Assembly (NCBI GenBank): GCA_014762505.1
Contig: JABURS010000043.1
Span: 186,001 to 250,000, forward strand
Source of the DNA: Chromatiales bacterium
GTDB taxonomy: Bacteria; Pseudomonadota; Gammaproteobacteria; SpSt-1174
Reading direction: 5' to 3'
Length of the DNA stretch: 64,000 nucleotides
The notes beneath the pieces were generated by a model that was not told the DNA's origin, did no database searches, and worked only from the letters and a program-made list of their open reading frames with translations. A program made the position numbers and the translations under genes. This document shows positions 1-64,000 of this stretch, piece by piece. Each line of letters starts with the position of its first letter. Within the stretch, counting starts at the first letter, position 1.

Positions 1-396
1 CGGATCCTCGGCAAAGGCGGGGGAGACGTGGCGCAGCAGGCGCGCCTCGAGATCTTTCCTGCCGCCGAAGTAATCGATCAGCGTGCCGTCGGGCGCCTCG
101 GCCATGGCATTCACGGTGAGGTCGCGGCGCCTGAGGTCTTCTTCCAGCGTCACGTCCGGGGCCGCGTGGAACACGAAGCCGTGGTAGCCGGGCGCGGTCT
201 TGCGCTCCGTGCGCGCCAGCGCGTATTCGGCCTTCGTCTCGGGATGGAGGAACACAGGGAAGTCCTTGCCTACGGGCCGGAAGCCCTGGGCGACCATCTC
301 TTCCGGGGTGGCGCCCACCACCACGTAGTCCCGTTCTTTCACGGGCCGGCCGAGGAGTGCATCGCGCACGGCGCCGCCAACGAGGTAGATCTGCAT
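1..396 (-). CDS. cca: CCA-adding tRNA nucleotidyltransferase, N-terminal part (cut by window edge)
   Basis: This is the first 132 codons of a class II CCA-adding enzyme, which builds or repairs the 3'-CCA end of tRNAs from CTP and ATP in the cytoplasm. The protein starts [16 protein letters not shown], the standard nucleotidyltransferase-fold opening. It is followed by the catalytic carboxylate pair at residues 21 and 23, here E-R-D rather than the D-x-D of the E. coli enzyme, and by the ARTERK and [15 protein letters not shown] blocks. The C-terminal tRNA-binding and possible HD domains lie outside the window. The start is the ATG at 396; no in-frame extension is needed. A short dispersed repeat separates it from the next gene. 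Confidence 0.95.
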
Positions 397-474
397 CGGA
401 CTATGGTAGCGCGGACGCCGAGGAAAAGACGATAGCCGCCACAGCAGACACCACGTGAAACTGCCTCGCAATCA

Positions 475-502
475 CCTCTGTGTGTTCTGTGCCCTCTGTG
501 GC
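475..502. repeat. Dispersed CACAGAGG-type repeat, copy 1
   Basis: A 28-nt segment built from CCTCTGTG and CCCTCTGTGGC blocks lies between cca and the SDR gene. A very similar unit, paired with an inverted partner, recurs at 17091-17164. This looks like a REP-type intergenic repeat of the host chromosome. Only two copies can be seen here. Confidence 0.6.
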
Positions 503-510
503 GACCAGAC

Positions 511-1458
511 TTAGCGGCCCGCGCGTTCGCGCAGGATCGGGTAGCGCGCGTTGCGGTCGGCCTTGCCCAGGTAGGTGGGGACGACGGCCTCGGGCGAGGT
601 CGGGCAGCGCCGGCCGTTGTGGCACACGCTGTCGACCTTGAGCGAGTGGTAGTTGTCCAGCGAGAAGAACTTGCCCGGCAGCAGGTATTCCGAGAGCAGG
701 GCGACGAGCTTCGAGAGGGCGTCCGGCAGGCCGATGATCAGGCGGCGATGGCCGCTGGTGCGGGCCACATAGGCCACGATCTCGCGCAGGCTGTAGGCAT
801 GCGGGCCGCAGAGGTCGTAGCGCTGGTTGAAGCTGCTGCGATCCTCCAGCGCCTGCAGGAAGGCGTCTACCACGTCACCCACGTAGACCGGCGCGAAGCG
901 GGCGTTGGGGCAGGTGAGCGGGAAGATGCCGGGGGTCATCTTCACCAGGCCGGCGAAGCGGTTGATGAAGCTGTCGCCGGGGCCGAAGATGACCGAGGGG
1001 CGGAAGCTGGTGACGGCCACGGGCGCACTGAAGGTGTGCAGGTGGTTTTCCGCCTCGCCCTTGCTGCGCAGGTAGTGGCTGGGGCCGCTGCCGGCGTCGG
1101 CATGCAGGGCGCTCATGTGCAGCAGGCGCTTCACGCCGCAGGCCTTGCAGGTCTCCAGCACGTTGCGCGGCAGGTCCACGTGGGCGCGGCGGAAGCCGCG
1201 GCCGTCATGTCCCTTTTCGTTGAGGATGCCCACCAGGTTGATGACGGCATCCATGCCCTGGAAGTGCTGTTTCAGTACCCTGGGGTCGTGCACGTCGGCC
1301 TCGACGAGGCGGACGCCCGGAAAGACCAGCAGATCACGGTGACGCTGGATGCGGCGGGTGAGTACCGTGACCTCGCGGCCACTGGCGATCAGCTGGCCGA
1401 CGAGGTGCGAGCCGACGAAGCCCGTGCCGCCCAGTACGCAGACCTTCCGTACATGCAT
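511..1458 (-). CDS. Atypical SDR / complex I NDUFA9-subunit-like NAD(P)-binding protein
   Basis: A 315-residue extended/atypical short-chain dehydrogenase. The Rossmann dinucleotide motif GGTGFVG is at residues 10-16, Ser is at 116, and a Y129-x3-K133 pair (YLRSK) is in the usual catalytic position. The overall layout matches the bacterial 'complex I NDUFA9 subunit family' group, also annotated as NAD-dependent epimerases. In that group the substrate is generally unknown, and the similarity to NDUFA9 does not imply membership of a bacterial complex I. It is transcribed alone, divergently from the aldehyde dehydrogenase gene at 1580. The C-terminal ~60 residues are variable. Confidence 0.85.
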   Translation of the reverse strand: MHVRKVCVLGGTGFVGSHLVGQLIASGREVTVLTRRIQRHRDLLVFPGVRLVEADVHDPRVLKQHFQGMDAVINLVGILNEKGHDGRGFRRAHVDLPRNVLETCKACGVKRLLHMSALHADAGSGPSHYLRSKGEAENHLHTFSAPVAVTSFRPSVIFGPGDSFINRFAGLVKMTPGIFPLTCPNARFAPVYVGDVVDAFLQALEDRSSFNQRYDLCGPHAYSLREIVAYVARTSGHRRLIIGLPDALSKLVALLSEYLLPGKFFSLDNYHSLKVDSVCHNGRRCPTSPEAVVPTYLGKADRNARYPILRERAGR

Positions 1459-1579
1459 GATTCTGATGTTCCTGTCACTGGTGGGTCGTTGGGTCGGGCG
1501 GTGCCGGAATCCGGCACTGCCCGCAGTGTCCGGACGGGTATACTAGAGTAAAGCCCAGTCAAAACCAAAGGAGTCGGCA

Positions 1580-2944
1580 ATGAGCTTCTGTTCCATGAAC
1601 CCCGCCAGCGGCGAGGTCCTGGCCGAGTACGACACCTGGGAGGCGACGCGCATCGAGGAGGCGCTGGCCCTGGCGGCGAAGACGCAGCCGGTGTGGGCGG
1701 CACGCCCCTTTGCCGAGCGCCGCGCGCTGCTGCAGCAGGCGGCGGCGGTGCTGCGCGAGCGCCGCGAGCATTATGCGCGACTGGTGACCCTGGAGATGGG
1801 CAAGCTCTACCGCGAGGCCCTGGGCGAGGTGGACAAGTGTGCGCTGGCCTGCGAGTACTACGCCGAGCACGGCGAGGGCTTTCTCGCCGACGAGCCCATC
1901 GAGTCCGATGCGGGCAAGAGCTTCGTCGCCTATCAGCCGCTGGGCGTGGTGTTGGCGGTCATGCCCTGGAACTTCCCTCTGTGGCAGGTGATCCGCTTCG
2001 CCGCCCCCGCCCTCATGGCCGGCAACGTGGGGCTGCTCAAGCACGCCTCCAACGTGCCGCAGTGCGCCCTGGCCCTGGAGGAGGTGTTTCGCGAGGCGGG
2101 TCTTCCCGACGGCTGTTTCCAGACCCTGATGATCTCCGCCTGCCAGGTGGAGGGCGTGCTGCGCGATCCGCGCGTGGCGGCGGCCACGCTCACCGGCAGC
2201 GAGCCCGCGGGGCGCAGCGTGGCGGCCGTGGCCGGCAGCGAGATCAAGAAGACGGTGCTGGAGCTGGGCGGCTCGGATGCCTTCGTGGTGCTGGAGGATG
2301 CCGACCTCGACTGGACGGTGAAGCAGGCGGTGACCTCGCGCTTTCTCAATGCCGGGCAAAGCTGCATCGCCGCCAAGCGCTTCATCGTGGTGGATGCGGT
2401 GGCCGAGGACTTTCTCGCCGCCTTCAGCCAGGCCGTGGAGGCACTGCAACCGGGCGATCCCTTTGCTGACGCCACCACGCTGGCGCCGCTGGCCCGTAGC
2501 GATCTGCGCGATGAGCTGCACGAGCAGGTGCGCGACTCCATCGCCGCCGGTGCCGTGGCCGTCACCGGCTGTGCGCCGGTGCCCGGCGAGGGCGCCTATT
2601 ACCAGCCATCGATACTCGATCAGGTGGCGCCGGGCATGCGCGCCTACCACGAGGAGCTGTTCGGCCCGGTGGCCATCGTCATGCGTGCGCGCGATGAGGA
2701 CGACGCCGTACGCCAGGCCAACGACTCGCGTTTCGGCCTGGGGGGCAGCGTGTGGACCCGCGACAGCGCACGCGGCGAGGCGGTGGCACGCCGGCTGGAA
2801 TGCGGCTGCGCCTTCGTCAACGGTCTGGTGAAGAGCGATCCACGCCTGCCCTTCGGCGGGGTGAAGGCCTCGGGCTATGGTCGCGAGCTCTCGCGCCATG
2901 GCATCCGCGAGTTCGTCAACGCCAAGACCGTCTGGATCAAGTAA
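1580..2944 (+). CDS. NAD(P)-dependent aldehyde dehydrogenase, succinate-semialdehyde dehydrogenase-like
   Basis: A 454-residue ALDH-superfamily enzyme that oxidises an aldehyde to the acid. The family signature is complete: PWNFP at 129-133, the general base Glu228 in ELGG, and the nucleophile Cys262 in NAGQSCIAAKR. The length and the NAGQSCIA form resemble the short succinate-semialdehyde dehydrogenases (Sad/GabD-like), but the exact substrate cannot be read from the sequence. A strong ribosome-binding site (AAAGGAG, ~1567-1573) fixes the ATG at 1580. A TATACT hexamer at 1539-1544 could be its -10 element, without a convincing -35. The outer-membrane protein gene follows after 6 nt, so the two are probably co-transcribed. 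Confidence 0.9.
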   Translation: MSFCSMNPASGEVLAEYDTWEATRIEEALALAAKTQPVWAARPFAERRALLQQAAAVLRERREHYARLVTLEMGKLYREALGEVDKCALACEYYAEHGEGFLADEPIESDAGKSFVAYQPLGVVLAVMPWNFPLWQVIRFAAPALMAGNVGLLKHASNVPQCALALEEVFREAGLPDGCFQTLMISACQVEGVLRDPRVAAATLTGSEPAGRSVAAVAGSEIKKTVLELGGSDAFVVLEDADLDWTVKQAVTSRFLNAGQSCIAAKRFIVVDAVAEDFLAAFSQAVEALQPGDPFADATTLAPLARSDLRDELHEQVRDSIAAGAVAVTGCAPVPGEGAYYQPSILDQVAPGMRAYHEELFGPVAIVMRARDEDDAVRQANDSRFGLGGSVWTRDSARGEAVARRLECGCAFVNGLVKSDPRLPFGGVKASGYGRELSRHGIREFVNAKTVWIK

Positions 2945-2950
2945 GCGGGT

Positions 2951-4285
2951 ATGCCCGGCTCTGCTGTGGGCGGGACTCGCCTGAGGTGGTTGTGCGCACT
3001 CGCCATGTCGTGCTGTTTCGTGTCGATGGCGCCTGCCGACGACAACAGCGTACCGGTCGATGCCGCCGGCGTGATCGCCGAGATCCGTTTCGAGGGCAAT
3101 GACGTCACCAAGGATGTGATCCTGCGCCAGGAGCTGACCGTGGCGCCGGGCGATCCGGTCGACCGCGAACGCATCGAGGCCTCGCGCCAGGCCATCATGA
3201 ACCTGGGGCTGTTCAAGCGCGTGCGGGCGCGTGTCGAGCCGCTGGATGCGGCGGGCTCACCGGAGCCACAGGTGGTCGTCTTCGACGTGTCGGAGAAGTG
3301 GTACATCCTCCCCCTGCCCAAGGTGGATCAGGATGCCGACGGTGACTACTCCTACGGCTTCGAGCTGACCTGGGACAACTTTCTCGGTTACAACCAGCGG
3401 CTGGAGCTGCTGCACGAGACCACCGAGCGCGAGGGTGGGCGCGAGGAGGTGAAGAAGGAGTTCGCCTACGAGATCCCTCGCATACCGGGCACCGACCTCG
3501 GTTTTTCGGCCGCGTTGCGGCGCGTGGATTCCGTGCAGGAGGAAGTGGACCCGCTGCTGGGTGTCGGCGAGTACGACCTGCAGCGTGACGACCTTTCCTG
3601 GACCCTGTCACGCTGGTTGCAGCGCCGTGCGCCTAGCCGCGGCTGGCGCGGCAGTGTGGGCAGCAGCATCTTCAAGGAGAATTACAGTTATCGCCAGGGG
3701 GTTGCCGGGCTGCTGGTCGATCGCAAGGTCGTCGAGACCTGGTTTGGCGCGACCTTCCACGATGTCTATGAACTCCCCTATCACCGGGAAGGGATGGAGT
3801 ATGGCTGGACGCTGGCCCTGTCTGCCCAGGATCTCGGCAGCGACGATGGCTACCAGCGACTGGACCTGTTTCATCGTGCCTACCTCTACCCGGTCGCCTG
3901 GAACGACGACAATCTCAACACCCAGTTGCGCCTGGGCTACGCACGCGGCTACGACGAAGGGATTTATGCCTACCGCATCGGCAGCTCCAAGACGTTGAGG
4001 GGGTTCGACCGCGACGATCACGAGGGCGATGTCATGGTGCTGCTGAACCTGGAGTACATGAAGCCCATCCTCGGTCGCCGCAGCCTGCGTGGCGTGATCT
4101 TTGCCGATGTCGGCAACGTCTACGAGGAAGGTGCCCCCGATCTCACCGATCTCGAACTGGGAGGGGGGCTGGGACTGCGCTGGAAGGTGCGCTCCCTGGT
4201 GCGCACCGACCTGCGCGTCGACATCGGCTGGGGCGTTGGCGAGCCGGATTACGAGGTGTATGTCGGCACCAGGCAGACGTTCTGA
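2951..4285 (+). CDS. BamA/Omp85-like outer-membrane protein with one POTRA domain
   Basis: A 444-residue protein with a hydrophobic N-terminus resembling a signal peptide (to about residue 29). One POTRA-like domain spans about 40-115 (IRFEGNDVT...LFKRVRARV), and a predicted beta-barrel runs to the end. The barrel contains LRGFDRD (349-355), equivalent to the L6-loop RGF/Y motif of Omp85 proteins, and it finishes with a C-terminal Phe as outer-membrane barrels do. It is much shorter than BamA (five POTRA) or TamA (three), so it belongs to the small surface-antigen-type Omp85 group of unclear role. It sits 6 nt behind the aldehyde dehydrogenase. The functional link between them is not obvious. 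Confidence 0.85.
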   Translation: MPGSAVGGTRLRWLCALAMSCCFVSMAPADDNSVPVDAAGVIAEIRFEGNDVTKDVILRQELTVAPGDPVDRERIEASRQAIMNLGLFKRVRARVEPLDAAGSPEPQVVVFDVSEKWYILPLPKVDQDADGDYSYGFELTWDNFLGYNQRLELLHETTEREGGREEVKKEFAYEIPRIPGTDLGFSAALRRVDSVQEEVDPLLGVGEYDLQRDDLSWTLSRWLQRRAPSRGWRGSVGSSIFKENYSYRQGVAGLLVDRKVVETWFGATFHDVYELPYHREGMEYGWTLALSAQDLGSDDGYQRLDLFHRAYLYPVAWNDDNLNTQLRLGYARGYDEGIYAYRIGSSKTLRGFDRDDHEGDVMVLLNLEYMKPILGRRSLRGVIFADVGNVYEEGAPDLTDLELGGGLGLRWKVRSLVRTDLRVDIGWGVGEPDYEVYVGTRQTF

Positions 4286-4293
4286 GGTCGTTG

Positions 4294-6000
4294 CTATTCG
4301 GCCTCGGGCCGCCCGAAGTGGTACCCCTGTCCCCAGTCCACACCGATGTCGCGCAGCATGGCGGCGGTGGCCTCGTCCTCGATGAACTCGGCAATGGTGA
4401 TCAGGTCGAGCTCCTTGGCGATGTCGCGTATGCCGCGCAGGATCGCGCGGGTGCGCTTGTCCTCCCGCGCGCGTCTCACCAGGCTGCCCTCGATCTTGAG
4501 GAAGGACACCGGCAGGTCCACCAGATACTCGAAAGATGAATAGCCCGAGCCGAAGTCGTCGATGGCGATGCGCAGGCCGAAGTCGATGAGCGGGGCGAGG
4601 ATGTCGCGCGCATCCTGCACGTTGCCGAGGAATTCCCGCTCGGTGATCTCGATGACCAGCGGCTTGGTGCAGTTGGGGTCGCTGTTCGCAAAGCAGCCGG
4701 CACAGGCCTCGCGTGCGACGCGCAGGATGTCCTCCACCAGTTCGGGGTGTCGCAGCAGGTCGGCCGAGGTGTTGACGAAGTGCGACATGCCCCGCGGGTT
4801 GCGCGACTGCATGGCCATGCAGCGGCGGATGCTGTGCGTGGCGATGATGTGGTCGATCTTGTGCGTGAGCTGCAGGTGATTGGCGGCCTCGATGAAGTGG
4901 CCGGCGGCCAGCAGCGTGCCGTCCGTCTGGCGGATGCGGGCCAGCGCCTCGTCGGCGACGACCTGGCCGGTGTTCAGGTCGACGATGGGCTGGTAGGCCG
5001 GTATCACCCGGCCCTGCTTGAGGGCGTTTTCCAGTTCGCCGGCGATGGAGAAGATCTGCGGGATCTGACGCTGGCTGGTGGCCACGCGGTTGCGCCCGCC
5101 GCGCTTGGCCTCGAACAGGGCCGAGTCGGCGGCGGCCAGCAACTGGTCCACGCTGTCCGCCTCGTCCGGGAAGCTGGCGATACCGATGCTGACGGTGGTC
5201 TTGAGTTCGTGCCCCTGGACGACGATGTCCAGGACCTCCACCGCGCGGCGCAGGTGCTCGGCCAGGTGGGTGGCCGTCTGCAGGTCGGTGCCGGGCAGCA
5301 CGCAGATGAATTCCTCGCCGCCCCAGCGCCCGATCCAGTCGGTCTTGCGCAGGGCGCCGACGCTGGCGTTGACGGTCTCGACCAGCACGGCATCGCCGAT
5401 GGCGTTGCCGTAGTTGTCGTTGATGAGCTTGAAGCGGTCGAGGTCGAACAGCAGTACGGACAGGGCCTCGTGGTCACGCTGTGCACTACCGACGGTCTTC
5501 TCGATGATCTCCTGCATCGCGTGGCGGTTGAACAGCCCGGTGAGTGTGTCGTGCCGCGATGCATGGCCGGCCGAGACCGCCTGGCGGCGGGCATGGGGAT
5601 CGAGGGCGAAGGTGCCGTCCAGCAGTGATGCCACGATGATGGGAAGTGGCCGGTTGGCCTGCGTGAGCTGTATCAGCCGGAAGTCCAGGCGATAGGGTGC
5701 GTCTGCGAGCCGGATATCGCAGTGATAGCTCTGCACGCCGTGTACGTCCATCGCCTGCGCTGCCGCCTGGCAGGCCTGCCTGAAGTCGGCGGGCACGAGG
5801 TCGCAGACCGCGTCGGGATCGAGCGCGCCTTCGGGGATGGCGAAGACCTGACGGAAGGCACGGTTGAAGCCCAGCGGCCGATGCCCGGTGTCGAGGATCA
5901 GGATGGGTTGCGGCATGGCATTGGCCAGGGCGCGCAGGGTTTCCATGGACGACGGGCTCAGCGCCGCGTCCAGCGTTTCATGCAGATACATGGAGTTCAA
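4294..6000 (-). CDS. PAS-GGDEF-EAL cyclic-di-GMP signalling protein
   Basis: A 568-residue bifunctional c-di-GMP protein without membrane segments. A PAS-like sensory region covers about 20-125. A GGDEF domain has an intact active site GGEEF (227-231) and an inhibitory I-site RxxD (218-221). A following EAL domain has EAL at 351-353, the metal/catalytic residues Glu451, DDFGSG 481-486 and Lys502. The late EGVE element is replaced by EFIED (538-542), which keeps the glutamate. Both cyclase and phosphodiesterase activities are plausible. It is a single gene, convergent with the Omp85-like gene 8 nt away. Confidence 0.92.
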   Translation of the reverse strand: MNSMYLHETLDAALSPSSMETLRALANAMPQPILILDTGHRPLGFNRAFRQVFAIPEGALDPDAVCDLVPADFRQACQAAAQAMDVHGVQSYHCDIRLADAPYRLDFRLIQLTQANRPLPIIVASLLDGTFALDPHARRQAVSAGHASRHDTLTGLFNRHAMQEIIEKTVGSAQRDHEALSVLLFDLDRFKLINDNYGNAIGDAVLVETVNASVGALRKTDWIGRWGGEEFICVLPGTDLQTATHLAEHLRRAVEVLDIVVQGHELKTTVSIGIASFPDEADSVDQLLAAADSALFEAKRGGRNRVATSQRQIPQIFSIAGELENALKQGRVIPAYQPIVDLNTGQVVADEALARIRQTDGTLLAAGHFIEAANHLQLTHKIDHIIATHSIRRCMAMQSRNPRGMSHFVNTSADLLRHPELVEDILRVAREACAGCFANSDPNCTKPLVIEITEREFLGNVQDARDILAPLIDFGLRIAIDDFGSGYSSFEYLVDLPVSFLKIEGSLVRRAREDKRTRAILRGIRDIAKELDLITIAEFIEDEATAAMLRDIGVDWGQGYHFGRPEAE

Positions 6001-6144
6001 TCACCTGGCCTGTTGGTGGTGGCCCGTGCGTTTTCTCGTACGGCACGCACTTGTGGGGCCAGTATATCGGTTTGGCAGGCGGGCTTCATGCGCAGTGGCA
6101 TATCCGCATATGCTGATGCGCTATCAGGCCAGGGGGGCGAGCGG

Positions 6145-7128
6145 TCAGCCGCCGGTCATGGACATGAAGCGGATGACCTGGTCGGGTTTTTCGCGGAACT
6201 CGTGGCGTTCGGGCTTGAGGTCGATGGCCTTCGCGATCGCCTCGCGCAGGCCGTCATCGTCGATACCGGCGCGCAGCAGGGGGCGCAGCTCGAAACGGTG
6301 TTCCTGGCCGAGGCACATGTACAGCGTGCCGTCCACGGCCAGGCGCACGCGGTTGCAGGTCTCGCAGAAGTGCTGCGAGATGGGCGTGATGAAACCGATG
6401 CGCAGGTCGGTGCCGGCCACCTGCACGTAGCGCGCCGGTCCACCGCCCGGCATCACGCCCGGGATGAGTTCGAAGCGCCGGGCCAGGCGGGTCTTCACCT
6501 CCTGCAGGTCGACGTACTGGCTGCTGGCCTCGCGCCCGGTGTCGCCTACCGGCATGGTCTCGATGAAGCGCAGGGTGAAGTCGTGCTCGATGCAGAAGGC
6601 GACCATGTCCTCGACCTCGTCGTCGTTCACGCCCTTCATCACCACCATGTTGATCTTGATGGGGTGGAAGCCCGCGGCCTTGGCCGCCATCAGGCCGGCG
6701 AGGACCTTCTCGAGCTTGCCGCCGGTGATCTGCCGGAAGCGCTCGGGCTGCAGCGTGTCGAGGCTGACGTTGATGCGGGTGACGCCCGCGTCCTTGAGCG
6801 CCGCGGCGTGTTTGCCCATGCGCGTGGCATTGGTCGAGAGCGAGAGGTCCTCGATGCCCGGCAGGGCGGCCAGACGGGCGGCGAGCCCCGGCAGGCCCTT
6901 GCGCACCAGCGGCTCGCCGCCAGTGAGACGCACGCGCTTCACGCCCAGTTCGCCGAAGGCGCGGATCACGCGCTCGATCTCGTCGAAGCTCAGCCAGTGC
7001 GCCGGCTCCTCGAAGTCGCGAAAGCCCTTGGGCATGCAGTAGAAGCAGCGCAGGTCGCACTGGTCCGTCACCGAGAGGCGCACGTACTCGATGCGGCGGC
7101 CGAACTGGTCTGTGAGGGTCTGGGGCAT
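6145..7128 (-). CDS. moaA: GTP 3',8-cyclase MoaA (molybdenum cofactor biosynthesis)
   Basis: A 327-residue radical-SAM enzyme for the first step of molybdopterin synthesis (GTP to cyclic dehydro-GTP, the precursor of cPMP). The N-terminal radical-SAM cluster cysteines are C24, C28 and C31 (CDLRCFYC). The second cluster uses C255, C258 and C272 (CETCNRVRLAVDGTLYMC), and the chain ends in the conserved GG dipeptide needed for activity. It is divergent from soeABC, whose catalytic subunit needs this cofactor, so the context fits. I see no Moco riboswitch-like structure in its leader. A sigma-70-like promoter is at 7166-7193. Confidence 0.97.
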   Translation of the reverse strand: MPQTLTDQFGRRIEYVRLSVTDQCDLRCFYCMPKGFRDFEEPAHWLSFDEIERVIRAFGELGVKRVRLTGGEPLVRKGLPGLAARLAALPGIEDLSLSTNATRMGKHAAALKDAGVTRINVSLDTLQPERFRQITGGKLEKVLAGLMAAKAAGFHPIKINMVVMKGVNDDEVEDMVAFCIEHDFTLRFIETMPVGDTGREASSQYVDLQEVKTRLARRFELIPGVMPGGGPARYVQVAGTDLRIGFITPISQHFCETCNRVRLAVDGTLYMCLGQEHRFELRPLLRAGIDDDGLREAIAKAIDLKPERHEFREKPDQVIRFMSMTGG

Positions 7129-7165
7129 GCCTGGGTCGCGGGAGTCTGCCGGGAATCAGGCGGCG

Positions 7166-7193
7166 AGTATAACCCAGCCCCGGGGACGTGCAA
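7166..7193 (-). promoter_or_regulatory. Probable sigma-70 promoter of moaA
   Basis: On the minus strand a -35-like TTGCAC and a -10 TATACT are separated by 16 nt, with the -10 about 40 nt upstream of the moaA ATG. The other ~230 nt of the moaA-soeA intergenic region hold a GC-rich hairpin (around 7250-7269, CCCGCC/GGCGGG) and an AT-rich stretch just upstream of soeA. In that stretch TTGATA-N17-AATAAA is a weak candidate for the soeABC promoter. Confidence 0.5.
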
Positions 7194-7426
7194 TGAAGAC
7201 CTCATGAAAACAAGGGCTTAGCATGCGGCCCGTGATGGTCTATAAAAGGTCACCCGCCGGTCATAAGGCGGGGTTATTAAAGATTTTTAGTCTTGATAGA
7301 CTCGGTTTATCACCAAATAAAAAACACTGTTTTGTCATTGCGCAGCCGGGCCCGCAGACTTGACTGCGGAATTTTGCGCGCCCGGCGCGTGGCGCGCCGA
7401 ACGAACGAGACTACCGAGGTGCTTGC

Positions 7427-10339
7427 ATGAGCGCATTACCCGAATTCGAGAACCACAAGAAACAGGAAGTCCACTATTCCACCTGTTACATGTGTGCCTG
7501 CCGCTGCGGCATCAAGGTCACGGTGGAGGACAACAAGGTCCGCTTCATCCAGGGCAACCGGAACCACCCGGTCAACAAGGGCGTGCTCTGCGCCAAGGGC
7601 AACTCGGGGATCATGAAGCAGCAGTCCCCGGCCAAGCTGCGCGCCCCGCTGCGCCGCAAGCCGGGCACCGAGCGTGGTGCCGGCGAGTTCGAGGAGATCT
7701 CCTGGGACGAGGCCATGGACACCCTGACCAAGCGCCTGGAGCACATCCGCGCCACCGACCCGAAGAAGCTGGCCTTCTTCACCGGCCGCGACCAGATGCA
7801 GGCCCTTACCGGCCTGTGGGCCACCCAGTTCGGTACCATCAACTGGGCCGCGCACGGCGGTTTCTGCTCCGTGAACATGGCGGCCGGCGGCCTCTACACC
7901 ATGGGCCATGCCTTCTGGGAGTTCGGTGATCCGGACTGGGACCGCACCAAGTACTTCATGATGTGGGGCGTGGCGGAAGACCATGCCTCCAACCCGATCA
8001 AGATCGGCCTGGAGAAGCTCAAGCGCCGCGGTGCCAAGTTCGTCGGCGTGAACCCGGTGCGCACCGGCTACCAGGCCATCGCCGACGAGTGGATCGGCGT
8101 GCGCCCGGGCACCGATGCCATGCTGGCGCTGTCCTTCATCCACGTGCTGCTGAAGAACGACCAGTTCGACTGGGAATTCCTCATCCGCTACACCAACTCC
8201 CCCTGGCTGGTGGTCAACACTCCGGGCCAGAAGGGCGACGGCCTGTTCTACCGCGATGCCGACGGCAAGCCGCAGGCCTGGGACCAGGACAAGAATGCCC
8301 CGGTGGACGCCACCCAGCCGGAGATCAAGCCGGCCCTGTTCGGCGAGTACACCGCGCCGGACGGCACCCCGCTAAAGACCGTGATGACCATCCTGGCCGA
8401 GAAGTACCTCTCCGACGAGTATTCGCCGGAGAATGCCGAGAAGGTCACCGGCGTGCCGGCCGAGACCATCGAGCGCCTGGCGCTGGAAATGGCCCACGTC
8501 GCCTTCAAGGAGACCATCACCGTCGACGTGGAGTGGACCGACGTCCACGGCCGCAAGCACGACAAGTTCATCGGCCGTCCGGTGTCCATGCACGCGATGC
8601 GCGGCATCTCGGCCCACTCCAACGGCTTCCAGGCCTGCCGTGCCATCCACCTGGTGCAGATCCTGCTCGGCTCCATCGACTGCCCCGGCGGTCACCTGGC
8701 CAAGCCGCCGTATCCCAAGCACATCCCGCCGAACATCAAGCCGGCGAAGGAGATGGCGCCGAACACCCCGCTGAAGTCGCCGCCGCTCGGTTTCCCCAAG
8801 GCGCCGGAAGACATGGTGATCGACGCCGAAGGCAACCCGCTGCGCCTGGACAAGGCCTACAGCTGGGATGCGCCGATGGCCAACCACGGCATGATGCACA
8901 TGGTCATCACCAATGCCGTGAAGGGTGATCCCTACCCGATCGACACCATGATCTTCTTCATGGCGAACATGTCCTGGAACTCCACCATGAACACCAAGAA
9001 TGTTCAGGACATGCTGCGCGAGAAGGATGCGAACGGCGAGTACAAGATCCCGTTCCTGGTGGTGGCCGACGCCTTCCACTCGGAGATGGTCAACTTCGCC
9101 GACCTGGTGATCCCGGACACCACCTACCTGGAGCGTCACGACACGATCTCCATGCTGGACCGTCCGATCTCCGAGCCGGATACCGCGGCCGATTCCATCC
9201 GCCAGCCGATCCTCAAGCCCGAGGGCGACACCCGTCCGTGGCAGGAGGTGATGGTGGAGCTGGCCTCGCGCCTCAAGTTCCCGGCCTTCACCAAGGAAGA
9301 CGGTTCGCGCAAGTTCGCCGACTACAAGGACTTCATCGTCAACTTCGAGAAGGAACCCGGCATCGGCTTCCTGTCAGGCTGGCGCCTGGACGAGAACGGC
9401 AACGAGGTGCATCTGCGCGGCAAGCCGAACCCGAAGCAGTGGGATCGCTACATCGAGAACCAGGCGTTCTTCGCCTACCATCTGCCGGAAAACGTGCGCT
9501 ACTACCGCTTCGCCAACAAGGACTACCTCGAGCTGGCCAAGCACGCCGGCTGGGTGGGCTCCACCGATCCGATCATCATGGAGCTCTACTCCGAGACCCT
9601 GCAGAAGTTCCGCCTCGCCGGCATGGGCCTGTACGACGGCCCGATGCCGACGCAGGAGCATCACAAGCAGCGTCTGCGTGACTACTTCACCCCGCTGCCG
9701 GAGCAGTACAAGCCGATCGAGCAGTCGCGCATCAACGAGGACGAGTACCCGTTCCACGCGGTCAACCAGCGTCCGATGTTCATGTACCACTCCTGGGATT
9801 CCCAGAACGTGTGGCTGCGCCAGATCATGTCGCAGAATTTCCTGTACATGAACCGTCAGCAGGCCACCAAGATGGGCATTGCCGACAAGTCCTGGGTGTG
9901 GGTGGAGTCGCACAACGGCAAGATCCGCGTGCAGGTGAAGCTCATGGAGGGCGTCGAGCCCAACACCGTGTGGACCTGGAACGCCATCGGCAAGCAGTCC
10001 GGTGCCTGGGGCCTGAAGAAGGGCGCCAACGAATCCACCAAGGGCTTCCTGATGAACCACCTCATCAGCGAGCTGCTGCCGAAGAAGGGCGACGCCAACG
10101 ACAACGTCACCAACTCCGACCCGGTCACCGGCCAGGCCGCCTGGTATGACCTGCGCGTGAAGATCACGCCGGCCGCCCCGGGTGAGGAAGGCTCCTGGCC
10201 GACCTTCGACACCATGAAGCCGCTGCCGGGTATGAAGGAGTCGCCGGACGTGCTGCGCTACCACGCGCACGAGCCGGTGCGCCTGGTGCGCGACATGAAG
10301 GACGTCCTCACGCGCGGCGAGAAGTGGCGCAAGGACTAA
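7427..10339 (+). CDS. soeA: Cytoplasmic sulfite dehydrogenase, molybdopterin subunit SoeA
   Basis: A 970-residue molybdopterin oxidoreductase of the DMSO reductase superfamily. The N-terminal [4Fe-4S] motif is C20-x2-C23-x3-C27-x27-C55 (CYMCACRCG...LCAKG), followed by the Moco-binding domains and a C-terminal dinucleotide-binding domain. There is no twin-arginine signal peptide, so the enzyme should face the cytoplasm. Its neighbours soeB (four-cluster ferredoxin) and soeC (NrfD/DmsC anchor) match the SoeABC complex described from Allochromatium vinosum. That complex oxidises sulfite to sulfate and passes electrons to the quinone pool. Polysulfide/thiosulfate-reductase-like relatives share the fold, so function rests on family resemblance plus operon layout. 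It is translated from the ATG at 7427. Confidence 0.9.
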   Translation: MSALPEFENHKKQEVHYSTCYMCACRCGIKVTVEDNKVRFIQGNRNHPVNKGVLCAKGNSGIMKQQSPAKLRAPLRRKPGTERGAGEFEEISWDEAMDTLTKRLEHIRATDPKKLAFFTGRDQMQALTGLWATQFGTINWAAHGGFCSVNMAAGGLYTMGHAFWEFGDPDWDRTKYFMMWGVAEDHASNPIKIGLEKLKRRGAKFVGVNPVRTGYQAIADEWIGVRPGTDAMLALSFIHVLLKNDQFDWEFLIRYTNSPWLVVNTPGQKGDGLFYRDADGKPQAWDQDKNAPVDATQPEIKPALFGEYTAPDGTPLKTVMTILAEKYLSDEYSPENAEKVTGVPAETIERLALEMAHVAFKETITVDVEWTDVHGRKHDKFIGRPVSMHAMRGISAHSNGFQACRAIHLVQILLGSIDCPGGHLAKPPYPKHIPPNIKPAKEMAPNTPLKSPPLGFPKAPEDMVIDAEGNPLRLDKAYSWDAPMANHGMMHMVITNAVKGDPYPIDTMIFFMANMSWNSTMNTKNVQDMLREKDANGEYKIPFLVVADAFHSEMVNFADLVIPDTTYLERHDTISMLDRPISEPDTAADSIRQPILKPEGDTRPWQEVMVELASRLKFPAFTKEDGSRKFADYKDFIVNFEKEPGIGFLSGWRLDENGNEVHLRGKPNPKQWDRYIENQAFFAYHLPENVRYYRFANKDYLELAKHAGWVGSTDPIIMELYSETLQKFRLAGMGLYDGPMPTQEHHKQRLRDYFTPLPEQYKPIEQSRINEDEYPFHAVNQRPMFMYHSWDSQNVWLRQIMSQNFLYMNRQQATKMGIADKSWVWVESHNGKIRVQVKLMEGVEPNTVWTWNAIGKQSGAWGLKKGANESTKGFLMNHLISELLPKKGDANDNVTNSDPVTGQAAWYDLRVKITPAAPGEEGSWPTFDTMKPLPGMKESPDVLRYHAHEPVRLVRDMKDVLTRGEKWRKD

Positions 10340-10409
10340 TGCATCGAGGAGATGCGGCCCCGGCAGGGGCCGCCCTGGGCATCCGAACAAAGCATTACGG
10401 AGAAGACCG

Positions 10410-11105
10410 ATGAGACTCGGACTTGTAATCGACATCGATACCTGCGTGGGTTGCCACGCCTGTGCCACCGCTTGCAAGCAGTGGAACACCTCGGGTACCA
10501 CTGGCCCGCTGACCGACTATCGCCCCTATGGCGAGAATCCCTCGGGCGTGTGGTTCAACCGCATCCGTCACTACGAGATCGGCGACTACCCGAACAACAA
10601 GACCATCAACTTCCCCATGTCCTGCATGCACTGCGAGGACGCGGACTGTGTCACCGTCTGCCCCACCGGTGCCTCCTACAAGCGCGCCGAGGACGGCGTG
10701 GTGCTGGTCGACCAGACCAAGTGCATGGGCTGCAACTACTGCTCCTGGGCCTGCCCCTACGGCGCGCGCGAACTGGACCGCGAGAGCGGCACCATGAAGA
10801 AGTGCACGCTGTGCATCGACCGTATCTACGACGACGAGCTCGAAGAGATCGATCGCCAGCCGGCCTGTGTCATCACCTGCCCGGCGCACGCGCGCTACTT
10901 CGGTGACTTCGACGACCCGAATTCCGAGGTCAGCAAGCTCGTGCGCGAGCGTGCCGGCATGCAGCTGATGCCGGAGCTCGGTTACAACCCGACCAACCGT
11001 TACCTGCCGCCGCGCCTGACCACGCCGATCCCGACCGACGACGTCCGCAAGACCGACCTCGTCAGCTCGGTGAAGCAGTGGGTCAACAAGGCCATTGCGC
11101 GCTAA
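10410..11105 (+). CDS. soeB: Sulfite dehydrogenase iron-sulfur subunit SoeB
   Basis: A 231-residue electron-transfer subunit of the DmsB/PsrB type. Four cysteine groups are visible, starting with C12-x2-C15-x2-C18-x3-C22 and followed by CMHCEDADCVTVCP, CMGCNYCSWACP and CTLCIDR...CVITCP. These predict four [4Fe-4S] clusters carrying electrons from SoeA to the membrane subunit. The gene starts 70 nt after soeA, with a ribosome-binding site (ACGGAG) just upstream of the ATG. It is followed by soeC after 33 nt, so the three genes form one operon. Confidence 0.93.
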   Translation: MRLGLVIDIDTCVGCHACATACKQWNTSGTTGPLTDYRPYGENPSGVWFNRIRHYEIGDYPNNKTINFPMSCMHCEDADCVTVCPTGASYKRAEDGVVLVDQTKCMGCNYCSWACPYGARELDRESGTMKKCTLCIDRIYDDELEEIDRQPACVITCPAHARYFGDFDDPNSEVSKLVRERAGMQLMPELGYNPTNRYLPPRLTTPIPTDDVRKTDLVSSVKQWVNKAIAR

Positions 11106-11138
11106 GGCAACGGTTCACGAATTCAGAGGGAAGCAACC

Positions 11139-12080
11139 ATGCATCCAGCATTTTCCGTCATCTTCTTTACCGTCACTTCCGGTGCCGGCTTCGGGCTGTT
11201 CACGCTGCTGGCCATCCTGCACGTGTTCGGCCTGGTGGACATGACCCAGGAGACCATTCTCTGGGCCGGGATCATCGGCATCGTGCTGGTGGCGGTGGGC
11301 CTCATGTCCTCCACCTTCCACCTGGCGAATCCCAAGAACGCCTGGCGCGCCTTCTTCCGCTTCAAGACCTCCTGGTTGTCGCGTGAAGGCGTCTTCGCCG
11401 TGCTGTTCTATCCCTTCGCGCTGCTTTACCTGCTGGGCGTGTTCCTGCAGGGTGCCGACATCAGCGGCTTCTTCGGCGCCATGGGCCTGATCGGCGCCGC
11501 GCTGGCCGTCATCACCATCTTCAGCACCGGCATGATCTACGGCTGCCTGAAGACCATCCGCCAGTGGAACACCGCGCTTACCCCGGCCAACTACATCTTC
11601 ATGGGTCTGGCGCTGGGCGGCCTGCTGATGGTCTCTGCCCTGTCCTACCAGGAAGGCGCCGACGTGATGGGCGTGACCGGCCTGACCGTCACCCTGCTGG
11701 CCATCGCCGCGCTGGCCAAGGCCGTGTACTACTTCTGGGTGGCCAAGGTCACCGGCCCGACCATCAACACGGCCACCGGCTTCACCCGCGCCGCCGTGCG
11801 CCTGCTGGATACCGGGCACACCGCCGGCACCTTCCTCACCGAGGAATTCGGCTACGAGCCCGACCACAGCGTGGTCACCGCGCTCAAGACCCTGGTGTTC
11901 GCCCTGGGCTTCGGCCTGCCCATCCTGCTGCTGGCCCTGGTGTTGGCGGGTCAGGCCGGTGTTGGCATCGTCGTGTGGGCCACGGTCTCGGCCTTCCTCG
12001 GCATCATCGCCGAGCGCTGGCTGTTCTTCGCGGAAGCCCGCCACGTGGTGAACCTCTATCACGGTGCCCAGCACACCTGA
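11139..12080 (+). CDS. soeC: Sulfite dehydrogenase membrane anchor SoeC (DmsC-type)
   Basis: A 313-residue polytopic membrane protein with about eight hydrophobic segments, of the DmsC family of anchor subunits for molybdoenzymes. It should bind SoeB on the cytoplasmic face and reduce quinone. It is the last gene of the soe operon. A strong bidirectional terminator lies 147 nt downstream, between it and the convergent sulfatase gene. Confidence 0.9.
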   Translation: MHPAFSVIFFTVTSGAGFGLFTLLAILHVFGLVDMTQETILWAGIIGIVLVAVGLMSSTFHLANPKNAWRAFFRFKTSWLSREGVFAVLFYPFALLYLLGVFLQGADISGFFGAMGLIGAALAVITIFSTGMIYGCLKTIRQWNTALTPANYIFMGLALGGLLMVSALSYQEGADVMGVTGLTVTLLAIAALAKAVYYFWVAKVTGPTINTATGFTRAAVRLLDTGHTAGTFLTEEFGYEPDHSVVTALKTLVFALGFGLPILLLALVLAGQAGVGIVVWATVSAFLGIIAERWLFFAEARHVVNLYHGAQHT

Positions 12081-12226
12081 TAGCGACTGTTAGCGGATCT
12101 TTTGACCGATGGCGGTGTTGCGACGCCGACTGCCTGCTCATTACCTGGAATGGTGACTGCGCTGCTCGTTCGACGCCGTGCCGTGCCCTCGGTCAAAATC
12201 TCTCGCTGAAAGAGAGTGCCTGGTTC

Positions 12227-12258
12227 AAAAAAGCCCACCGCGTGCGGTGGGCTTTTTT
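12227..12258. terminator. Bidirectional Rho-independent terminator between soeC and the sulfatase gene
   Basis: A perfect 14-bp stem (AAAAAAGCCCACCG / CGGTGGGCTTTTTT) with a 4-nt loop, flanked by A6 and T6 runs, lies between two convergent genes. It can therefore end transcription from both sides. The remaining ~145 nt between soeC and this hairpin hold nothing else that I can identify. Confidence 0.93.
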
Positions 12259-12273
12259 CGGCTTGCAGAAATC

Positions 12274-13551
12274 TCAGGCCAACCAGGAGAGCGGGCTGCG
12301 CTTTCGCGGTACACGCGCTTCCGGCGAGACGTCGTCCGTCTCGCGTGACCACTGCGCGAGTCGGCCGCGCATGTCGACGAGCACGGCCGCGTGGTCATCG
12401 CAGGCTGCCAGGTTGCGGAACTCGTTCGGATCCGCCTCGAGGTCATACAGTTCCTCCGGCGGGCGCGGGCCAGTGATCGGCAGCCGGTCTTCCGGTGGCA
12501 GCAGCCCCTGGCTCAGGGCGCCGCGGATCCACTTCAGCGTGGGCGAGCGGTTTATGTCCGAGGGAAACGGCATGGGGTCCTCGAAGTACTCGTTGCGGAT
12601 GTACTTGTGGCGCGTCGTGCGTATCGCACGGCTGTGGTCATCCAGGTCGTGCCAGTTGCGCTCAGCGAAGATGGCCTCGCGCCCCGCTGCGCCGGCATCG
12701 TTCAGCACGTTCGCGAGGCTCATGCCCCGCGTGTCCTCGGCGATGCGCGTATCGGCCAGCTCGGCCATGGTGGGCGCGAGATCGAGCAGGGTGGTGAGCT
12801 GGTCGCGTGTGCCTGCCGCATAGGTGCCGGGCTGCGAGACGATGAGCGGCACGCGGATGCCGGGGTCGTAGAGAAAGCCCTTGGCGCGCGGGAAGGGCAG
12901 GCCGTTGTCGCTCACGAACACCACCAGCGTGGAGCGTTCGAGGTCGTGCTGGCGCAGGTAGGCGAGCAGTGCGCCGATCTTGGCGTCCATGGCGGTGATC
13001 GCCGTGTAGTAGCGCGAGAAGTCCGTGCGTATCGCCTTCGAGTCCGGCAGGTAAGGCGGCAGCTTCACGGCCTCCGGCGGGTAGCTAGCGCGGGTGAGCT
13101 TGAGGGCATAGGGCCGGTGCGGCTCGTAGTAGCCCACGCAGAGAAAGAAGGGCCTGTCGGCTGGCCGCTGCTTGAAGAAGCGTGGCCAGGCCGTGGCCCA
13201 TGGGCTGTAGTAGTCGAAGCGGCCGCGGGCCTTCGGCCCGAGGTGCAGCTTGCCGATGTTGCCGACGAAATAGCCCTGTTCCCTGAGGCGGTCGGCGAGG
13301 ATCGGTTCGTCGTCCGGCATCGGGGTATGCAGGTCCTCGGTGCGCATGGTGTGGGCGTACTTGCCCGTCCAGAGGCTGGATCGGCTGGGGCTGCACTGGG
13401 GGCTGGTGACGAAGGCCTGCGTGAACAGCAGGCCGCGTTCGGCCAGGTTGTCGATGTGCGGCGTTCTGAGGGTGGGGTGGCCGAGGCAGCCGAGATCTTC
13501 CCAGCCGGCATCGTCGGCGATGAGCCAGAGGATGTTCGGGCGGTTGCTCAT
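12274..13551 (-). CDS. Cysteine-type sulfatase (arylsulfatase/N-sulfoglucosamine sulfohydrolase-like)
   Basis: A 425-residue sulfatase of the alkaline phosphatase superfamily. The formylglycine-forming motif CSPSR at 53-57 is intact (C53 is the residue that would be oxidised to formylglycine), and metal ligands D13-D14 are in the usual N-terminal position. GKLHLG and VSDNG, typical of the family, are also present. It hydrolyses sulfate esters or sulfamates; the substrate is unknown. No signal peptide is obvious, so a cytoplasmic location is possible. No formylglycine-generating enzyme or anSME maturase is encoded in the window. It is a single gene, convergent with soeABC. Confidence 0.9.
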   Translation of the reverse strand: MSNRPNILWLIADDAGWEDLGCLGHPTLRTPHIDNLAERGLLFTQAFVTSPQCSPSRSSLWTGKYAHTMRTEDLHTPMPDDEPILADRLREQGYFVGNIGKLHLGPKARGRFDYYSPWATAWPRFFKQRPADRPFFLCVGYYEPHRPYALKLTRASYPPEAVKLPPYLPDSKAIRTDFSRYYTAITAMDAKIGALLAYLRQHDLERSTLVVFVSDNGLPFPRAKGFLYDPGIRVPLIVSQPGTYAAGTRDQLTTLLDLAPTMAELADTRIAEDTRGMSLANVLNDAGAAGREAIFAERNWHDLDDHSRAIRTTRHKYIRNEYFEDPMPFPSDINRSPTLKWIRGALSQGLLPPEDRLPITGPRPPEELYDLEADPNEFRNLAACDDHAAVLVDMRGRLAQWSRETDDVSPEARVPRKRSPLSWLA

Positions 13552-13678
13552 ATCCCACCTTCGGTTCGGCTTGAAAACCTCCAGTCTCGTCCGTCCATAT
13601 GAAGGCCTGATGTCGTTCGGTGGACGAATTCGGCATCCATGCCGCGCCCGCCGCCGACCATCGCGCTATGATGCGCCC

Positions 13679-14158
13679 ATGCCCAGCATTTTGAACTCAA
13701 CCGGACTGCATCTGGCCCTCTGGCTGATGGCGTGCATCCTGCTCGTGGCCGGTGCGGTGGCACCCATGTTCACCTTCACCACCTTCTGGATCTTCGACGA
13801 CACCCTCTCTCTGCTCGGCGGTATCCGCCGTCTCTGGCAGGCGGGGGAGTGGGGGCTGTTTCTGGTGGTGAGCGGGTTCAGCCTCCTGTTGCCGGCCGGT
13901 AAGCTCCTGCTGCTGTACCGGCTGATCGGCGGAACGGTTCCGCCCGCGCATGAGGCACGCATCCGGCGCTGGCTGTCGCAGACGGGCAAGTGGTCGATGC
14001 TGGAGGTGTTCGTGGTGGCCTGGCTGGTGGTGATGCTGCAGTTCGGCGGCACGGCGCGTATCACCATCCACTACGGGCTGTATCTGTTCGCCGCGGGGGT
14101 GGTGGCGAGCATGCTGCTGACCCAGCTGGTGGAGGCGGGAGCGCGCCGCGATGGCTGA
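13679..14158 (+). CDS. PqiA/LetA-like single-domain membrane protein
   Basis: A 159-residue inner-membrane protein with about four transmembrane segments (around 10-32, 60-80, 105-125 and 130-150). The spacing and the repeated P-M/L-F-T-F and GKWSMLEVFVVA features match one copy of the paraquat-inducible protein A domain. Canonical PqiA has two such domains and N-terminal zinc-ribbon cysteines, which are absent here. PqiA/LetA partners with MCE-domain PqiB/LetB proteins in lipid transport, but no mce gene is nearby. I chose the ATG at 13679; a long upstream open frame is only a shadow of the divergent sulfatase gene. Confidence 0.7.
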   Translation: MPSILNSTGLHLALWLMACILLVAGAVAPMFTFTTFWIFDDTLSLLGGIRRLWQAGEWGLFLVVSGFSLLLPAGKLLLLYRLIGGTVPPAHEARIRRWLSQTGKWSMLEVFVVAWLVVMLQFGGTARITIHYGLYLFAAGVVASMLLTQLVEAGARRDG

Positions 14159-14371
14159 CGGCAATCGCCCGAGCGGGGGTGTTTGCACGACGGGCTGGGG
14201 CCCCGGAGGCCATAACCGGTGATAAGCTGCGGTCAGGCCATGGTCCCGTGCCGCCTCAGGCGTCGATGACTGTGGCCGCTACAAGAACAACAGACATAAC
14301 AACAAGCGAGCGGTTGCCCGGCCAGCGGATACTGGCGGCAGACCGCACGCGGACATGCCGGTTACAAGCTA

Positions 14372-15928
14372 TTGATGAACATCGTCGCGCTATTTGAGCA
14401 GCAGGCCTCGGTGCGTCCGGGGCAGCCCGCCATCATCGATGTGCGGGGGGCACGGTACCGCATCCGTTCCTATCGCCAGCTCGCCGCGGACGGCGCACGG
14501 ACGGCGGCCCTGTTCCGCGCCCAGGGTCTGGGTGCGGGCGACCGGGTGCTGGTGGTACAGCCGATGGGCTACGAGCTCTACGTGGTGCTGCTGGCGCTGT
14601 TGCGGCTCGGGGCCGTGGCGATGGTGCTGGACCCGGCGGCCGGCCGGGAGACGGTGGCGTCCTATTGCCGGCTGGGCGAGCCGACGGCGCTGGTCGCCGG
14701 GCGTCGCGATCTGCTGCGCCACCTGGTCTCGCCCAGGCTCTGTCGGCTGCGACGCTTTGCCGTGGACGGCTATGTGCCCGGTGCCGTGGCGCTGTCGCAG
14801 GCACGCCAGCAGCCGCGGCTCGAGGACCTGGCCGCCGGCGGCCAGGCGCCCGCCCTGTTTACCCTGGTGCGCAACGAGCAGGGCGTATTGCGCCGGGTAC
14901 TGCGCTCGCATGACGACCTGATCGCCACACAGGCGGCCCTGGCCGCTGCGCTGGATCACAGTCCTGGCGAGTGCGAACTCTCCACCCAGCCGCTGGTCCC
15001 GCTCGCCAACCTGGTTTCGGGCATGACCAGTGTCATCCCCGCCGCCCCGCTGCATGCCCCCGCCCGGGTAGCACCGCAGACAGTGTTCCAGCTGCTGAAG
15101 GCCTTCGATATCCGGCGCAGTGCGGGCGCCCCGGTCCTGTTTCGTCGCCTGGTCGAATACTGCGAGCGGTCTGGCCGCAAGTTGCCCCTGACGCATATAC
15201 ACGTCGGCGGGGCACCGGTCCTGCCGCCTGCCCTGGCCCGCATACAGCACGCGACCGACGGGGCCGTGGTCGCCGCCGTGCATGGCGGTGCAGAGGCCCT
15301 GCCGCTGACGCGCGTGATGTACCGGGAATATCGCCAGGTGGATCTCGCGGCCATGCAGGCGGGTGGCGGTCTGCTCACCGGCAAGCCGGTGGACGGCCTG
15401 ACGCTGCGGGTGATTCGCGACCGCTATGGGGCGCCCATCGGCCCCTATGACGGCAAGCGCTTTGCGGCCGAGGCCCTGCCACCGGGCAAGATCGGCGAGG
15501 TCGTGGCCTGTGGTGATCACCTGGTGGCCGGCTACCTGAATGCCGAGGGCGATGTCGAGAGCAAGTTCGAGGTGGATGGGCGACGCTGGCACCGTACCGG
15601 CGAGGCCGGCTATCTCGACGCGGAGGGCCGGTTGTGGCTGGTCGGTCGCTGTCGCTCGCGCATCGACGACAGCCGGGGCCGGTTGTATCCCTTCAGCGTG
15701 GAATGTGCCGCCAGCTTCCTGGACGGGGTGCAGCGCTCTGCGATGATCAGCCACGCCGGACGACGCATCCTGCTGGTGGAAGGGATGCGCGGGCTGGACG
15801 TCGAGGCCTTGCGCCGGGCGCTCGCCTGGGCGCAGCTCGACGAGGTCCGCCGGGTGCGCGCGATACCGGTGGATGCGCGCCAGCAGGCGCGGGTGGACTA
15901 CGCCCGCCTGGCGGCCCGCCTGAAATAG
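14372..15928 (+). CDS. AMP-binding (ANL) fold protein with degenerate adenylation motifs
   Basis: A 518-residue ANL-superfamily protein most reminiscent of fatty-acyl ligases of the OleC type (the region GGAEALPLTRV resembles OleC's GATEALP, and the RTGEAGYLDAEGRLWLVGR block is kept). The key adenylation motifs are eroded. The P-loop that should read TSGSTGxPKG is LVRNEQGVLRRVL. The Asp of the TGD block is Glu. The C-terminal catalytic Lys position appears as Arg in QARVDYARL. This points to a pseudo-enzyme or a protein with altered chemistry. It follows the PqiA-like gene by 213 nt, in which I see no feature. The track start at 14372 is the second of two overlapping ATGs, so the exact N-terminus is uncertain by a residue. 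Confidence 0.75.
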   Translation: MMNIVALFEQQASVRPGQPAIIDVRGARYRIRSYRQLAADGARTAALFRAQGLGAGDRVLVVQPMGYELYVVLLALLRLGAVAMVLDPAAGRETVASYCRLGEPTALVAGRRDLLRHLVSPRLCRLRRFAVDGYVPGAVALSQARQQPRLEDLAAGGQAPALFTLVRNEQGVLRRVLRSHDDLIATQAALAAALDHSPGECELSTQPLVPLANLVSGMTSVIPAAPLHAPARVAPQTVFQLLKAFDIRRSAGAPVLFRRLVEYCERSGRKLPLTHIHVGGAPVLPPALARIQHATDGAVVAAVHGGAEALPLTRVMYREYRQVDLAAMQAGGGLLTGKPVDGLTLRVIRDRYGAPIGPYDGKRFAAEALPPGKIGEVVACGDHLVAGYLNAEGDVESKFEVDGRRWHRTGEAGYLDAEGRLWLVGRCRSRIDDSRGRLYPFSVECAASFLDGVQRSAMISHAGRRILLVEGMRGLDVEALRRALAWAQLDEVRRVRAIPVDARQQARVDYARLAARLK

Positions 15929-15934
15929 TCTGGC

Positions 15935-16330
15935 CTAGCGGTAGTCGCCGTGGCGCTGGATCACCTCGATCTCGTAGCCGTCGGGGTCGTGCATGAAGAA
16001 GAATTTCCCCACCAGGCGCTCACCGTCCTTCAGCTCCACGATGTCCTTGACCGCGAAGCCCGCCTGGCGGATGCGGGCGTGCTCGGTATCCAGGTCGTCG
16101 ACGGTGACGGCGATGTGGCCGTAGCCGCTGCCGTGGGTATAGGGCTCGGTACGCCCGTGGTTGAGGGTGAGCTCCAGCTCGACGTCGCTCTCCGCGTTGC
16201 CGAGATAGGCCAGGCTGAAGTCGTCGAAGTCCAGGCGGCGCTTCAGCTCGAGGCCCAGGGCCGTGCGGTAGAAGTCGACCGAGCGGTCGAGATCCAGTAC
16301 GCGGATCATGGTGTGTACCAGCCGTGCCAT
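15935..16330 (-). CDS. gloA: Lactoylglutathione lyase (glyoxalase I)
   Basis: A 131-residue VOC-fold metalloenzyme converting the hemithioacetal of methylglyoxal and glutathione to S-lactoylglutathione. All four expected metal ligands are present: an N-terminal His in VHTMIRV (H6), the Glu of VELELT, the His of YGHIA and the Glu near the C-terminus in GYEIEVI. Length and motifs agree with E. coli GloA (Ni-type, ~135 residues). It is a single gene, convergent with the AMP-binding-fold gene 6 nt away. Confidence 0.95.
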   Translation of the reverse strand: MARLVHTMIRVLDLDRSVDFYRTALGLELKRRLDFDDFSLAYLGNAESDVELELTLNHGRTEPYTHGSGYGHIAVTVDDLDTEHARIRQAGFAVKDIVELKDGERLVGKFFFMHDPDGYEIEVIQRHGDYR

Positions 16331-16500
16331 GGTTTTACTCCTCGCGCATCCGTGGATTGAAGACGGCAGCCTAACCGCTCCGGTGGCCGGAATGAAGACC
16401 TGCGCCGAACACCATCACAGATGTCCGGCGACACGCTGGCGGATGGCTGGCCTGTGGGCGTAGGATGAGCGCATCGACGGTTGCTGAAGGAGAAGCCCCC

Positions 16501-17061
16501 ATGTTGCGTCCTCTGTTGCTCGTCTCGCTGCTGCTCCTGCTGGCCGGCTGTTCCAGCGTGCGCGTCACCCAGGACTACGCGAAGACGGCCGATTTTTCCG
16601 CCTACCGGGTCTTTGCCTGGGATGAGCCGCGGCATCGGGAGACCGGTGATCCCCGCCTGGACGATCCGCTGGTGCACCGGCGCATCCAGCAGGCCATCGA
16701 GTCGCAGCTCGCCGCGCGCGGTTACCGCTTCGTGGCTGAGCCGGCGCAGGCCGACCTGCTGGTGCGTTACCACACCCTGGTGGAGGACCGCATCGAGACC
16801 TCGCGTTCGAGCGTGACCTTCGGTACCGGCTACTGGTGGAGCCGCACGGGGGTGGCCATCGGGCTGGACTATCCCTATGGATCGCGGGAATACGACGAGG
16901 GGACGCTGCTCATCGACTTCGTCGCCCCCGCCAGCGGCGAGCTGATCTGGCGCGGCACCGGCGTACGCCCACTGGCGGATACCCCCACGCCCGAGGCGCG
17001 CGACGAGGTCGTCAACGACGTGGTACAGCGGATCCTGGCGCAGTATCCACCGGGGAAGTGA
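16501..17061 (+). CDS. DUF4136-type lipoprotein
   Basis: A 186-residue exported lipoprotein. The N-terminus MLRPLLLVSLLLLLAGCSS is a lipoprotein signal with lipobox LAGC, so the mature chain begins at the Cys. The start is the ATG at 16501, preceded by GAAGGAG; an upstream in-frame ATG at 16465 would place twelve extra residues ahead of the signal and is rejected. The body (DYAKTADFSAYRVFAW ... YHTLVEDRIE ... GTLLIDFVAPASGELIWRGTG) matches the DUF4136 family of periplasmic or outer-membrane lipoproteins of unknown function. It is a single gene. Confidence 0.88.
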   Translation: MLRPLLLVSLLLLLAGCSSVRVTQDYAKTADFSAYRVFAWDEPRHRETGDPRLDDPLVHRRIQQAIESQLAARGYRFVAEPAQADLLVRYHTLVEDRIETSRSSVTFGTGYWWSRTGVAIGLDYPYGSREYDEGTLLIDFVAPASGELIWRGTGVRPLADTPTPEARDEVVNDVVQRILAQYPPGK

Positions 17062-17090
17062 GGTGTGAGGCGTGACGTGAAAACGGTTTG

Positions 17091-17164
17091 GCCACAGAGG
17101 ACACAGAGATCACAGAGGAAGAGCCAGCCCGGTTTACCTCTGTGTACGCTGTGCCCTCTGTGGC
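17091..17164. repeat. Dispersed CACAGAGG-type repeat, copy 2 (inverted pair)
   Basis: An imperfect palindrome has a left arm GCCACAGAGGACACAGAG and a right arm ending GCCCTCTGTGGC. The right arm (17137-17164) is nearly the same as the unit at 475-502. The last ~10 codons and the stop of the cfa gene lie inside the right arm, so the repeat has rewritten that protein's C-terminus. Confidence 0.7.
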
Positions 17165-18336
17165 GCCTGAACTTTTGGCCTAACGCCTAACGGGCGCCGG
17201 TAGCCGCCGCGGCGGCCGTCGGGTGACAGCACCAGCTGCCAGAGCTGGATGTCGCGGGAGCGGAAGGCCCCGGCGCAGCTCAGCAGGTAGTACTTCCACA
17301 TGCGGTAGAAGCGCTCGTCGTAGTGGTCGCGCAGCCGGGGCCAGGCGGCGTCGAAGTTCTCGAACCAGGCCATGAGCGTGCGGTCGTAGTCGGCCCCGAA
17401 GTTGTGCAGGTCCTCGATCACGAAGACGTCCTCCACGGCCTGCGCGATCTGCGCCAGCGAGGGCAGGTCGCCGTTGGGGAAGATGTAGCGGTCGATCCAG
17501 GGGTCCGGCGTGGTGGCGGTGAGGTTCTTGCCGATGGTGTGCAGCAGGAACAGGCCGTCCTGCTTCAGGCAGCGCGCGGCGACCTGCATGTATTCCCGAT
17601 AGTTCTTGTGGCCGACGTGCTCGAACATGCCCACGCTGACGATGTGATCGTAGCGCTCCTTCACCGCGCGGTAGTCCTGCACCCGGATCTCCACCGGCAG
17701 GTCGCCGCACAGTTCCCGTGCCAGCTTCGCCTGTTCGCGGGAGATGGTGATGCCGACCACCTGTGCGCCGTAGCGTTCGGCGGCGAACTTCGCGAAGCTG
17801 CCCCAGCCGCAGCCGATGTCCAGCACGCGTTGCCCGGGCCGCAGGTCGAGCTTGCGGCAGATGAGGTCGAGCTTGGCCTCCTGGGCCGCTTCCAGGGTGG
17901 TGGCCTGTTCCCAGTAGCCGCAGGTGTAGGTCAGGCGCTCATCGAGCATGGCACGGTAGAGGTCGTTGCCGATGTCATAGTGCCGTTCGCCCACCTGGAA
18001 GGCGCGCCGCGCGGTCTGCAGATTCAGCAGGCGGAAGCGCAGGGCGTGGAATAAAAGACGCAGGGGGGAGACGGCCCGGTCCACTTTGGTGCGCAGGATG
18101 CGGTCGAAGAACTGGTCCAGTGCATCGCAGTCCCAGTCGCCGTCCATATAGGATTCCCCCAGGCCGAGGTTGGCCTGGGTCAGGGTGCGTTGTGCAACGC
18201 GCGGGTTGTGGATGCGGATGTCACAGGGCCGCGAGCCGTTCACACGGATGTCGGCCCGTGCCAGCAGGCCGGTGAAGAGCTGCATGCTGCTGCTTTGCTG
18301 GCGGCGTGTCGACGCAACGAGGGTGTCCTGGCTCAT
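17134..18336 (-). CDS. cfa: Cyclopropane-fatty-acyl-phospholipid synthase
   Basis: A 400-residue SAM-dependent enzyme that methylenates unsaturated acyl chains of membrane phospholipids. The SAM-binding block VLDIGCGWGSF begins at 171. The active-site Cys is C139 in YTCGYW, the same number as in E. coli Cfa. MFEHVGHKNY, WIDRYIFPNG and the C-terminal SCAGAFRSRDIQLWQ are all typical. The final residues (VQAPQRAQRTQR) are translated from the dispersed repeat at 17137-17164 and are unlikely to be functional. A short region upstream (18337-18509) has no further gene. Confidence 0.95.
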   Translation of the reverse strand: MSQDTLVASTRRQQSSSMQLFTGLLARADIRVNGSRPCDIRIHNPRVAQRTLTQANLGLGESYMDGDWDCDALDQFFDRILRTKVDRAVSPLRLLFHALRFRLLNLQTARRAFQVGERHYDIGNDLYRAMLDERLTYTCGYWEQATTLEAAQEAKLDLICRKLDLRPGQRVLDIGCGWGSFAKFAAERYGAQVVGITISREQAKLARELCGDLPVEIRVQDYRAVKERYDHIVSVGMFEHVGHKNYREYMQVAARCLKQDGLFLLHTIGKNLTATTPDPWIDRYIFPNGDLPSLAQIAQAVEDVFVIEDLHNFGADYDRTLMAWFENFDAAWPRLRDHYDERFYRMWKYYLLSCAGAFRSRDIQLWQLVLSPDGRRGGYRRPLGVRPKVQAPQRAQRTQR

Positions 18337-18509
18337 GCTGTCCTCCTGTCGTCCTGGCGGTCATGTCCTGGCCGGCGGCCTGTCCGTCCGGCGCCCACCC
18401 TGGCAGGTAAGCAAGCGGCGTGCCGCCAGGGGCGGCGGCTGCCGGGCCGAAGACATGAGCATAGCCAAGACGGGGCGAATCGCCAGTCAGACCGCCGGTT
18501 GACGGGTTC

Positions 18510-18944
18510 CTAGTCGCCGCCGATGGCGAGGGTACGGATGGCGAGGAAGACCTCGCGCAGGAAGGCCAGCAGGGCGCCGACCAGGGCGAGCATGGCGAGC
18601 ACGAACAGCGCGCCGATGAGGTTGGCCAGGTTGAGGCCGAGGAAGTGCTCGACGAAGGCGCTGATGATGAGCAGGCAGACAGTCAGCGCCGAGGTGACGC
18701 CCAGGCTGATGCCGAGATAGATCCAGCGGGCGCGCCGGCCGAGCAGGCGCAGTTCGCTGCGCGCGGAGACGCGGGCCGTGTCGCTCACGGAGGCCAGGCG
18801 TTCCTCCAGGCGGCGGCTGCGATCGACGATGCGGGCCAGCCGGCTGGAGAAGGCATTGATGAAGGCGCCGATACCAGCCAGCAGGAAGACCGGGGCCACG
18901 GCCAGCTGGATGACGCTGGCGATCTCGCTCGCTGGCGCGGCCAT
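18510..18944 (-). CDS. DUF2721 membrane protein
   Basis: A 144-residue inner-membrane protein with an N-terminal hydrophobic segment (about 12-32), a charged middle (SRLARIVDRSRRLEERL) and two further transmembrane segments (about 75-97 and 105-128). The pattern matches DUF2721, whose function is unknown. I place the start at the ATG at 18944, 5 nt after the rhlB stop. A longer open frame upstream is a shadow inside rhlB. Co-transcription with rhlB is likely from the spacing. Confidence 0.85.
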   Translation of the reverse strand: MAAPASEIASVIQLAVAPVFLLAGIGAFINAFSSRLARIVDRSRRLEERLASVSDTARVSARSELRLLGRRARWIYLGISLGVTSALTVCLLIISAFVEHFLGLNLANLIGALFVLAMLALVGALLAFLREVFLAIRTLAIGGD

Positions 18945-18948
18945 GGTG

Positions 18949-20262
18949 CTAGTTCTCCGCCTTTGGCCGGCGGCGCCGCCGGCGGCCGGGGCCGCCCTCG
19001 CCGGCCGGGCGCCCCCCCGCGGGCCGGCCGGCCCTGCCGGGTGGTTTGCCGCCGCGACCGAGGCGCTCGATCTTCGCCGCGGGCAGGGGCTCGGCCAGCA
19101 GTTCCGTCTCCACGATGGCCATGGGGATCTTCTGATCGATGTATTCCTCGATCTCCGGCAGGTGGAAGGCGTAGTCCTCGCAGGCGAAGCTGACGGCATC
19201 CCCCTCGGCGCCGGCACGCGCGGTGCGGCCTATGCGGTGCACGTAGTCCTCGGCCGACTGCGGCAGGTCGTAGTTGAAGACGTGGGTCACGTCGGGGATG
19301 TGCAGGCCGCGGGCCGCCACGTCGGTGGCGATGAGGATGTCGTAGGTGCCCTCGCCGAATTCCGACAACAGGCGCTGGCGCTTCTTCTGCGGGACGTCGC
19401 CGGAGAGCAGGGCGGCCTTGAAGCCGTTGCCCGTGAGCCAGGCCAGTACGTTTTCGGCCACGCGCTTGGTGTTGACGAAGACGATGCTGCGCTCCGGGCG
19501 GTATTTCCGCAGCAGGCCGATGAGCAGCGGGATCTTCTGTTCGTTGCCGGGGTAGTACACCTCCTGGCGCACGCGCTCGGCGGTGACCTGCTCGGCCTCG
19601 ATCTTCACCAGTTCCGGGTTGTTCATGTGCTCGTAGGCCAGTTCCATCACGCGGTAGGACAGCGTGGCGGAGAAGAGCATGGAAAGCCGCTGGTCCGGTG
19701 GAGGCAGGCGGCGCAGCAGGAAGCGGATGTCCTTGATGAAGCCGAGGTCGAACATGCGGTCGGCCTCGTCCAGCACCATCACCTGCACGGCCTTCAGGTC
19801 GAAGACGTGCTGTTTGAAGTAGTCGATGATGCGCCCGGGGGTGCCGATGAGCACGTCGATGCCGTCGACGAGCTGCTGACGCTGCTTGTCGTAGTCCACG
19901 CCGCCGTAGACCAGGCCGAGCTTCAGGCCGGTGTGGCGCCCCAGGGCCTCGGCGTCCTTGTGGATCTGGATGGCGAGTTCCCGGGTGGGGGCCAGCACCA
20001 GGGCGCGCGGCTGGTTGGCGCGCCGCTCGGCGCTCCCGGGCTGGCGCAGCAGACGGGTGAAGATGGCCACCAGGAAGGCGGCGGTCTTGCCCGTGCCGGT
20101 CTGTGCCTGGCCGGCCACGTCGTGGCCCTTCAGCGCCACCGGCAGGGTCCCGGCCTGGATGGGGGTGCAGCGGGAAAATCCCGCCTCTTCAACGCCTTGC
20201 AGTACCTCGCCGGGCAGGTCGAGGGCCTGGAAGGTCATGTCGCTCAGGTGCGTATCGCCCAT
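18949..20262 (-). CDS. rhlB: DEAD-box RNA helicase RhlB
   Basis: A 437-residue ATP-dependent RNA helicase. Motifs are in order: CTPIQ (Q-motif), AQTGTGKT (Walker A), PTRELA, DEADRM, FSATLS, then the second RecA domain with [12 protein letters not shown] and [10 protein letters not shown]. The C-terminal ~45 residues are Arg/Gly/Pro-rich and probably bind RNA. Close resemblance to E. coli RhlB and the conserved rhlB-trxA-rho neighbourhood support RhlB rather than RhlE. I prefer the ATG at 20262 with its AAGGA ribosome-binding site over the ATG 75 nt further upstream. RhlB acts with RNase E in mRNA decay. Confidence 0.93.
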
Positions 20263-20432
20263 GGGATCCTTGTGCGTGTGTGTATCCCCCGGACTTGAAA
20301 ATCTGGTCCGTATGGGATCAAATGCGTGAAAAGACACGCCGGCCGACGAGACCGGCGTTTTCTATCCCGCTGACACTATATCAATTATCCGGGCGGGTTT
20401 CGTGTACACGGATTCTAGCGGAGGCGAGACGA

Positions 20433-20759
20433 GTGAGCGACAAGATGGTGTACCTGACGGACGACAGCTTCGATGCGGACGTACTCAAGTCCGATACGCC
20501 CGTCCTGGTCGACTACTGGGCCGAGTGGTGCGGTCCCTGCAAGATGATCGCGCCGATCCTGGACGAGATCGCCGATGAGTACGAGGGCCGCCTGAAGGTC
20601 GCCAAGCTCAACATCGACGAGAACCCGGCCACCCCGCCCAAGTTCGGTATCCGCGGTATCCCCACCCTGATGCTGTTCAAGAACGGCGAGGTCGAGGCCA
20701 CCAAGGTGGGCGCCCTGTCCAAGTCCCAGCTGACGGCCTTCATCGACCAGAACCTGTAA
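20433..20759 (+). CDS. trxA: Thioredoxin 1
   Basis: A 108-residue thioredoxin with the [10 protein letters not shown] active site and the cis-Pro in RGIPTLMLF. It is very close to E. coli TrxA (SDK...LTDDSF...DVLK). The start is the GTG at 20433, giving (M)[18 protein letters not shown] and matching the E. coli N-terminus; a longer in-frame extension overlaps the rhlB promoter region and is rejected. It is divergent from rhlB and followed by rho. It is the general cytoplasmic disulfide reductant, recycled by TrxB (not in this window). Confidence 0.97.
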
Positions 20760-20977
20760 GCCGATACATCGCGACGGCCCCGGCGTATCGCCGGGGCTGG
20801 ACCTCGCCCGGTAACCGTGCTAGCTTAATCCCCGCAGCCACGACAACTACAATCCTTCCGTCCCCGGCTGCACCTCATAGAATCAACTGAAATCATCAAG
20901 GCCCCCGGCCGGTTCCGCGCTGGCTGACGCCGTTCTTCCGTATCACACCATCCCTGAACCAACAAAACCCGTTTCCT
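20760..20977 (+). promoter_or_regulatory. trxA-rho intergenic region / rho leader
   Basis: A 218-nt untranslated stretch between trxA and rho. It contains a 9-bp GC-rich hairpin (GCCCCGGCG/CGCCGGGGC, 20777-20797) with no U-tract, followed by a C-rich, G-poor segment up to the rho ATG. In E. coli the rho leader mediates autogenous attenuation by Rho through a C-rich rut region. The same mechanism is plausible here but not shown. Confidence 0.4.
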
Positions 20978-22237
20978 ATGAATCTGACCGAACTGAAGCA
21001 GAAACCCCCCGCCGACTTGCTGGAACTTGCCAAGAGCATGGGGATCGAGGGCATGTCGCGTGCCCGTAAACAGGACATCATCTTCGCCATCCTCAAGGCG
21101 CACGCGAAAAGCGGCGAGGACATCTTCGGCGACGGGGTGCTGGAAATCCTCCAGGACGGGTTTGGTTTCCTGCGGTCGGCGGACAGCTCCTATCTCGCCG
21201 GGCCGGATGACATCTACGTCTCGCCCAGCCAGATACGCCGCTTCGGCCTGCGCACGGGGGACACGGTCTCCGGCAAGATCCGGCCGCCCAAGGAGGGTGA
21301 GCGTTACTTCGCGATGCTCAAGGTCTCCGAGATCAATTTCGAGACCCCGGAAAACGCCAAGAACAAGATCCTGTTCGAAAACCTCACCCCGCTGCATCCC
21401 GAAGAACGCCTGCGCATGGAGCTCGGCAACGGCTCCACGGAAGACATCACTGCCCGCGTCATCGACATCGTCTCCCCCATCGGCAAGGGCCAGCGCGGCC
21501 TGATCGTCTCGCCGCCCAAGGCCGGCAAGACCATGATGCTGCAGAACATCGCCCAGAGCATCGCCGCCAATCATCCCGAGTGCTATCTCATCGTGCTGCT
21601 CATCGACGAGCGGCCGGAAGAGGTGACGGAGATGCAGCGCATGGTGCGTGGCGAGGTGGTGTCCTCGACCTTCGACGAGCCGGCCAGCCGCCACGTGCAG
21701 GTGGCCGAGATGGTCATCGAGAAGGCCAAGCGCCTGGTCGAGCACAAGCGCGACGTGGTGATCCTGCTGGATTCCATCACCCGCCTGGCGCGCGCCTACA
21801 ACACCGTGATCCCGTCCTCGGGCAAGGTGCTCACCGGCGGCGTGGATGCCAACGCCCTGCATCGCCCCAAGCGCTTCTTCGGCGCCGCGCGCAATATCGA
21901 GGAGGGCGGCAGCCTCACCATCATCGCCACCGCTCTGATCGATACCGGCTCGAAGATGGACGAGGTCATCTACGAGGAGTTCAAGGGTACCGGCAACATG
22001 GAGGTGCACCTGGATCGCCGCATCGCCGAGAAGCGCGTATTCCCCGCCATCAACATCAATCGCTCCGGCACGCGTCGCGAGGAACTGCTCACCCGTACCG
22101 AGGAACTGCAGAAGCTGTGGATCCTGCGCAAGTTCCTGCACTCGATGGATGACCTGGAGGCGATGGAGTTCCTCTTCGATCGCCTCTCGCAGACCAAGGT
22201 CAACGACGAGTTCTTCGATGCGATGAAGAGCCGCTAG
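20978..22237 (+). CDS. rho: Transcription termination factor Rho
   Basis: A 419-residue hexameric RNA-dependent ATPase, the same length as E. coli Rho. An N-terminal RNA-binding region ([10 protein letters not shown]...) is followed by the cold-shock-like primary RNA site ([27 protein letters not shown]). The ATPase has PPKAGKTMM (Walker A), [10 protein letters not shown] (Walker B) and the Q-loop [10 protein letters not shown]. It terminates untranslated transcripts. It is followed 31 nt later by an intrinsic terminator. Confidence 0.98.
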
Positions 22238-22268
22238 CGCCCGGCCTGGTCCAGACCGAAGAAGATGA

Positions 22269-22292
22269 GGACGCCCGCTATTGCGGGCGTCC
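22269..22292 (+). terminator. Rho-independent terminator after rho
   Basis: A 10-bp perfect stem (GGACGCCCGC / GCGGGCGTCC) with loop TATT, followed by TTGTTT, lies just downstream of the rho stop. It sits in the short gap to the convergent glgP. Confidence 0.85.
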
Positions 22293-22297
22293 TTGTT

Positions 22298-24805
<2,508 letters not shown>

Positions 24806-25068
24806 GCGGCGACTCCTGGGATGTGGCCATGACAGCATGGTGCAAGTTCGGGGCCAGCGGCCCGATCGGCCCGATGGGCGTCAACCGCCGCCCCTGGCCG
24901 ATGGGGTATTCTAGTCCACCCAGTCTAGCGGGCGGGAACGACAGCGGCGTGACAGCGCCTGTTGCACCAGCCTGGTGCAGATTGGCCCGATTTCGGTCAA
25001 GATTCTGCCCAGCGGGCCGCTAAACCGGTTAACCGCCCATCATCGAAAATGGACCCACAGCACACGTC

Positions 25069-26646
25069 ATGAAAACGAATCTGCCCGTCACCGGCCGGGA
25101 GGTCGATTACCCGGCCGACGAATCCCTGATCTCCTCCACCGACCTCAAGGGGCGCGTGACCTTCGCCAACGAGGGCTTCTGTCGCGTGGCCAAGTTCGAG
25201 GCGGACGAGCTGGTGGGGAAGAGCCACAACGTGGTGCGCCATCCGGACATGCCGCCGGCGGCCTTCCAGAACCTCTGGGACGAGATCAAGGCCGGGCGGC
25301 CCTGGGTGGGGGCGGTGAAGAACCGCTGCAAGGACGGCGATCACTACTGGGTGGACGCCCATGTCACCCCGATCTTCCGCAACGGCCAGGTGGCCGGCTA
25401 CGAGTCGGTGCGTGTCAAGCCTGATCGCGCCCTGGTGCGCCGTGCCGAGAAGCTCTACCGGCGCGTGTGGAAGGGCCGGGTGGGCTTTACCCGCCGCTTC
25501 TATCACCACACCACGGTGCGGCTCTCGCTGGGCTTCTTCGTCCTGCTGGGCGCCATGCTGGCGGTGCAGGCCGTGCTGCCGGCCCCCTTCGGCACCTGGC
25601 TGGCCTATGCCGGCGCGGCCGTTGCCGGGCCGCTGGGCATTGCCGTCGCCCTGCGCCGTCTGAAGCGCCTGGGGGCCCATGCCCGCCGCATCGCCGACAA
25701 CCCGGTGACGCAGAAGGTCTATGAGGGGGACCTGGACGAGATGGCCCAGGCCGAGGCCGCCCTGCACATGCTCAAGGCCAACCAGCGCACCATCCTGCGG
25801 CGTATCGGGGCGAGCGCGGCCCACCTGCAGGACGTGGCCCACCAGGGCCGCGACCAGGTGCAGCAGACCACCCAGACCATCGCCCAGCAGCATGCCGAGG
25901 TGGAGCAGGTGGCCACGGCCATGAACGAGATGTCGGCCACCGTGAACGAGGTGGCCCGCAACACCTCGCAGGCGGCCGAGGCGGCGCACGCGGCCAACGA
26001 GGAGGCCCACGACGGCAAGCGGGTGCTGGATCGCGCCATTCATTCCATCGACGCCCTGACGCGCGAGGTGGACAACACCGCGAATGCCCTGGAGGCCCTG
26101 AGCCAGCAGAGCGGTCAGATCGGCAGCATCATCAACGTGATACGCGAGATCGCCGACCAGACCAACCTGCTGGCGCTCAACGCCGCCATCGAGGCCGCGC
26201 GTGCCGGCGAGCAGGGCCGCGGCTTTGCCGTGGTGGCCGACGAGGTACGTTCACTGGCCATGCGCACCCAGGAGGCGACCGGGCAGATCCAGGACATGAT
26301 CGCCGGGGTGCAGGAAGGCACGCGCAACGCGGTGGAGGCGATGGAACACAGCCGCAGCACGGCGCAGGAAAGCAGCGAGTCCATGGGCGAGGCGGGTCAG
26401 TCGCTCGGGCGCATTGCCGATTCGGTGCAGCTGATCAACGACATGAACACGCAGATCGCCACCGCGGTGGAGGAACAGAGCGCCGTGGCCGAGGAGATCA
26501 ACCGCAATATCCTCAACATCAAGGACCAGGCCGATGCCATCCTCGGCATGGCCCAGGCCCTGGACGAGAACAGCGAGGCGCTGTTCTCCAACGTCTCGGA
26601 CCAGCGGGCGCTGGTGCAGGGCTTCGACGAGCTGCTGCAGGCCTGA
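25069..26646 (+). CDS. PAS-domain methyl-accepting chemotaxis protein (Aer-like)
   Basis: A 525-residue transducer. An N-terminal PAS domain (about 20-120, [22 protein letters not shown] ... HPDMPPAAF) resembles the FAD-binding PAS of Aer. It is followed by a hydrophobic hairpin (about 145-190) that anchors it to the inner membrane, and a cytoplasmic coiled-coil signalling domain. The hairpin tip contains [20 protein letters not shown] and the [11 protein letters not shown] element that contacts CheA/CheW. There is no periplasmic domain, so it probably senses redox or energy state from inside the cell. No che genes are nearby. Confidence 0.92.
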
Positions 26647-26668
26647 GGCGTACGCCCCAGGCCCCGTA

Positions 26669-27961
26669 TCAGGCGCTCCCGGCCTCGCGGGCGACCGCGC
26701 GGTAGCCGATGTCGGTGCGGTAGTAGACGTTCGACCAGTCGATCTGCCGGGTGAGTTCGTAGGCCCGCTTCTGCGCCTCACGGGCGGTCTCGCCCAGGGC
26801 CACGGCACAGAGCACGCGCCCGCCATTGGTCACCACCTCGCCGTCGCGTTCGGCGGTGCCGGCGTGGAAGACCTTGGCATCGGGCGCGTCCTGCCCGGGC
26901 AGGCCATGGATCACGTCGCCCTTCGCGTAGTCGTCCGGGTAGCCGCCGGCGGCCAGCACCACGCCCAGCGCCACCCGCGGGTCCCACTCGGCCTGTGCCG
27001 CGTCGAGCCGCCCGTCGATGGCCAGGTCGCAGAGCGCCACCAGGTCGGAGCGCAGTCGCATCATGATCGGCTGGGTCTCCGGGTCGCCGAAGCGGCAGTT
27101 GTATTCCAGTACCTTGGGCGTGCCGTCCGGCGCGATCATCACCCCGGCATAGAGAAAACCCGTGTAGACGTTGCCCTCGGTGGCCATGCCGGCCACGGTG
27201 GGTTCGATGACCTCGCGCAGGATGCGCGCGTGGATCTCGGGCGTGACTACCGGCGCCGGCGAGTAGGCCCCCATGCCGCCGGTGTTCGGGCCGCGGTCGC
27301 CGTTGTCGCGGGCCTTGTGGTCCTGGGAGCTGGCCATGGGCAGGATGTTCGTGCCGTCGACCATGCAGATGAAACTCGCCTCCTCGCCGGTGAGGAACTC
27401 CTCGATCACCACCCGGTGTCCGGCCTCGCCGAAGGCGTTGCCGGCCAGCATGTCTTTCACCGCATCGATGGCCTCCTGCTGGGTCTGCGCCAGGATCACG
27501 CCCTTGCCGGCGGCCAGGCCGTCGGCCTTCACCACGATGGGGGCGCCGTGGTCGTGGATGAAGTCCACGGCCGCGTCGATCTCGGTGAACACGCCGTAGC
27601 GGGCGGTGGGAATGTGGTGACGGGCGAGGAAGTCCTTGGTGAAGGCCTTGGAGCCCTCCAGCTGGGCGGCGTCACGGCTGGGGCCGAAGATGCGCAGGCC
27701 GCCGTCGCGGAAGGTGTCGACCACGCCGGCCACCAGTGGGGCCTCGGGGCCGACGATGGTGAGGTCGATGGCCTCGTCCTGGGCGAAGCGGAACAGGGCC
27801 GGGATGTCCTCGGCGCCGATGGCCACGTTCCGCACCTTCGCCTCGCGGGCCGTGCCGGCATTGCCGGGGGCGACGAATACCTGTTCCACCCGGGGAGACT
27901 GCGCGGCCTTCCACGCAAGTGCATGTTCGCGGCCACCGCCACCGATGATCAGTACCTTCAT
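26669..27961 (-). CDS. purD: Phosphoribosylamine-glycine ligase
   Basis: A 430-residue ATP-grasp enzyme making glycinamide ribonucleotide in step two of purine synthesis. It opens MKVLIIGGGGREHALAWK and has the family blocks GPEAPLVAGV, KADGLAAGKGV and YNCRFGDPETQ. The length equals that of other PurD proteins. In many Gammaproteobacteria purH and purD are adjacent; here a histidine kinase gene sits between them. The gap to the kinase gene is only 36 nt, so purD is probably transcribed from upstream through the kinase gene. Confidence 0.98.
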   Translation of the reverse strand: MKVLIIGGGGREHALAWKAAQSPRVEQVFVAPGNAGTAREAKVRNVAIGAEDIPALFRFAQDEAIDLTIVGPEAPLVAGVVDTFRDGGLRIFGPSRDAAQLEGSKAFTKDFLARHHIPTARYGVFTEIDAAVDFIHDHGAPIVVKADGLAAGKGVILAQTQQEAIDAVKDMLAGNAFGEAGHRVVIEEFLTGEEASFICMVDGTNILPMASSQDHKARDNGDRGPNTGGMGAYSPAPVVTPEIHARILREVIEPTVAGMATEGNVYTGFLYAGVMIAPDGTPKVLEYNCRFGDPETQPIMMRLRSDLVALCDLAIDGRLDAAQAEWDPRVALGVVLAAGGYPDDYAKGDVIHGLPGQDAPDAKVFHAGTAERDGEVVTNGGRVLCAVALGETAREAQKRAYELTRQIDWSNVYYRTDIGYRAVAREAGSA

Positions 27962-27997
27962 GGGCTGTTTCCGTTCTGGTTGGTTTGCAGCAGGCCG

Positions 27998-29578
27998 CTA
28001 GTCTAGCGGCCCGGCCGCGCTTTGTCTCGCCACCGGCTGGGCCAGCGGCAGTTCGAACCAGAAGCAGCTGCCCCGGCCCGGGGCGCTCTCGAATCCCATC
28101 CGGCCGTCGTGCTGCTCGACCAGGGTGCGGGCGATGAACAGTCCGAGCCCGGTGCCGTCGCGCCGGCGCCGTGGCGAGGTGTCTCCCTGGGTGAACTTCT
28201 CGAAGATGCGCTCGGCCAGCGCCGGCGATACCCCGTTGCCGTGATCGCGGATGGCCACGCGGGCATGATCGTCGTCGGCCGTGATCACGACCTCGATGCG
28301 GTCGCCCTCGCGGCCGTACTTCACGGCATTGGACAGCAGGTTGTCCAGCACCTGCGAGAGTCGCTGCGGATCGGCATGCACCACCACACCGGGTGCCTGG
28401 TCCTCGAGCAGGAAACCGGCGCCGAAGCGCTCGGCATAGGCGCGGTTGTGTTCCAGGGACTCGCAGACCAGCCGGCCCAGGGCGAGTGGGCGGCGCTCGA
28501 TGGCGAGCCGACCGGCCTCGATGCGCTGGATGTCGAGGATGTCGTTGACCAGGCCGAGCAGCCGTTCACCGTTGGCCAGGGCCAGGCGGCTGAGCTCGCG
28601 GGCACGGGGCGGCAGTTCACCGGCCACGCCGTTCACCATCAGCCCGAGCGAGCCGAGCATGGAGGTGATGGGCGTGCGCAGCTCGTGACTGACCACGGCG
28701 AGGAACTCGTCCTTGAGACGTTCGGCGCGGTCGCGCTGGCCCTGTGCGCGATTCAGGAAGTGACGCATCACGCCGGCCAGCAGGGCGAAGATGCCGAATA
28801 CCAGCAGGCCCTCGGCCAGCAGCCGGTTGCGCATGGTCGTGAAGAGCCGCGGCGCGTGCAGGCCGAGGACCTCCCAGCGGGTGCCGGGCACGTTGTCCCG
28901 TGCCAGTACGCGTGCCGCCTCCTCGTCCGTCAGGCGGTAGTCGTCGCGGACGAAATCGCGGCGCGGGCCGGCCGGGGTGGCCTCGATCAGGGGTTCCTCG
29001 CCGGCCAGCACCAGCAGGCGCTCGTGGTCCGGGGTCTGCATGTGACCGAGCAGGTCGCCGAGGATGCGGGCATTGAAACTGACGAGCAGGATGTAGTCAC
29101 GACCGTCGACGCGGAATTCGCCGAGCAGGTCGAAGTGGTACACGTCGATGCTCGGGTGCACGCGCTGGCGCTGCTGGCCGGCAGCGTCGAATTCCCGGAT
29201 ATCCTGCAGGCAGAGCTCGCCGCCCAGGAAGTCGACGTCGTGCACCACCAGTTCGCCCTGCGGGTTGGCGATGGCATAGGTGGAGGCGTCGGGGAAATAG
29301 CGCACCACCTGGCGCGAGAGCGCCAGGTAGCGGTCGGGGTCATCCGGGGCCCTGACCAAGGCATCGAGCAGGGGCTGGTGGTCCTGGGTGAACACCCCCA
29401 CCAGGCGTTCCTGTTCGCCGATCAGGCGCGCGAGCTCGGCGGTGATGCCGCGCACGGCCTCCCGGGCGATGGCCTGGTGCTGGTCGGCGAAGGCCTGGTA
29501 GCGCAGCGCCGTGATGCCGCCGATGAGCAGGCCCACCAGCAGCAGCATGACGAGTAGGGCGATGCCGTGGCTGCGCAT
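27998..29578 (-). CDS. Membrane sensor histidine kinase (orphan)
   Basis: A 526-residue sensor kinase. A transmembrane helix (about 8-27) precedes a periplasmic sensory region (~30-245), and a second transmembrane helix (about 250-270) follows. The cytoplasmic part has the dimerisation/phosphoacceptor motif SHELRTPITS and an HATPase domain (N box LLSNAVKYG, G1 DHGNGV, G2 GTGLGLFI). No response regulator gene is adjacent, and no receiver domain is attached. It lies between purH and purD. An intrinsic terminator separates it from purH, so kinase and purD may have their own promoter. Confidence 0.9.
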   Translation of the reverse strand: MRSHGIALLVMLLLVGLLIGGITALRYQAFADQHQAIAREAVRGITAELARLIGEQERLVGVFTQDHQPLLDALVRAPDDPDRYLALSRQVVRYFPDASTYAIANPQGELVVHDVDFLGGELCLQDIREFDAAGQQRQRVHPSIDVYHFDLLGEFRVDGRDYILLVSFNARILGDLLGHMQTPDHERLLVLAGEEPLIEATPAGPRRDFVRDDYRLTDEEAARVLARDNVPGTRWEVLGLHAPRLFTTMRNRLLAEGLLVFGIFALLAGVMRHFLNRAQGQRDRAERLKDEFLAVVSHELRTPITSMLGSLGLMVNGVAGELPPRARELSRLALANGERLLGLVNDILDIQRIEAGRLAIERRPLALGRLVCESLEHNRAYAERFGAGFLLEDQAPGVVVHADPQRLSQVLDNLLSNAVKYGREGDRIEVVITADDDHARVAIRDHGNGVSPALAERIFEKFTQGDTSPRRRRDGTGLGLFIARTLVEQHDGRMGFESAPGRGSCFWFELPLAQPVARQSAAGPLD

Positions 29579-29638
29579 ATCCGCGTTGCGTTCCGCCTGT
29601 CGGTGAATGGGAAGGTGGAGGTCCCCCGCACTATAACG

Positions 29639-29672
29639 AAAAAACCGCGCCGGGGCGGCCCCTGGCGCGGCT
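29639..29672 (-). terminator. Rho-independent terminator after purH
   Basis: On the minus strand a stem CCGCGCC...GGCGCGG encloses an inner GGGGC/GCCCC pairing and is followed by a T6 run, 24 nt past the purH stop. It should uncouple purH from the downstream kinase-purD unit. Confidence 0.9.
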
Positions 29673-29695
29673 TGACGGGCGGACTGCCGTACCGG

Positions 29696-31273
<1,578 letters not shown>

Positions 31274-31352
31274 GGTGCTGGATTCCGCTGGGGTGTGAAT
31301 GAAAAGGTCGACATTATAGCCGACATGGCCGACCCGGCGGGCAGGCCGGGGC

Positions 31353-31640
31353 TTATTCGAGACCGTACTGCCGGAGCTTCTTGCGCAGGGTGCCGCGGTT
31401 GATGCCGAGGTGCTCGGCGGCGCGGGTCTGGTTGCCGCCGCAGTGGCGCATCACGCAATCGAGCAGCGGGCGCTCGACCTCCTCGATGACCATGCGGTAG
31501 AGCTCGCCCGGCGCGTGGCCGTCGAGATGCTGGAAGTAGCGCTCGAGCGCCTGTTTCACCGCTTCGGCGAGCGGGGGTGCGTCCATGTCGTGTGAGCCGG
31601 CGTTTTCCCTGGTTGGCACGGCTTCGAGATGTGCACTCAT
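31353..31640 (-). CDS. fis: DNA-binding protein Fis
   Basis: A 95-residue nucleoid-associated regulator. The C-terminal helix-turn-helix [28 protein letters not shown] is nearly identical to the E. coli Fis DNA-binding region. The N-terminus is more variable, with a possible shorter start at the internal Met. Its ATG overlaps the dusB stop by 4 nt (ATGA), the dusB-fis operon arrangement known from enteric bacteria. Confidence 0.96.
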
Positions 31641-32626
31641 GCGGCCAGAGTCTCGTTATGGTTCTGCGGGTGATCGAAATACGCGGCGATCAGCGCGAGC
31701 TGCTCATCGGCCCGGTCGGCCCGGTTGATGCGCTGGCGGGTCGCCTCGCCCCCGGGGCGCCCCTTGAGATACCAGCCGATGTGCTTGCGCGCGATGCGCA
31801 GCCCGGCGTGTTCGCCGTAAAACCCGTGCAGTGCCTGCACGTGACCGAGCAGCGTCTCGCGCACCTCGTCCCAGGCGGGCGTGCCGCCGGGCTGTCCGGT
31901 CTCGATGTGGTGGGCGATCTCGCGGAAGATCCACGGATTCCCCTGTGCTGCCCGGCCGATCATGATGGCATCCGCCCCGGTGAATTCCAAGACGTGCTTC
32001 GCCTTTTCGCCCGAATCGATGTCGCCGTTGGCGATCACCGGGATGGCCACCGTCTGTTTGATGCAGCGGATGGTGTCGTATTCCACCGTGGGGCCGTAGG
32101 CGCAGGCCCGGGTGCGGCCGTGCACGGCCAGGGCCCGGATGCCGGCGTCCTCGGCGATCTGCGCGATGCGCGGGGCATTGCGGTGCGCCGGGTCCCAGCC
32201 GGTGCGGATCTTGAGGGTGACGGGGACGTCCACGGCGTCCACCACGGCCTCGAGGATGGCGCGCACCAGTGGCTCGTCCTGCAGCAGGGCCGAGCCCGCG
32301 GCGCGGTTGCAGACCTTCTTCGCCGGGCAGCCCATGTTGATGTCGATGATCTGGGCGCCGAAGGCGACGTTGAGGCGGGCGGCCTCGGCCATCATGGCCG
32401 GGTCGGCACCGGCGATCTGCACGCTGCGGGGGGCATCCTCGCCGGCATGGTCTAGGCGGGAGCGGGACTTCCTGCTGTGCCACAGGCGGCTGTCGGCGGT
32501 GACCATCTCGGAGACGGCCAGGCCCGCGCCCAGCCGCCGGCAGAGCTGCCGGAAGGGGCGGTCGGTCACGCCCGCCATGGGGGCGAGCATGAGCCGGTTG
32601 TCGAGCTGGTAGGGGCCGATGTGCAT
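31637..32626 (-). CDS. dusB: tRNA-dihydrouridine synthase B
   Basis: A 329-residue FMN-dependent enzyme that reduces uridine in the tRNA D-loop. Motifs include [13 protein letters not shown], the active-site Cys in [26 protein letters not shown] and [12 protein letters not shown]. The start is the ATG at 32626 ([10 protein letters not shown]); a long in-frame upstream stretch is out-of-frame DNA of the DUF3426 gene and not part of the protein. It is translationally coupled to fis. Confidence 0.96.
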
Positions 32627-32718
32627 GGTCGTGGTCTCCGCGAGCCCGCCATGATACCGGGCGCGACGGGGCGCCGCATCCCCGGCGCGCCGGACTGCTC
32701 GAGGCAGGGCTGGCCGGA

Positions 32719-33465
32719 CTAGAGGAAGTCGAACTCGAAGGACAGGGCGCGCTCGCCCGGGTCGACGATCTCGAGGTTGACGATGGCCGGCACGCCCGGT
32801 TCCATCAGGCTGCCGGGTGGCGGCGGGCTGGCGAGGTATTCCTCGGGCAGGAAGCGGCGTGCGGCCACGCTCTGGCCCTGCAGGTCGGAGAAGCGCATGC
32901 CGAGCAGGGGGTAGGGCTGGGGATGGGGGGCCCGGTTCACCACCGTGGCGGTGATCATCAGCGCCCCCTCGATGTTGGGGTGGGAATAGACGTGGCGATT
33001 GACCAGCTCCACCCGGCTCACGTCCCGGGGCTGCGGCGACGTACAGCCGGTCAGCTCGCAGAGCCGGTCGATCGGTGCCTGCAGCGCCGGGTAGCGATAG
33101 AGGGTCTCGCGTTCGTACCAGGTGTACTGGCCGGCCAGGGTCGCGATCAGCAGCAGGCTGGCCAGTCCCCAGGCCAGCCGGCCCCGGGTGCTGCCATGGG
33201 CACGGGCGGGGCGCAGGTCCTCGGCGAGGATGCTGGGGATGTCCCGTGCCGGCTCGTCCTCCCCTGCCTGTGCCGGGGGCGCCACCGCGGCCAGGGGGAT
33301 CTGTTCCGGTGGCGTGGCCGGGGCCTCGGGCGGCACGGCGAGCAGGGTGTCCATGGCATTGAAGACGTGCTCGCATTCGCCGCAGCGCACCATGCCCTCG
33401 GCCTGGGTGAGCAGGCGGGTGCGGACGCGGAACACGGCTTCACAGCGGGGGCACTGGACGTACAT
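32719..33465 (-). CDS. Zinc-ribbon DUF3426 membrane protein
   Basis: A 248-residue protein with an N-terminal MJ0042-type zinc ribbon (C5, C8, C28, C31). A Pro/Ala-rich linker, one transmembrane segment (about 99-118, LAWGLASLLLIATLAG) and a C-terminal DUF3426 domain (YSHPNIEGALMITATVVNRA) follow. This family regularly sits between prmA and dusB in Gammaproteobacteria, as here, but its function is unknown. A periplasmic DUF3426 domain with a cytoplasmic zinc ribbon is the likely topology. Confidence 0.88.
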   Translation of the reverse strand: MYVQCPRCEAVFRVRTRLLTQAEGMVRCGECEHVFNAMDTLLAVPPEAPATPPEQIPLAAVAPPAQAGEDEPARDIPSILAEDLRPARAHGSTRGRLAWGLASLLLIATLAGQYTWYERETLYRYPALQAPIDRLCELTGCTSPQPRDVSRVELVNRHVYSHPNIEGALMITATVVNRAPHPQPYPLLGMRFSDLQGQSVAARRFLPEEYLASPPPPGSLMEPGVPAIVNLEIVDPGERALSFEFDFL

Positions 33466-33498
33466 GGGTCTAGTCTACTGCAAGCCGGGCCGTGTGCA

Positions 33499-34383
33499 TC
33501 AGCCGTCCCGCCGCCGGCCGGTGAGGCGCGTCCAGTCCTCGCGGAAGGCGGGCGGGTCCATGTCGAACCAGGCGGTATAGGCCTGGCGCACCGTGTCGGC
33601 CTGTTCGCGCAGGATGCCGGAGAGCACGATGGCGCCGCCCGGGCGCACGCGGCCGGCCATGACCGGGGCCAGTTCGACCAGCGGGCCGGCGAGGATGTTG
33701 GCCATGACGAGATCGGCCGTGGTCTTCTCGCCCAGGCCCTCGGGGTAGTCGATATGCAGGCGCGCATCGTCCACGCCGTTGCGCGCGGCGTTGTCGCGGG
33801 TGGCGGTGAGCGCCTGCGGGTCGATGTCCACGGCGGTCACGCGGGCGGCGCCGAGCTTGAGGGCGGCCACGGCGAGGATGCCCGAGCCGCTGCCGTAGTC
33901 GATGACCTCGAGGCCGGCCGGCGGGTGGGCGTCCAGCCATTCCAGGCACAGGGCGGTGGTCGGGTGGGTGCCGGTACCAAAGGCCAGCCCGGGGTCGAGC
34001 AGGATGCTGATGGCATCGCCCGCCGGCGGCTCGTCCCAGCTCGGGCAGATCCACAGGCGCTGGCCGAAGCGCATGGGACGGAAGTCGTCCATCCAGGCCC
34101 GCTCCCAGTCCTGGTCCTCGACCTGGCGGGTGTCGAGCGCCTGCAGGGCGGGCAGCTGTGCCCGGATCAGGGCCGTGAGGGTGGCAAGGTCGGCATCGGC
34201 CTCGAACAGGCCGGTGACCAGTACCTGGTCCCACAGCGGGGTCTCGCCCGGGGCGGGTTCCAGCACCGGCTGGTCCTCGGCGTCGCGATAGGTGACGGAG
34301 ACGGCGCCGGCGGCCAGCAGCAGTGACTCGGCGGCCTCCAGCTGCTCGCGCGCCAGGCGCAGGGTGAGCTCCTGCCAGGGCAT
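33499..34383 (-). CDS. prmA: Ribosomal protein L11 methyltransferase
   Basis: A 294-residue SAM-dependent methyltransferase that trimethylates L11. An N-terminal recognition domain (MPWQELTLRL...) is followed by the methyltransferase domain with LDPGLAFGTGTHPTT, YGSGSGILAVAALKLGA and MANILAGPL. The length is within a residue or two of E. coli PrmA. The start is the ATG at 34383; upstream in-frame codons overlap accC. It lies 7 nt after the accC stop, in the acc gene cluster. Confidence 0.96.
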   Translation of the reverse strand: MPWQELTLRLAREQLEAAESLLLAAGAVSVTYRDAEDQPVLEPAPGETPLWDQVLVTGLFEADADLATLTALIRAQLPALQALDTRQVEDQDWERAWMDDFRPMRFGQRLWICPSWDEPPAGDAISILLDPGLAFGTGTHPTTALCLEWLDAHPPAGLEVIDYGSGSGILAVAALKLGAARVTAVDIDPQALTATRDNAARNGVDDARLHIDYPEGLGEKTTADLVMANILAGPLVELAPVMAGRVRPGGAIVLSGILREQADTVRQAYTAWFDMDPPAFREDWTRLTGRRRDG

Positions 34384-34390
34384 GGCGGTG

Positions 34391-35737
<1,347 letters not shown>

Positions 35738-35815
35738 AGGCTGGTCTTGCGTATCCGGTTGGCATGACGTGTGGGCGGTGGTCCGGCGCGGGCCTGCGAG
35801 GCACCGCGGCGGGCA

Positions 35816-36283
35816 TCATTCGATGACGAACAGCGGTTCGCCGAACTCCACCGGCTGGCCGTTCTCGCCGAGGATGGCCTTCACCACCCCCGCCTTGTCG
35901 GCCTCGATCGGGTTGAGCATCTTCATCGCCTCGATGATGCACAGCGTGTCACCCACGCCCACGCTCTGGCCGACCTCGACGAAGGGCTTGGCGCCCGGGG
36001 AGGGGGCACGGTAGAAGGTGCCGACCATCGGCGCCTTGACCACGTGGCCGGGCGGCAGGGCGGGGGGCTCGTCGGCCGCGGGGGCAGCCGCGGTGGCAGC
36101 CGCGGGGGCGGCAGCCGGGGCAGGCGCGGGGGCGGCGGCCGGCATGGGCGGCGGCGCAAAGGTCGGCATCGGGGCGGTGGCGCGGCTGATGCGCACCGAC
36201 TCCTCGCCCTCCTTGATTTCGATTTCGGCGACGCCGGACTCGTCCAGCAGTTCGATGAGTTTCTTGATCTTGCGAATGTCCAT
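35816..36283 (-). CDS. accB: Acetyl-CoA carboxylase biotin carboxyl carrier protein
   Basis: A 155-residue biotin carrier. The N-terminal helix [17 protein letters not shown] and an Ala/Pro-rich flexible linker (about 40-75) precede the biotinyl domain with EAMKM, whose Lys carries biotin. The start is the ATG at 36283; the longer upstream frame overlaps aroQ. The gene lies 11 nt after aroQ and 78 nt before accC. Confidence 0.97.
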
Positions 36284-36294
36284 TTGCAATGCCC

Positions 36295-36744
36295 TTAGGA
36301 ATTCGAATGGTTGATGGCGGCGATGGCCCCTTCCAGGGCCAGTTCGTAGCCCTTGGCACCAAGGCCCATGATCACCCCTTCGGCAATGTCCGAGAAATAG
36401 GAGTGATGCCTGAAGCTTTCCCGCTTGTGCACGTTCGAGAGATGGATCTCGATGAACGGGATGGCCACCCCGAGCAGGGCGTCGCGCAGGGCGATGCTGC
36501 TGTGGGTGAAGGCGGCCGGGTTGAGGATGATGAAGTCGACGCCGTCGCGGCCGGCCTGATGAATGCGCTCCACCAGGGCGTGCTCGGCGTTGCTCTGGAA
36601 GGCCTCCAGCTGGTGCCCGGCCATCTGCGCGCGGCCGCTCAGGGTCTCGACGATGTGCTCGAGCGTGACTGCCCCGTATACCGTCGGCTCGCGGGTGCCG
36701 AGCAGGTTGAGGTTGGGACCGTTGAGTAGCAGCAATTTGGCCAT
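36295..36744 (-). CDS. aroQ: 3-dehydroquinate dehydratase, type II
   Basis: A 149-residue dodecameric enzyme of the shikimate pathway. It has the signature [13 protein letters not shown] near the N-terminus, [16 protein letters not shown] and [18 protein letters not shown]. It heads the aroQ-accB-accC-prmA cluster. The 223 nt upstream hold the promoter region and a GGGCCAGG/CCTGGCCC hairpin (36927-36946) that probably belongs to the end of the next unit. Confidence 0.97.
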
Positions 36745-36925
36745 GAATGGGCGCTATCTGGTGGCGAATTTCCGGAAACAAAGCGGGAAACGACCACGGA
36801 GTATAGGTCGTGAAGGGGCATTCTGCCCAATCCCTGGTGACTTGTCCATAAGCGGCAGAGTTTACGCACGTTCGCCGCCGTTCGGGACATGAACCCCGGA
36901 AGATGCGATGGGGTTCACAATGTGA

Positions 36926-36947
36926 CGGGCCAGGCGGACCTGGCCCG
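36926..36947 (-). terminator. GC-rich hairpin after the tlpA-like gene
   Basis: A 9-bp perfect stem (CGGGCCAGG/CCTGGCCCG) with a CGGA loop lies just past the stop of the TlpA-like gene. It has no T-run, so a role as transcription terminator or 3'-end stabiliser is only plausible. Confidence 0.4.
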
Positions 36948-36967
36948 CGAGCGTGTTTTCGGTCCTG

Positions 36968-37561
36968 TCAGAGCAGGGCCTGGATCTCGGCCTCGAGGAC
37001 GTCCTTGTGCAGTTCGCCGGGCTGGATGAAGCGGATCCTGCCTTCGCGGTCCAGCAGCACGCTGTAGGGCAGGGTGACGAAGCGGTCGCCGTAGGCCTTG
37101 GCGATCTCCATGGCGTCCACGTCGCCGTGCAGCACCGGGTAGTTCACGCCGAGGGTGTCGATGAAGTCCTGCACCTGCTGCGGATCGTCGATGGCCACGC
37201 CCACGATCTCGAAGCCCTGCGCGTTGTACTGCTCGCGCAGCTCCATGAAGGCCGGCATCTCCTTGCGGCAGGGCGGGCACCAGGTGGCCCAGAAGTTCAC
37301 CAGCACGATCTGGCCGTCCCATTCGCCGATGGCCCGGTCCCTGCCCTCGAGGTCCGGCAGGGTGAAGTCGGGGCGCGGCGTACCGATCAGCTGGCTGTCG
37401 ATGGCCGGCAGGCCGCCGGCCTGGCTGGCGGTGGCCACGGGGTCGGGGGCGGCGTTGTCCTGGCTCAGGCTGTAGAAGCCGTAGCCGGCCGCCACCGAGA
37501 CGAGAGAGACGACGATCAGGGCGATGATGAAGCCGGTGTTGCCGGTCTTTTGCTGTTGCAT
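36968..37561 (-). CDS. TlpA/ResA-type membrane-anchored thiol-disulfide oxidoreductase
   Basis: A 197-residue protein with an N-terminal transmembrane anchor (about 10-31) and a periplasmic thioredoxin-fold domain with active site W94-C-P-P-C98. It also has the TlpA-type insertion (PDFTLPDLEGRDRAI) and a cis-Pro in TLPYSVLLD. It is directly downstream of dsbD on the same strand, so it probably receives electrons from DsbD to keep periplasmic thiols reduced, for example in cytochrome c maturation or copper handling. Confidence 0.93.
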   Translation of the reverse strand: MQQQKTGNTGFIIALIVVSLVSVAAGYGFYSLSQDNAAPDPVATASQAGGLPAIDSQLIGTPRPDFTLPDLEGRDRAIGEWDGQIVLVNFWATWCPPCRKEMPAFMELREQYNAQGFEIVGVAIDDPQQVQDFIDTLGVNYPVLHGDVDAMEIAKAYGDRFVTLPYSVLLDREGRIRFIQPGELHKDVLEAEIQALL

Positions 37562-37600
37562 GGCGTTGCCTGTGATTCCGGTTGGCGTTGGATGACGGGG

Positions 37601-39913
37601 TCAGTTGCTGCCGAAGGCCTGCTGGATGCGGGCCCGGAAGCGGTCGGCCTCCATGTAGCCGACCACGCGCAGGTCGCGACGCTCCTCGCCATCGGCGCCC
37701 ACGAACAGGATGGCCGGCGGCAAGAACACGCCCAGCGCCTCCATCAGCTCGCGGTCCTCGCGGTCGGTGGCGGTGACGTCGGCCTTGAGCAGCACGGTGT
37801 CGGACAATGCGGCCTGCACGCCCGGGTCGGTGAAGACGTATTTCTCGAACTGCTTGCAGTAGGTGCACCAGTCGGCATAGAAGTCGAGCATCACCGTCTT
37901 GCCGGCGGCGTTCGCCTTGTCCACCTCGGCGCGGAAGTCGGCCAGGGTCTTGATGGTCCTGAACTCGAGCTTGCCCTGGGTGACGCCGGCCTGGGACTGT
38001 CCGCCGGCGCCCGGGGCCATCATCACCGTGCCGCCGCCCAGCAGGCGCGAGCCGTGCAGCGGGTCGGTGACGCCGGAGCCGCCGGTCATGCCGCCGAGCA
38101 GCACGACGAAGCCGTAGAAGACGAACACCAGGCCGATGCCCTTCCAGAAGCGCCACCAGCCGCTCATGCCCTCCCTGATGGGTTCGAGTGCGCCCATGTA
38201 CACGCCGCCAAGGATGAACAGCAGCGCCCACAGGGTCATGGTCAGCCCCACCGGGAAGATACCGGGCATGCGTTCGAGCATGACGATGGCCACGGCCAGC
38301 AGGATCACCCCGGCCACGGCCTTGACGGCATTCATCCAGGTGCCGGCGCGGGGCAGCAGCTTGCCGCCGGTCAGGCCCACCACCAGCAGCGGCAGGCCCA
38401 TGCCGTTGCCGAACACGAACAGGGCGAGGAAGCCCTTGACGATGCTTTCACTGGCGCCGGCATAGGCCAGCTCCGCCACCAGCACCGGGCCGCCGCAGGG
38501 GCCGATGATCAGCGCAGAGAGCGCACCCATGACGGCCACGCCGATGAGGCTGCCGCCCTTCTGCTGGTTGCTGAGGGCGTTCAGGCGGCTCTGGATGAAG
38601 GAGGGGACCTGGATGTTGTAGAAGCCGAACATGCCCAGCGCCAGCAGGATGAAGAGGATGGCGAAGGGGATCAGCAGCCACGGGCTCTGGAAATAGGCCT
38701 GGATGCCCACGCCGGCGCCGATCACGGCCATGATGGCGCCCATCACGCCGAAGGTGACGGCCATGGCCTCCACGTAGACCAGCGAGAACAGGAAGCCGCG
38801 CCCGGCGGTCATCTTCTCGCCCTGGCCCACGATCAGGCTGGAGAGGATCGGGATCATCGGGTACATGCAGGCGGTGAAGGCGATGAGCACGCCGAGCACC
38901 AGGCTGATGCCGAGCATCAGGCCGAGGCTGCCGCCGGTGAGTACCTGCATGATGCTGTCGACGCTGCCGAAGTCCAGGTCGCTGAAGGACGCGCCGCTGG
39001 CGGCCGCCGGGGCGGCGCTGCTGGCGGAGGCGGGCTTCAGGTCGAAGTCGGTGGTCTTGGTGATCGGCGGGTAGCACACGCCGATCTCCGCGCAGCCCTG
39101 GGATTTCGCCACCAGGGTCAGGCCCTCCACGGCCTCGGCCGGGCGGTTGAGCGGCAGGCGGATGGCCACCTCGCCGACATACACCTCCATGCGGCCGAAG
39201 AAGGCGTCGTCCTTCATCTTGCCCTGCGGGTACTCGGCCTCGCCGAGGCTCACGCTATCGGGGCCTTCGAGCCGGAATTCGAACTTGTCCTTGTAGAGGT
39301 AGTAGTCCTCGGCGACCTTCCAGCGGGCGATCAGGGCCTGTTCGCCGGCCTCGACCTCTACGGAGTGGAAGAAGGCGACGTCCGGGTCGAGCAGCTCGCC
39401 TTCCTCCTGGCCGCCCATGTCGCGGGCCAGGCCGGTGAGTTCGGCCACGGCGTCATTCGCCTGCGTCCGATCGGCCGGGTCCCCGGCCGGCATCGTGAGC
39501 GTGGCGGTCTGGGTATGGGGCGGGTAGCACACGCCGATGTCGGCGCAGCCCTGGGAGCGTGCCTCCAGGGTGATGGTTTCGGACTGCGCGCTGACCGGGA
39601 TCTCGATGCGCACGCGGTCGCGGAAGATCTCCACCTCGCCGAAGAACTCGTCCTGCTTCAGCTTGCCCGCGGGAATGGCCGGCTCGCCCAGCACGGCATC
39701 GCCGCCGGTGATGGCGAAGCGGATCTTGTCACGGTACAGGTAGTAGCCCTCGGCCACCTCCCATTCGGCGACCAGGGTGTCGGCATCGACGGCGCGGGCC
39801 TCGAAGCGGAAGGCGACGTCGGGGTCGAGGAGTTCCCCCTCGACCTGGGCGACCGCGGCGAGCGGCAGCAGGGCGAGCAGGAGAAGCAGCAGGCGGGTGA
39901 GGCGATTCTTCAT
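37601..39913 (-). CDS. dsbD: Thiol:disulfide interchange protein DsbD with duplicated N-terminal domain
   Basis: A 770-residue protein that moves electrons from cytoplasmic thioredoxin to the periplasm. After a signal peptide there are two consecutive DsbD-alpha domains, each with the redox motif (CADIGVCYPP and CAEIGVCYPP), instead of the usual one. Then follows the eight-helix transmembrane domain with the cysteines in FTACMYPMIP and IGPCGGPVL, and a C-terminal thioredoxin domain with DWCTYCKQFE. Canonical DsbD is ~565-600 residues; the extra ~150 residues are the duplicate. It sits between cutA (4-nt overlap) and the tlpA-like gene. Confidence 0.93.
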   Translation of the reverse strand: MKNRLTRLLLLLLALLPLAAVAQVEGELLDPDVAFRFEARAVDADTLVAEWEVAEGYYLYRDKIRFAITGGDAVLGEPAIPAGKLKQDEFFGEVEIFRDRVRIEIPVSAQSETITLEARSQGCADIGVCYPPHTQTATLTMPAGDPADRTQANDAVAELTGLARDMGGQEEGELLDPDVAFFHSVEVEAGEQALIARWKVAEDYYLYKDKFEFRLEGPDSVSLGEAEYPQGKMKDDAFFGRMEVYVGEVAIRLPLNRPAEAVEGLTLVAKSQGCAEIGVCYPPITKTTDFDLKPASASSAAPAAASGASFSDLDFGSVDSIMQVLTGGSLGLMLGISLVLGVLIAFTACMYPMIPILSSLIVGQGEKMTAGRGFLFSLVYVEAMAVTFGVMGAIMAVIGAGVGIQAYFQSPWLLIPFAILFILLALGMFGFYNIQVPSFIQSRLNALSNQQKGGSLIGVAVMGALSALIIGPCGGPVLVAELAYAGASESIVKGFLALFVFGNGMGLPLLVVGLTGGKLLPRAGTWMNAVKAVAGVILLAVAIVMLERMPGIFPVGLTMTLWALLFILGGVYMGALEPIREGMSGWWRFWKGIGLVFVFYGFVVLLGGMTGGSGVTDPLHGSRLLGGGTVMMAPGAGGQSQAGVTQGKLEFRTIKTLADFRAEVDKANAAGKTVMLDFYADWCTYCKQFEKYVFTDPGVQAALSDTVLLKADVTATDREDRELMEALGVFLPPAILFVGADGEERRDLRVVGYMEADRFRARIQQAFGSN

Positions 39914-40227
39914 GATGTGCTCTCGTCAATCCAGTTCAGGTAGGCCGCAAGGCCGTGGGTTACGGGGACGGCGATCACTTCCGGGACGTCGTAGGGGTGC
40001 AGTTCGCAAATCCGTGCCGCCAGTGCATCGAAGGCGCCGGCGCGCGTCTTGATCACGAGCTGGTGTTCCTGCTCGCGCTGTATCTCGCCCCGCCACGGGT
40101 ATATGGACGTCATGAGCGGCAGGACGTTCACGCAGGCCGCCAGCCGCTCGCCCACCAGCGTGCGCGCCAGCGCCTCGGCGTCATCGGCGTCGGGGTGGGT
40201 GCAGAGCACGAGCAGGGCGTTGGTCAT
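39910..40227 (-). CDS. cutA: CutA1 divalent-ion tolerance protein
   Basis: A 105-residue trimeric protein of the CutA1 family with the typical LVGERLAACVNVLP, SIYPWRGEIQREQEHQLVIKT and HPYDVPEVIAVPV blocks. It has been linked to copper tolerance in E. coli, although its biochemical role is unsettled. Its stop overlaps the dsbD start by 4 nt (ATGA), as in other Gammaproteobacteria. Confidence 0.96.
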   Translation of the reverse strand: MTNALLVLCTHPDADDAEALARTLVGERLAACVNVLPLMTSIYPWRGEIQREQEHQLVIKTRAGAFDALAARICELHPYDVPEVIAVPVTHGLAAYLNWIDESTS

Positions 40228-40263
40228 GGCGTTTGGCGGCTCCTGGTGAGGCCTGGTGGGGCG

Positions 40264-41028
40264 TCAGGGCAGTTCGATGACGGCGGCCTGACCGGCGCGC
40301 AGCTGTACCCTGTCTGACGGCGTGAAGGCCACGACTATTTCATACAGCGGTTCGTCGCCGCCTTCCCGGGCCTCGAGGCCCAGTGCCTGTACCTTGCCCG
40401 TCAGGCGCTCGCCCGCCACGCGTACGGTCAGCGCCTGGCCGGGAGAGAGGCGGCTCTGGGCTGCCTCCGGTATCCAGGTACGCGCCAGCATGGGACGGTC
40501 GCTGGCCAGGGTCACCATGGGGGTTACCTGCAGGGCGTTGCTGATGGTCTCGCCGGGGCTGACGTGTACCGTCAGCACCACGCCGTCGAAGGGCGCGACG
40601 AGGCGTGTGTCCTCCAGGTCGACCCGGGCGCGCTGGTGGGCGGCCACCGCGGCGGTGTGGTCGGCCCTGGCCACCGCGAGGTCGATCTCGGCAAGCTGGC
40701 GGTCGCGCTCGGCGATGACGGTGCGCTCGTAGAGTTCCTCGGCGCGCTGATGCTCGCGTTCGGCCTCCTCCAGCGTCAGCTTGAGGCGGGTGACGTCGGC
40801 ACTGGTGCGGCGCAGTTCGGCCTGGGCGCGGCGGTCGTCGAGCTGGCCGAGCCGGGCGCCGGCCTCGACGCGCTGGCCGGGGGTCACGCTGATCTCGCGC
40901 ACCACGCCGGAGGCGGGTGTGCTCAGCGCCACGCGCTGGGACCAGTCGAGGGTGGCGTCCACATCCTGGGCAAAGGCCCCGGTGGCGGTGATGCCGAGCA
41001 GGAGTATGAGATGACGCATCCGTTTCAT
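40264..41028 (-). CDS. Periplasmic membrane-fusion (HlyD/RND-type) adaptor, short
   Basis: A 254-residue exported protein with a signal peptide (to about residue 20), a lipoyl half-motif (ASGVVREISVTPGQRVEAGARLGQLD) and a coiled-coil hairpin (about 65-125). The second lipoyl half (LVAPFDGVVLTVHVSPGETI) and a beta-barrel domain follow. It is a compact efflux-type adaptor. The TolC-like gene lies immediately upstream with a 4-nt overlap, but no inner-membrane pump is encoded beside them. The start is the ATG at 41028; the longer frame upstream runs inside the TolC-like gene. Confidence 0.88.
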   Translation of the reverse strand: MKRMRHLILLLGITATGAFAQDVDATLDWSQRVALSTPASGVVREISVTPGQRVEAGARLGQLDDRRAQAELRRTSADVTRLKLTLEEAEREHQRAEELYERTVIAERDRQLAEIDLAVARADHTAAVAAHQRARVDLEDTRLVAPFDGVVLTVHVSPGETISNALQVTPMVTLASDRPMLARTWIPEAAQSRLSPGQALTVRVAGERLTGKVQALGLEAREGGDEPLYEIVVAFTPSDRVQLRAGQAAVIELP

Positions 41029-42380
41029 GGGTTGGCCTCGTCTGCGGTCAACGGCGCCTTCTCGCCCGGGGGCAGCAGCGGGCTCAGCGAGGGTTCCCCC
41101 GTGAGCCAGGCCAGCCGTTCCCAGGCAAGCGCCAGTTCGTATTCGGTGCGGTGGGTGAGCAGGCGCGCGTCGGACTGCTGCACCATGGCGTCGCCGAGAT
41201 CGGTCTTGATCTCCAGCTCGTACTGGGCGCGGCTGCGGTCGAGATAGAGGTCGCGGTAGTCGCGGCGTACCAGGGCCTGCTCGCGCTGGGCCCTGAGGGT
41301 CTGTATTTCCTGCCAGGTCTCCAGCAGCTGCTGGCGCAGCCAGTAGTCGGTGCGTTCGAGTTCGGCCTGGCTGCGGTTGAAGCCGGCGCGGGCGGCGGCC
41401 ACCGCGGCATTCACGCGGTCGCCGGTGTACAGCGGAACGTCCAGCACCAGGCTGGCGACGAAGGGCTGGCGCGAGCCGAATTCCTGCTCGTAGGCCCCGG
41501 CGGTGAGTTCGCTGCGCAGGCTGGGGCGGCGCTCGGCCCGGCTGGCGGCCAGCCGCTGGCGACTGTCGGCCAGGGCCTCGCGGGCGGCCAGCAGGCGCGG
41601 ATTGTTGCGCTGGGCCACGGCCAGCAGGGTCTCGTAGTCCGGCAGCTCGGCGTCGTTGCCGGGCAGCATTGGCGGCAGCAGGCGCGAGGGCAGGCTGGCC
41701 GGCCGCCCGAGGGCCTGGGCCAGCAGCGAGCGGGTGGCGCGCTGGTTGGTGAGGGCCGCCTGCCGGCTCATGCGGGTGGCCTGGTATTCGTCTTCGAGTT
41801 GCAGCAGGTCGATGTCCGACACCTGCCCCAGCTCGTTGCGGTCGCGGGCGCGGTCCATGGCGACGTAGGCGGTGGCCATGCGCTCGGTCTCGCGCTCGAA
41901 GGTGATGTCGGCCAGGATCACGTCGAGGAAGCGGCGCATGATGTCCAGGCGCCGCCGGGCCTCGGCCTCGCGCAGCAGCCATTCGCTGGCGCGCACCCCC
42001 GCCTCGGCGGCCTCGACGCTGTTGCGCGTGCGGCCGAAGTCGTAGAGCTCCTTGCGCACGGTGAGCAGGGCGCGGGAGTCGTTGTGTTCGTCGGGGTAGG
42101 TGGCGACGTCCGGTGGTTCCACCCAGCGGGCGTCCAGCGTGAGGTCTGCGGCGAAGTCGTTGGTGGCGGCGGCACCCAGGCGCCGGGCCTCGGCGGCCTC
42201 CAGTGCGGCACGCGAGGTGGCGAGGTCGGGATGCGGCGCCTCGACCAGCGACAGGGCGTGGTCCAGCGTCAGCGGCTCGGGCAGCGGCTCGACGTCATCC
42301 GCCCGCAGGGCCGGCGCCGTCAGCACGGACGCCAGGACCAGGGGGGCGGCGAACCGGCCGGCGAGCCGACCGGCTCTCAT
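41025..42380 (-). CDS. TolC-family outer-membrane efflux protein
   Basis: A 451-residue outer-membrane factor. A signal peptide (ending near residue 27) is followed by two internally repeated alpha-helical/beta segments of the TolC fold (for example RRLDIMRRFLDVILADITFE ... RDRNELGQVSDIDLLQLEDEY, repeated later as LRQQLLETWQEIQTLRAQREQ). It overlaps the adaptor gene downstream and the thioredoxin-like gene upstream by 4 nt each, so the three are translationally coupled. The transported substrate is unknown. Confidence 0.9.
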   Translation of the reverse strand: MRAGRLAGRFAAPLVLASVLTAPALRADDVEPLPEPLTLDHALSLVEAPHPDLATSRAALEAAEARRLGAAATNDFAADLTLDARWVEPPDVATYPDEHNDSRALLTVRKELYDFGRTRNSVEAAEAGVRASEWLLREAEARRRLDIMRRFLDVILADITFERETERMATAYVAMDRARDRNELGQVSDIDLLQLEDEYQATRMSRQAALTNQRATRSLLAQALGRPASLPSRLLPPMLPGNDAELPDYETLLAVAQRNNPRLLAAREALADSRQRLAASRAERRPSLRSELTAGAYEQEFGSRQPFVASLVLDVPLYTGDRVNAAVAAARAGFNRSQAELERTDYWLRQQLLETWQEIQTLRAQREQALVRRDYRDLYLDRSRAQYELEIKTDLGDAMVQQSDARLLTHRTEYELALAWERLAWLTGEPSLSPLLPPGEKAPLTADEANP

Positions 42381-42922
42381 TGGGCGCGGGCCTCGGCGCG
42401 CCTGTCGCGCTTGTACTTGATGAAGGTGGTGTCGTTGTAGTGACCGTCAGCGACGAACTCGCCGAGCCACATGAACTCCTCCACGCCGGAGGGCGCGCCG
42501 GTGTAGCGGGCCACGCGATTGCCCTCCAGGTCGAAGAAGGCGAACACCGGGGTGGCGCGCACCTGGTTCTGCTTGAAGGCGAAGTCCTTCTGCTTGGTCA
42601 GGTTGCCCTGGAAGTCGGTGATCTCGATGTCACCCTCGATATCCACGGCGAAGATGCGAAAGTTTTCACGGTAATAGTCCTGCACCGCGGGCTGGTTGAG
42701 CACGTACTGTTTCATGCGGTGGCAGAAGGGGCATTCGTCCATCTCGAAGAAGATCAGCACGCCCTTCTTGCCCTCGTCACGGGCCATCTCCAGCTCTTCC
42801 TGGAAGTCACCGAAGGTGTCCTGGAAGAAGTGCTGATAGGGGTCGCGCGGGGTCTCCGTGGCCAGGGCCGGCGCCAGCCAGGCGAGCAGGGCCAGGAATG
42901 TCAGCAGGCGGGTCGTTTTCAT
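42377..42922 (-). CDS. Periplasmic thioredoxin-like protein (SoxW/DUF255-like)
   Basis: A 181-residue protein with a signal peptide (about 1-21) and a thioredoxin fold with active site C64-P-F-C67 and a cis-Pro in RATPVFAFFD. The closest recognised type is the SoxW/thioredoxin-SoxW group of sulfur oxidisers and cytochrome-maturation systems. It is the first gene of the thioredoxin-TolC-adaptor operon. The ATG at 42922 is the only sensible start. Its exact partner is unknown. Confidence 0.82.
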   Translation of the reverse strand: MKTTRLLTFLALLAWLAPALATETPRDPYQHFFQDTFGDFQEELEMARDEGKKGVLIFFEMDECPFCHRMKQYVLNQPAVQDYYRENFRIFAVDIEGDIEITDFQGNLTKQKDFAFKQNQVRATPVFAFFDLEGNRVARYTGAPSGVEEFMWLGEFVADGHYNDTTFIKYKRDRRAEARAQ

Positions 42923-43099
42923 GGCGATTCCATCCTCTCTCGTGGGGCACGATTATCTCTAAGCATTCGGGTGCCTGCCAGTCGCATCTGTCCATCGCGC
43001 ACTGTGCATTTGCACGTTATGCGGCTGCGCGCGCACTCTATATATTACAGAACGCATATTTTCCGGCCGGTTCGCGGCCATACACACGAGGATACAGGC

Positions 43100-43594
43100 A
43101 TGGGCAAGCTGAAATGGGCGCCGCTGCTGGCGGCATGCATGATGTGGCCGGCGGCGCATGCCGACAGCCCGCTGGTGACCCTGCAGGGGCTGAGCCTGGA
43201 GACGGCCAACCGCAGGGCGGTGGCCGCGGCCGAGGCCTGTGCCGAGATGGGCTACACGGTGGGGGTGGCGGTGGTGGACCGCGGCGGCAACCTGCAGGCC
43301 TTCGTGCGCGACCCGCTGGCCGGGCCGCATACCATCGACGTGGCCATCCAGAAGGCCTATGCGGCCAACAGCTTCCAGACGCCGACGCTGGCCATGGGCG
43401 ACATGGCCACGCTGAATCACGCCCCGCGGGTGCTGCTGATCGGGGGTGGCGTGCCCGTGGAGGCGGGTGGCCTGCACCTGGGCGGCATCGGTGTCTCGGG
43501 TGCCCCGCGGCGCAAGGTGACGGGTGACGTGGACGACGAGTGCGCCCGCGCCGGCATCGAGGCCGTACGCACCGACATCGAGTTCGCCCAGTAA
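43100..43594 (+). CDS. Exported GlcG/HbpS-family protein
   Basis: A 164-residue protein with a cleavable signal peptide (MGKLKWAPLLAACMMWPAAHA, cleavage near residue 21) and a GlcG/HbpS domain (GLSLETANRRAVAAAEACAE ... NHAPRVLLIGGGVPVEAGG ... GGIGVSGAP). HbpS of Streptomyces reticuli binds haem outside the cell and modulates the SenS sensor kinase. Here the gene lies 5 nt upstream of a NarX-type kinase and a response regulator. The ATG at 43100 follows GAGGATACAGGC. The promoter probably lies in the AT-rich stretch around 43030-43055. Confidence 0.88.
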   Translation: MGKLKWAPLLAACMMWPAAHADSPLVTLQGLSLETANRRAVAAAEACAEMGYTVGVAVVDRGGNLQAFVRDPLAGPHTIDVAIQKAYAANSFQTPTLAMGDMATLNHAPRVLLIGGGVPVEAGGLHLGGIGVSGAPRRKVTGDVDDECARAGIEAVRTDIEFAQ

Positions 43595-43599
43595 CCGGG

Positions 43600-45027
43600 A
43601 TGCGCCTGCCGCTCAAATTCCAGGTCGCGCTGGCCCCGGCGCTGATCATCGTCCTGCTGCTCGCGCTCATCGTCTACCTGCAGTACGAACTCAACGCGAT
43701 CCGCGCGGAGAACGAGGCGGTACGCGAGTGGACCCGGGTGGTGGAGACGGCCGGTGCCGCCGTGGGCGGGGCCGTCAACCTCGACCAAGTGGCCGGTTAC
43801 ATCGACTGGACGCGGCGTACCGACGGGGGCAACGTGGCGGCGCTGGAGGACTTTCACTTCCGCTACCTCGACCAGTACCGGGAGCTCAATCAGACGCTGG
43901 CCTATCCGGGCTACTGGCAGCGCCTGAGCGCAGACTCACGCGGCTTCATCGAGGAGATCGACCAGGACATCCGCTACAGCGAACCGCTGGACACCGATCG
44001 GGCCCGCATCGCCCTGGCCGAGCTGATCCCGCGGCTGGAAGAGGTGCAGAGCAGTTTCCTCGCGCAGCGCCGTTACGCCTTCACGGAGTACTACCGCAAC
44101 GTCAACCGCCTCACCGGCAGCCTCGGCATCGTGGCCACCATCACCCTGGTGGCCGGCATTCTGATCGCCGTGGTCGCCAGCCTGTGGACCGTGCGCACCA
44201 CCCGGCGGCGCCTGCAGCGCCTGGCCCAGGAGGCGGGCGCGGTATGCGAGCTGCATGAGCCCGGCAGCACCTCGCTGGTGTTCGGGCGCGACGAGCTCGA
44301 CGACCTCTCGGCCTGCATGCAGAACATGACCCGCCGTCTGGTGGACGTGGTCGGTTCCGAGAAGCTGCTCGAGGGGGCCGAGGAGGAGCGCCGGCGCATC
44401 GCCATGGACATCCACGACCAGACCCTGGCCGACATCACGGGGCTGATGCGCGAGGCGCGGGGGCTGAGCGAGGTGGCGGGGCTGGACGAGACCACGCGGC
44501 GCCGGCTGCACGGGCTCGCCCAGGGGCTGGAGGAGCTGACCGGTGACATGCGGCGGGTGATCGACGACCTGCATCCGCAGACCCTCGAGATCCTGGGGCT
44601 GGAGGCCGCCCTGCGCTCCTACCTGGAAAAACGCCTGGGCGGGGAGGGCCAGCCGGCCTTCTATCTCGCCATCGACCGCGCTGCCGAGCGGCGCCTCACG
44701 CCCTTCGCCCGCCTGGGGCTGTACCGCATCCTGGTCGAGGCCGTGCACAACATCGTGCGTCACGCCGATGCCAGCCGTTACGAGATCGACGGGCGCCTGC
44801 AGGGGGATGCCCTGGTGCTCACGGTGGAGGACAACGGCCGGGGCATGGACGTGGAGGCGGTGCGCGGTCAGGGCCGCGGCATCCTCAACATCGAACGGCG
44901 CGCCCGCGCCCTGGGCGCCGCCGTGAACTGGGGGCGTTCGCGCTTCAGCCAGGGCGCGCGTCTGGAACTGCGCGTGCCGCTGAATGCGGTCACCCCCGCC
45001 GCATCCGTGAGGCAGGCCCATGGCTGA
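43600..45027 (+). CDS. NarX/DegS-type membrane histidine kinase
   Basis: A 475-residue sensor kinase. A transmembrane helix (about 8-28) is followed by a periplasmic region (~30-165) with LDQVAGYIDWTRRTD, a second transmembrane helix (about 175-197) and a HAMP-like segment. A HisKA_3 domain has the phosphoacceptor in RRIAMDIHDQTLADI, and the HATPase G-box is DNGRGMD. This architecture partners with NarL-type regulators. The start is the ATG at 43600, 5 nt after the HbpS-like stop. It overlaps the next response-regulator gene by 8 nt. Confidence 0.92.
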   Translation: MRLPLKFQVALAPALIIVLLLALIVYLQYELNAIRAENEAVREWTRVVETAGAAVGGAVNLDQVAGYIDWTRRTDGGNVAALEDFHFRYLDQYRELNQTLAYPGYWQRLSADSRGFIEEIDQDIRYSEPLDTDRARIALAELIPRLEEVQSSFLAQRRYAFTEYYRNVNRLTGSLGIVATITLVAGILIAVVASLWTVRTTRRRLQRLAQEAGAVCELHEPGSTSLVFGRDELDDLSACMQNMTRRLVDVVGSEKLLEGAEEERRRIAMDIHDQTLADITGLMREARGLSEVAGLDETTRRRLHGLAQGLEELTGDMRRVIDDLHPQTLEILGLEAALRSYLEKRLGGEGQPAFYLAIDRAAERRLTPFARLGLYRILVEAVHNIVRHADASRYEIDGRLQGDALVLTVEDNGRGMDVEAVRGQGRGILNIERRARALGAAVNWGRSRFSQGARLELRVPLNAVTPAASVRQAHG

Positions 45028-45748
45028 GCGCGAGATCATCGTCGCCGAGGACAATCCCCGCGACCGCGAATTCCTCGCCACCGCGCTGGCCGGCGAGGTG
45101 GTGACCTTCTTCGACAACGGCACCGAGGCCCTGGCCCACGCCAGCGCACTGGCCGACCCGCTGGTGCTGAGCGACATCCAGATGCCGGGGCTCAACGGCA
45201 TCGACCTGGCCGAGCGCCTCTGGGCCGCGCGTCCCACGGCACGCATCGTGTTCTGGTCGCAGTTCGACGACGAGATGTACCTGCGGGCCCTGTCCGGCAT
45301 CATTCCGCCCGAGACCGTCTACGGCTACGTGCTGAAGTCCAATCCCAGCGAGACCCTGGCGCGGGCCGTGACGGCCGTGTTCGACGATGCCCAGTGCTGG
45401 CTGGACCCGCGCGTGCGGCCGGTGGAGGCGCGCTCGCGCAAGGCCGGCAGCGCCGTGACCGACGTCGAATACGAGGTGCTCATCGACATCGCCCTGGGCC
45501 TGACCGACAACATGATCGGCCGGCGCCGCTACCTGTCGCGGCGCGGGGTGCAGAGCCGGCTCAAGTCGCTCTACGCGAAGCTCGCGGTGGACCAGGACCA
45601 GTTCGCCGCCGAGGGTGTGGGCGAGGCCTTCAACATGCGGGCCCGCGCCGTGTCCGTGGCCTTGCGCCGCGGCCTGGTGAACGCCCACGAACTCGAGCAG
45701 GAGGAGGCCGCGCTGGCCGAATGGCTGGCCCGCGAGGGGCTGGCCTGA
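45020..45748 (+). CDS. Response regulator with atypical C-terminal domain
   Basis: A 242-residue protein. An N-terminal receiver domain (about 4-125) has acidic residues EDN and the phosphoacceptor Asp in LSDIQMPG. The C-terminal part carries a LuxR/GerE-like helix-turn-helix (VTDVEYEVLIDIALGLTDNMIGRRRYLSRRGVQSRLKSLYAKL), but with 'RRGVQSR' in place of the usual 'xxTVxxH' recognition helix. It overlaps the kinase gene by 8 nt and is presumably its partner. DNA-binding specificity is unknown. Confidence 0.88.
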   Translation: MAEREIIVAEDNPRDREFLATALAGEVVTFFDNGTEALAHASALADPLVLSDIQMPGLNGIDLAERLWAARPTARIVFWSQFDDEMYLRALSGIIPPETVYGYVLKSNPSETLARAVTAVFDDAQCWLDPRVRPVEARSRKAGSAVTDVEYEVLIDIALGLTDNMIGRRRYLSRRGVQSRLKSLYAKLAVDQDQFAAEGVGEAFNMRARAVSVALRRGLVNAHELEQEEAALAEWLAREGLA

Positions 45749-45839
45749 GCGGCTGTCGTCCTCGGCAGGCCTTGAAAACCGGCCACGTCGGCCCCACCTC
45801 CAGTCATTCCATTCATCCCCCACCCCTCGAGGGGCCCGC

Positions 45840-46325
45840 ATGCGCCTGTTTCCGCTGCTGTTACTGCTGTTCTTCACCATTCCGCTGATCGAGATCTACC
45901 TGCTGATCCAGGTGGGCAGCGTGATCGGCGCCGGCTGGACGGTCTTCCTGGTCGTGCTCACGGCCGTGCTGGGGGCGGCCCTGCTGCGCCAGCAGGGGCT
46001 CTCCACCCTGGCGCGCTTCCAGCAGAGCGTGGCCCGTGGCGAGCTGCCGGCCACCACCCTGATCGAGGGCATGGTGCTGCTGGTGGGCGGGGCGATGCTG
46101 CTCACCCCCGGTTTCTTCACCGACGCGCTCGGCTTCCTCTGCCTGTTCCCGCCCAGCCGTCTGGCCCTGGCGCAGTGGCTCGCCCGCCGCGTCGTGGTGC
46201 AGGCAGGGGGCTTCGGCCAGGCGCCACGTGGCCCGCGCCGCGGCGGGCCGGACGACGGACACACCTACGATGGCGAGTACCGCGAGGTGGGCGACGAGCC
46301 GGGCGACGACCGGCGCCTGCGCTGA
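45840..46325 (+). CDS. fxsA: FxsA-family membrane protein
   Basis: A 161-residue inner-membrane protein with three or four transmembrane segments and the family blocks FTIPLIEIYLLIQVGSVIG and GAALLRQQGLSTL. The conserved GxMLLTPGFFTDALGF is also present. E. coli FxsA (suppressor of F exclusion of phage T7) is similar in length. In many Gammaproteobacteria fxsA is followed directly by groES-groEL. Here it is the last core gene before the foreign island begins, and groES is not in the window. Confidence 0.93.
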   Translation: MRLFPLLLLLFFTIPLIEIYLLIQVGSVIGAGWTVFLVVLTAVLGAALLRQQGLSTLARFQQSVARGELPATTLIEGMVLLVGGAMLLTPGFFTDALGFLCLFPPSRLALAQWLARRVVVQAGGFGQAPRGPRRGGPDDGHTYDGEYREVGDEPGDDRRLR

Positions 46326-46447
46326 CCCGGTTGTCGAGCGCCAATAAAAACGATAGTTGACCTCTTTGATTTCTAAGGGGTTTTTCAGACTCTCGCCATC
46401 ACAAATAAGCCCGTTTTTGTCAATGAATTTGATAGTCGACGGGATTC

Positions 46448-47596
46448 ATGCCATTTAAGTTGATAGCGAGAAATGGCTCGCGAATTCAACAAGTTACACG
46501 CAGGGATATCAGGCAGATGGATTTTCCAAATCCCGCGTCAGGCAAGCCAAGCCCCTTTCAAATCGGCGGGTTGTTCCTGATCGCACCCAATGACTACCTG
46601 AGAATCTATGGGCACTCGATGCGTCGGGCGTTCGCAGATATGGGGCATGAGTCTACGTGGAAGGGGTTGGAGCGCTGCGCTGAAAATAAAAAGCCTCCGT
46701 CCGCGCGCCTCCAGAACAAGATTGTGTCGATGCTTTCGGATGAGGCACTGCGTGGTCGTGGAGAAGCGTTGCTAGAAGAACTTGTCGCCGCAGATTCCAC
46801 TAAGCCGATTCCAGGACCTTGGGAATCCTTCCTAAATGGCATTGTGGTTGTCGGAGAAAACCAAGAATTCTCGTATCTGCAGAGCTACCTCATTGAGATC
46901 GAGCGATCCGAGGCTAAAGTGCTTGGGAAGTTTTACAGGGAAGATTTCGCCGGTGCCTTCGCGGACGCGCACCGCAGCGAATCTCTTTCGCCTGCCTTAT
47001 GGCCCGAACTGAGAGAGGTATTCTCAGAAGCTAGGAAGAGGAAGGAGTTGTTCGCCGTTCGTTGGTCAGTCGGATTGGAGCTGTTACTGAGCATATTCGT
47101 CGCGATAGAGGTGGATTCGGCTGATACGTTAGGTGAGGTCTCGCTGGAGTCTCTCTTGCCTCGGGGCGAGCGTAATCCGACCGCACGGTTCTTTGAGTGG
47201 CTGTTGCGAGAATCTAATTGTTGCTCGATTCCCGCGCTTTGTGACGAACTGGCTTCCTGTGGCGTCGAAATCGAAGAGTCCACGCTAGAGCGGTGGAAGG
47301 GCGGTAAGCATCAGCCCGCAGTTGAGACGGTTGAGGAGATTGCGGCGCTTTTTCAAGATGACAGCCGAAAAAGACAACTCGTTGTTTTATTGGCAAATGC
47401 TTCCCGCCTGCTCAATTTTATTGCGTATGTCTCCAATCATCTGATCGAGGCACGACATCAGGTAAAATCGGTGTTGCCGAAATGTAGTGTTTTTTTTCCG
47501 GGTTTGCCTTTCGGGTATCAGGACCTTCAGAGTTGGCTTTGGGGGCGCTATCCCGTTTGGCGCGAAATCCATAGAGTGCGAAGCACAAGGAGTTAG
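46448..47596 (+). CDS. Hypothetical protein with a possible helix-turn-helix segment
   Basis: A 382-residue protein I do not recognise. It is mainly helical and soluble, with no signal or membrane segments. Around residues 258-300 (CDELASCGVEIEESTLERWK ... QPAVETVEEIAALF) it resembles an XRE-type helix-turn-helix, so a regulatory or DNA-binding role is possible. It faces the E2-E1/JAB operon convergently, and its stop codon lies inside the shared hairpin at 47591-47618. Codon use is more AT-rich than the core genes. It is the first gene inside the island after fxsA. Confidence 0.6.
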   Translation: MPFKLIARNGSRIQQVTRRDIRQMDFPNPASGKPSPFQIGGLFLIAPNDYLRIYGHSMRRAFADMGHESTWKGLERCAENKKPPSARLQNKIVSMLSDEALRGRGEALLEELVAADSTKPIPGPWESFLNGIVVVGENQEFSYLQSYLIEIERSEAKVLGKFYREDFAGAFADAHRSESLSPALWPELREVFSEARKRKELFAVRWSVGLELLLSIFVAIEVDSADTLGEVSLESLLPRGERNPTARFFEWLLRESNCCSIPALCDELASCGVEIEESTLERWKGGKHQPAVETVEEIAALFQDDSRKRQLVVLLANASRLLNFIAYVSNHLIEARHQVKSVLPKCSVFFPGLPFGYQDLQSWLWGRYPVWREIHRVRSTRS

Positions 47597-47618
47597 CCCC
47601 GAGATTCCGGGGCTAACT
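47591..47618. terminator. Perfect 11-bp hairpin between convergent genes
   Basis: A stem AGTTAGCCCCG/CGGGGCTAACT with a 6-nt loop lies at the 3' ends of the plus-strand 382-residue gene and the minus-strand 43-residue peptide gene. It contains the plus-strand stop codon. The T-run is missing, so it is a likely but not certain bidirectional terminator. Confidence 0.6.
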
Positions 47619-47632
47619 GAGATCCCGAGGTC

Positions 47633-47764
47633 TTACCCTTTTCTAGGCGGATTGTTGCCGCGGCCGCCTCCAGAGGGATTGCCGGTCCTGCTCGGCCAGT
47701 TGGGATTATTGCCGGCCATGATACGGTTGGCGGTTGATGTTTCCAGTTTTTCCACGTTTCTCAT
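47633..47764 (-). CDS. 43-residue Gly/Asn/Pro-rich peptide at the end of the E2-E1/JAB operon
   Basis: A very short reading frame of 43 codons plus stop, with a convincing ribosome-binding site (GGAGAG six nt before the ATG). An N-terminal segment of about 17 residues could form a helix (MRNVEKLETSTANRIMA). The remainder is low-complexity and probably disordered: Asn, Pro and Gly with a GGGRG run at 32-36. The chain ends P39-P40-R41-K42-G43. It lies 132 nt downstream of the JAB gene on the same strand and just before a hairpin. The C-terminal Gly and the context make it a candidate substrate or modifier of the E2-E1 enzyme. Function is inferred only from position and composition. Confidence 0.55.
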   Translation of the reverse strand: MRNVEKLETSTANRIMAGNNPNWPSRTGNPSGGGRGNNPPRKG

Positions 47765-47896
47765 AGGGTTCTCTCCAATTCGTCTGCCGGGCCATTCCGG
47801 CAGGGAAAAAGAGTGGCATATTTGCGAGGTCCTGCTAACCGCAAGGTTTGGAAATTTGTAGCGAGCTTGGCGAATAAGTAGCGATTGAGGGGGTGC

Positions 47897-48391
47897 TTAG
47901 TCGAATACTTTTGACTGAACTTCCACGACGCCACATGTGGGCCACCAGGAACTGTATTTCGATGGCTGCCAAAGTGCTCGTGTCCAGCGGGCCGGATATC
48001 CCCCCCATATGCCCATAATTGGAGGCGCGACTGCACCGTCCGTGGTGCGAGCTATCTGGTGGAGCGTTTTGCGGTCTGTGGAGCTGGTTATCGGGCGCCC
48101 ATGGGGGTGAGTGTGCCAGTCCCCAAGATAGAGTGCAGTGCCTTTTGTTTGTTCGAATAGCCTTGTGATCTCGTCCTGCTGAAACCCGTCATCAGGCTCG
48201 AACCCATGCCGAGTCGACTTGGATAGCGGTCCCGGGCCGATGATATGGGTCACCACTAAGTGCGGATCATCCGTGCAATACCCTAATAGCATGCCGCCAA
48301 CTTCGTATGGGTAACAATGGTCGGCAAGCGCCTCGATCGTCTCGACGACTTCACGTTGTAGCCATACCAAGCCAGTCGATTTCCTAATCAT
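47897..48391 (-). CDS. JAB/JAMM metalloprotease (Cap3/deubiquitinase-like)
   Basis: A 164-residue stand-alone JAMM-domain protein with all expected zinc-site residues. Glu30 is in YEVGGMLLG, H93-x-H95-x7-S103-x2-D106 reads HTHPHGRPITSSTD, and a bulky hydrophobic insertion follows. This is the isopeptidase fold found in eukaryotic deubiquitinases, in Cap3 of type II CBASS, and in bacterial ubiquitin-like (Bil) systems. Its gene overlaps the E2-E1 gene by 8 nt, so it presumably removes or processes whatever that enzyme attaches. No CD-NTase is present. Confidence 0.93.
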   Translation of the reverse strand: MIRKSTGLVWLQREVVETIEALADHCYPYEVGGMLLGYCTDDPHLVVTHIIGPGPLSKSTRHGFEPDDGFQQDEITRLFEQTKGTALYLGDWHTHPHGRPITSSTDRKTLHQIARTTDGAVAPPIMGIWGGYPARWTRALWQPSKYSSWWPTCGVVEVQSKVFD

Positions 48392-50099
48392 GGCTAGGGC
48401 ACTCTGGGTGGCGCGGAATTTCCCCGGTGCTGATCGTGGGGGCCGTAATCTTCCCGCTATCGTCCCAGAGATTGATCACCATCCAGTCGTAGCTAGTATC
48501 TGGATAGGCTTCAGGATGTTGGCGGCAAAGCGTGCTGACAGCCAGTCGGCTGGCGTTAAGGCTGACTTGATCAAGGTCCATTCCCGTTCCGGGGAATGCC
48601 GGGTGAAAGCAACCCAGCGGCTGGATATGTGGCGGGTTCTTGTCTTCTACGGGGTGCGGGATCAGTGCCCCTGTGTGGCGCTCAAGACATCCCCAGCATC
48701 CTTCGGTCTTGCCGGGTACGATCCTCCAAATCAAGCCGCCACGGGCGCCATAGGTGCTGCTGGCTCCTAAGATTGGAATATTCCTTTCTCGAGCGTATTC
48801 CGTCAGGAAATGCGTAATGCAGTACTCCGCGGTTGCATCAATCACGAGATCGGCTTCAGGGAGTGCGTCATCGAGGACCGCCGCCTCTCCTCGTGAATCA
48901 GCACGCTTTGCCTCGCCAATGAATCCAGCGAATCCCGTGACCTCCAAAAAGGGGTACTCGATCTTTAGTATTTGGGCTAACTGAAACGCTTTTAAGTGTC
49001 CCGTGCAAGCAAAGCCATACTGCCAGCGAACAGTATTGGCGAATTGAATATGGTCGCCGTCCACTATGTGAAGTCGACCAATTCCCGCACGTGCCAACTG
49101 ATAGGCAATAGCAGAACCAATAGCGCCGGCGCCAACTAGAAGTATCTTTTTGTTGGCTAATGGGCTCAGCATCGGTATCCGAGCCTGCCAAGTCTTTCGA
49201 TCAACTCGATCAGCGCGAGCTAGATAGTAAATTTCTTCCCGGTGTCTGTTCTTTTTTCCCTTGCGCAGATCCTTTTGGCGCACAATAAAAAGCCAATGTT
49301 CTTCAGTCTTGCCTGCCTCAATCTCGTCAGGGAAAAGTACGCCGACGATATCAGGTCCACCTTGATACTTCGGCTTCAATAGATCCGGGTAGTGTGTCAG
49401 TACATGAGTAAGAACTCGTTTTTCATCGCCATTCGGGGGAGGAGTATCAAGCCGGACCCACCGTCCATGAAACGTATGACCCTTGAGCATCGGATTGGTC
49501 GTAATGGAATCATCGAGCGTTCCGATTACATTTGCTTGCTCATCCAAAATCTGCATGGCCGCGGCGCGAACTACGCGCATATCCATCGGCTTTTCCTGGC
49601 AGGTAAACGTGATCGTGCCTCGACGGATACTCTTATCAATCGAATACTGGTCGACCGCAACGAAGGAGCCTGGGTGATACAGCATTTGTCCGCTGACCTG
49701 GAACCCCTCTTGAGTTTCATCAGGGAGATACCCATCAGGGTGTTGATGTTCGACGATCAGTTTCGGGATTTGCTCCGCGAGGTACCCGGCAAGCGTGTCG
49801 CTTGTATGCCAGTGTGTGAGCGGCTTTTCCAACATGCACACGAGACCGCTGCTGTCCTCGATGTGCCTGCCGTTCGGGAGATCGCGAGAGAATACTTCGG
49901 GAGGGAAGAAAGGGAAGTCCGGTGGATACCATGCTTCGATTCTGTAGTCTTGTCCTTCATGCGGGAAGACCAAGTGAAGAACGAGCCTTCCTTTGGCTCG
50001 TTGGTCTCCATCTTCCTCAAATTCGTAACCAGCTGTGGCCAGGGCGTCCTTTTCCCGCTTCCAGATCTCGGGCCACCGATCATACCAGGGGGCTGACAT
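48384..50099 (-). CDS. E2-E1 fusion (ThiF/Cap2-like ubiquitin-conjugation enzyme)
   Basis: A 571-residue two-domain enzyme. Residues 1-~125 form an E2-like (UBC) fold with YPPDFPFFPPEVF and a candidate catalytic Cys88 in SSGLVCML. A middle linker (~140-300) has no recognised motif. Residues ~310-571 form an E1/ThiF domain with nucleotide loop G323-A-G325-A-I-G328 and the acidic pair D347/D349. The LVIDATAEY strand and C468-x2-C471 with further cysteines at 497 and 525 are also present. This order (E2 then E1 in one chain) is that of CBASS Cap2. Its start overlaps the stop of a 40-residue peptide gene (TAATG), and its end overlaps the JAB gene. It should adenylate a C-terminus and pass it via a thioester to a target. 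Confidence 0.93.
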   Translation of the reverse strand: MSAPWYDRWPEIWKREKDALATAGYEFEEDGDQRAKGRLVLHLVFPHEGQDYRIEAWYPPDFPFFPPEVFSRDLPNGRHIEDSSGLVCMLEKPLTHWHTSDTLAGYLAEQIPKLIVEHQHPDGYLPDETQEGFQVSGQMLYHPGSFVAVDQYSIDKSIRRGTITFTCQEKPMDMRVVRAAAMQILDEQANVIGTLDDSITTNPMLKGHTFHGRWVRLDTPPPNGDEKRVLTHVLTHYPDLLKPKYQGGPDIVGVLFPDEIEAGKTEEHWLFIVRQKDLRKGKKNRHREEIYYLARADRVDRKTWQARIPMLSPLANKKILLVGAGAIGSAIAYQLARAGIGRLHIVDGDHIQFANTVRWQYGFACTGHLKAFQLAQILKIEYPFLEVTGFAGFIGEAKRADSRGEAAVLDDALPEADLVIDATAEYCITHFLTEYARERNIPILGASSTYGARGGLIWRIVPGKTEGCWGCLERHTGALIPHPVEDKNPPHIQPLGCFHPAFPGTGMDLDQVSLNASRLAVSTLCRQHPEAYPDTSYDWMVINLWDDSGKITAPTISTGEIPRHPECPSHD

Positions 50100-50221
50100 T
50101 AGGCGACTTTACGCGGGCCCTTCGGGCGAGGCGGCTGTTCCGGGGGCCGGTTATCCGGCGGCCCTTTTGGAACATCGGGATGATCGGGTTTGTTAGGATG
50201 GTTTTGGTTTTCACCGGACAT
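50099..50221 (-). CDS. 40-residue proline-rich peptide leading the E2-E1/JAB operon
   Basis: A 40-codon reading frame with a good ribosome-binding site (GAGGAG, 7 nt before the ATG). Its stop codon overlaps the E2-E1 start as TAATG, so the two should be translationally coupled. The peptide contains about a third proline plus Asn, Asp, Lys and Arg, has no hydrophobic core, and ends P36-R37-K38-V39-A40. It is too short and too polar for a beta-grasp ubiquitin-like protein. Given its position, where CBASS has the CD-NTase and Bil systems have a ubiquitin-like gene, I infer that it may be the modifier whose C-terminal Ala is activated. A start two codons upstream is possible but lies too close to the ribosome-binding site. 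Confidence 0.6.
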   Translation of the reverse strand: MSGENQNHPNKPDHPDVPKGPPDNRPPEQPPRPKGPRKVA

Positions 50222-50405
50222 AATCATGCTCCTCAAGTGTCTGTGATCGACCACTTCAAGATGGGGGGTTCTTACTGAGAATTCAAGCGTTAATAGTACG
50301 GTTTTGCCGAAATAACCGGAGGATAAGCTGTGGATAAAAAAGGTCGTCGGTCCACCCTTTTGGATTACTATTGTAACTGCGATTAATTCGCGTTTGGGGC
50401 TGCTT

Positions 50406-51165
50406 ATGTCGTTCGACAGAGCTTATAGGTTTTCAAGGCCCATACCGATTATTCGGTGATAACAGCCTTTTTTCCGCATTTCCTGAGGAGTTCTCGGGGG
50501 TTTACGTATGGTGCATTGATGCTGGAGATCGCGTGCTCCCCTACTATGTGGGTATGTCAGAGCAGGTTCTTTACCGAACCCGCGAGCATATAAGGTTGCA
50601 TATGACCGGTAGTTACTGGGTGTACGATGCTGAGAGTCTGGCCGATGCTCGCAAGTCGGTAATCTATAAGCCGATGTCAACCGACGAAGCTTTAGCCATA
50701 GGGATCGACTTCTACCGTACGGCGCGTTCTCAACTTGAGCGTACGTGCTTGATAGTCGCGCCAATCGACGTCGACCGGGCATGGCTGCTGCGAGTGGAGT
50801 CGGCTTTGATTCGTGAGCTTGCGGCGGAACCCAACCTATCCAGAATTCAGGACAACGGGGGCGTCTCTAAACGTACGGCGGAGGGTGATCGGGTTGATAT
50901 TCCTATCTCCTTGCCCGATGTGGTGGCACTGACTCTCAAAAGCTCTCGGTATGATTCAAGGCACTTGATCAACGGTGTCAATGAAGTGGTCGCAGAGCCC
51001 GTCGGAACTGCGGATAGAGTTCATCGCAAACAGCATCTACTCGTAGGATACTTTGGCATAGTGATGTTCAGTATTCTGATAACACCGACAATCAGTGTAA
51101 TATTCATCTATTACCAGTTAATCAGTGGTTTCCGGGACATCGCTATGCGTAAACTGAAGCCATGA
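50406..51165 (+). pseudogene. GIY-YIG nuclease-domain protein with a membrane tail; apparent 1-nt frameshift near the start
   Basis: The uninterrupted frame runs from about 50377 to 51165. It reads GVYVWCIDAGDRVLPYYVGM, the GIY...YIG core of a GIY-YIG nuclease, followed by a conserved EH and GSYW, then charged sequence and a C-terminal hydrophobic segment (LLVGYFGIVMFSILITPTISV). No ATG/GTG/TTG start precedes the GIY motif in this frame. The ATG at 50406 (MSFDRAYRF) is in another frame and would join the main frame exactly if one T of the TTTT run at 50430-50433 were removed. The feature may be a real frameshift mutation, a sequencing error or a non-canonical start. It overlaps the following DUF2384 gene by 4 nt. 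Confidence 0.65.
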
Positions 51166-51359
51166 GCTCGCTCCGAGCAGATATCTATCAAGCGGCCCTG
51201 CAGCTATTCGATGGTGATCAGGTCGCAGCCGAACGCTGGTTGCGTACGCCCGCAAAGGCCTTGGGTGGGCGAGCCCCGCTGGAACTCCTAGAATTTAAGG
51301 ATGGAACCAAAGTTGTACGCGACCTTATCGGCCGCCTCGAGCACGGCGTTATCACCTAA
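51162..51359 (+). CDS. DUF2384 (Xre/MbcA/ParS antitoxin toxin-binding domain) protein
   Basis: A 65-residue protein made almost entirely of the C-terminal domain of Xre/MbcA/ParS-type antitoxins: AALQLFDGDQVAAERWLRTP ... ALGGRAPLELLEF...VRDLIGRLEHGV. The N-terminal DNA-binding part is missing. The ATG overlaps the stop of the GIY-YIG gene (ATGA). The usual RES-domain toxin partner of this antitoxin family is not present downstream. This suggests that the upstream GIY-YIG protein could be the partner, or that the locus is a remnant. Confidence 0.85.
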   Translation: MSSLRADIYQAALQLFDGDQVAAERWLRTPAKALGGRAPLELLEFKDGTKVVRDLIGRLEHGVIT

Positions 51360-52151
51360 CTCGAAGGGTCTGAATCTCTACTGAGAATAGTCAGCTGGGA
51401 CTGGCCTGAATCGGCATCATCGACATGTTTGCCCGTTCCTTATCCTGGGCGCCTCGCCCTGTTGCCGCCATGCTGTCCCCGGTCAAATCTAGCACTATAG
51501 TGTGCAAATCCTCGAAAACGCTCCGCTGCGCTTAAGGCAGCAGAGGGGCTGACGAGGCTCGACGTCGCTGATCTCGGAGTGCAGGAATGCCGTGCGGTTA
51601 TCGAGATCTATGTGCGTCTCTATAGTCGGACCGGTGGAGGCCGAACAATTATGACTCACTGGATCTCGACCTAGAACAGGCACGTGCCAGGCGTCTCGGC
51701 CCTGCTCATGGCCACGCCCGGGAGGGCTACCGAATTCTCTCTTATCTAGACTGCATCTCTGGCCATTGACCTATGCGATGGCATCCGTATCTGATTCCGG
51801 CAGTGTCAGCAACTGCTGGTTAATGAGCGCTGCTGCCGAAGCACGGATGTTGTCAGATCAATCTGGTGAACGACAAGATCACCGCCGTTTTCGACCCAAT
51901 GCTCACTGGTGTTGATCTTGATGCCATGATGCCGCTGCGATTGACTGGATGACACGAAATTACGGCGACGCTTACCTTGCCCATGTCGACCACGGAGATC
52001 TCGGAACGCCAATCATAACCGATTACGGTGATGACACTTGCTAAGGGCGTATGCGTGGGGGGTTTGAGGTAAACGTCATGAATGGAAAGAGGCCATAGCA
52101 CGCTGTTTTTGTATCCATGCCCCACCCATCCCTCTTTTTGTGATAATGCAT
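51360..52151. other. 792-nt stretch without an intact gene, probably decayed
   Basis: No convincing open gene spans this stretch. Fragments in different frames look protein-like: on the plus strand about 51530-51660 (EGLTRLDVADLGVQECRAV) continues into another frame to about 51770 (QARARRLGPAHGHAREGYRI). On the minus strand, frames at 51853-52125 and 51806-52012 switch in the middle (GYDWRSEISVVDMGKVSV, then HWVENGGDLVVHQIDL). I read this as one or two frameshifted remnants of genes I cannot name. The left end of the transposition module may also lie here. Confidence 0.5.
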
Positions 52152-53018
52152 TCAGGATCTATCACCAAATAGATCGGCGATTGCGCCATCGAATACCCTT
52201 TCGTAGGAGAATTCCATCGGAATTCGGGGCGCGGATTGTCCTTTGTCTTTCTTCAGACAGTGAGAAATGGCTTCTTTCCCAGACACCGCCCGAGCTGCAT
52301 CGCTCTTACCAACCTGCTCGAATCCATATTGGATAATCTTCCAAAGTCTTCTTTGTCTGTTCTGATGCCAGCGCCATGCGTGATCGTGTGGGAATGGAAT
52401 GGGTTCTTGTTTGCGAAGATCTCTTTGGCAACTAGCACAGTAGCAGAATGCGTCTGGTGTCCTGACGAGAAAATCATCCGGGGCATACTCGGGCCTTTGG
52501 ATGTGTCCGCAAGTGCAAGCATTCAACATGATCGAATGGTGTTGTTCGCACATCACATAAAAGTTAAGTCGCCATTTAGCACGAAAGTAAGGGGTGTCCG
52601 CCGCCAAGCATGCTGGGCAAAACCGGTGTACTGACCCCTGGTGGTCCTTGGTGAAATACTTGATGAAGGGCTCTTGATTGAACTCGGGTCGGATAAGCCT
52701 CGCATCGAAGCTGCAACGCTTCTCGACGTCGGTCTTCAGGAACTCTTGGATATTTATCCACTGCTTGTTAGTTGCGCGAATATCTAGGTCAGAGATCAGG
52801 GTGCTGATCTCGAGGAGTCTTTTGATAGAAACAACTGGTACTCGATTCGCGTGAGAGAGCCGAAGTAACCACGATGTGAGGGATTCTCCTGGCAGAAATT
52901 CTTTATAGGAAATCAGACGATTATGAAGAGGCACCATTTCAGGGATTAAAGTGCCAGCCGGAACGACGGCGAAATTAGGGTCTACATCCTGAATCAAAGT
53001 TTCGTTCTTAGCGGGCAT
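52152..53018 (-). CDS. tniQ: TniQ-family target-selection protein, second copy
   Basis: A 288-residue TniQ-type protein. The N-terminal TniQ domain (FLPGESLTSWLLRLSHANRV) is followed by zinc-binding clusters: HRFCPACLAAD ... YVMCEQHHSIMLNACTCGH, then FCYCASC. TniQ/TnsD proteins recognise the insertion site or an RNA guide and recruit TnsC. It differs in length and sequence from the neighbouring TniQ (340 residues), and its start overlaps that gene's stop by one nt. It is the last gene of the transposition operon. It could provide a second targeting specificity. Confidence 0.88.
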   Translation of the reverse strand: MPAKNETLIQDVDPNFAVVPAGTLIPEMVPLHNRLISYKEFLPGESLTSWLLRLSHANRVPVVSIKRLLEISTLISDLDIRATNKQWINIQEFLKTDVEKRCSFDARLIRPEFNQEPFIKYFTKDHQGSVHRFCPACLAADTPYFRAKWRLNFYVMCEQHHSIMLNACTCGHIQRPEYAPDDFLVRTPDAFCYCASCQRDLRKQEPIPFPHDHAWRWHQNRQRRLWKIIQYGFEQVGKSDAARAVSGKEAISHCLKKDKGQSAPRIPMEFSYERVFDGAIADLFGDRS

Positions 53019-54040
53019 TAATACTCCAGTGGTAACTCAATCTGCCAGGGGCGAGATCTACTGATGGTCCTCCTTCGTCTGCCCCACGATCGATTAAGCT
53101 GATACTCATACGCTAGCCGAATGAAGCGGAACTCCTCACTGCCCATGTCCTCCGATAGGTATTCGTATACCGCGTTATATTCTTGTCTGGTCTTGTGTTC
53201 TTCCGAGTTCGTGGTCTTGGTATCATTGCTGATTGGCAACGCTGCGAGAAACCGTTCTGGCCAGTGTGATAGAACCGTGTGAGCCCGCTCCAGCACGAGA
53301 TCCGAAGTGCTGCATTTCTTTGGTAGACGATCTTTGTGGCGGCCGGGCGCGAGAGTAGGAAGCACCTCGCCCAAGAGCCACAGTGTCTTGAATAATCCAT
53401 CGAGAGATAGATTGGCTAGTTTTTGTCTTATCTCATGCGATAGCGAGCGACACTGGGTCGGGGAGGAATGAGAATCGATGGCCCGCCGAATCAATGAGGC
53501 GATAAATAATGGGAAGCCGTCTGTGCCCAGTGCTATAGCATCGGTCAATCTGGCGCCGCAGGTGCAAATAGACACACCAGGGCGTTTCCACCGTAGAGCG
53601 CGACCACATTCATGGCAGTTGCGAAGTAATGACACATTGTGCATCGGGCAGCAGGTATTCAGCGTGAGTTCCCATTCTGCACGTAAATATGGTTCCGATA
53701 TCAGGCAGAGAGGACAATAAGCCAGGCTGCGGGACGAAATAAAATATGGTTTTGTTATTGGTTCGCCGTTTAGGCGCCACATGGTACCCCAAGCACCGGT
53801 TTTCACCCCGAAACCGAATAATTGAGAAACTTCGTCGGGGTGGCAGTTGCAAAGTTCCGCTAAGCGGCCTACGTCAGAGACTCCGGGCGGCCGCGATGTT
53901 CGGCCGTTCAAGTGTTGAAGAATCTGGTTAGGGTTCCGGAGTCCGTTTCCCTCGGTCAGCCTTAGGAGAAAACCGACTAATGACTCCCCGATTATGGGGC
54001 GACAGGTAAATAATAAGGGTATAGTCCCAAGCAAGTTCAT
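53018..54040 (-). CDS. tniQ: TniQ-family target-selection protein, first copy
   Basis: A 340-residue TniQ protein with the N-terminal signature IGESLVGFLLRLTEGNGLRNP and zinc-binding groups YCPLCLISEPYLRAEWEL ... CCPMHNVSLLRNCHECG ... CTCGARL. The C-terminal ~120 residues are of the kind that read DNA in TnsD-like proteins. The gene overlaps tnsC by 4 nt and the second TniQ gene by 1 nt. Together with that copy it probably links the TnsC ATPase to the target; which sequence it reads is unknown. Confidence 0.92.
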   Translation of the reverse strand: MNLLGTIPLLFTCRPIIGESLVGFLLRLTEGNGLRNPNQILQHLNGRTSRPPGVSDVGRLAELCNCHPDEVSQLFGFGVKTGAWGTMWRLNGEPITKPYFISSRSLAYCPLCLISEPYLRAEWELTLNTCCPMHNVSLLRNCHECGRALRWKRPGVSICTCGARLTDAIALGTDGFPLFIASLIRRAIDSHSSPTQCRSLSHEIRQKLANLSLDGLFKTLWLLGEVLPTLAPGRHKDRLPKKCSTSDLVLERAHTVLSHWPERFLAALPISNDTKTTNSEEHKTRQEYNAVYEYLSEDMGSEEFRFIRLAYEYQLNRSWGRRRRTISRSRPWQIELPLEY

Positions 54041-55005
54041 CGCCTCTTCACAAACGGGTGAGATCCCGTTCCGAAAACCTGCCGAAATGCAGCGATAAGA
54101 TCGGTCTTCCGGAGTGCGGAAGCGTTTTCAATGGATGCAGCCAACACTGCAGCCGAAAGAAGGCGACGCAAGGCGCGCATATTCCCCTTCGTACACTGGT
54201 AAATAGGATGCGCATAGCGTTCGCTGAGGAAGGAGCGCCTCTCTAGGGGAAGCGCCTCGTCGAAAGCATCAAGCACGCCATAGAATGTCGCATCAAACTC
54301 GAACGGCACAAGCCGGTGTTCTGCACTAATGCGCGACGCCAGTTGGTCGCAGATATGAAAGAATCGATCGAGCAAAGGGGTTCCGAGAAAGCCTTGGGGG
54401 ATATCGGTGTTGTCGTAGATGCGTTTGAGTGTATTCCCTATAACACTAGCGCGAGACTCTCCGCGCCCTTCCGCGAACTCCTGGGCCTCATCGATGAGTA
54501 AGAATTGTACGTTCCGGGTTCGCATACCTTCAGAAACCAAATCGCTGAGGTCGACGCGATTCTGCCCTTGGCTAAAGGGGAAGCCAAGGGCGACCAGGAG
54601 ACGACGTACCAAGTCCAGCCCCGAGAGAGAGGCTTCTAACTGGATAAAGAGGACCGGTATCGATACGCTATCATCGCCGATGATGGTGGGGTGTTTTTGA
54701 AGAAAGTGCCGACATATGAAGGACTTGCCGAGACCGCTGGCACCGACGATACGGACGCCGCCGGGGTCCGGTATCGAGGACCGCGACAAGGTTTCTTCTA
54801 GGATATTCAGGCCTTCTGCAAACTGCGGGTGCGGAACAGTAATAGTTCGGACGAACTCCGCCCGCTCCTGCGGCGTTCCTTTGAGGGCCTGCTCACGCAG
54901 TTCGGCCGGTGTTATCGAGTGAGCAACACGCTCTCCGGAAGAGCTGCTATTCGATAATGCAAGGGAGAGATTGCGGGCCTGCATCCTAGAGTACCGACCA
55001 GCCAA
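54037..55005 (-). CDS. tnsC: AAA+ ATPase TnsC/TniB
   Basis: A 322-residue AAA+ ATPase that bridges the TniQ proteins and the transposase. Walker A is GASGLGKS (88-95) and Walker B FLLIDEAQEF (168-177), with sensor and arginine-finger regions following. The size is that of the compact TniB type rather than Tn7 TnsC (~550). Its start lies within the last 20 nt of tnsB, in another frame, so the genes are coupled. ATP-dependent filament or ring formation on DNA and target immunity are the expected roles. Confidence 0.93.
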   Translation of the reverse strand: MAGRYSRMQARNLSLALSNSSSSGERVAHSITPAELREQALKGTPQERAEFVRTITVPHPQFAEGLNILEETLSRSSIPDPGGVRIVGASGLGKSFICRHFLQKHPTIIGDDSVSIPVLFIQLEASLSGLDLVRRLLVALGFPFSQGQNRVDLSDLVSEGMRTRNVQFLLIDEAQEFAEGRGESRASVIGNTLKRIYDNTDIPQGFLGTPLLDRFFHICDQLASRISAEHRLVPFEFDATFYGVLDAFDEALPLERRSFLSERYAHPIYQCTKGNMRALRRLLSAAVLAASIENASALRKTDLIAAFRQVFGTGSHPFVKRR

Positions 55006-56995
55006 ATGACGGTTTGGTAGTGATCGAAGGCCCCAAGTCGCTGCTGTCTCCTGGGTCGGAAGGAGCTGAAACAGGCTTTTCGACAGCAGTGATGATCGAG
55101 CTCGATTCGCCGGCGATGACCTGGTTAGAGTTTATGCCCGCGTACCGCGCCAGTTGCTTTTTGGGTGATGTCGATTTGCGTTCCAACTCATCCACAATCT
55201 GTGCTTGAATGAGTTCGCGGGACTTCCACAGGCTTTCATCGGTTATTTTGTCGCCATAGTTACGCCTCGCTGTGTCCCTAATCAGGTTATGCTGTAGAAG
55301 GGAGAGGCCTTCAGCATACTCGGGCCTTAAGCACGGGACGGGGAAAAACTCGCGAGTACGGGGATCCAGAACGCGGATTTGGCCGAGATCATTCTCATTT
55401 AGATGAAAAGTCACCTTGGATGATTTTCCGCCTTTCCAGCGAAACAGGTCCGCAAGCTGCGTGCTGTTACCGTAATGCAAATGGTGCTTGCGAACGCCAT
55501 CGTGACGTAAAGAGCCGGAATGCCGTGTGCCTAGTAGGGTTTCGACGACTTCCGGGTTGTGCGGGAATACGCGGGGCACCTTTTCGATGCCCTCGTTGAA
55601 AAGATCGAGCGGCCGACCGTGCTTTCGCTCCGAAAGCGAATTGTTATAGATGTCACACACCCACTTATATAGTATCCAGACAAAGCTAGTGAAGCGCACA
55701 ACAGCGTGTTTAGCAGGATCATAGTCTTTGCGGAGATCCAGTCGAGGGAACGTCTTTCCTGGCATGGTCTCGAGTAGGTAAGACAGTTCCCGGAAAAAGC
55801 GCTCTACAGGACCTTTGAACCACGGCGTTCGTGCGGCACAGTACTCATAGTGTGAACCGAGTTGTAGAACTGCCAAACGATAACGCTCGGAGAGAAAGTC
55901 AGCACCGCGATCAGTGACGTAAGTGGTGGCAAGTCCCCATGGGAGTTGATTCTCGATATCGTGAAAAAAAGCGGGGGTGTTGGTGTGTGGATAGATGGAA
56001 TGTCTAAGTGCTCCAAAGATAGAGTCAACCCGGGGCCCGGAAAACGAAATATATAGCCCAATAATGGCACCTGAGAAGCGATCTCGAATGATCGTGATCC
56101 ATGGGCGGCCGAGGGGTATGAATAGTTGATCGTCAATGACGAAAAGGTCGACTAGGGAGTGATCGATTTCGACATACTCAAGCGGATAGTCGGCTGGTAA
56201 GTGACCTTTAATCAGGCGGCACTTTCGTCGGGCCTCGGCACGCCCATGTTGCGCAACGAGGACTTCGTATCGGTCGAGTTCTCCGACGATGCGATATAGC
56301 GTGCGTTCGCTAATCTTGATTTCGATAGGGCGATTAGCTTCGACCAGTGATTGATTGAATGTGCGCAGACGTTGCTCATATTCATGATAAATACTAGATA
56401 CAGGCTGCGAGTGGGTGCATAAGTATTGCTCTTCAAGAATGTCGTCTATGATCTGTTGATGCTCACTCGAGCGCCGTTTACGCTCGGCAGGGATCGCGCG
56501 GCGATCAAGCAGGGAATATGGATCGTCATTGCTGTCCGCATAGATGCGCATCCAGCGACTTAAAGTCGACGCCGCTGGCGGTTTTTCGTCTTTCAAATCG
56601 GAGGCGGCACGGGGGATCTCGTCCTTGAGTAGGTCGAGGCAGCCGCGCGAAATACCCAGTCGTCGCATGTGGAGAATGTATCGAATACGTAACATGAGAT
56701 CGGCTTTCGCCTTCTCGTTCTCGATCTCGGATAGGTCCATGACGCGAGGTGGATCATATGGCCGCTCCAATTGATCAGGATGCAATGCCAGCTCTTTTTC
56801 TGTTGAGACAACCGGGATGATGACGACGCGACGAGACTGCAGCTCGTCGAAAAAACTAGCCTCTGTCAGATCGATGATTTCACCTGTCTGGATCGTCTCA
56901 AACTGGAGGCGGCTCCCAATACGGCGACGCAGTTCATAGGAGAGGCCATCACGCGAGATGACCAGGCCTTCCGTAAGTAGTGTACGCGCTGCCAT
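54986..56995 (-). CDS. tnsB: DDE transposase TnsB/TniA
   Basis: A 669-residue rve-type (RNase H fold) transposase. The catalytic triad is D278 (EYVEIDHS), D362 (YVTDRGADF) and E398 (WFKGPVERFF), with the usual spacing. Preceding helices form end-binding HTH domains (about 95-250). A C-terminal ~150 residues of the Mu-type beta-barrel/TnsC-interaction region follow the catalytic domain. TnsB cuts and joins the 3' ends of the element. An SH3-like N-terminal segment (about 8-65) resembles the adjacent 114-residue protein. The gene starts 2 nt after that protein's stop. Confidence 0.95.
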   Translation of the reverse strand: MAARTLLTEGLVISRDGLSYELRRRIGSRLQFETIQTGEIIDLTEASFFDELQSRRVVIIPVVSTEKELALHPDQLERPYDPPRVMDLSEIENEKAKADLMLRIRYILHMRRLGISRGCLDLLKDEIPRAASDLKDEKPPAASTLSRWMRIYADSNDDPYSLLDRRAIPAERKRRSSEHQQIIDDILEEQYLCTHSQPVSSIYHEYEQRLRTFNQSLVEANRPIEIKISERTLYRIVGELDRYEVLVAQHGRAEARRKCRLIKGHLPADYPLEYVEIDHSLVDLFVIDDQLFIPLGRPWITIIRDRFSGAIIGLYISFSGPRVDSIFGALRHSIYPHTNTPAFFHDIENQLPWGLATTYVTDRGADFLSERYRLAVLQLGSHYEYCAARTPWFKGPVERFFRELSYLLETMPGKTFPRLDLRKDYDPAKHAVVRFTSFVWILYKWVCDIYNNSLSERKHGRPLDLFNEGIEKVPRVFPHNPEVVETLLGTRHSGSLRHDGVRKHHLHYGNSTQLADLFRWKGGKSSKVTFHLNENDLGQIRVLDPRTREFFPVPCLRPEYAEGLSLLQHNLIRDTARRNYGDKITDESLWKSRELIQAQIVDELERKSTSPKKQLARYAGINSNQVIAGESSSIITAVEKPVSAPSDPGDSSDLGPSITTKPSFGWSVL

Positions 56996-56997
56996 GG

Positions 56998-57342
56998 CTA
57001 TCTCCGGCTTCGGGAAAATGGCGCGGCGCCGATTGCTTTCGCGGAAATGCCGTCCATTTCCGATTCCAAGTGCGCATATTTGAGCTGTTTCGCGAGCGCC
57101 ATAAGTCCGTCACGCGAGAGCGATAGCAAGGGTGAGTTCATCTGCTCGGATATCACAACAATCTCTCCACGACCCAGCAGGTCACCAAAATGTCTGAGGT
57201 CGACGATGGATACGCTGTTGTCCCCGAGCCGATTCAGCCGCCAGGCATCGATTAGCTTCCGGTCCACCTTCCAGAACCAGTCGTTCCAGAACACTACCAT
57301 GCCGACCCGAATTGCGAACTTGCGCATAGAGAAGTCCTTCAT
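56998..57342 (-). CDS. Small protein between TnsA and TnsB, resembling the TnsB N-terminus
   Basis: A 114-residue reading frame ending 2 nt before the tnsB start. Its first ~70 residues (VGMVVFWNDWFWKVDRKLI ... DLRHFGDLLGRGEIVVISEQ) can be aligned by eye with residues 8-65 of TnsB (EGLVISRDGLSYELRRRIG ... SFFDELQSRRVVIIPV), suggesting a duplicated SH3-like module. The frame upstream overlaps the 3' end of tnsA by 160 nt if the first ATG is used, or ~120 nt from the ATG at 57300. Whether it is a free subunit, or once part of a longer TnsA or TnsB chain, is unclear. Confidence in the gene itself is moderate. Confidence 0.55.
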   Translation of the reverse strand: MKDFSMRKFAIRVGMVVFWNDWFWKVDRKLIDAWRLNRLGDNSVSIVDLRHFGDLLGRGEIVVISEQMNSPLLSLSRDGLMALAKQLKYAHLESEMDGISAKAIGAAPFSRSRR

Positions 57343-58000
57343 GTCCGTGATGTGGAAGTGAAACCCGAGACTCCTGGGTGATGGGATGTTTGAAGCTGAC
57401 CATGAGCCGTTTCGTGGCGATCATGATGTAGACGGCGGCCAGGCTGGCCTCGGGGCGTGAAGGGTCGACTAACTCGCCTATCGTTGGTTGGGACTCCGCG
57501 CATCTCCTGATGCGAGCGATATCCTCGTCGGGTAGACGTCGATTCATATATCCAGCAAGCAAGTTTACGTTGCGACTGACAACGCTGGTCTTATCCAGTT
57601 GATCATCGGTGAGGTAGTGGAGCGCAAAGCCCTGGTCATTGATCATCTGCGCATGTGTGCTCAGGCGTTCGCGTGTGTCATTCTCCAGCAGCCGAGCTAG
57701 CGGTTTCACTTCAACAAAGATGGTGTTTCCAGCGAGCTCAATCTGTATGTCAGGTGTATAACTGCGGACAGCTCCAGTGTCGGTCCGGTATGGAATCGAC
57801 GGTTGAGTGCCAACGACCGTAATATCAGAACAAAGCAAGAGGGTGCGTAACGCGAGGCGCTCGAGATAGGATTCCCATTGGAGGAAGTCCTCGCCGTTCG
57901 GCATCGGAATGCCACCGACCCCGCGGTAAGGGACGTCGGTTCGAATGTTCCGCGGCCGCCTCTGCGCGGGAGTCTCCGTTTGTGGGTGCTTTTTGCGCAT
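57182..58000 (-). CDS. tnsA: Endonuclease TnsA (3' end possibly frameshifted)
   Basis: A 272-residue TnsA-like restriction-fold nuclease that cuts the 5' ends of the element so transposition is cut-and-paste. The catalytic residues are visible: E43 (QWESYLERLAL), D84 (SYTPDIQIEL) and E97-x-K99 (IFVEVKP). The homologous part ends near residue 220 (KRLMVSFKHPITQESRVSL). The last ~50 residues are Arg/Gln/Gly-rich, lack family character and overlap the 114-residue gene in another frame. This indicates read-through past the ancestral end. It is the first gene of the tns operon. A 39-codon frame sits 9 nt upstream. Confidence 0.9.
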   Translation of the reverse strand: MRKKHPQTETPAQRRPRNIRTDVPYRGVGGIPMPNGEDFLQWESYLERLALRTLLLCSDITVVGTQPSIPYRTDTGAVRSYTPDIQIELAGNTIFVEVKPLARLLENDTRERLSTHAQMINDQGFALHYLTDDQLDKTSVVSRNVNLLAGYMNRRLPDEDIARIRRCAESQPTIGELVDPSRPEASLAAVYIMIATKRLMVSFKHPITQESRVSLPHHGHEGLLYAQVRNSGRHGSVLERLVLEGGPEANRCLAAESARGQQRIHRRPQTFW

Positions 58001-58009
58001 GGCGGCCCC

Positions 58010-58129
58010 CTATTTCGAGGGACCGTGGGGATTGCAGCCGCCAGGTCCTGTTGAGGGGCCGGCCGCGGGGTGCCTCAAGGGCACGAAGTGGCGTTCCAAG
58101 TGCATCGTGATCCTCCGTTCGTTATCCAT
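58010..58129 (-). CDS. Possible 39-residue peptide directly upstream of tnsA
   Basis: A short open frame (39 codons plus stop) that starts at the ATG at 58129 and ends 9 nt before the tnsA ATG. The tnsA ribosome-binding site is adjacent to its stop. The N-terminal half is charged (MDNERRITMHLERHF) and the C-terminal half Pro/Gly-rich. Its own ribosome-binding site is weak. The frame stays open upstream to a TTG at 58255. It could be a leader peptide or a chance frame in the tnsA 5' region. Confidence 0.25.
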   Translation of the reverse strand: MDNERRITMHLERHFVPLRHPAAGPSTGPGGCNPHGPSK

Positions 58130-58251
58130 GCCGTCCCGGGCCTGGAGCAGGCGCAAAGCACCCTCTCTGCGCTCCGGGGGCAGTTGTTGACAGTGGGATA
58201 ACGGAGGACGATACTTGGAGTGCGAATCGTGGGTAACGCACTCCGTTATCC
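58113..58251. repeat. Cluster of GGATAACGGAG / CTCCGTTATCC inverted repeats upstream of tnsA
   Basis: GGATAACGGAG (58196-58206) faces CTCCGTTATCC (58241-58251). Between them a second inverted pair, GGAGTGCG (58217-58224) and CGCACTCC (58237-58244), is nested. A further CTCCGTT-CGTTATCC lies at 58113-58127. The arrangement could be regulator operators, TnsB-binding sites of the right transposon end, or both. The matching set at the left end was not found. Confidence 0.6.
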
Positions 58252-58253
58252 GC

Positions 58254-58285
58254 AAAAATCACAGGCCCGCCATGTGCGGGCCTGT
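58254..58285 (-). terminator. Rho-independent terminator after the 88-residue regulator gene
   Basis: On the minus strand a perfect 10-bp stem (ACAGGCCCGC/GCGGGCCTGT, loop ACATG) is followed by GATTTTTG, immediately after the regulator's stop codon. It separates that gene from the tns region. Confidence 0.88.
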
Positions 58286-58286
58286 T

Positions 58287-58553
58287 CTATTTCGGTCGAT
58301 GGTTATCAGTGCTGTCGGCGCATTCCTGATTTTCCCCTTCATAAAACGGCAGATCTGCCACCTCGCCTACGACTCCGCTCTTGAGGCCCAGGCGCACGGC
58401 AATGACGTGGGACTGTCCCCGCATACACCGTAGCTTCCCGGCGAGGACCTGGTGGACCAGGGCCGGCGAAAACCCATGATGTCGGGCCCATTCGGCGACG
58501 CTAAGGCCGTGTCGCGCAAACTCCTCACGGATCTTTTCGGGTGTTTGAGCCAT
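58287..58553 (-). CDS. Small helix-turn-helix DNA-binding protein (Cro/Ner-like)
   Basis: An 88-residue protein whose N-terminal ~60 residues form a helix-turn-helix: KIREEFARHGLSVAEWARHH, then FSPALVHQVLAGKLRC. The C-terminus is acidic and variable. Similar proteins accompany phage-type repressors. It is divergent from the XRE repressor gene at 58602, with only 48 nt between the two starts, so they probably share operators in a lambda-like switch. A terminator follows the gene. Confidence 0.82.
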   Translation of the reverse strand: MAQTPEKIREEFARHGLSVAEWARHHGFSPALVHQVLAGKLRCMRGQSHVIAVRLGLKSGVVGEVADLPFYEGENQECADSTDNHRPK

Positions 58554-58567
58554 TAAATTCGACGAGA

Positions 58568-58595
58568 TTGCATAAATTTCGATAACAAATATAAT
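58568..58595 (+). promoter_or_regulatory. Promoter of the XRE regulator, implying a leaderless mRNA
   Basis: TTGCAT (58568-58573) and TATAAT (58590-58595) are separated by 16 nt. The -10 ends 6 nt before the ATG at 58602, so transcription should begin at or next to the start codon. No ribosome-binding site precedes the ATG. The lambda cI gene from PRM is the classic leaderless precedent. Sites such as AAATTTCGATAAC overlap the promoter and could be operators. Confidence 0.6.
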
Positions 58596-58601
58596 AAAAG
58601 T

Positions 58602-59072
58602 ATGAACAATGCAAGTAATGATAATAAATTAAATAGCAAGAACCCCTTCAAGCCGGGGTTAGCGGCCCGTTTACGCCAGGAGCGGGAGGCGCACGGCTAT
58701 ACCCAGATTCAGTTGGCTGAACAGATCGGCATCAATCGGATGACGCAGTACCTGTATGAGAGAGAGACCAATACCCCTAATCTCAAGTACCTCTCCGCGA
58801 TCGCCGATCTGGGGCTGGACGTGTTCTACATTCTGTTTGGGAGTCGGGGGAGCGCTGGCCCGGAGCTTCGGTTCTCTCCGCCGGAACTCCTGTATGAGAT
58901 CTATGATGTTGTCGACGCTATCGGGACTGATGCCCAAGGTAACCTGTTGCCGCTGGAGTCGCGTCGCGAGTTCTTCAAGGTCCTCTGTGCGGCATACAGC
59001 GGACGGCAGGCTGAGAAGGTTGACGTCACCTCGATTCCCGGGCTGATTGGAAAGATACCCAAGGCAAAATAG
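58602..59072 (+). CDS. XRE-family repressor-like regulator
   Basis: A 156-residue protein with an XRE helix-turn-helix at about 24-75 (ARLRQEREAHGYTQIQLAEQ ... ERETNTPNLKYLSAIAD). A C-terminal part without recognised catalytic residues follows; there is no LexA/CI-type Ser-Lys self-cleavage pair. It is probably a dimerising repressor controlling the divergent 88-residue gene and perhaps the island. It is probably translated from a leaderless message. The 211-residue membrane protein gene follows after 9 nt. Confidence 0.88.
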   Translation: MNNASNDNKLNSKNPFKPGLAARLRQEREAHGYTQIQLAEQIGINRMTQYLYERETNTPNLKYLSAIADLGLDVFYILFGSRGSAGPELRFSPPELLYEIYDVVDAIGTDAQGNLLPLESRREFFKVLCAAYSGRQAEKVDVTSIPGLIGKIPKAK

Positions 59073-59081
59073 GGCCTGCAG

Positions 59082-59717
59082 ATGAGTGGATTTCACCGCC
59101 TCTTTCGGAGAGCGTCAGATCCCGACGACGTCATTCCGGCCGATTCCCCGTGGTACTGGCGGTGGGGGCTTCCGGGGTTAAAGGCGTCGATTCGGTATCG
59201 GCGGCTGGCTTCCGGGAAGTTCGATGATCTCCAGGATAACGAGTATGGTCGGCTTGCAGCCGCCTCGGAGCCCTATGAATCGGCGAGATTCGCCTGCCTA
59301 TACGGTCGCGAAGGTGGGCGCAGGCTTCGGGAGTACATCAATCATCTCAGGGACGCCGGCATCATGGGACCTCGAGATATCCGCCATCTGATGCGATCGG
59401 GCGATTTGCGGTGCTCCGAGCAAGATGAAGGGCTTCATATTCGGTCGCCGTGGGTCGCTTTTGCGGTGGGCTGTGTGTTGCTCGCACTAAGCGTGGGGGT
59501 CCTCATGCTCCTGACGCTTCGTTCATGGGCGGTAATCGGTGCCGCCTATGAAGCGGTTCCGGCGCTGGCCGTGCTGCTGGCTCTATGGGGGTACATCGTT
59601 TGGGAATTCCATCGGGCTGCATGGAAGCCATTTGCGGCCGAGCGCCACTGGCGACAGGAACTGATTCGTACATTGCGACTGTTTAGGGTGCGCTCCGGGC
59701 CAAGGCCCATGTCCTGA
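59082..59717 (+). CDS. Hypothetical two-TM membrane protein downstream of the XRE regulator
   Basis: A 211-residue protein I do not recognise. Its N-terminal ~120 residues are soluble and charged (SIRYRRLASGKFDDLQDNEY ... RDLGDIR-type elements). Two hydrophobic segments follow (about 124-146 and 155-178), then a basic C-terminal tail. It lies 9 nt after the XRE gene and shares its operon. A membrane-associated effector or a superinfection-exclusion-type role would fit the context, but nothing in the sequence proves it. It is convergent with the HEPN gene. Confidence 0.7.
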   Translation: MSGFHRLFRRASDPDDVIPADSPWYWRWGLPGLKASIRYRRLASGKFDDLQDNEYGRLAAASEPYESARFACLYGREGGRRLREYINHLRDAGIMGPRDIRHLMRSGDLRCSEQDEGLHIRSPWVAFAVGCVLLALSVGVLMLLTLRSWAVIGAAYEAVPALAVLLALWGYIVWEFHRAAWKPFAAERHWRQELIRTLRLFRVRSGPRPMS

Positions 59718-59726
59718 CATTAGTGT

Positions 59727-60428
59727 TTATGCGTCTGGCTCACCGGTTTCGTTTTTCGGTGTATCGCTTGCGCCGGCATCCAAGGGCCACAGCTGATTAA
59801 TGATCTCGGATACGATTTTCAGCGTGGTGTAGGCATCGTTATCCAAATGTGTGCTTCCATGCGCATGTAGATTACGAATCGCCGGTAGGCTGTCTATGAG
59901 CATTCCTAGGGTGTCAAAGGCCCGGTCTTCATCGGTGATTTCAATCTTGCTTTCATCGACCTCCATTGTTTCGATGTCATTGTTCGACATGTATTCAACC
60001 ATCTCGAAAAAATGACGTGTCCTTGCTCGAACCTCCGCCCTGTGTCGATGGCTCTCGAACGCTTCATTCTGTAGAACACCGACATCTTTGCCATATTGAA
60101 TCATCTTTTTTAGTGTTGTCCTGCCTTTAAATCCACGGTAACTGTCTGGTAGCTCCGCCTCAAATCGATTGCGTAACGCGAGTTCTAATACGGTTAATGC
60201 ATGCAGCCGAGCCACTGGATAGAACCGGTACACGAACCACGAATAGAGATAGACATTCTTTGATGTCTCGAATTGAACGGCGATATCTTCCGGAACCGAC
60301 TGATTCAGTGCCAGTCTTGCCGCCACTTCGTGCATGTCATGAAGAGTCAGGTCGTAAGAGCGATTGCGTGGGTCCGTGCTGCAAATCTCATCCGGATGTC
60401 GCAGGTGGTCGGGATGTTGGTTGATCAT
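59727..60428 (-). CDS. HEPN-type protein with R-x4-H motif
   Basis: A 233-residue mostly helical protein. Near the C-terminus, R185-N-L-H-A-H190 is an exact R-x4-H HEPN RNase motif, preceded by helices (LHALTVLELALRNRF ... FDTLGMLIDSLPAI). It shares features with abortive-infection HEPN proteins found beside type I restriction genes. It lies 25 nt downstream of hsdR on the same strand, so it may be part of that operon. A ribonuclease that acts when restriction fails is one possibility. The assignment rests on motif and context only. Confidence 0.7.
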   Translation of the reverse strand: MINQHPDHLRHPDEICSTDPRNRSYDLTLHDMHEVAARLALNQSVPEDIAVQFETSKNVYLYSWFVYRFYPVARLHALTVLELALRNRFEAELPDSYRGFKGRTTLKKMIQYGKDVGVLQNEAFESHRHRAEVRARTRHFFEMVEYMSNNDIETMEVDESKIEITDEDRAFDTLGMLIDSLPAIRNLHAHGSTHLDNDAYTTLKIVSEIINQLWPLDAGASDTPKNETGEPDA

Positions 60429-60453
60429 AGTATTTGAGTGTTTGGATGATCAG

Positions 60454-63400
60454 CTACTGCGTATGCACACTATGTGGTTGCCAAGCGGAAGAGAGCGCTT
60501 CAGCTTGCTGTAGGACCGTTTGAACGGCGGCATCCTGGAGATCAGGTGGATAGCCGTACTTCCTTAGTATCCGTTTCACGAGAACACGCATGCGTGCTCG
60601 GGCCGACTCTCGGTGGGCCCAGTCGACCGTTACGTTTTTCCGTAGACTCAGAAGGAGTTCGTGTGCGATGACCCGAAGCTGGTCATCGCCCATAGCCTCG
60701 ACAGCCGATTCGTTCTCTGCGAGGGCGTCGTAGAAGGCGATTTCTTCTTCGGAGAGGCCTTCTTCCTCCCCACGCGCCCGGGCAGCCCGGATCTCGTGGG
60801 CAAGCTGTATCAGCTCCTGGAGAACTTCGGCGGTGGTGATTGCATTGGCGTGGTACCGGGCGATGGCATCTTCCAATCGCTCGGTGAAGGCTCGGGTTTC
60901 CACGACATTCGTTCGGCTGCGGGACCGGATACTGTCGTTGAGCAACTTGCGCAGGGCTTCCAGCGCCAGATTTTTCTTCTCCATTTGCTGGACTTCCCGC
61001 AAGAACTCGTCCGACAGGATGGAGATGTCCGGCGACTGGATCCCTGCGGCCGCGAGGATATCGACGATCTCGGTGGATATTACCGAACGGCTGATGATCT
61101 GTTGCACGGCAAGTTCCCGGTCCTGGCGCGAACTGCCATTGGTGGCGGACGACTTCGCCAGGGCGGCACGCACGGCCTGGAAGAACCCTACCTCCTCTCG
61201 GATCTCTCGCGCCTCATCTGAGCAGGAGGCCAAGGCAAATGCGCGGGAAAGGGAAAGCACGGCATCGGCATAGCGCCGATGGGCCTGCTTTTTACCCTCC
61301 GGCGTGGTTTCTGTAGCTGCCCACTCCTGTTGTCTGGATAGAATCCATTCGATCGCAGCGGCCATCATCGATAGGCGTTCCTGCGCCGTGCCATCGAGTG
61401 CGTCCAGGTAGTGGAGTCCATGGAACATGGCGCGCACGATCTCGTACTTCTCGAGCATCACCGCCACTGCCTCGGCTTCGTCGATGCCGGTCTTGTCCTG
61501 ATCTGGCTTGGAGTACTGCGCGAGGGCAGATTTGAGGCTCTGCGCTATGCCGATGTAATCGACCACCAGTCCGGCCGGTTTGTCCCTGAATACGCGATTC
61601 ACCCGGGCGATGGCCTGCATTAGCCCATGTCCCCGCATCGGTTTGTCGATATACATGGTGTGCATGCAGGGGGCATCGAACCCGGTCAGCCACATGTCCC
61701 GTACGATCACGAGCTTAAGGGGGTCGCCGGGGTCCCTCGCGCGCTTGGCGAGAAGATCGCGCCCGGCCTTGTTGCCAATATGCTGTTGCCACTCTGCTGG
61801 GTCACTGGCTGAGCCGGTCATTACGACCTTCACGGCCCCTTCGTTGACGTCATCGCTGTGCCAGTCGGGGCGAAGTTTGATGATCTGGTCATAGAGTGCC
61901 ACGCAGATACGACGGCTCATGCACACCACCATCGCCTTGCCATCCAGTGCGGCAATGCGGTCCTCGAAGTGCTGCACTAGATCCGCGGCAACTAGCGCCA
62001 GGCGCTTGTCGCTACCCACCAATGCCTCGACGGTGGACCACTTCTGCTTGGTGCGCTCGGCGCTGCCCTCATCTTCACCTTCGAGCAGGGCGTCGATCTC
62101 GGCATCAATGAGCGGCCTTTCGTCCTCGTCCAGCTCGATACGGGCTAACCGGGACTCATAGTAGATAGGCACCGTGGCGCCGTCTTCAACGGCGCGGCTG
62201 ATATCGTAGATGTCGATGTAGTGGCCAAACACGGCCGGCGTATTGACGTCGGTAGCCTCGATAGGGGTCCCCGTGAACCCGATGAAGGAGGCATTGGGTA
62301 GCGCATCACGGAGGTACTTGGCGAAGCCGTAGGATACGTCGCCAGTCTTCGCGTCGATCTTGGCTCGGAAACCATACTGGCTTCGGTGGGCTTCATCGGC
62401 GATCACCACCACGTTGGCGCGGGTGGTCAGCGGCTCATCGACAGCCCCAAACTTCTGCAATGTGGTGAAAATCACACCGCCGGACGCCCGATTCAGCAAT
62501 TCACGCAGGTCCTCCCGGCCTTCGGCTTGAATCGGTGTCTGGCGGATCAGGTCGCGGCAGCTGGCGAAGGTGGCGAACAACTGGTCGTCCAGATCATTGC
62601 GATCCGTGAGTACCACCAGTGTGGGGTTCTCCATGCGGGACTCAAAGATCAGCATGCCCGCATAGAAGGCCATCAGCAGGCTTTTGCCGGAACCCTGTGT
62701 ATGCCAGATCACGCCAGCTTTACGATCACCTTTAGGTTGGCTGTCCACGCTAGGCAGGCCATACTCGGCTGGATCTTCCGCTTGGATATCCTTCTGGCTG
62801 GCTCGTAGCGTGGACGCAACCGCTTTCCTAACCGCATGGAACTGGTGATAGCCTGCAATGATCTTGACTAGGCCATCGGCGCGTTCACTGAACACGGTGA
62901 AGTGCCGCAGCAAATCGAGGAATCGCCTCGGCTCAAACACGCCCTCGACCAGGGTACCTATCTCTGCAGATCCCTTGGGCTCGATACGTGTGCCATCGGT
63001 GGTGCGCCAGGGCATGAAGCGCTCGAGGTCGGCCGACAGTGAGCCCACCCGCGCAGACAGCCCGTCCGAGGTCACCAGCAAGGCATTGGTGCGAAACAGT
63101 GCTGGGATCTGCTGTTTGTACGTCTGTAGTTGGTTGAAGGCCCCGGTCAGGGTGGCCGTTTCGCCACCGGGGGCCTTCAGCTCGATGACCGCCAGGCGCA
63201 GGCCGTTGATGAACACCACCACATCCGGCCTGCGCTTGTAATGACCTGCCACCACGGTGAACTGCTGCACCGCTAGCCAGTCATTTCGCTCTGGGCATTC
63301 AAAGTCGAGTAGCTGAATCTTGCCGGCGGTCAATACACCGTCCTCGGCGTAATACTCTACATCTGCGCCGTCGGTGAGTAGGCGGTGAATACGGCGGTTT

Positions 63401-63654
63401 TCCTCAAGCAGGTTGGGAAGTTCGGATTGCGTGAGGCGGCGGACGGCGTCGGCTCGTGCCTCGGCCGGAAAGTTTGGGTTCAGACGCGCGATAGCGGTCT
63501 CAAGCCGATCCTTCAGCACTACCTCGTCATAGGCCTCCCGCTCCGGGTGTTTGCTATCGGGGCCAATGATCTCGTCCGAGGCGCAGGCAAAGCCTAGACC
63601 TGCGAGCCGTTCCAGCAGCGCGGTTTCCAGTTGGGCTTCGGAAAGAAATGCCAT
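60454..63654 (-). CDS. hsdR: Type I restriction endonuclease subunit R
   Basis: A 1066-residue HsdR: the motor and nuclease subunit of a type I restriction system. An N-terminal PD-(D/E)xK nuclease has D144 and E158-x-K160 ([19 protein letters not shown]). A superfamily 2 helicase follows with [23 protein letters not shown] (DEAH) and FTGTPIEA, then RecA domain 2 with [13 protein letters not shown]-terminal helical region follows the helicase. The HsdM and HsdS subunits needed for function are not in the window and are expected further upstream (to the right). The start overlaps the previous gene's stop by one nt (TGATG). Confidence 0.96.
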
Positions 63655-64000
63655 CAGCCTGCTGCCTCCATATTCTGTCCGGGGCCAGCTGCAGGCTCTG
63701 CGGTTTCAGTGCTTCTGGCGTTGCGGGCCGCGTTTAGGGCCTCCACGTAGGCCTCGCGGTCGAGCTGATACAGCAAGCGGCTGACTTCGATCGTCAGCGG
63801 CAGGGCATCACCTCCCGGTAACAGGAATCGCAGGCTGGTGAGACCATCGTCGTCGGTTTCCACGGCCAGCCCCACATGCGCATCGATCAATTCGTTATCC
63901 TCGCCGAAGTGCTCCCATGGCTCGCGCGAACTAATGGGATCAAGTGTTGCCTCCAGATACGCCTCATAGAGGAAAGCGACGATAGCGTCTGCGGCTAGTA
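63654..64000 (-). CDS. Hypothetical protein upstream of hsdR (N-terminus beyond window)
   Basis: An open frame runs from the window edge to a stop overlapping the hsdR start (TGATG), giving at least 115 residues. The visible part ([20 protein letters not shown] ... [20 protein letters not shown]) is acidic and without recognised motifs. A TTG at 63890 could be an internal start, but the frame continues upstream without interruption, so the true start is likely outside the window. Its position between hsdR and the expected hsdS/hsdM suggests an accessory protein of the restriction locus. Confidence 0.65.

Follow-up and report, generated by a model that had tools for sequence, protein, structure and literature searches.

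A proline-rich peptide as the proposed modifier of a Cap2/Cap3-like operon from a Chromatiales bacterium

The operon described here, from a Chromatiales bacterium, has machinery of the Cap2/Cap3 kind, an E2-E1 fusion and a JAB isopeptidase, and directly upstream of these enzymes, in the slot that type II CBASS gives to its CD-NTase, it encodes a 40-residue proline-rich peptide with counterparts in distant bacteria. We think it quite probable that the operon performs a reversible protein conjugation of the Cap2/Cap3 type in which the modifier is this dedicated disordered peptide, and not a CD-NTase or a beta-grasp protein. The whole stretch of DNA that was analysed, 64,000 nucleotides of contig JABURS010000043.1, is called the window, and its features are collected in Table 1.

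Table 1. Features of the operon and of the adjoining Tn7-like module (positions in the window)
Feature	Position	Strand	Basis
40-aa proline-rich peptide MSGENQNHPNKPDHPDVPKGPPDNRPPEQPPRPKGPRKVA, proposed modifier	50099..50221	-	counterparts upstream of related E2-E1 genes
C-terminal tail codons Arg-Lys-Val-Ala (R-x-V-G in relatives)	50102..50113	-	
E2-E1 fusion, 571 aa	48384..50099	-	Pfam, invariant residues, Cap2 alignment, AlphaFold model
JAB/JAMM isopeptidase, 164 aa	47897..48391	-	Pfam, NCBIfam, JAMM set, model
43-aa ORF, outside conserved system	47633..47764	-	no homologue found
12-bp hairpin 3' of operon, possible terminator	47588..47617 (approximate)	-	strand folding
Tn7-like module, whole	52152..58000	-	Pfam, NCBIfam; next to operon
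TnsA-like	57182-58000	-	match below curated cut-off
TnsB-like	54986-56995	-	match below curated cut-off
TniB/TnsC	54037-55005	-	Pfam, NCBIfam
TniQ, two genes	53018-54040 and 52152-53018	-	Pfam, NCBIfam

The operon and its enzymes

Four minus-strand ORFs make up the operon: a 40-codon ORF whose ATG stands seven bases after GAGGAG, the E2-E1 gene, which it overlaps by 1 nt (TAATG), the JAB gene, with an 8-nt overlap, and, after 132 nt, a 43-codon ORF followed by a hairpin, at most a possible weak terminator since its z was -1.8 and no clear U-run is present. An earlier sequence-only reading had placed every one of these elements correctly and had claimed that neither a CD-NTase nor a ubiquitin-like partner is encoded among them, in agreement with Pfam, which finds neither and has no match, beta-grasp proteins included, in either small ORF. 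The enzymes themselves were recognised by Pfam as ThiF (1.7e-21) and Prok-JAB (4.9e-12), with Prok-E2_B in the fusion at 1.7e-5, slightly below the cut-off; both match the E1-E2 and JAB families of PADLOC, and in NCBIfam they fall near the 6A-MBL and Cap3 families, below the cut-offs.

The E1 adenylation site, the E1 and E2 cysteines and the JAMM site are complete in the window and invariant in its relatives. In the E2-E1 protein these are His79 and Cys88 of the E2 half and GxGxxG 323-328, D347, R358, K370, D421 and Cys497 of the E1 half (40-41 relatives), and in the JAB protein E30, H93, H95, S103 and D106 (29 relatives). C88 and C497 align with C109 and C548 of Cap2 from the Enterobacter (E. 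cloacae) CBASS plasmid, and the adenylation residues of Cap2 are kept in the same alignment. The AlphaFold model of E2-E1 (pLDDT 85) has full-length Cap2 (7to3) as its best structural match (E 3.6e-26, TM 0.62), followed by Bub, Atg7, ThiF and MccB; the profile of E2-E1 also matches Cap2, its E2 half finds human UBE2L3, and the JAB model (pLDDT 92) is closest to Cap3 (9ild). The branches are long in the tree that separates this E2-E1/peptide family from CBASS. A JAB gene is present in 54 of 56 loci, one copy having an in-frame stop, and its absence from the search results in two Halomonas loci with peptide and E2-E1 (L009, L048) counts against the reading preferred here. In both, a resolvase gene lies downstream where the JAB gene was expected.

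Profile and structure searches with the E1 half matched, among others, MccB and PaaA. In microcin C, MccB, which has a ThiF fold, adenylates the short peptide MccA at its C-terminus. By analogy, the operon might handle its short ribosomal peptide as a RiPP-like precursor, the ThiF-like domain adenylating the C-terminus to give a small toxic or signalling product and E2 and JAB aiding transfer or processing. This is very unlikely, since an E2 whose Cys is invariant and an isopeptidase with its full JAMM set fit conjugation and not microcin C, which involves neither an E2 nor a JAB and whose product is a peptidyl-nucleotide toxin; moreover, the whole enzyme is a far better match to Cap2, and no exporter or other RiPP enzyme was found among the conserved neighbours.

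The upstream peptide and its tail

Distant homologues of the operon on plasmids (E2-E1 26-36% identical) have a proline-rich small ORF at the same place. When 84,980 species genomes were scanned with an E2-E1 alignment, 50 further loci came to light, in Alpha- and Gammaproteobacteria, Bacteroidota, Actinomycetota, Chloroflexota, Planctomycetota and KSB1 (at least six phyla). Related E2-E1 genes (24-36% identity) were compared at 55 other loci, of which 51 have an intact proline-rich ORF immediately 5' of E2-E1 (52 in the raw count, in which L050 was probably entered twice). The search for small frames beside other E2-E1 and JAB operons that the sequence-only reading had suggested thus bears it out for the upstream peptide. 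The four remaining loci comprise one at a contig edge (L011), two whose E2-E1 is missing its 5' part (L047, L054) and one with a frameshift within the peptide gene (L055). With a peptide defined by at least 20% proline and a Val-Gly/Ala end, only 4 of 6,613 other ORFs in the same loci qualified, and none in the corresponding slot of five CBASS controls, so that chance falls far short of explaining the recurrence of the upstream peptide. A direct sequence comparison with the window peptide likewise matched nothing but peptides encoded upstream of E2-E1, and a genome found later through the E2-E1 profile alone (L081) has the peptide too; in a second Chloroflexota copy (L080) the peptide runs through REVG with no stop codon there, and at locus L082, whose E2-E1 is more distant (E 1e-77), a JAB gene is present and no peptide was recognised. 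The edge of the family is set by one conserved E1 motif, because this motif seeded the genome scan, and the window E2-E1 is itself divergent, its identity to relatives being at most 33%, which weakens the case for the preferred reading. The family is rare and patchy in its distribution; no viral copy was found in IMG/VR, and phages gave only MoeB-like matches.

Gene annotation has mostly missed the peptide. Neither the peptide nor the JAB gene is in the gene table of pNGR234a (L004, 3774-3959 and 5686-6240) or of an Arthrobacter plasmid (L001, 3838-3984 and 5716-6255), so that in both a ThiF gene seems to stand alone. The plasmid copies L001 and L002 adjoin genes for DUF305 and copper-binding proteins.

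The 46 distinct peptides are 36% proline overall, almost devoid of hydrophobic residues and free of Cys. Val is at position -2 in all 46, Gly (45) or Ala (one, the window) at -1, and Arg or Lys at -4 in 43; the Val-Gly/Ala tail belonged to the filter, and in an earlier listing, made by proline content, the ORF richest in proline at the site ended in the same way. All synonymous Val and Gly codons occur in the tail, and the median dN/dS over 100 pairs was 0.083, an approximate value, dS being high in many pairs; selection therefore acts on the protein. It appears to be the Val-Gly tail that counts in the peptide. In five loci it is followed by one or two residues (QQ twice, R, Q and QG), in which these peptides resemble ubiquitin-like precursors.

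This pattern of selection bears on the idea that the peptide is a regulatory leader, its proline runs stalling ribosomes and setting the translation of E2-E1, with a host or phage protein as the true substrate. Proline runs do slow translation, and the peptide and E2-E1 genes overlap or almost touch, the peptide gene ending from -8 to +32 nt from the E2-E1 start with a median of 2 nt (47 measured). We nevertheless hold it highly improbable: the C-terminal Val-Gly is invariant and its synonymous codons are free, the spacing is variable, the stop codons are varied, and the tail is also found on a folded protein. This protein is encoded in the peptide's slot in a Hymenobacter MAG (L013, 1602-2090), where the tail R-P-V-G closes a chain of 162 residues that contains two DUF1508 (YegP) domains; the match of a Spirosoma YegP protein covers the folded part only. 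As background, yegP genes have been linked to the capK/capS immune regulators (PMC13373217).

One to four lysines are present in most peptides, which, together with two ThiS/MoaD-type matches on another contig of the genome, the only beta-grasp matches of this type, could suggest that the peptide is a target of conjugation, or a cofactor for E2-E1, and that a host ThiS/MoaD-type protein or other ubiquitin-like protein is the modifier. We judge this highly unlikely, as the conserved part of the peptide is its C-terminal Val-Gly and not a lysine, two peptides have no lysine at all, and the counterpart slot in CBASS encodes the protein that is activated. The peptide is instead probably the tag that E2-E1 attaches, since it recurs with its Val-Gly tail before E2-E1 in dozens of distant bacteria. 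It is likely, more specifically, that the E1-E2-JAB pathway uses as its modifier a free proline-rich peptide, some 45 residues long and without a fold of any kind, ubiquitin's included, which it would read through the R-x-V-G tail, and that this tail can also be carried by other proteins, the DUF1508 protein being an example.

The sequence-only reading had proposed that both short peptides of the operon, the upstream 40-aa and the downstream 43-aa one, replace the modifier. For the former the claim is strongly supported by the recurrence at the same position, the invariant Val-Gly/Ala tail and purifying selection. For the latter it is unsupported: the 43-aa ORF does lie in the operon with a Shine-Dalgarno-like GGAGAG before its ATG and a PRKG end, yet its own frame and this GGAGAG are its whole support, and no homologue of it turned up in plasmids or in any fetched locus, a weak match at chance level being all that the genome gave. 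That both peptides act as modifiers is thus scarcely credible, and the 43-aa ORF was rejected as a conserved partner. A resemblance of this ORF to a DUF5681-type 'GNP..GRP' motif was also dismissed, Pfam having no match with E up to 1.

Comparison with known conjugation systems

Type II CBASS is the closest comparison. The fused E2-E1 architecture with its catalytic residues and the adjacent JAB protein closest to Cap3 are the same, as is the encoding, immediately upstream, of the protein that is conjugated, or here probably is, with a Gly or Ala at the end of its C-terminal tail. In CBASS plasmids the gene immediately 5' of Cap2 encodes the CD-NTase, which ends PKKPGGFA, KSAGFA, KTGRFA, GLFG or SASA, and the same slot in four further loci, known by slot and ends alone, encodes proteins ending TSPRGFA, TSPKGFA or TEPKGFG; a basic, proline-rich tail closed by a hydrophobic residue and Gly or Ala is similar in the window's family. 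The conjugation of a Bacillus cereus cyclase to lysines of PspA proceeds through its KPGGFA end, and Cap3 releases it scarlessly (PMC11153139). The window peptide ends in Ala, unlike those of its relatives, and this was counted against the preferred reading, but it is no objection, because cGAS conjugation requires a terminal Gly or Ala and works with either (PMC10097602).

What differs from CBASS is that the window's family has neither a CD-NTase nor an effector and that a free peptide, disordered and with R-x-V-G/A as its tail, occupies the slot. The operon has no gene of the cyclic-nucleotide effector type, and the case that would have spoken for a CBASS partner elsewhere, a CD-NTase outside the operon, did not materialise, no SMODS match being found in the whole genome with controls that worked. 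Flanking genes of the relatives include no conserved effector, and apart from CapP-like peptidases E2-E1 and JAB have no conserved neighbour; apparent conserved flanking clusters were set aside as largely frames overlapping these two genes. By the criteria of CD-NTase and effector the window operon is not CBASS, and by its modifier it is not Bil or Bub.

Bil (BilABCD) and Bub share with it a bacterial E1, E2 and peptidase for protein conjugation, and Bub also a CapH/CapP-type regulation (PMC13373217), but their modifier is a beta-grasp ubiquitin-like protein and their enzymes are separate or differently fused. The 6A-MBL arrangement, a triple fusion of E2, E1 and JAB accompanied by a metallo-beta-lactamase (Iyer 2006, row 6a; NF058523), also has these three enzymes and neither a CD-NTase nor a ubiquitin-like protein; the window JAB, in contrast, is unfused, the operon has no MBL gene, and the window enzyme scores 72 bits against NF058523, whose cut-off is 320. 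Pup is likewise a small intrinsically disordered protein modifier (PMC5286830), but its ligase is PafA and its depupylase Dop, whereas the enzymes of the operon belong to the ThiF/E2 and JAB families and not to those of PafA or Dop.

Most likely, the E1 half would adenylate the C-terminal Val-Gly/Ala of the peptide, the activated peptide would pass to Cys497 and then to Cys88 of the E2 half, and E2 would join it to lysines of target proteins, from which JAB may take the tag off again, besides trimming the few precursors with residues after Val-Gly. As the operon has no effector or cyclase, the tagging probably acts by itself, most likely against phages. Bil offers a likeness for conjugation as an effect in itself, as its conjugation was reportedly found by Hor in 2024 to interfere with phage assembly.

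No description of such a peptide was found in our literature search, which left out preprints and some likely relevant papers, so that an earlier description is possible. The modifier would be one without a fold, mostly unannotated and seemingly reduced to a tail that an E1 can read. If this is true, E1/E2 chemistry is separable from the ubiquitin fold, tail recognition could be studied in a very small system, and the CD-NTase tail and the free peptide tag may be alternatives in one gene slot.

Genomic context

The operon sits between core genes and a Tn7-like module, beyond which follow a type I restriction system and a PDC-M23 pair. The sequence-only reading had placed it in a mobile island with a probable role in defence, and both points find support: Tn7-like genes adjoin the operon, terminal repeats having been looked for as ends of the element and none found, restriction genes lie nearby, and capP and capH occur at the relatives. 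Among 126 flanking ORFs of 30 loci, the Pfam family met most often was the IrrE peptidase (9), and among PADLOC families capP led (9, best 9e-77), with capH in 3, so that CapP-type regulators flank about 9 of the 30 loci; AbiTii, AbiE and Gabija genes each adjoin single loci. CapH/CapP turn on immune operons after DNA damage, and Bub systems, which are regulated likewise, have not been shown to protect (PMC13373217). Neither capH nor capP is present at the window locus itself, which tells against the preferred reading. Overall, the gene neighbourhoods of the family favour a role in defence.

Two island genes flank the operon, at 46448-47596 (382 aa) and at 50533-51165 (210 aa, with a possible membrane segment), neither with a family match above the cut-off. 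At 60454-63654 of the window, and at 3654-11535 of L085, HsdR, HsdS and HsdM are interleaved with a PDC-M23A/B pair that is similar to HamB-type helicase defence.

Follow-up and report, generated by a model that had tools for sequence, protein, structure and literature searches.

The window analysed here is a stretch of 64,000 nt from a Chromatiales bacterium (contig JABURS010000043.1, positions 186,001-250,000). It contained a short proline-rich gene that was followed on the minus strand by genes for an E2-E1 fusion protein and a JAB peptidase. The features of this cassette are as follows:

50229..50234, minus strand: ribosome-binding site GAGGAG, 7 nt 5' of the peptide ATG (sequence reading)
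50099..50221, minus strand: proline-rich candidate modifier peptide of 40 aa with the C-terminus PRKVA (sequence reading, and V-G-ended homologues at 57 further curated loci)
48384..50099, minus strand: E2-E1 fusion of 571 aa with an E2 domain (H79, C88, W97), a middle domain and a ThiF/E1 domain (G323/G325/G328, D347/D349, R358, K370, D421, C468/C471, C497, C567) (Pfam, residue conservation, AlphaFold2 model)
47897..48391, minus strand: Cap3-like JAB/JAMM metallopeptidase of 164 aa, sharing its first 8 nt with the 3' end of the E2-E1 gene (Prok-JAB, 4.9e-12)

The translation of minus-strand positions 50221-50099 is MSGENQNHPNKPDHPDVPKGPPDNRPPEQPPRPKGPRKVA, followed by a stop codon. A sequence-only reading of the window had proposed this product as a disordered modifier for the adjoining enzyme, and its description of the gene was borne out: the ribosome-binding site is strong, the TAA stop of the peptide overlaps the E2-E1 ATG in a coupling TAATG, the C-terminus reads P-R-K-V-A, and proline, given as about one third, accounts for 12 of the 40 residues (30%). 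An alternative GTG start at 50254 would give a reading of 51 aa, and the ATG was preferred because it has a ribosome-binding site and fits the starts of the homologues. Promoter and terminator scans around the cassette remained at chance level. The peptide had no family match in Pfam, NCBIfam or PADLOC, and its AlphaFold2 model was without secondary structure (pTM 0.19), in agreement with the claim that it is unlike a ubiquitin-like fold; the pLDDT of 77.6 is no evidence of a predicted fold, as AlphaFold2 tells little about a proline-rich peptide. A beta-grasp fold comprises approximately 70 or more residues, which exceeds the length of this peptide.

The E2-E1 protein matched ThiF in Pfam (1.7e-21) and scored 25.2 bits for Prok-E2_B, just under the cut-off of 25.4. 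The best Foldseek match of its AlphaFold2 model (mean pLDDT 79.8), and thus its closest solved structure, was Cap2 of CBASS (7TO3, 1.5e-25); Bub proteins were more distant matches, and the E1 part also matched UBA5, ThiF, MoeB and MccB. A profile search placed Cap2 first (2.5e-19), with eukaryotic E2s weaker. Family-wide, with the window included, H79, C88 and W97 of the E2 and C497 of the E1 were invariant, and the CxxC motif (468/471), D349, R358, K370, D421 and C567, all kept in the window, were invariant or nearly so. The ATP-site residues of the E1 are intact in the window protein, and analogy to Cap2 and ThiF makes C497 the putative catalytic cysteine. The JAMM residues (E, HxHP, S and D) were kept in the JAB proteins of 48 loci and are intact in the window. 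Both enzymes fell below the NCBIfam cut-offs for named Cap2 and Cap3 proteins. No gene beyond the three was broadly conserved downstream of the cassette among the family loci.

Upstream of the cassette, positions 52152-56995 (minus strand) hold two TniQ genes, a TniB ATPase gene and a TniA-like integrase gene with a weak Mu-transpos_C match. A Tn7/Tn5053-like element may carry the cassette as cargo; a search around the three genes gave no convincing pair of transposon end repeats. A 252-aa frame (50407-51165, plus strand) adjoins the peptide gene divergently, and a 382-aa ORF (46448-47596, plus strand) is convergent with the cassette; neither matched a family in Pfam, NCBIfam or PADLOC. A part of the 252-aa frame, YYVGMSEQVLYRTREH, recalls a GIY-YIG nuclease, which we take to be a candidate likeness. 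Pairs of RES toxin and Xre antitoxin genes were located just 5' of the cassette in loci L007, L011, L014 and L016 (Sphingobium, Sinorhizobium).

A tblastn search of plasmids at E <= 1e-20 returned 13 records with 14 places, and two other member queries returned the same set. A proline-rich ORF was located directly 5' of E2-E1 in all 13 of the plasmid places examined, and most copies were unannotated, the gene being short and of low complexity. A genome-contig scan with the single window E2-E1 protein retrieved no relatives, and the E2-E1 alignment A1 contained no stretch conserved enough for scanning. A DNA motif of the E1 domain was used instead, which identified 54 loci in 84,980 species genomes and was absent from the viral contigs searched. 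In these loci the E2-E1 start was located with a profile, and the upstream region was then checked for the peptide. With genome loci chosen by this motif, a choice that could favour a subfamily, a proline-rich ORF ending in [R/K]-x-V-G, or in V-A for the window alone, was present upstream of E2-E1 in 60 of 61 testable loci (window included; some are near-identical copies); the searches of plasmids, class and phylum did not depend on the motif. Of the 60 loci, 58 (including the window) have a curated start and carry 47 unique peptides; the other two are L043, where no start codon was recognised, and L078. The sole testable locus without a peptide, L049, carries a frameshifted E2-E1. Loci without a recognisable E2 part (L031, L033) or with too little upstream DNA (L020, L032, L035, L039, L052, L053, L064) were left out of the testable count. 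The comparison of regions upstream of homologous E2-E1 genes that the sequence-only reading had proposed therefore came out in its favour, in the plasmids as in nearly all motif-selected loci.

Peptides were confirmed in Pseudomonadota, Bacteroidota, Actinomycetota (Arthrobacter, Iamia), Planctomycetota and KSB1. The cassette is rare: it occurred in 2 of the 369 genomes from the class of the window and in 2 of the 398 from its phylum, the window's genome counting in both, and in 1 of 385 from another class. L009, the only other relative in the class of the window, likewise has a peptide upstream. Broken E2-E1 genes occurred in L014, L019, L028 and L049 (Sinorhizobium, Bradyrhizobium), three of which retain the peptide ORF. 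E2-E1 was divided over two overlapping frames within the E1 part in L005, L029 and L034, and these are two annotated genes in Iamia; the division may reflect a real split, a frameshift or an error. An in-frame fusion of peptide and E2-E1 in Sphingobium L007 was considered and rejected, as the peptide there is a separate gene in another frame.

The 45 unique stand-alone peptides were 40-70 aa long and contained 37% Pro and 14% Gly. All ended in a tail of the form [R/K]-x-V-G/A, with R (39) or K (6) at position -4, V at -2 in 45 of 45, and G (44) or A (1) at -1. Two features had been singled out from the window, a C-terminal R-K-x-A/G and the length; the tail was conserved, with a basic residue at -4 throughout, and the length was kept loosely. 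Aromatic residues were lacking in 42 of the 45 peptides, so the statement that there is no hydrophobic core is valid family-wide, and 32 had no I, L, M, F, W or Y beyond Met1. The window peptide was the only one that ended in V-A. The proposal of a modifier with an activatable C-terminal Ala is thus supported as a reading, with conjugation at the strength given below, while the Ala itself is an exception to a family norm of Gly. No V-A tails were found in close relatives, and the window's order comprises only three genomes. The window E2-E1 departs from near-invariant residues of the E1 part (P353F, G354A, T501A, T503P, W556I), and these departures possibly compensate for the Ala-ending peptide, which is unique in the family.

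One or two residues followed V-G in six loci (QQ twice, LL, QG, Q and R), in Hymenobacter and Bradyrhizobium only. Such extensions suggest precursors that may be trimmed by the neighbouring JAB protease; the window peptide has no extension past V-A. Some of the Bradyrhizobium copies are pseudogenes. In two Hymenobacter loci (L050 and L060), a protein carrying two DUF1508 (YegP-type) domains terminated in the proline-rich V-G tail. The tail therefore appears portable, as if folded cargo had been joined to a tag.

The CD-NTase of type II CBASS ends in a Gly or Ala that Cap2 activates, and Cap3 takes the attached CD-NTase off again (PMC10097602, PMC11153139). The Cap2-Cap3 systems share with the present cassette the gene order modifier, E2-E1 and JAB, as well as a modifier that lacks a beta-grasp fold and ends in Gly or Ala (PMC10097602, PMC11153139). 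On the other hand, the modifier of CBASS is the CD-NTase, whereas here a peptide of 40-70 aa occupies its place. The E2-E1 gene is followed by a JAB gene as Cap2 is by Cap3, but the cassette is not a CBASS because no CD-NTase or effector gene is present. Five CBASS-like control loci contained a cyclase gene upstream of E2-E1 (annotated in L072, L075 and L076; unnamed in L071 and L074), which upholds the claim that the peptide sits where related systems encode the conjugated protein. Four of the five upstream proteins ended in Ala, three of these behind Pro-containing tails. By this analogy, the peptide looks like a cyclase tail standing alone, and the C-terminal Ala of the window would therefore be acceptable. 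A quick tree set the E2-E1 proteins of the family apart from those of seven controls; the branch had weak support (64%).

Operon type 6c, with NGR234 as its prototype, combines an E2+E1 protein with a JAB protein and has no named modifier (Iyer, Burroughs and Aravind, 2006; PMC1779556). In that paper a predicted metal-binding protein is described for 6c, and neither a Ub-like protein nor a proline-rich peptide is named (PMC1779556). Compared by this description, type 6c shares with the present cassette an E2+E1 fusion with a JAB gene next to it. The plasmid pNGR234a contained two E2-E1 places, both of which belonged to the present family. No metal-binding family was found beside the pNGR234a genes tested or among the broadly conserved downstream genes.

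Pup resembles the proposed peptide as a disordered protein that serves as a tag. However, Pup ends in Gly-Gly-Gln/Glu and is ligated by PafA via a side-chain carboxylate, without E1, E2 or JAB, whereas the present family ends in V-G or V-A and is encoded next to an E2-E1 enzyme. The Bil and Bub systems are bacterial conjugation systems of the E1/E2/JAB type with beta-grasp Ubl modifiers, and they differ from the present cassette, which encodes no such Ubl. A literature search for proline-rich or disordered modifiers activated by an E1 found no description in the papers covered, which took in no preprints and few subscription journals, so that priority is not established.

The microcin C7 pair MccB/MccA offers another model, in which an E1-type enzyme acts on the C-terminus of a short peptide without E2 or JAB and the product is a peptide antibiotic. 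By such a route, the E1 of the cassette would adenylate and modify the peptide itself to yield a small bioactive product instead of a tag on other proteins. Two points fit this route: the peptide is short and unfolded, and MccB has one of the folds nearest to that of the E1 domain. However, the invariant Cys and His of the E2 and the full JAMM motif of the JAB are kept throughout the family, and MccB-type routes are not known to include an E2 domain or a JAB peptidase. Furthermore, no conserved exporter or immunity gene was found downstream of the cassette, and its peptide ends in Gly or Ala instead of Asn. A peptide-antibiotic-like product is therefore improbable.

The peptide could also be a partner of E2-E1 that is not a substrate, such as a pseudosubstrate, chaperone or inhibitor held in the E1 site, with another host protein as the true modifier. 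Operon position and co-inheritance would also suit a partner subunit. What argues against this role is that the conserved part is the activatable C-terminus, with V-G kept even before extra residues, and that the same tail is found on the DUF1508 proteins. The probability of such a partner is accordingly small.

The substitution pattern of the peptide gene bears on whether its product matters at all. In protein-guided alignments of pairs with at least 70% protein identity, a choice that leans towards this outcome, pS was larger than pN in 19 of 20 disjoint pairs; closely related same-genus pairs are little affected by the choice. In the pair L004/L051, 34 synonymous versus seven nonsynonymous differences were observed over 57 codons. 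Synonymous sites in the peptide-gene pairs were near saturation while the amino acids stayed. Stop codons, indels or a lack of protein-level constraint in homologous loci had been named in advance as evidence against the peptide; this pattern was looked for, and the dominance of synonymous changes favoured the peptide. A chance scan covered 8,272 stop-terminated ORFs of at least 30 codons in 54 genome loci. Outside the cassettes as delimited, 36 ORFs had at least 30% Pro in their last 30 aa, and the sole V-G ender among them was the cassette peptide of L043; thus no non-cassette ORF among the 8,272 combined a Pro-rich tail with V-G. Seven control loci with other Cap2-type or ThiF proteins contained no such proline-rich V-G ORF either. 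These results show that the peptide is a conserved gene that belongs with E2-E1 and JAB.

A leader ORF that merely couples the translation of E2-E1, with a product of no role, would account for the strong ribosome-binding site and the TAATG overlap in the window. It is contradicted by the conservation of amino acids and C-terminus in a gene whose synonymous sites are close to saturated. The distance to E2-E1 varies across loci from overlap to tens of bases, and in two loci the tail is fused to folded domains, which leaves this explanation very improbable. A metal-binding His/Pro-rich peptide tied to nearby metal-resistance genes was rejected on His counts and is hardly credible. In its favour, several peptides are rich in His, and copper or RND efflux genes adjoin the cassette at some loci. 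Against it, His ranges from 0 to 7 per peptide with none in two members, only one Cys occurs in the 45 peptides taken together, and the metal genes are plasmid neighbours that are not common to most loci.

The peptide, E2-E1 and JAB genes are thus interpreted, with considerable confidence, as a minimal three-gene ubiquitin-like conjugation cassette with an extended, proline-rich modifier that lacks a beta-grasp fold. The gene for this peptide is a conserved, co-inherited coding gene at a fixed position, its tail is under selection, and the catalytic residues of its neighbours are intact. Because it is conserved in at least five phyla and nearly all members end in Val-Gly, the peptide is very probably the tag of a ubiquitin-like conjugation system. 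In the proposed mechanism, the E1 domain would bind the [R/K]-x-V-G/A tail and adenylate its carboxylate using ATP. The acyl group would then move to Cys497 of the E1 and on to Cys88 of the E2, which would hand it to a target amine, probably a lysine. The JAB protease would take the peptide off its target, and it would also trim the precursor where one or two residues follow V-G. Activation of the peptide C-terminus is very likely, and its conjugation and deconjugation are likely. The plasmid location, the TniQ/TniB-type block in the window and the RES-Xre pairs elsewhere suggest, as a guess, a role in defence or competition on mobile DNA.

The usual definition of a ubiquitin-type system rests on its beta-grasp modifier, and CBASS illustrates that a large enzyme can replace it. 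The present family probably represents a new class of modifier, namely a fold-free proline-rich peptide that passes through a full E1-to-E2 thioester cascade via its C-terminal Val-Gly (or Val-Ala), is put on cell proteins and is removed by JAB, with an E1 that needs no folded ubiquitin-like domain. If this is true, the modifier would be reduced to a tail in this family, and minimal E1 recognition could be tested directly with short synthetic peptides. The peptide would also supply the missing modifier for the E2-E1/JAB cassette of mobile DNA and would provide a natural link between the cyclase tails of CBASS and stand-alone tags.
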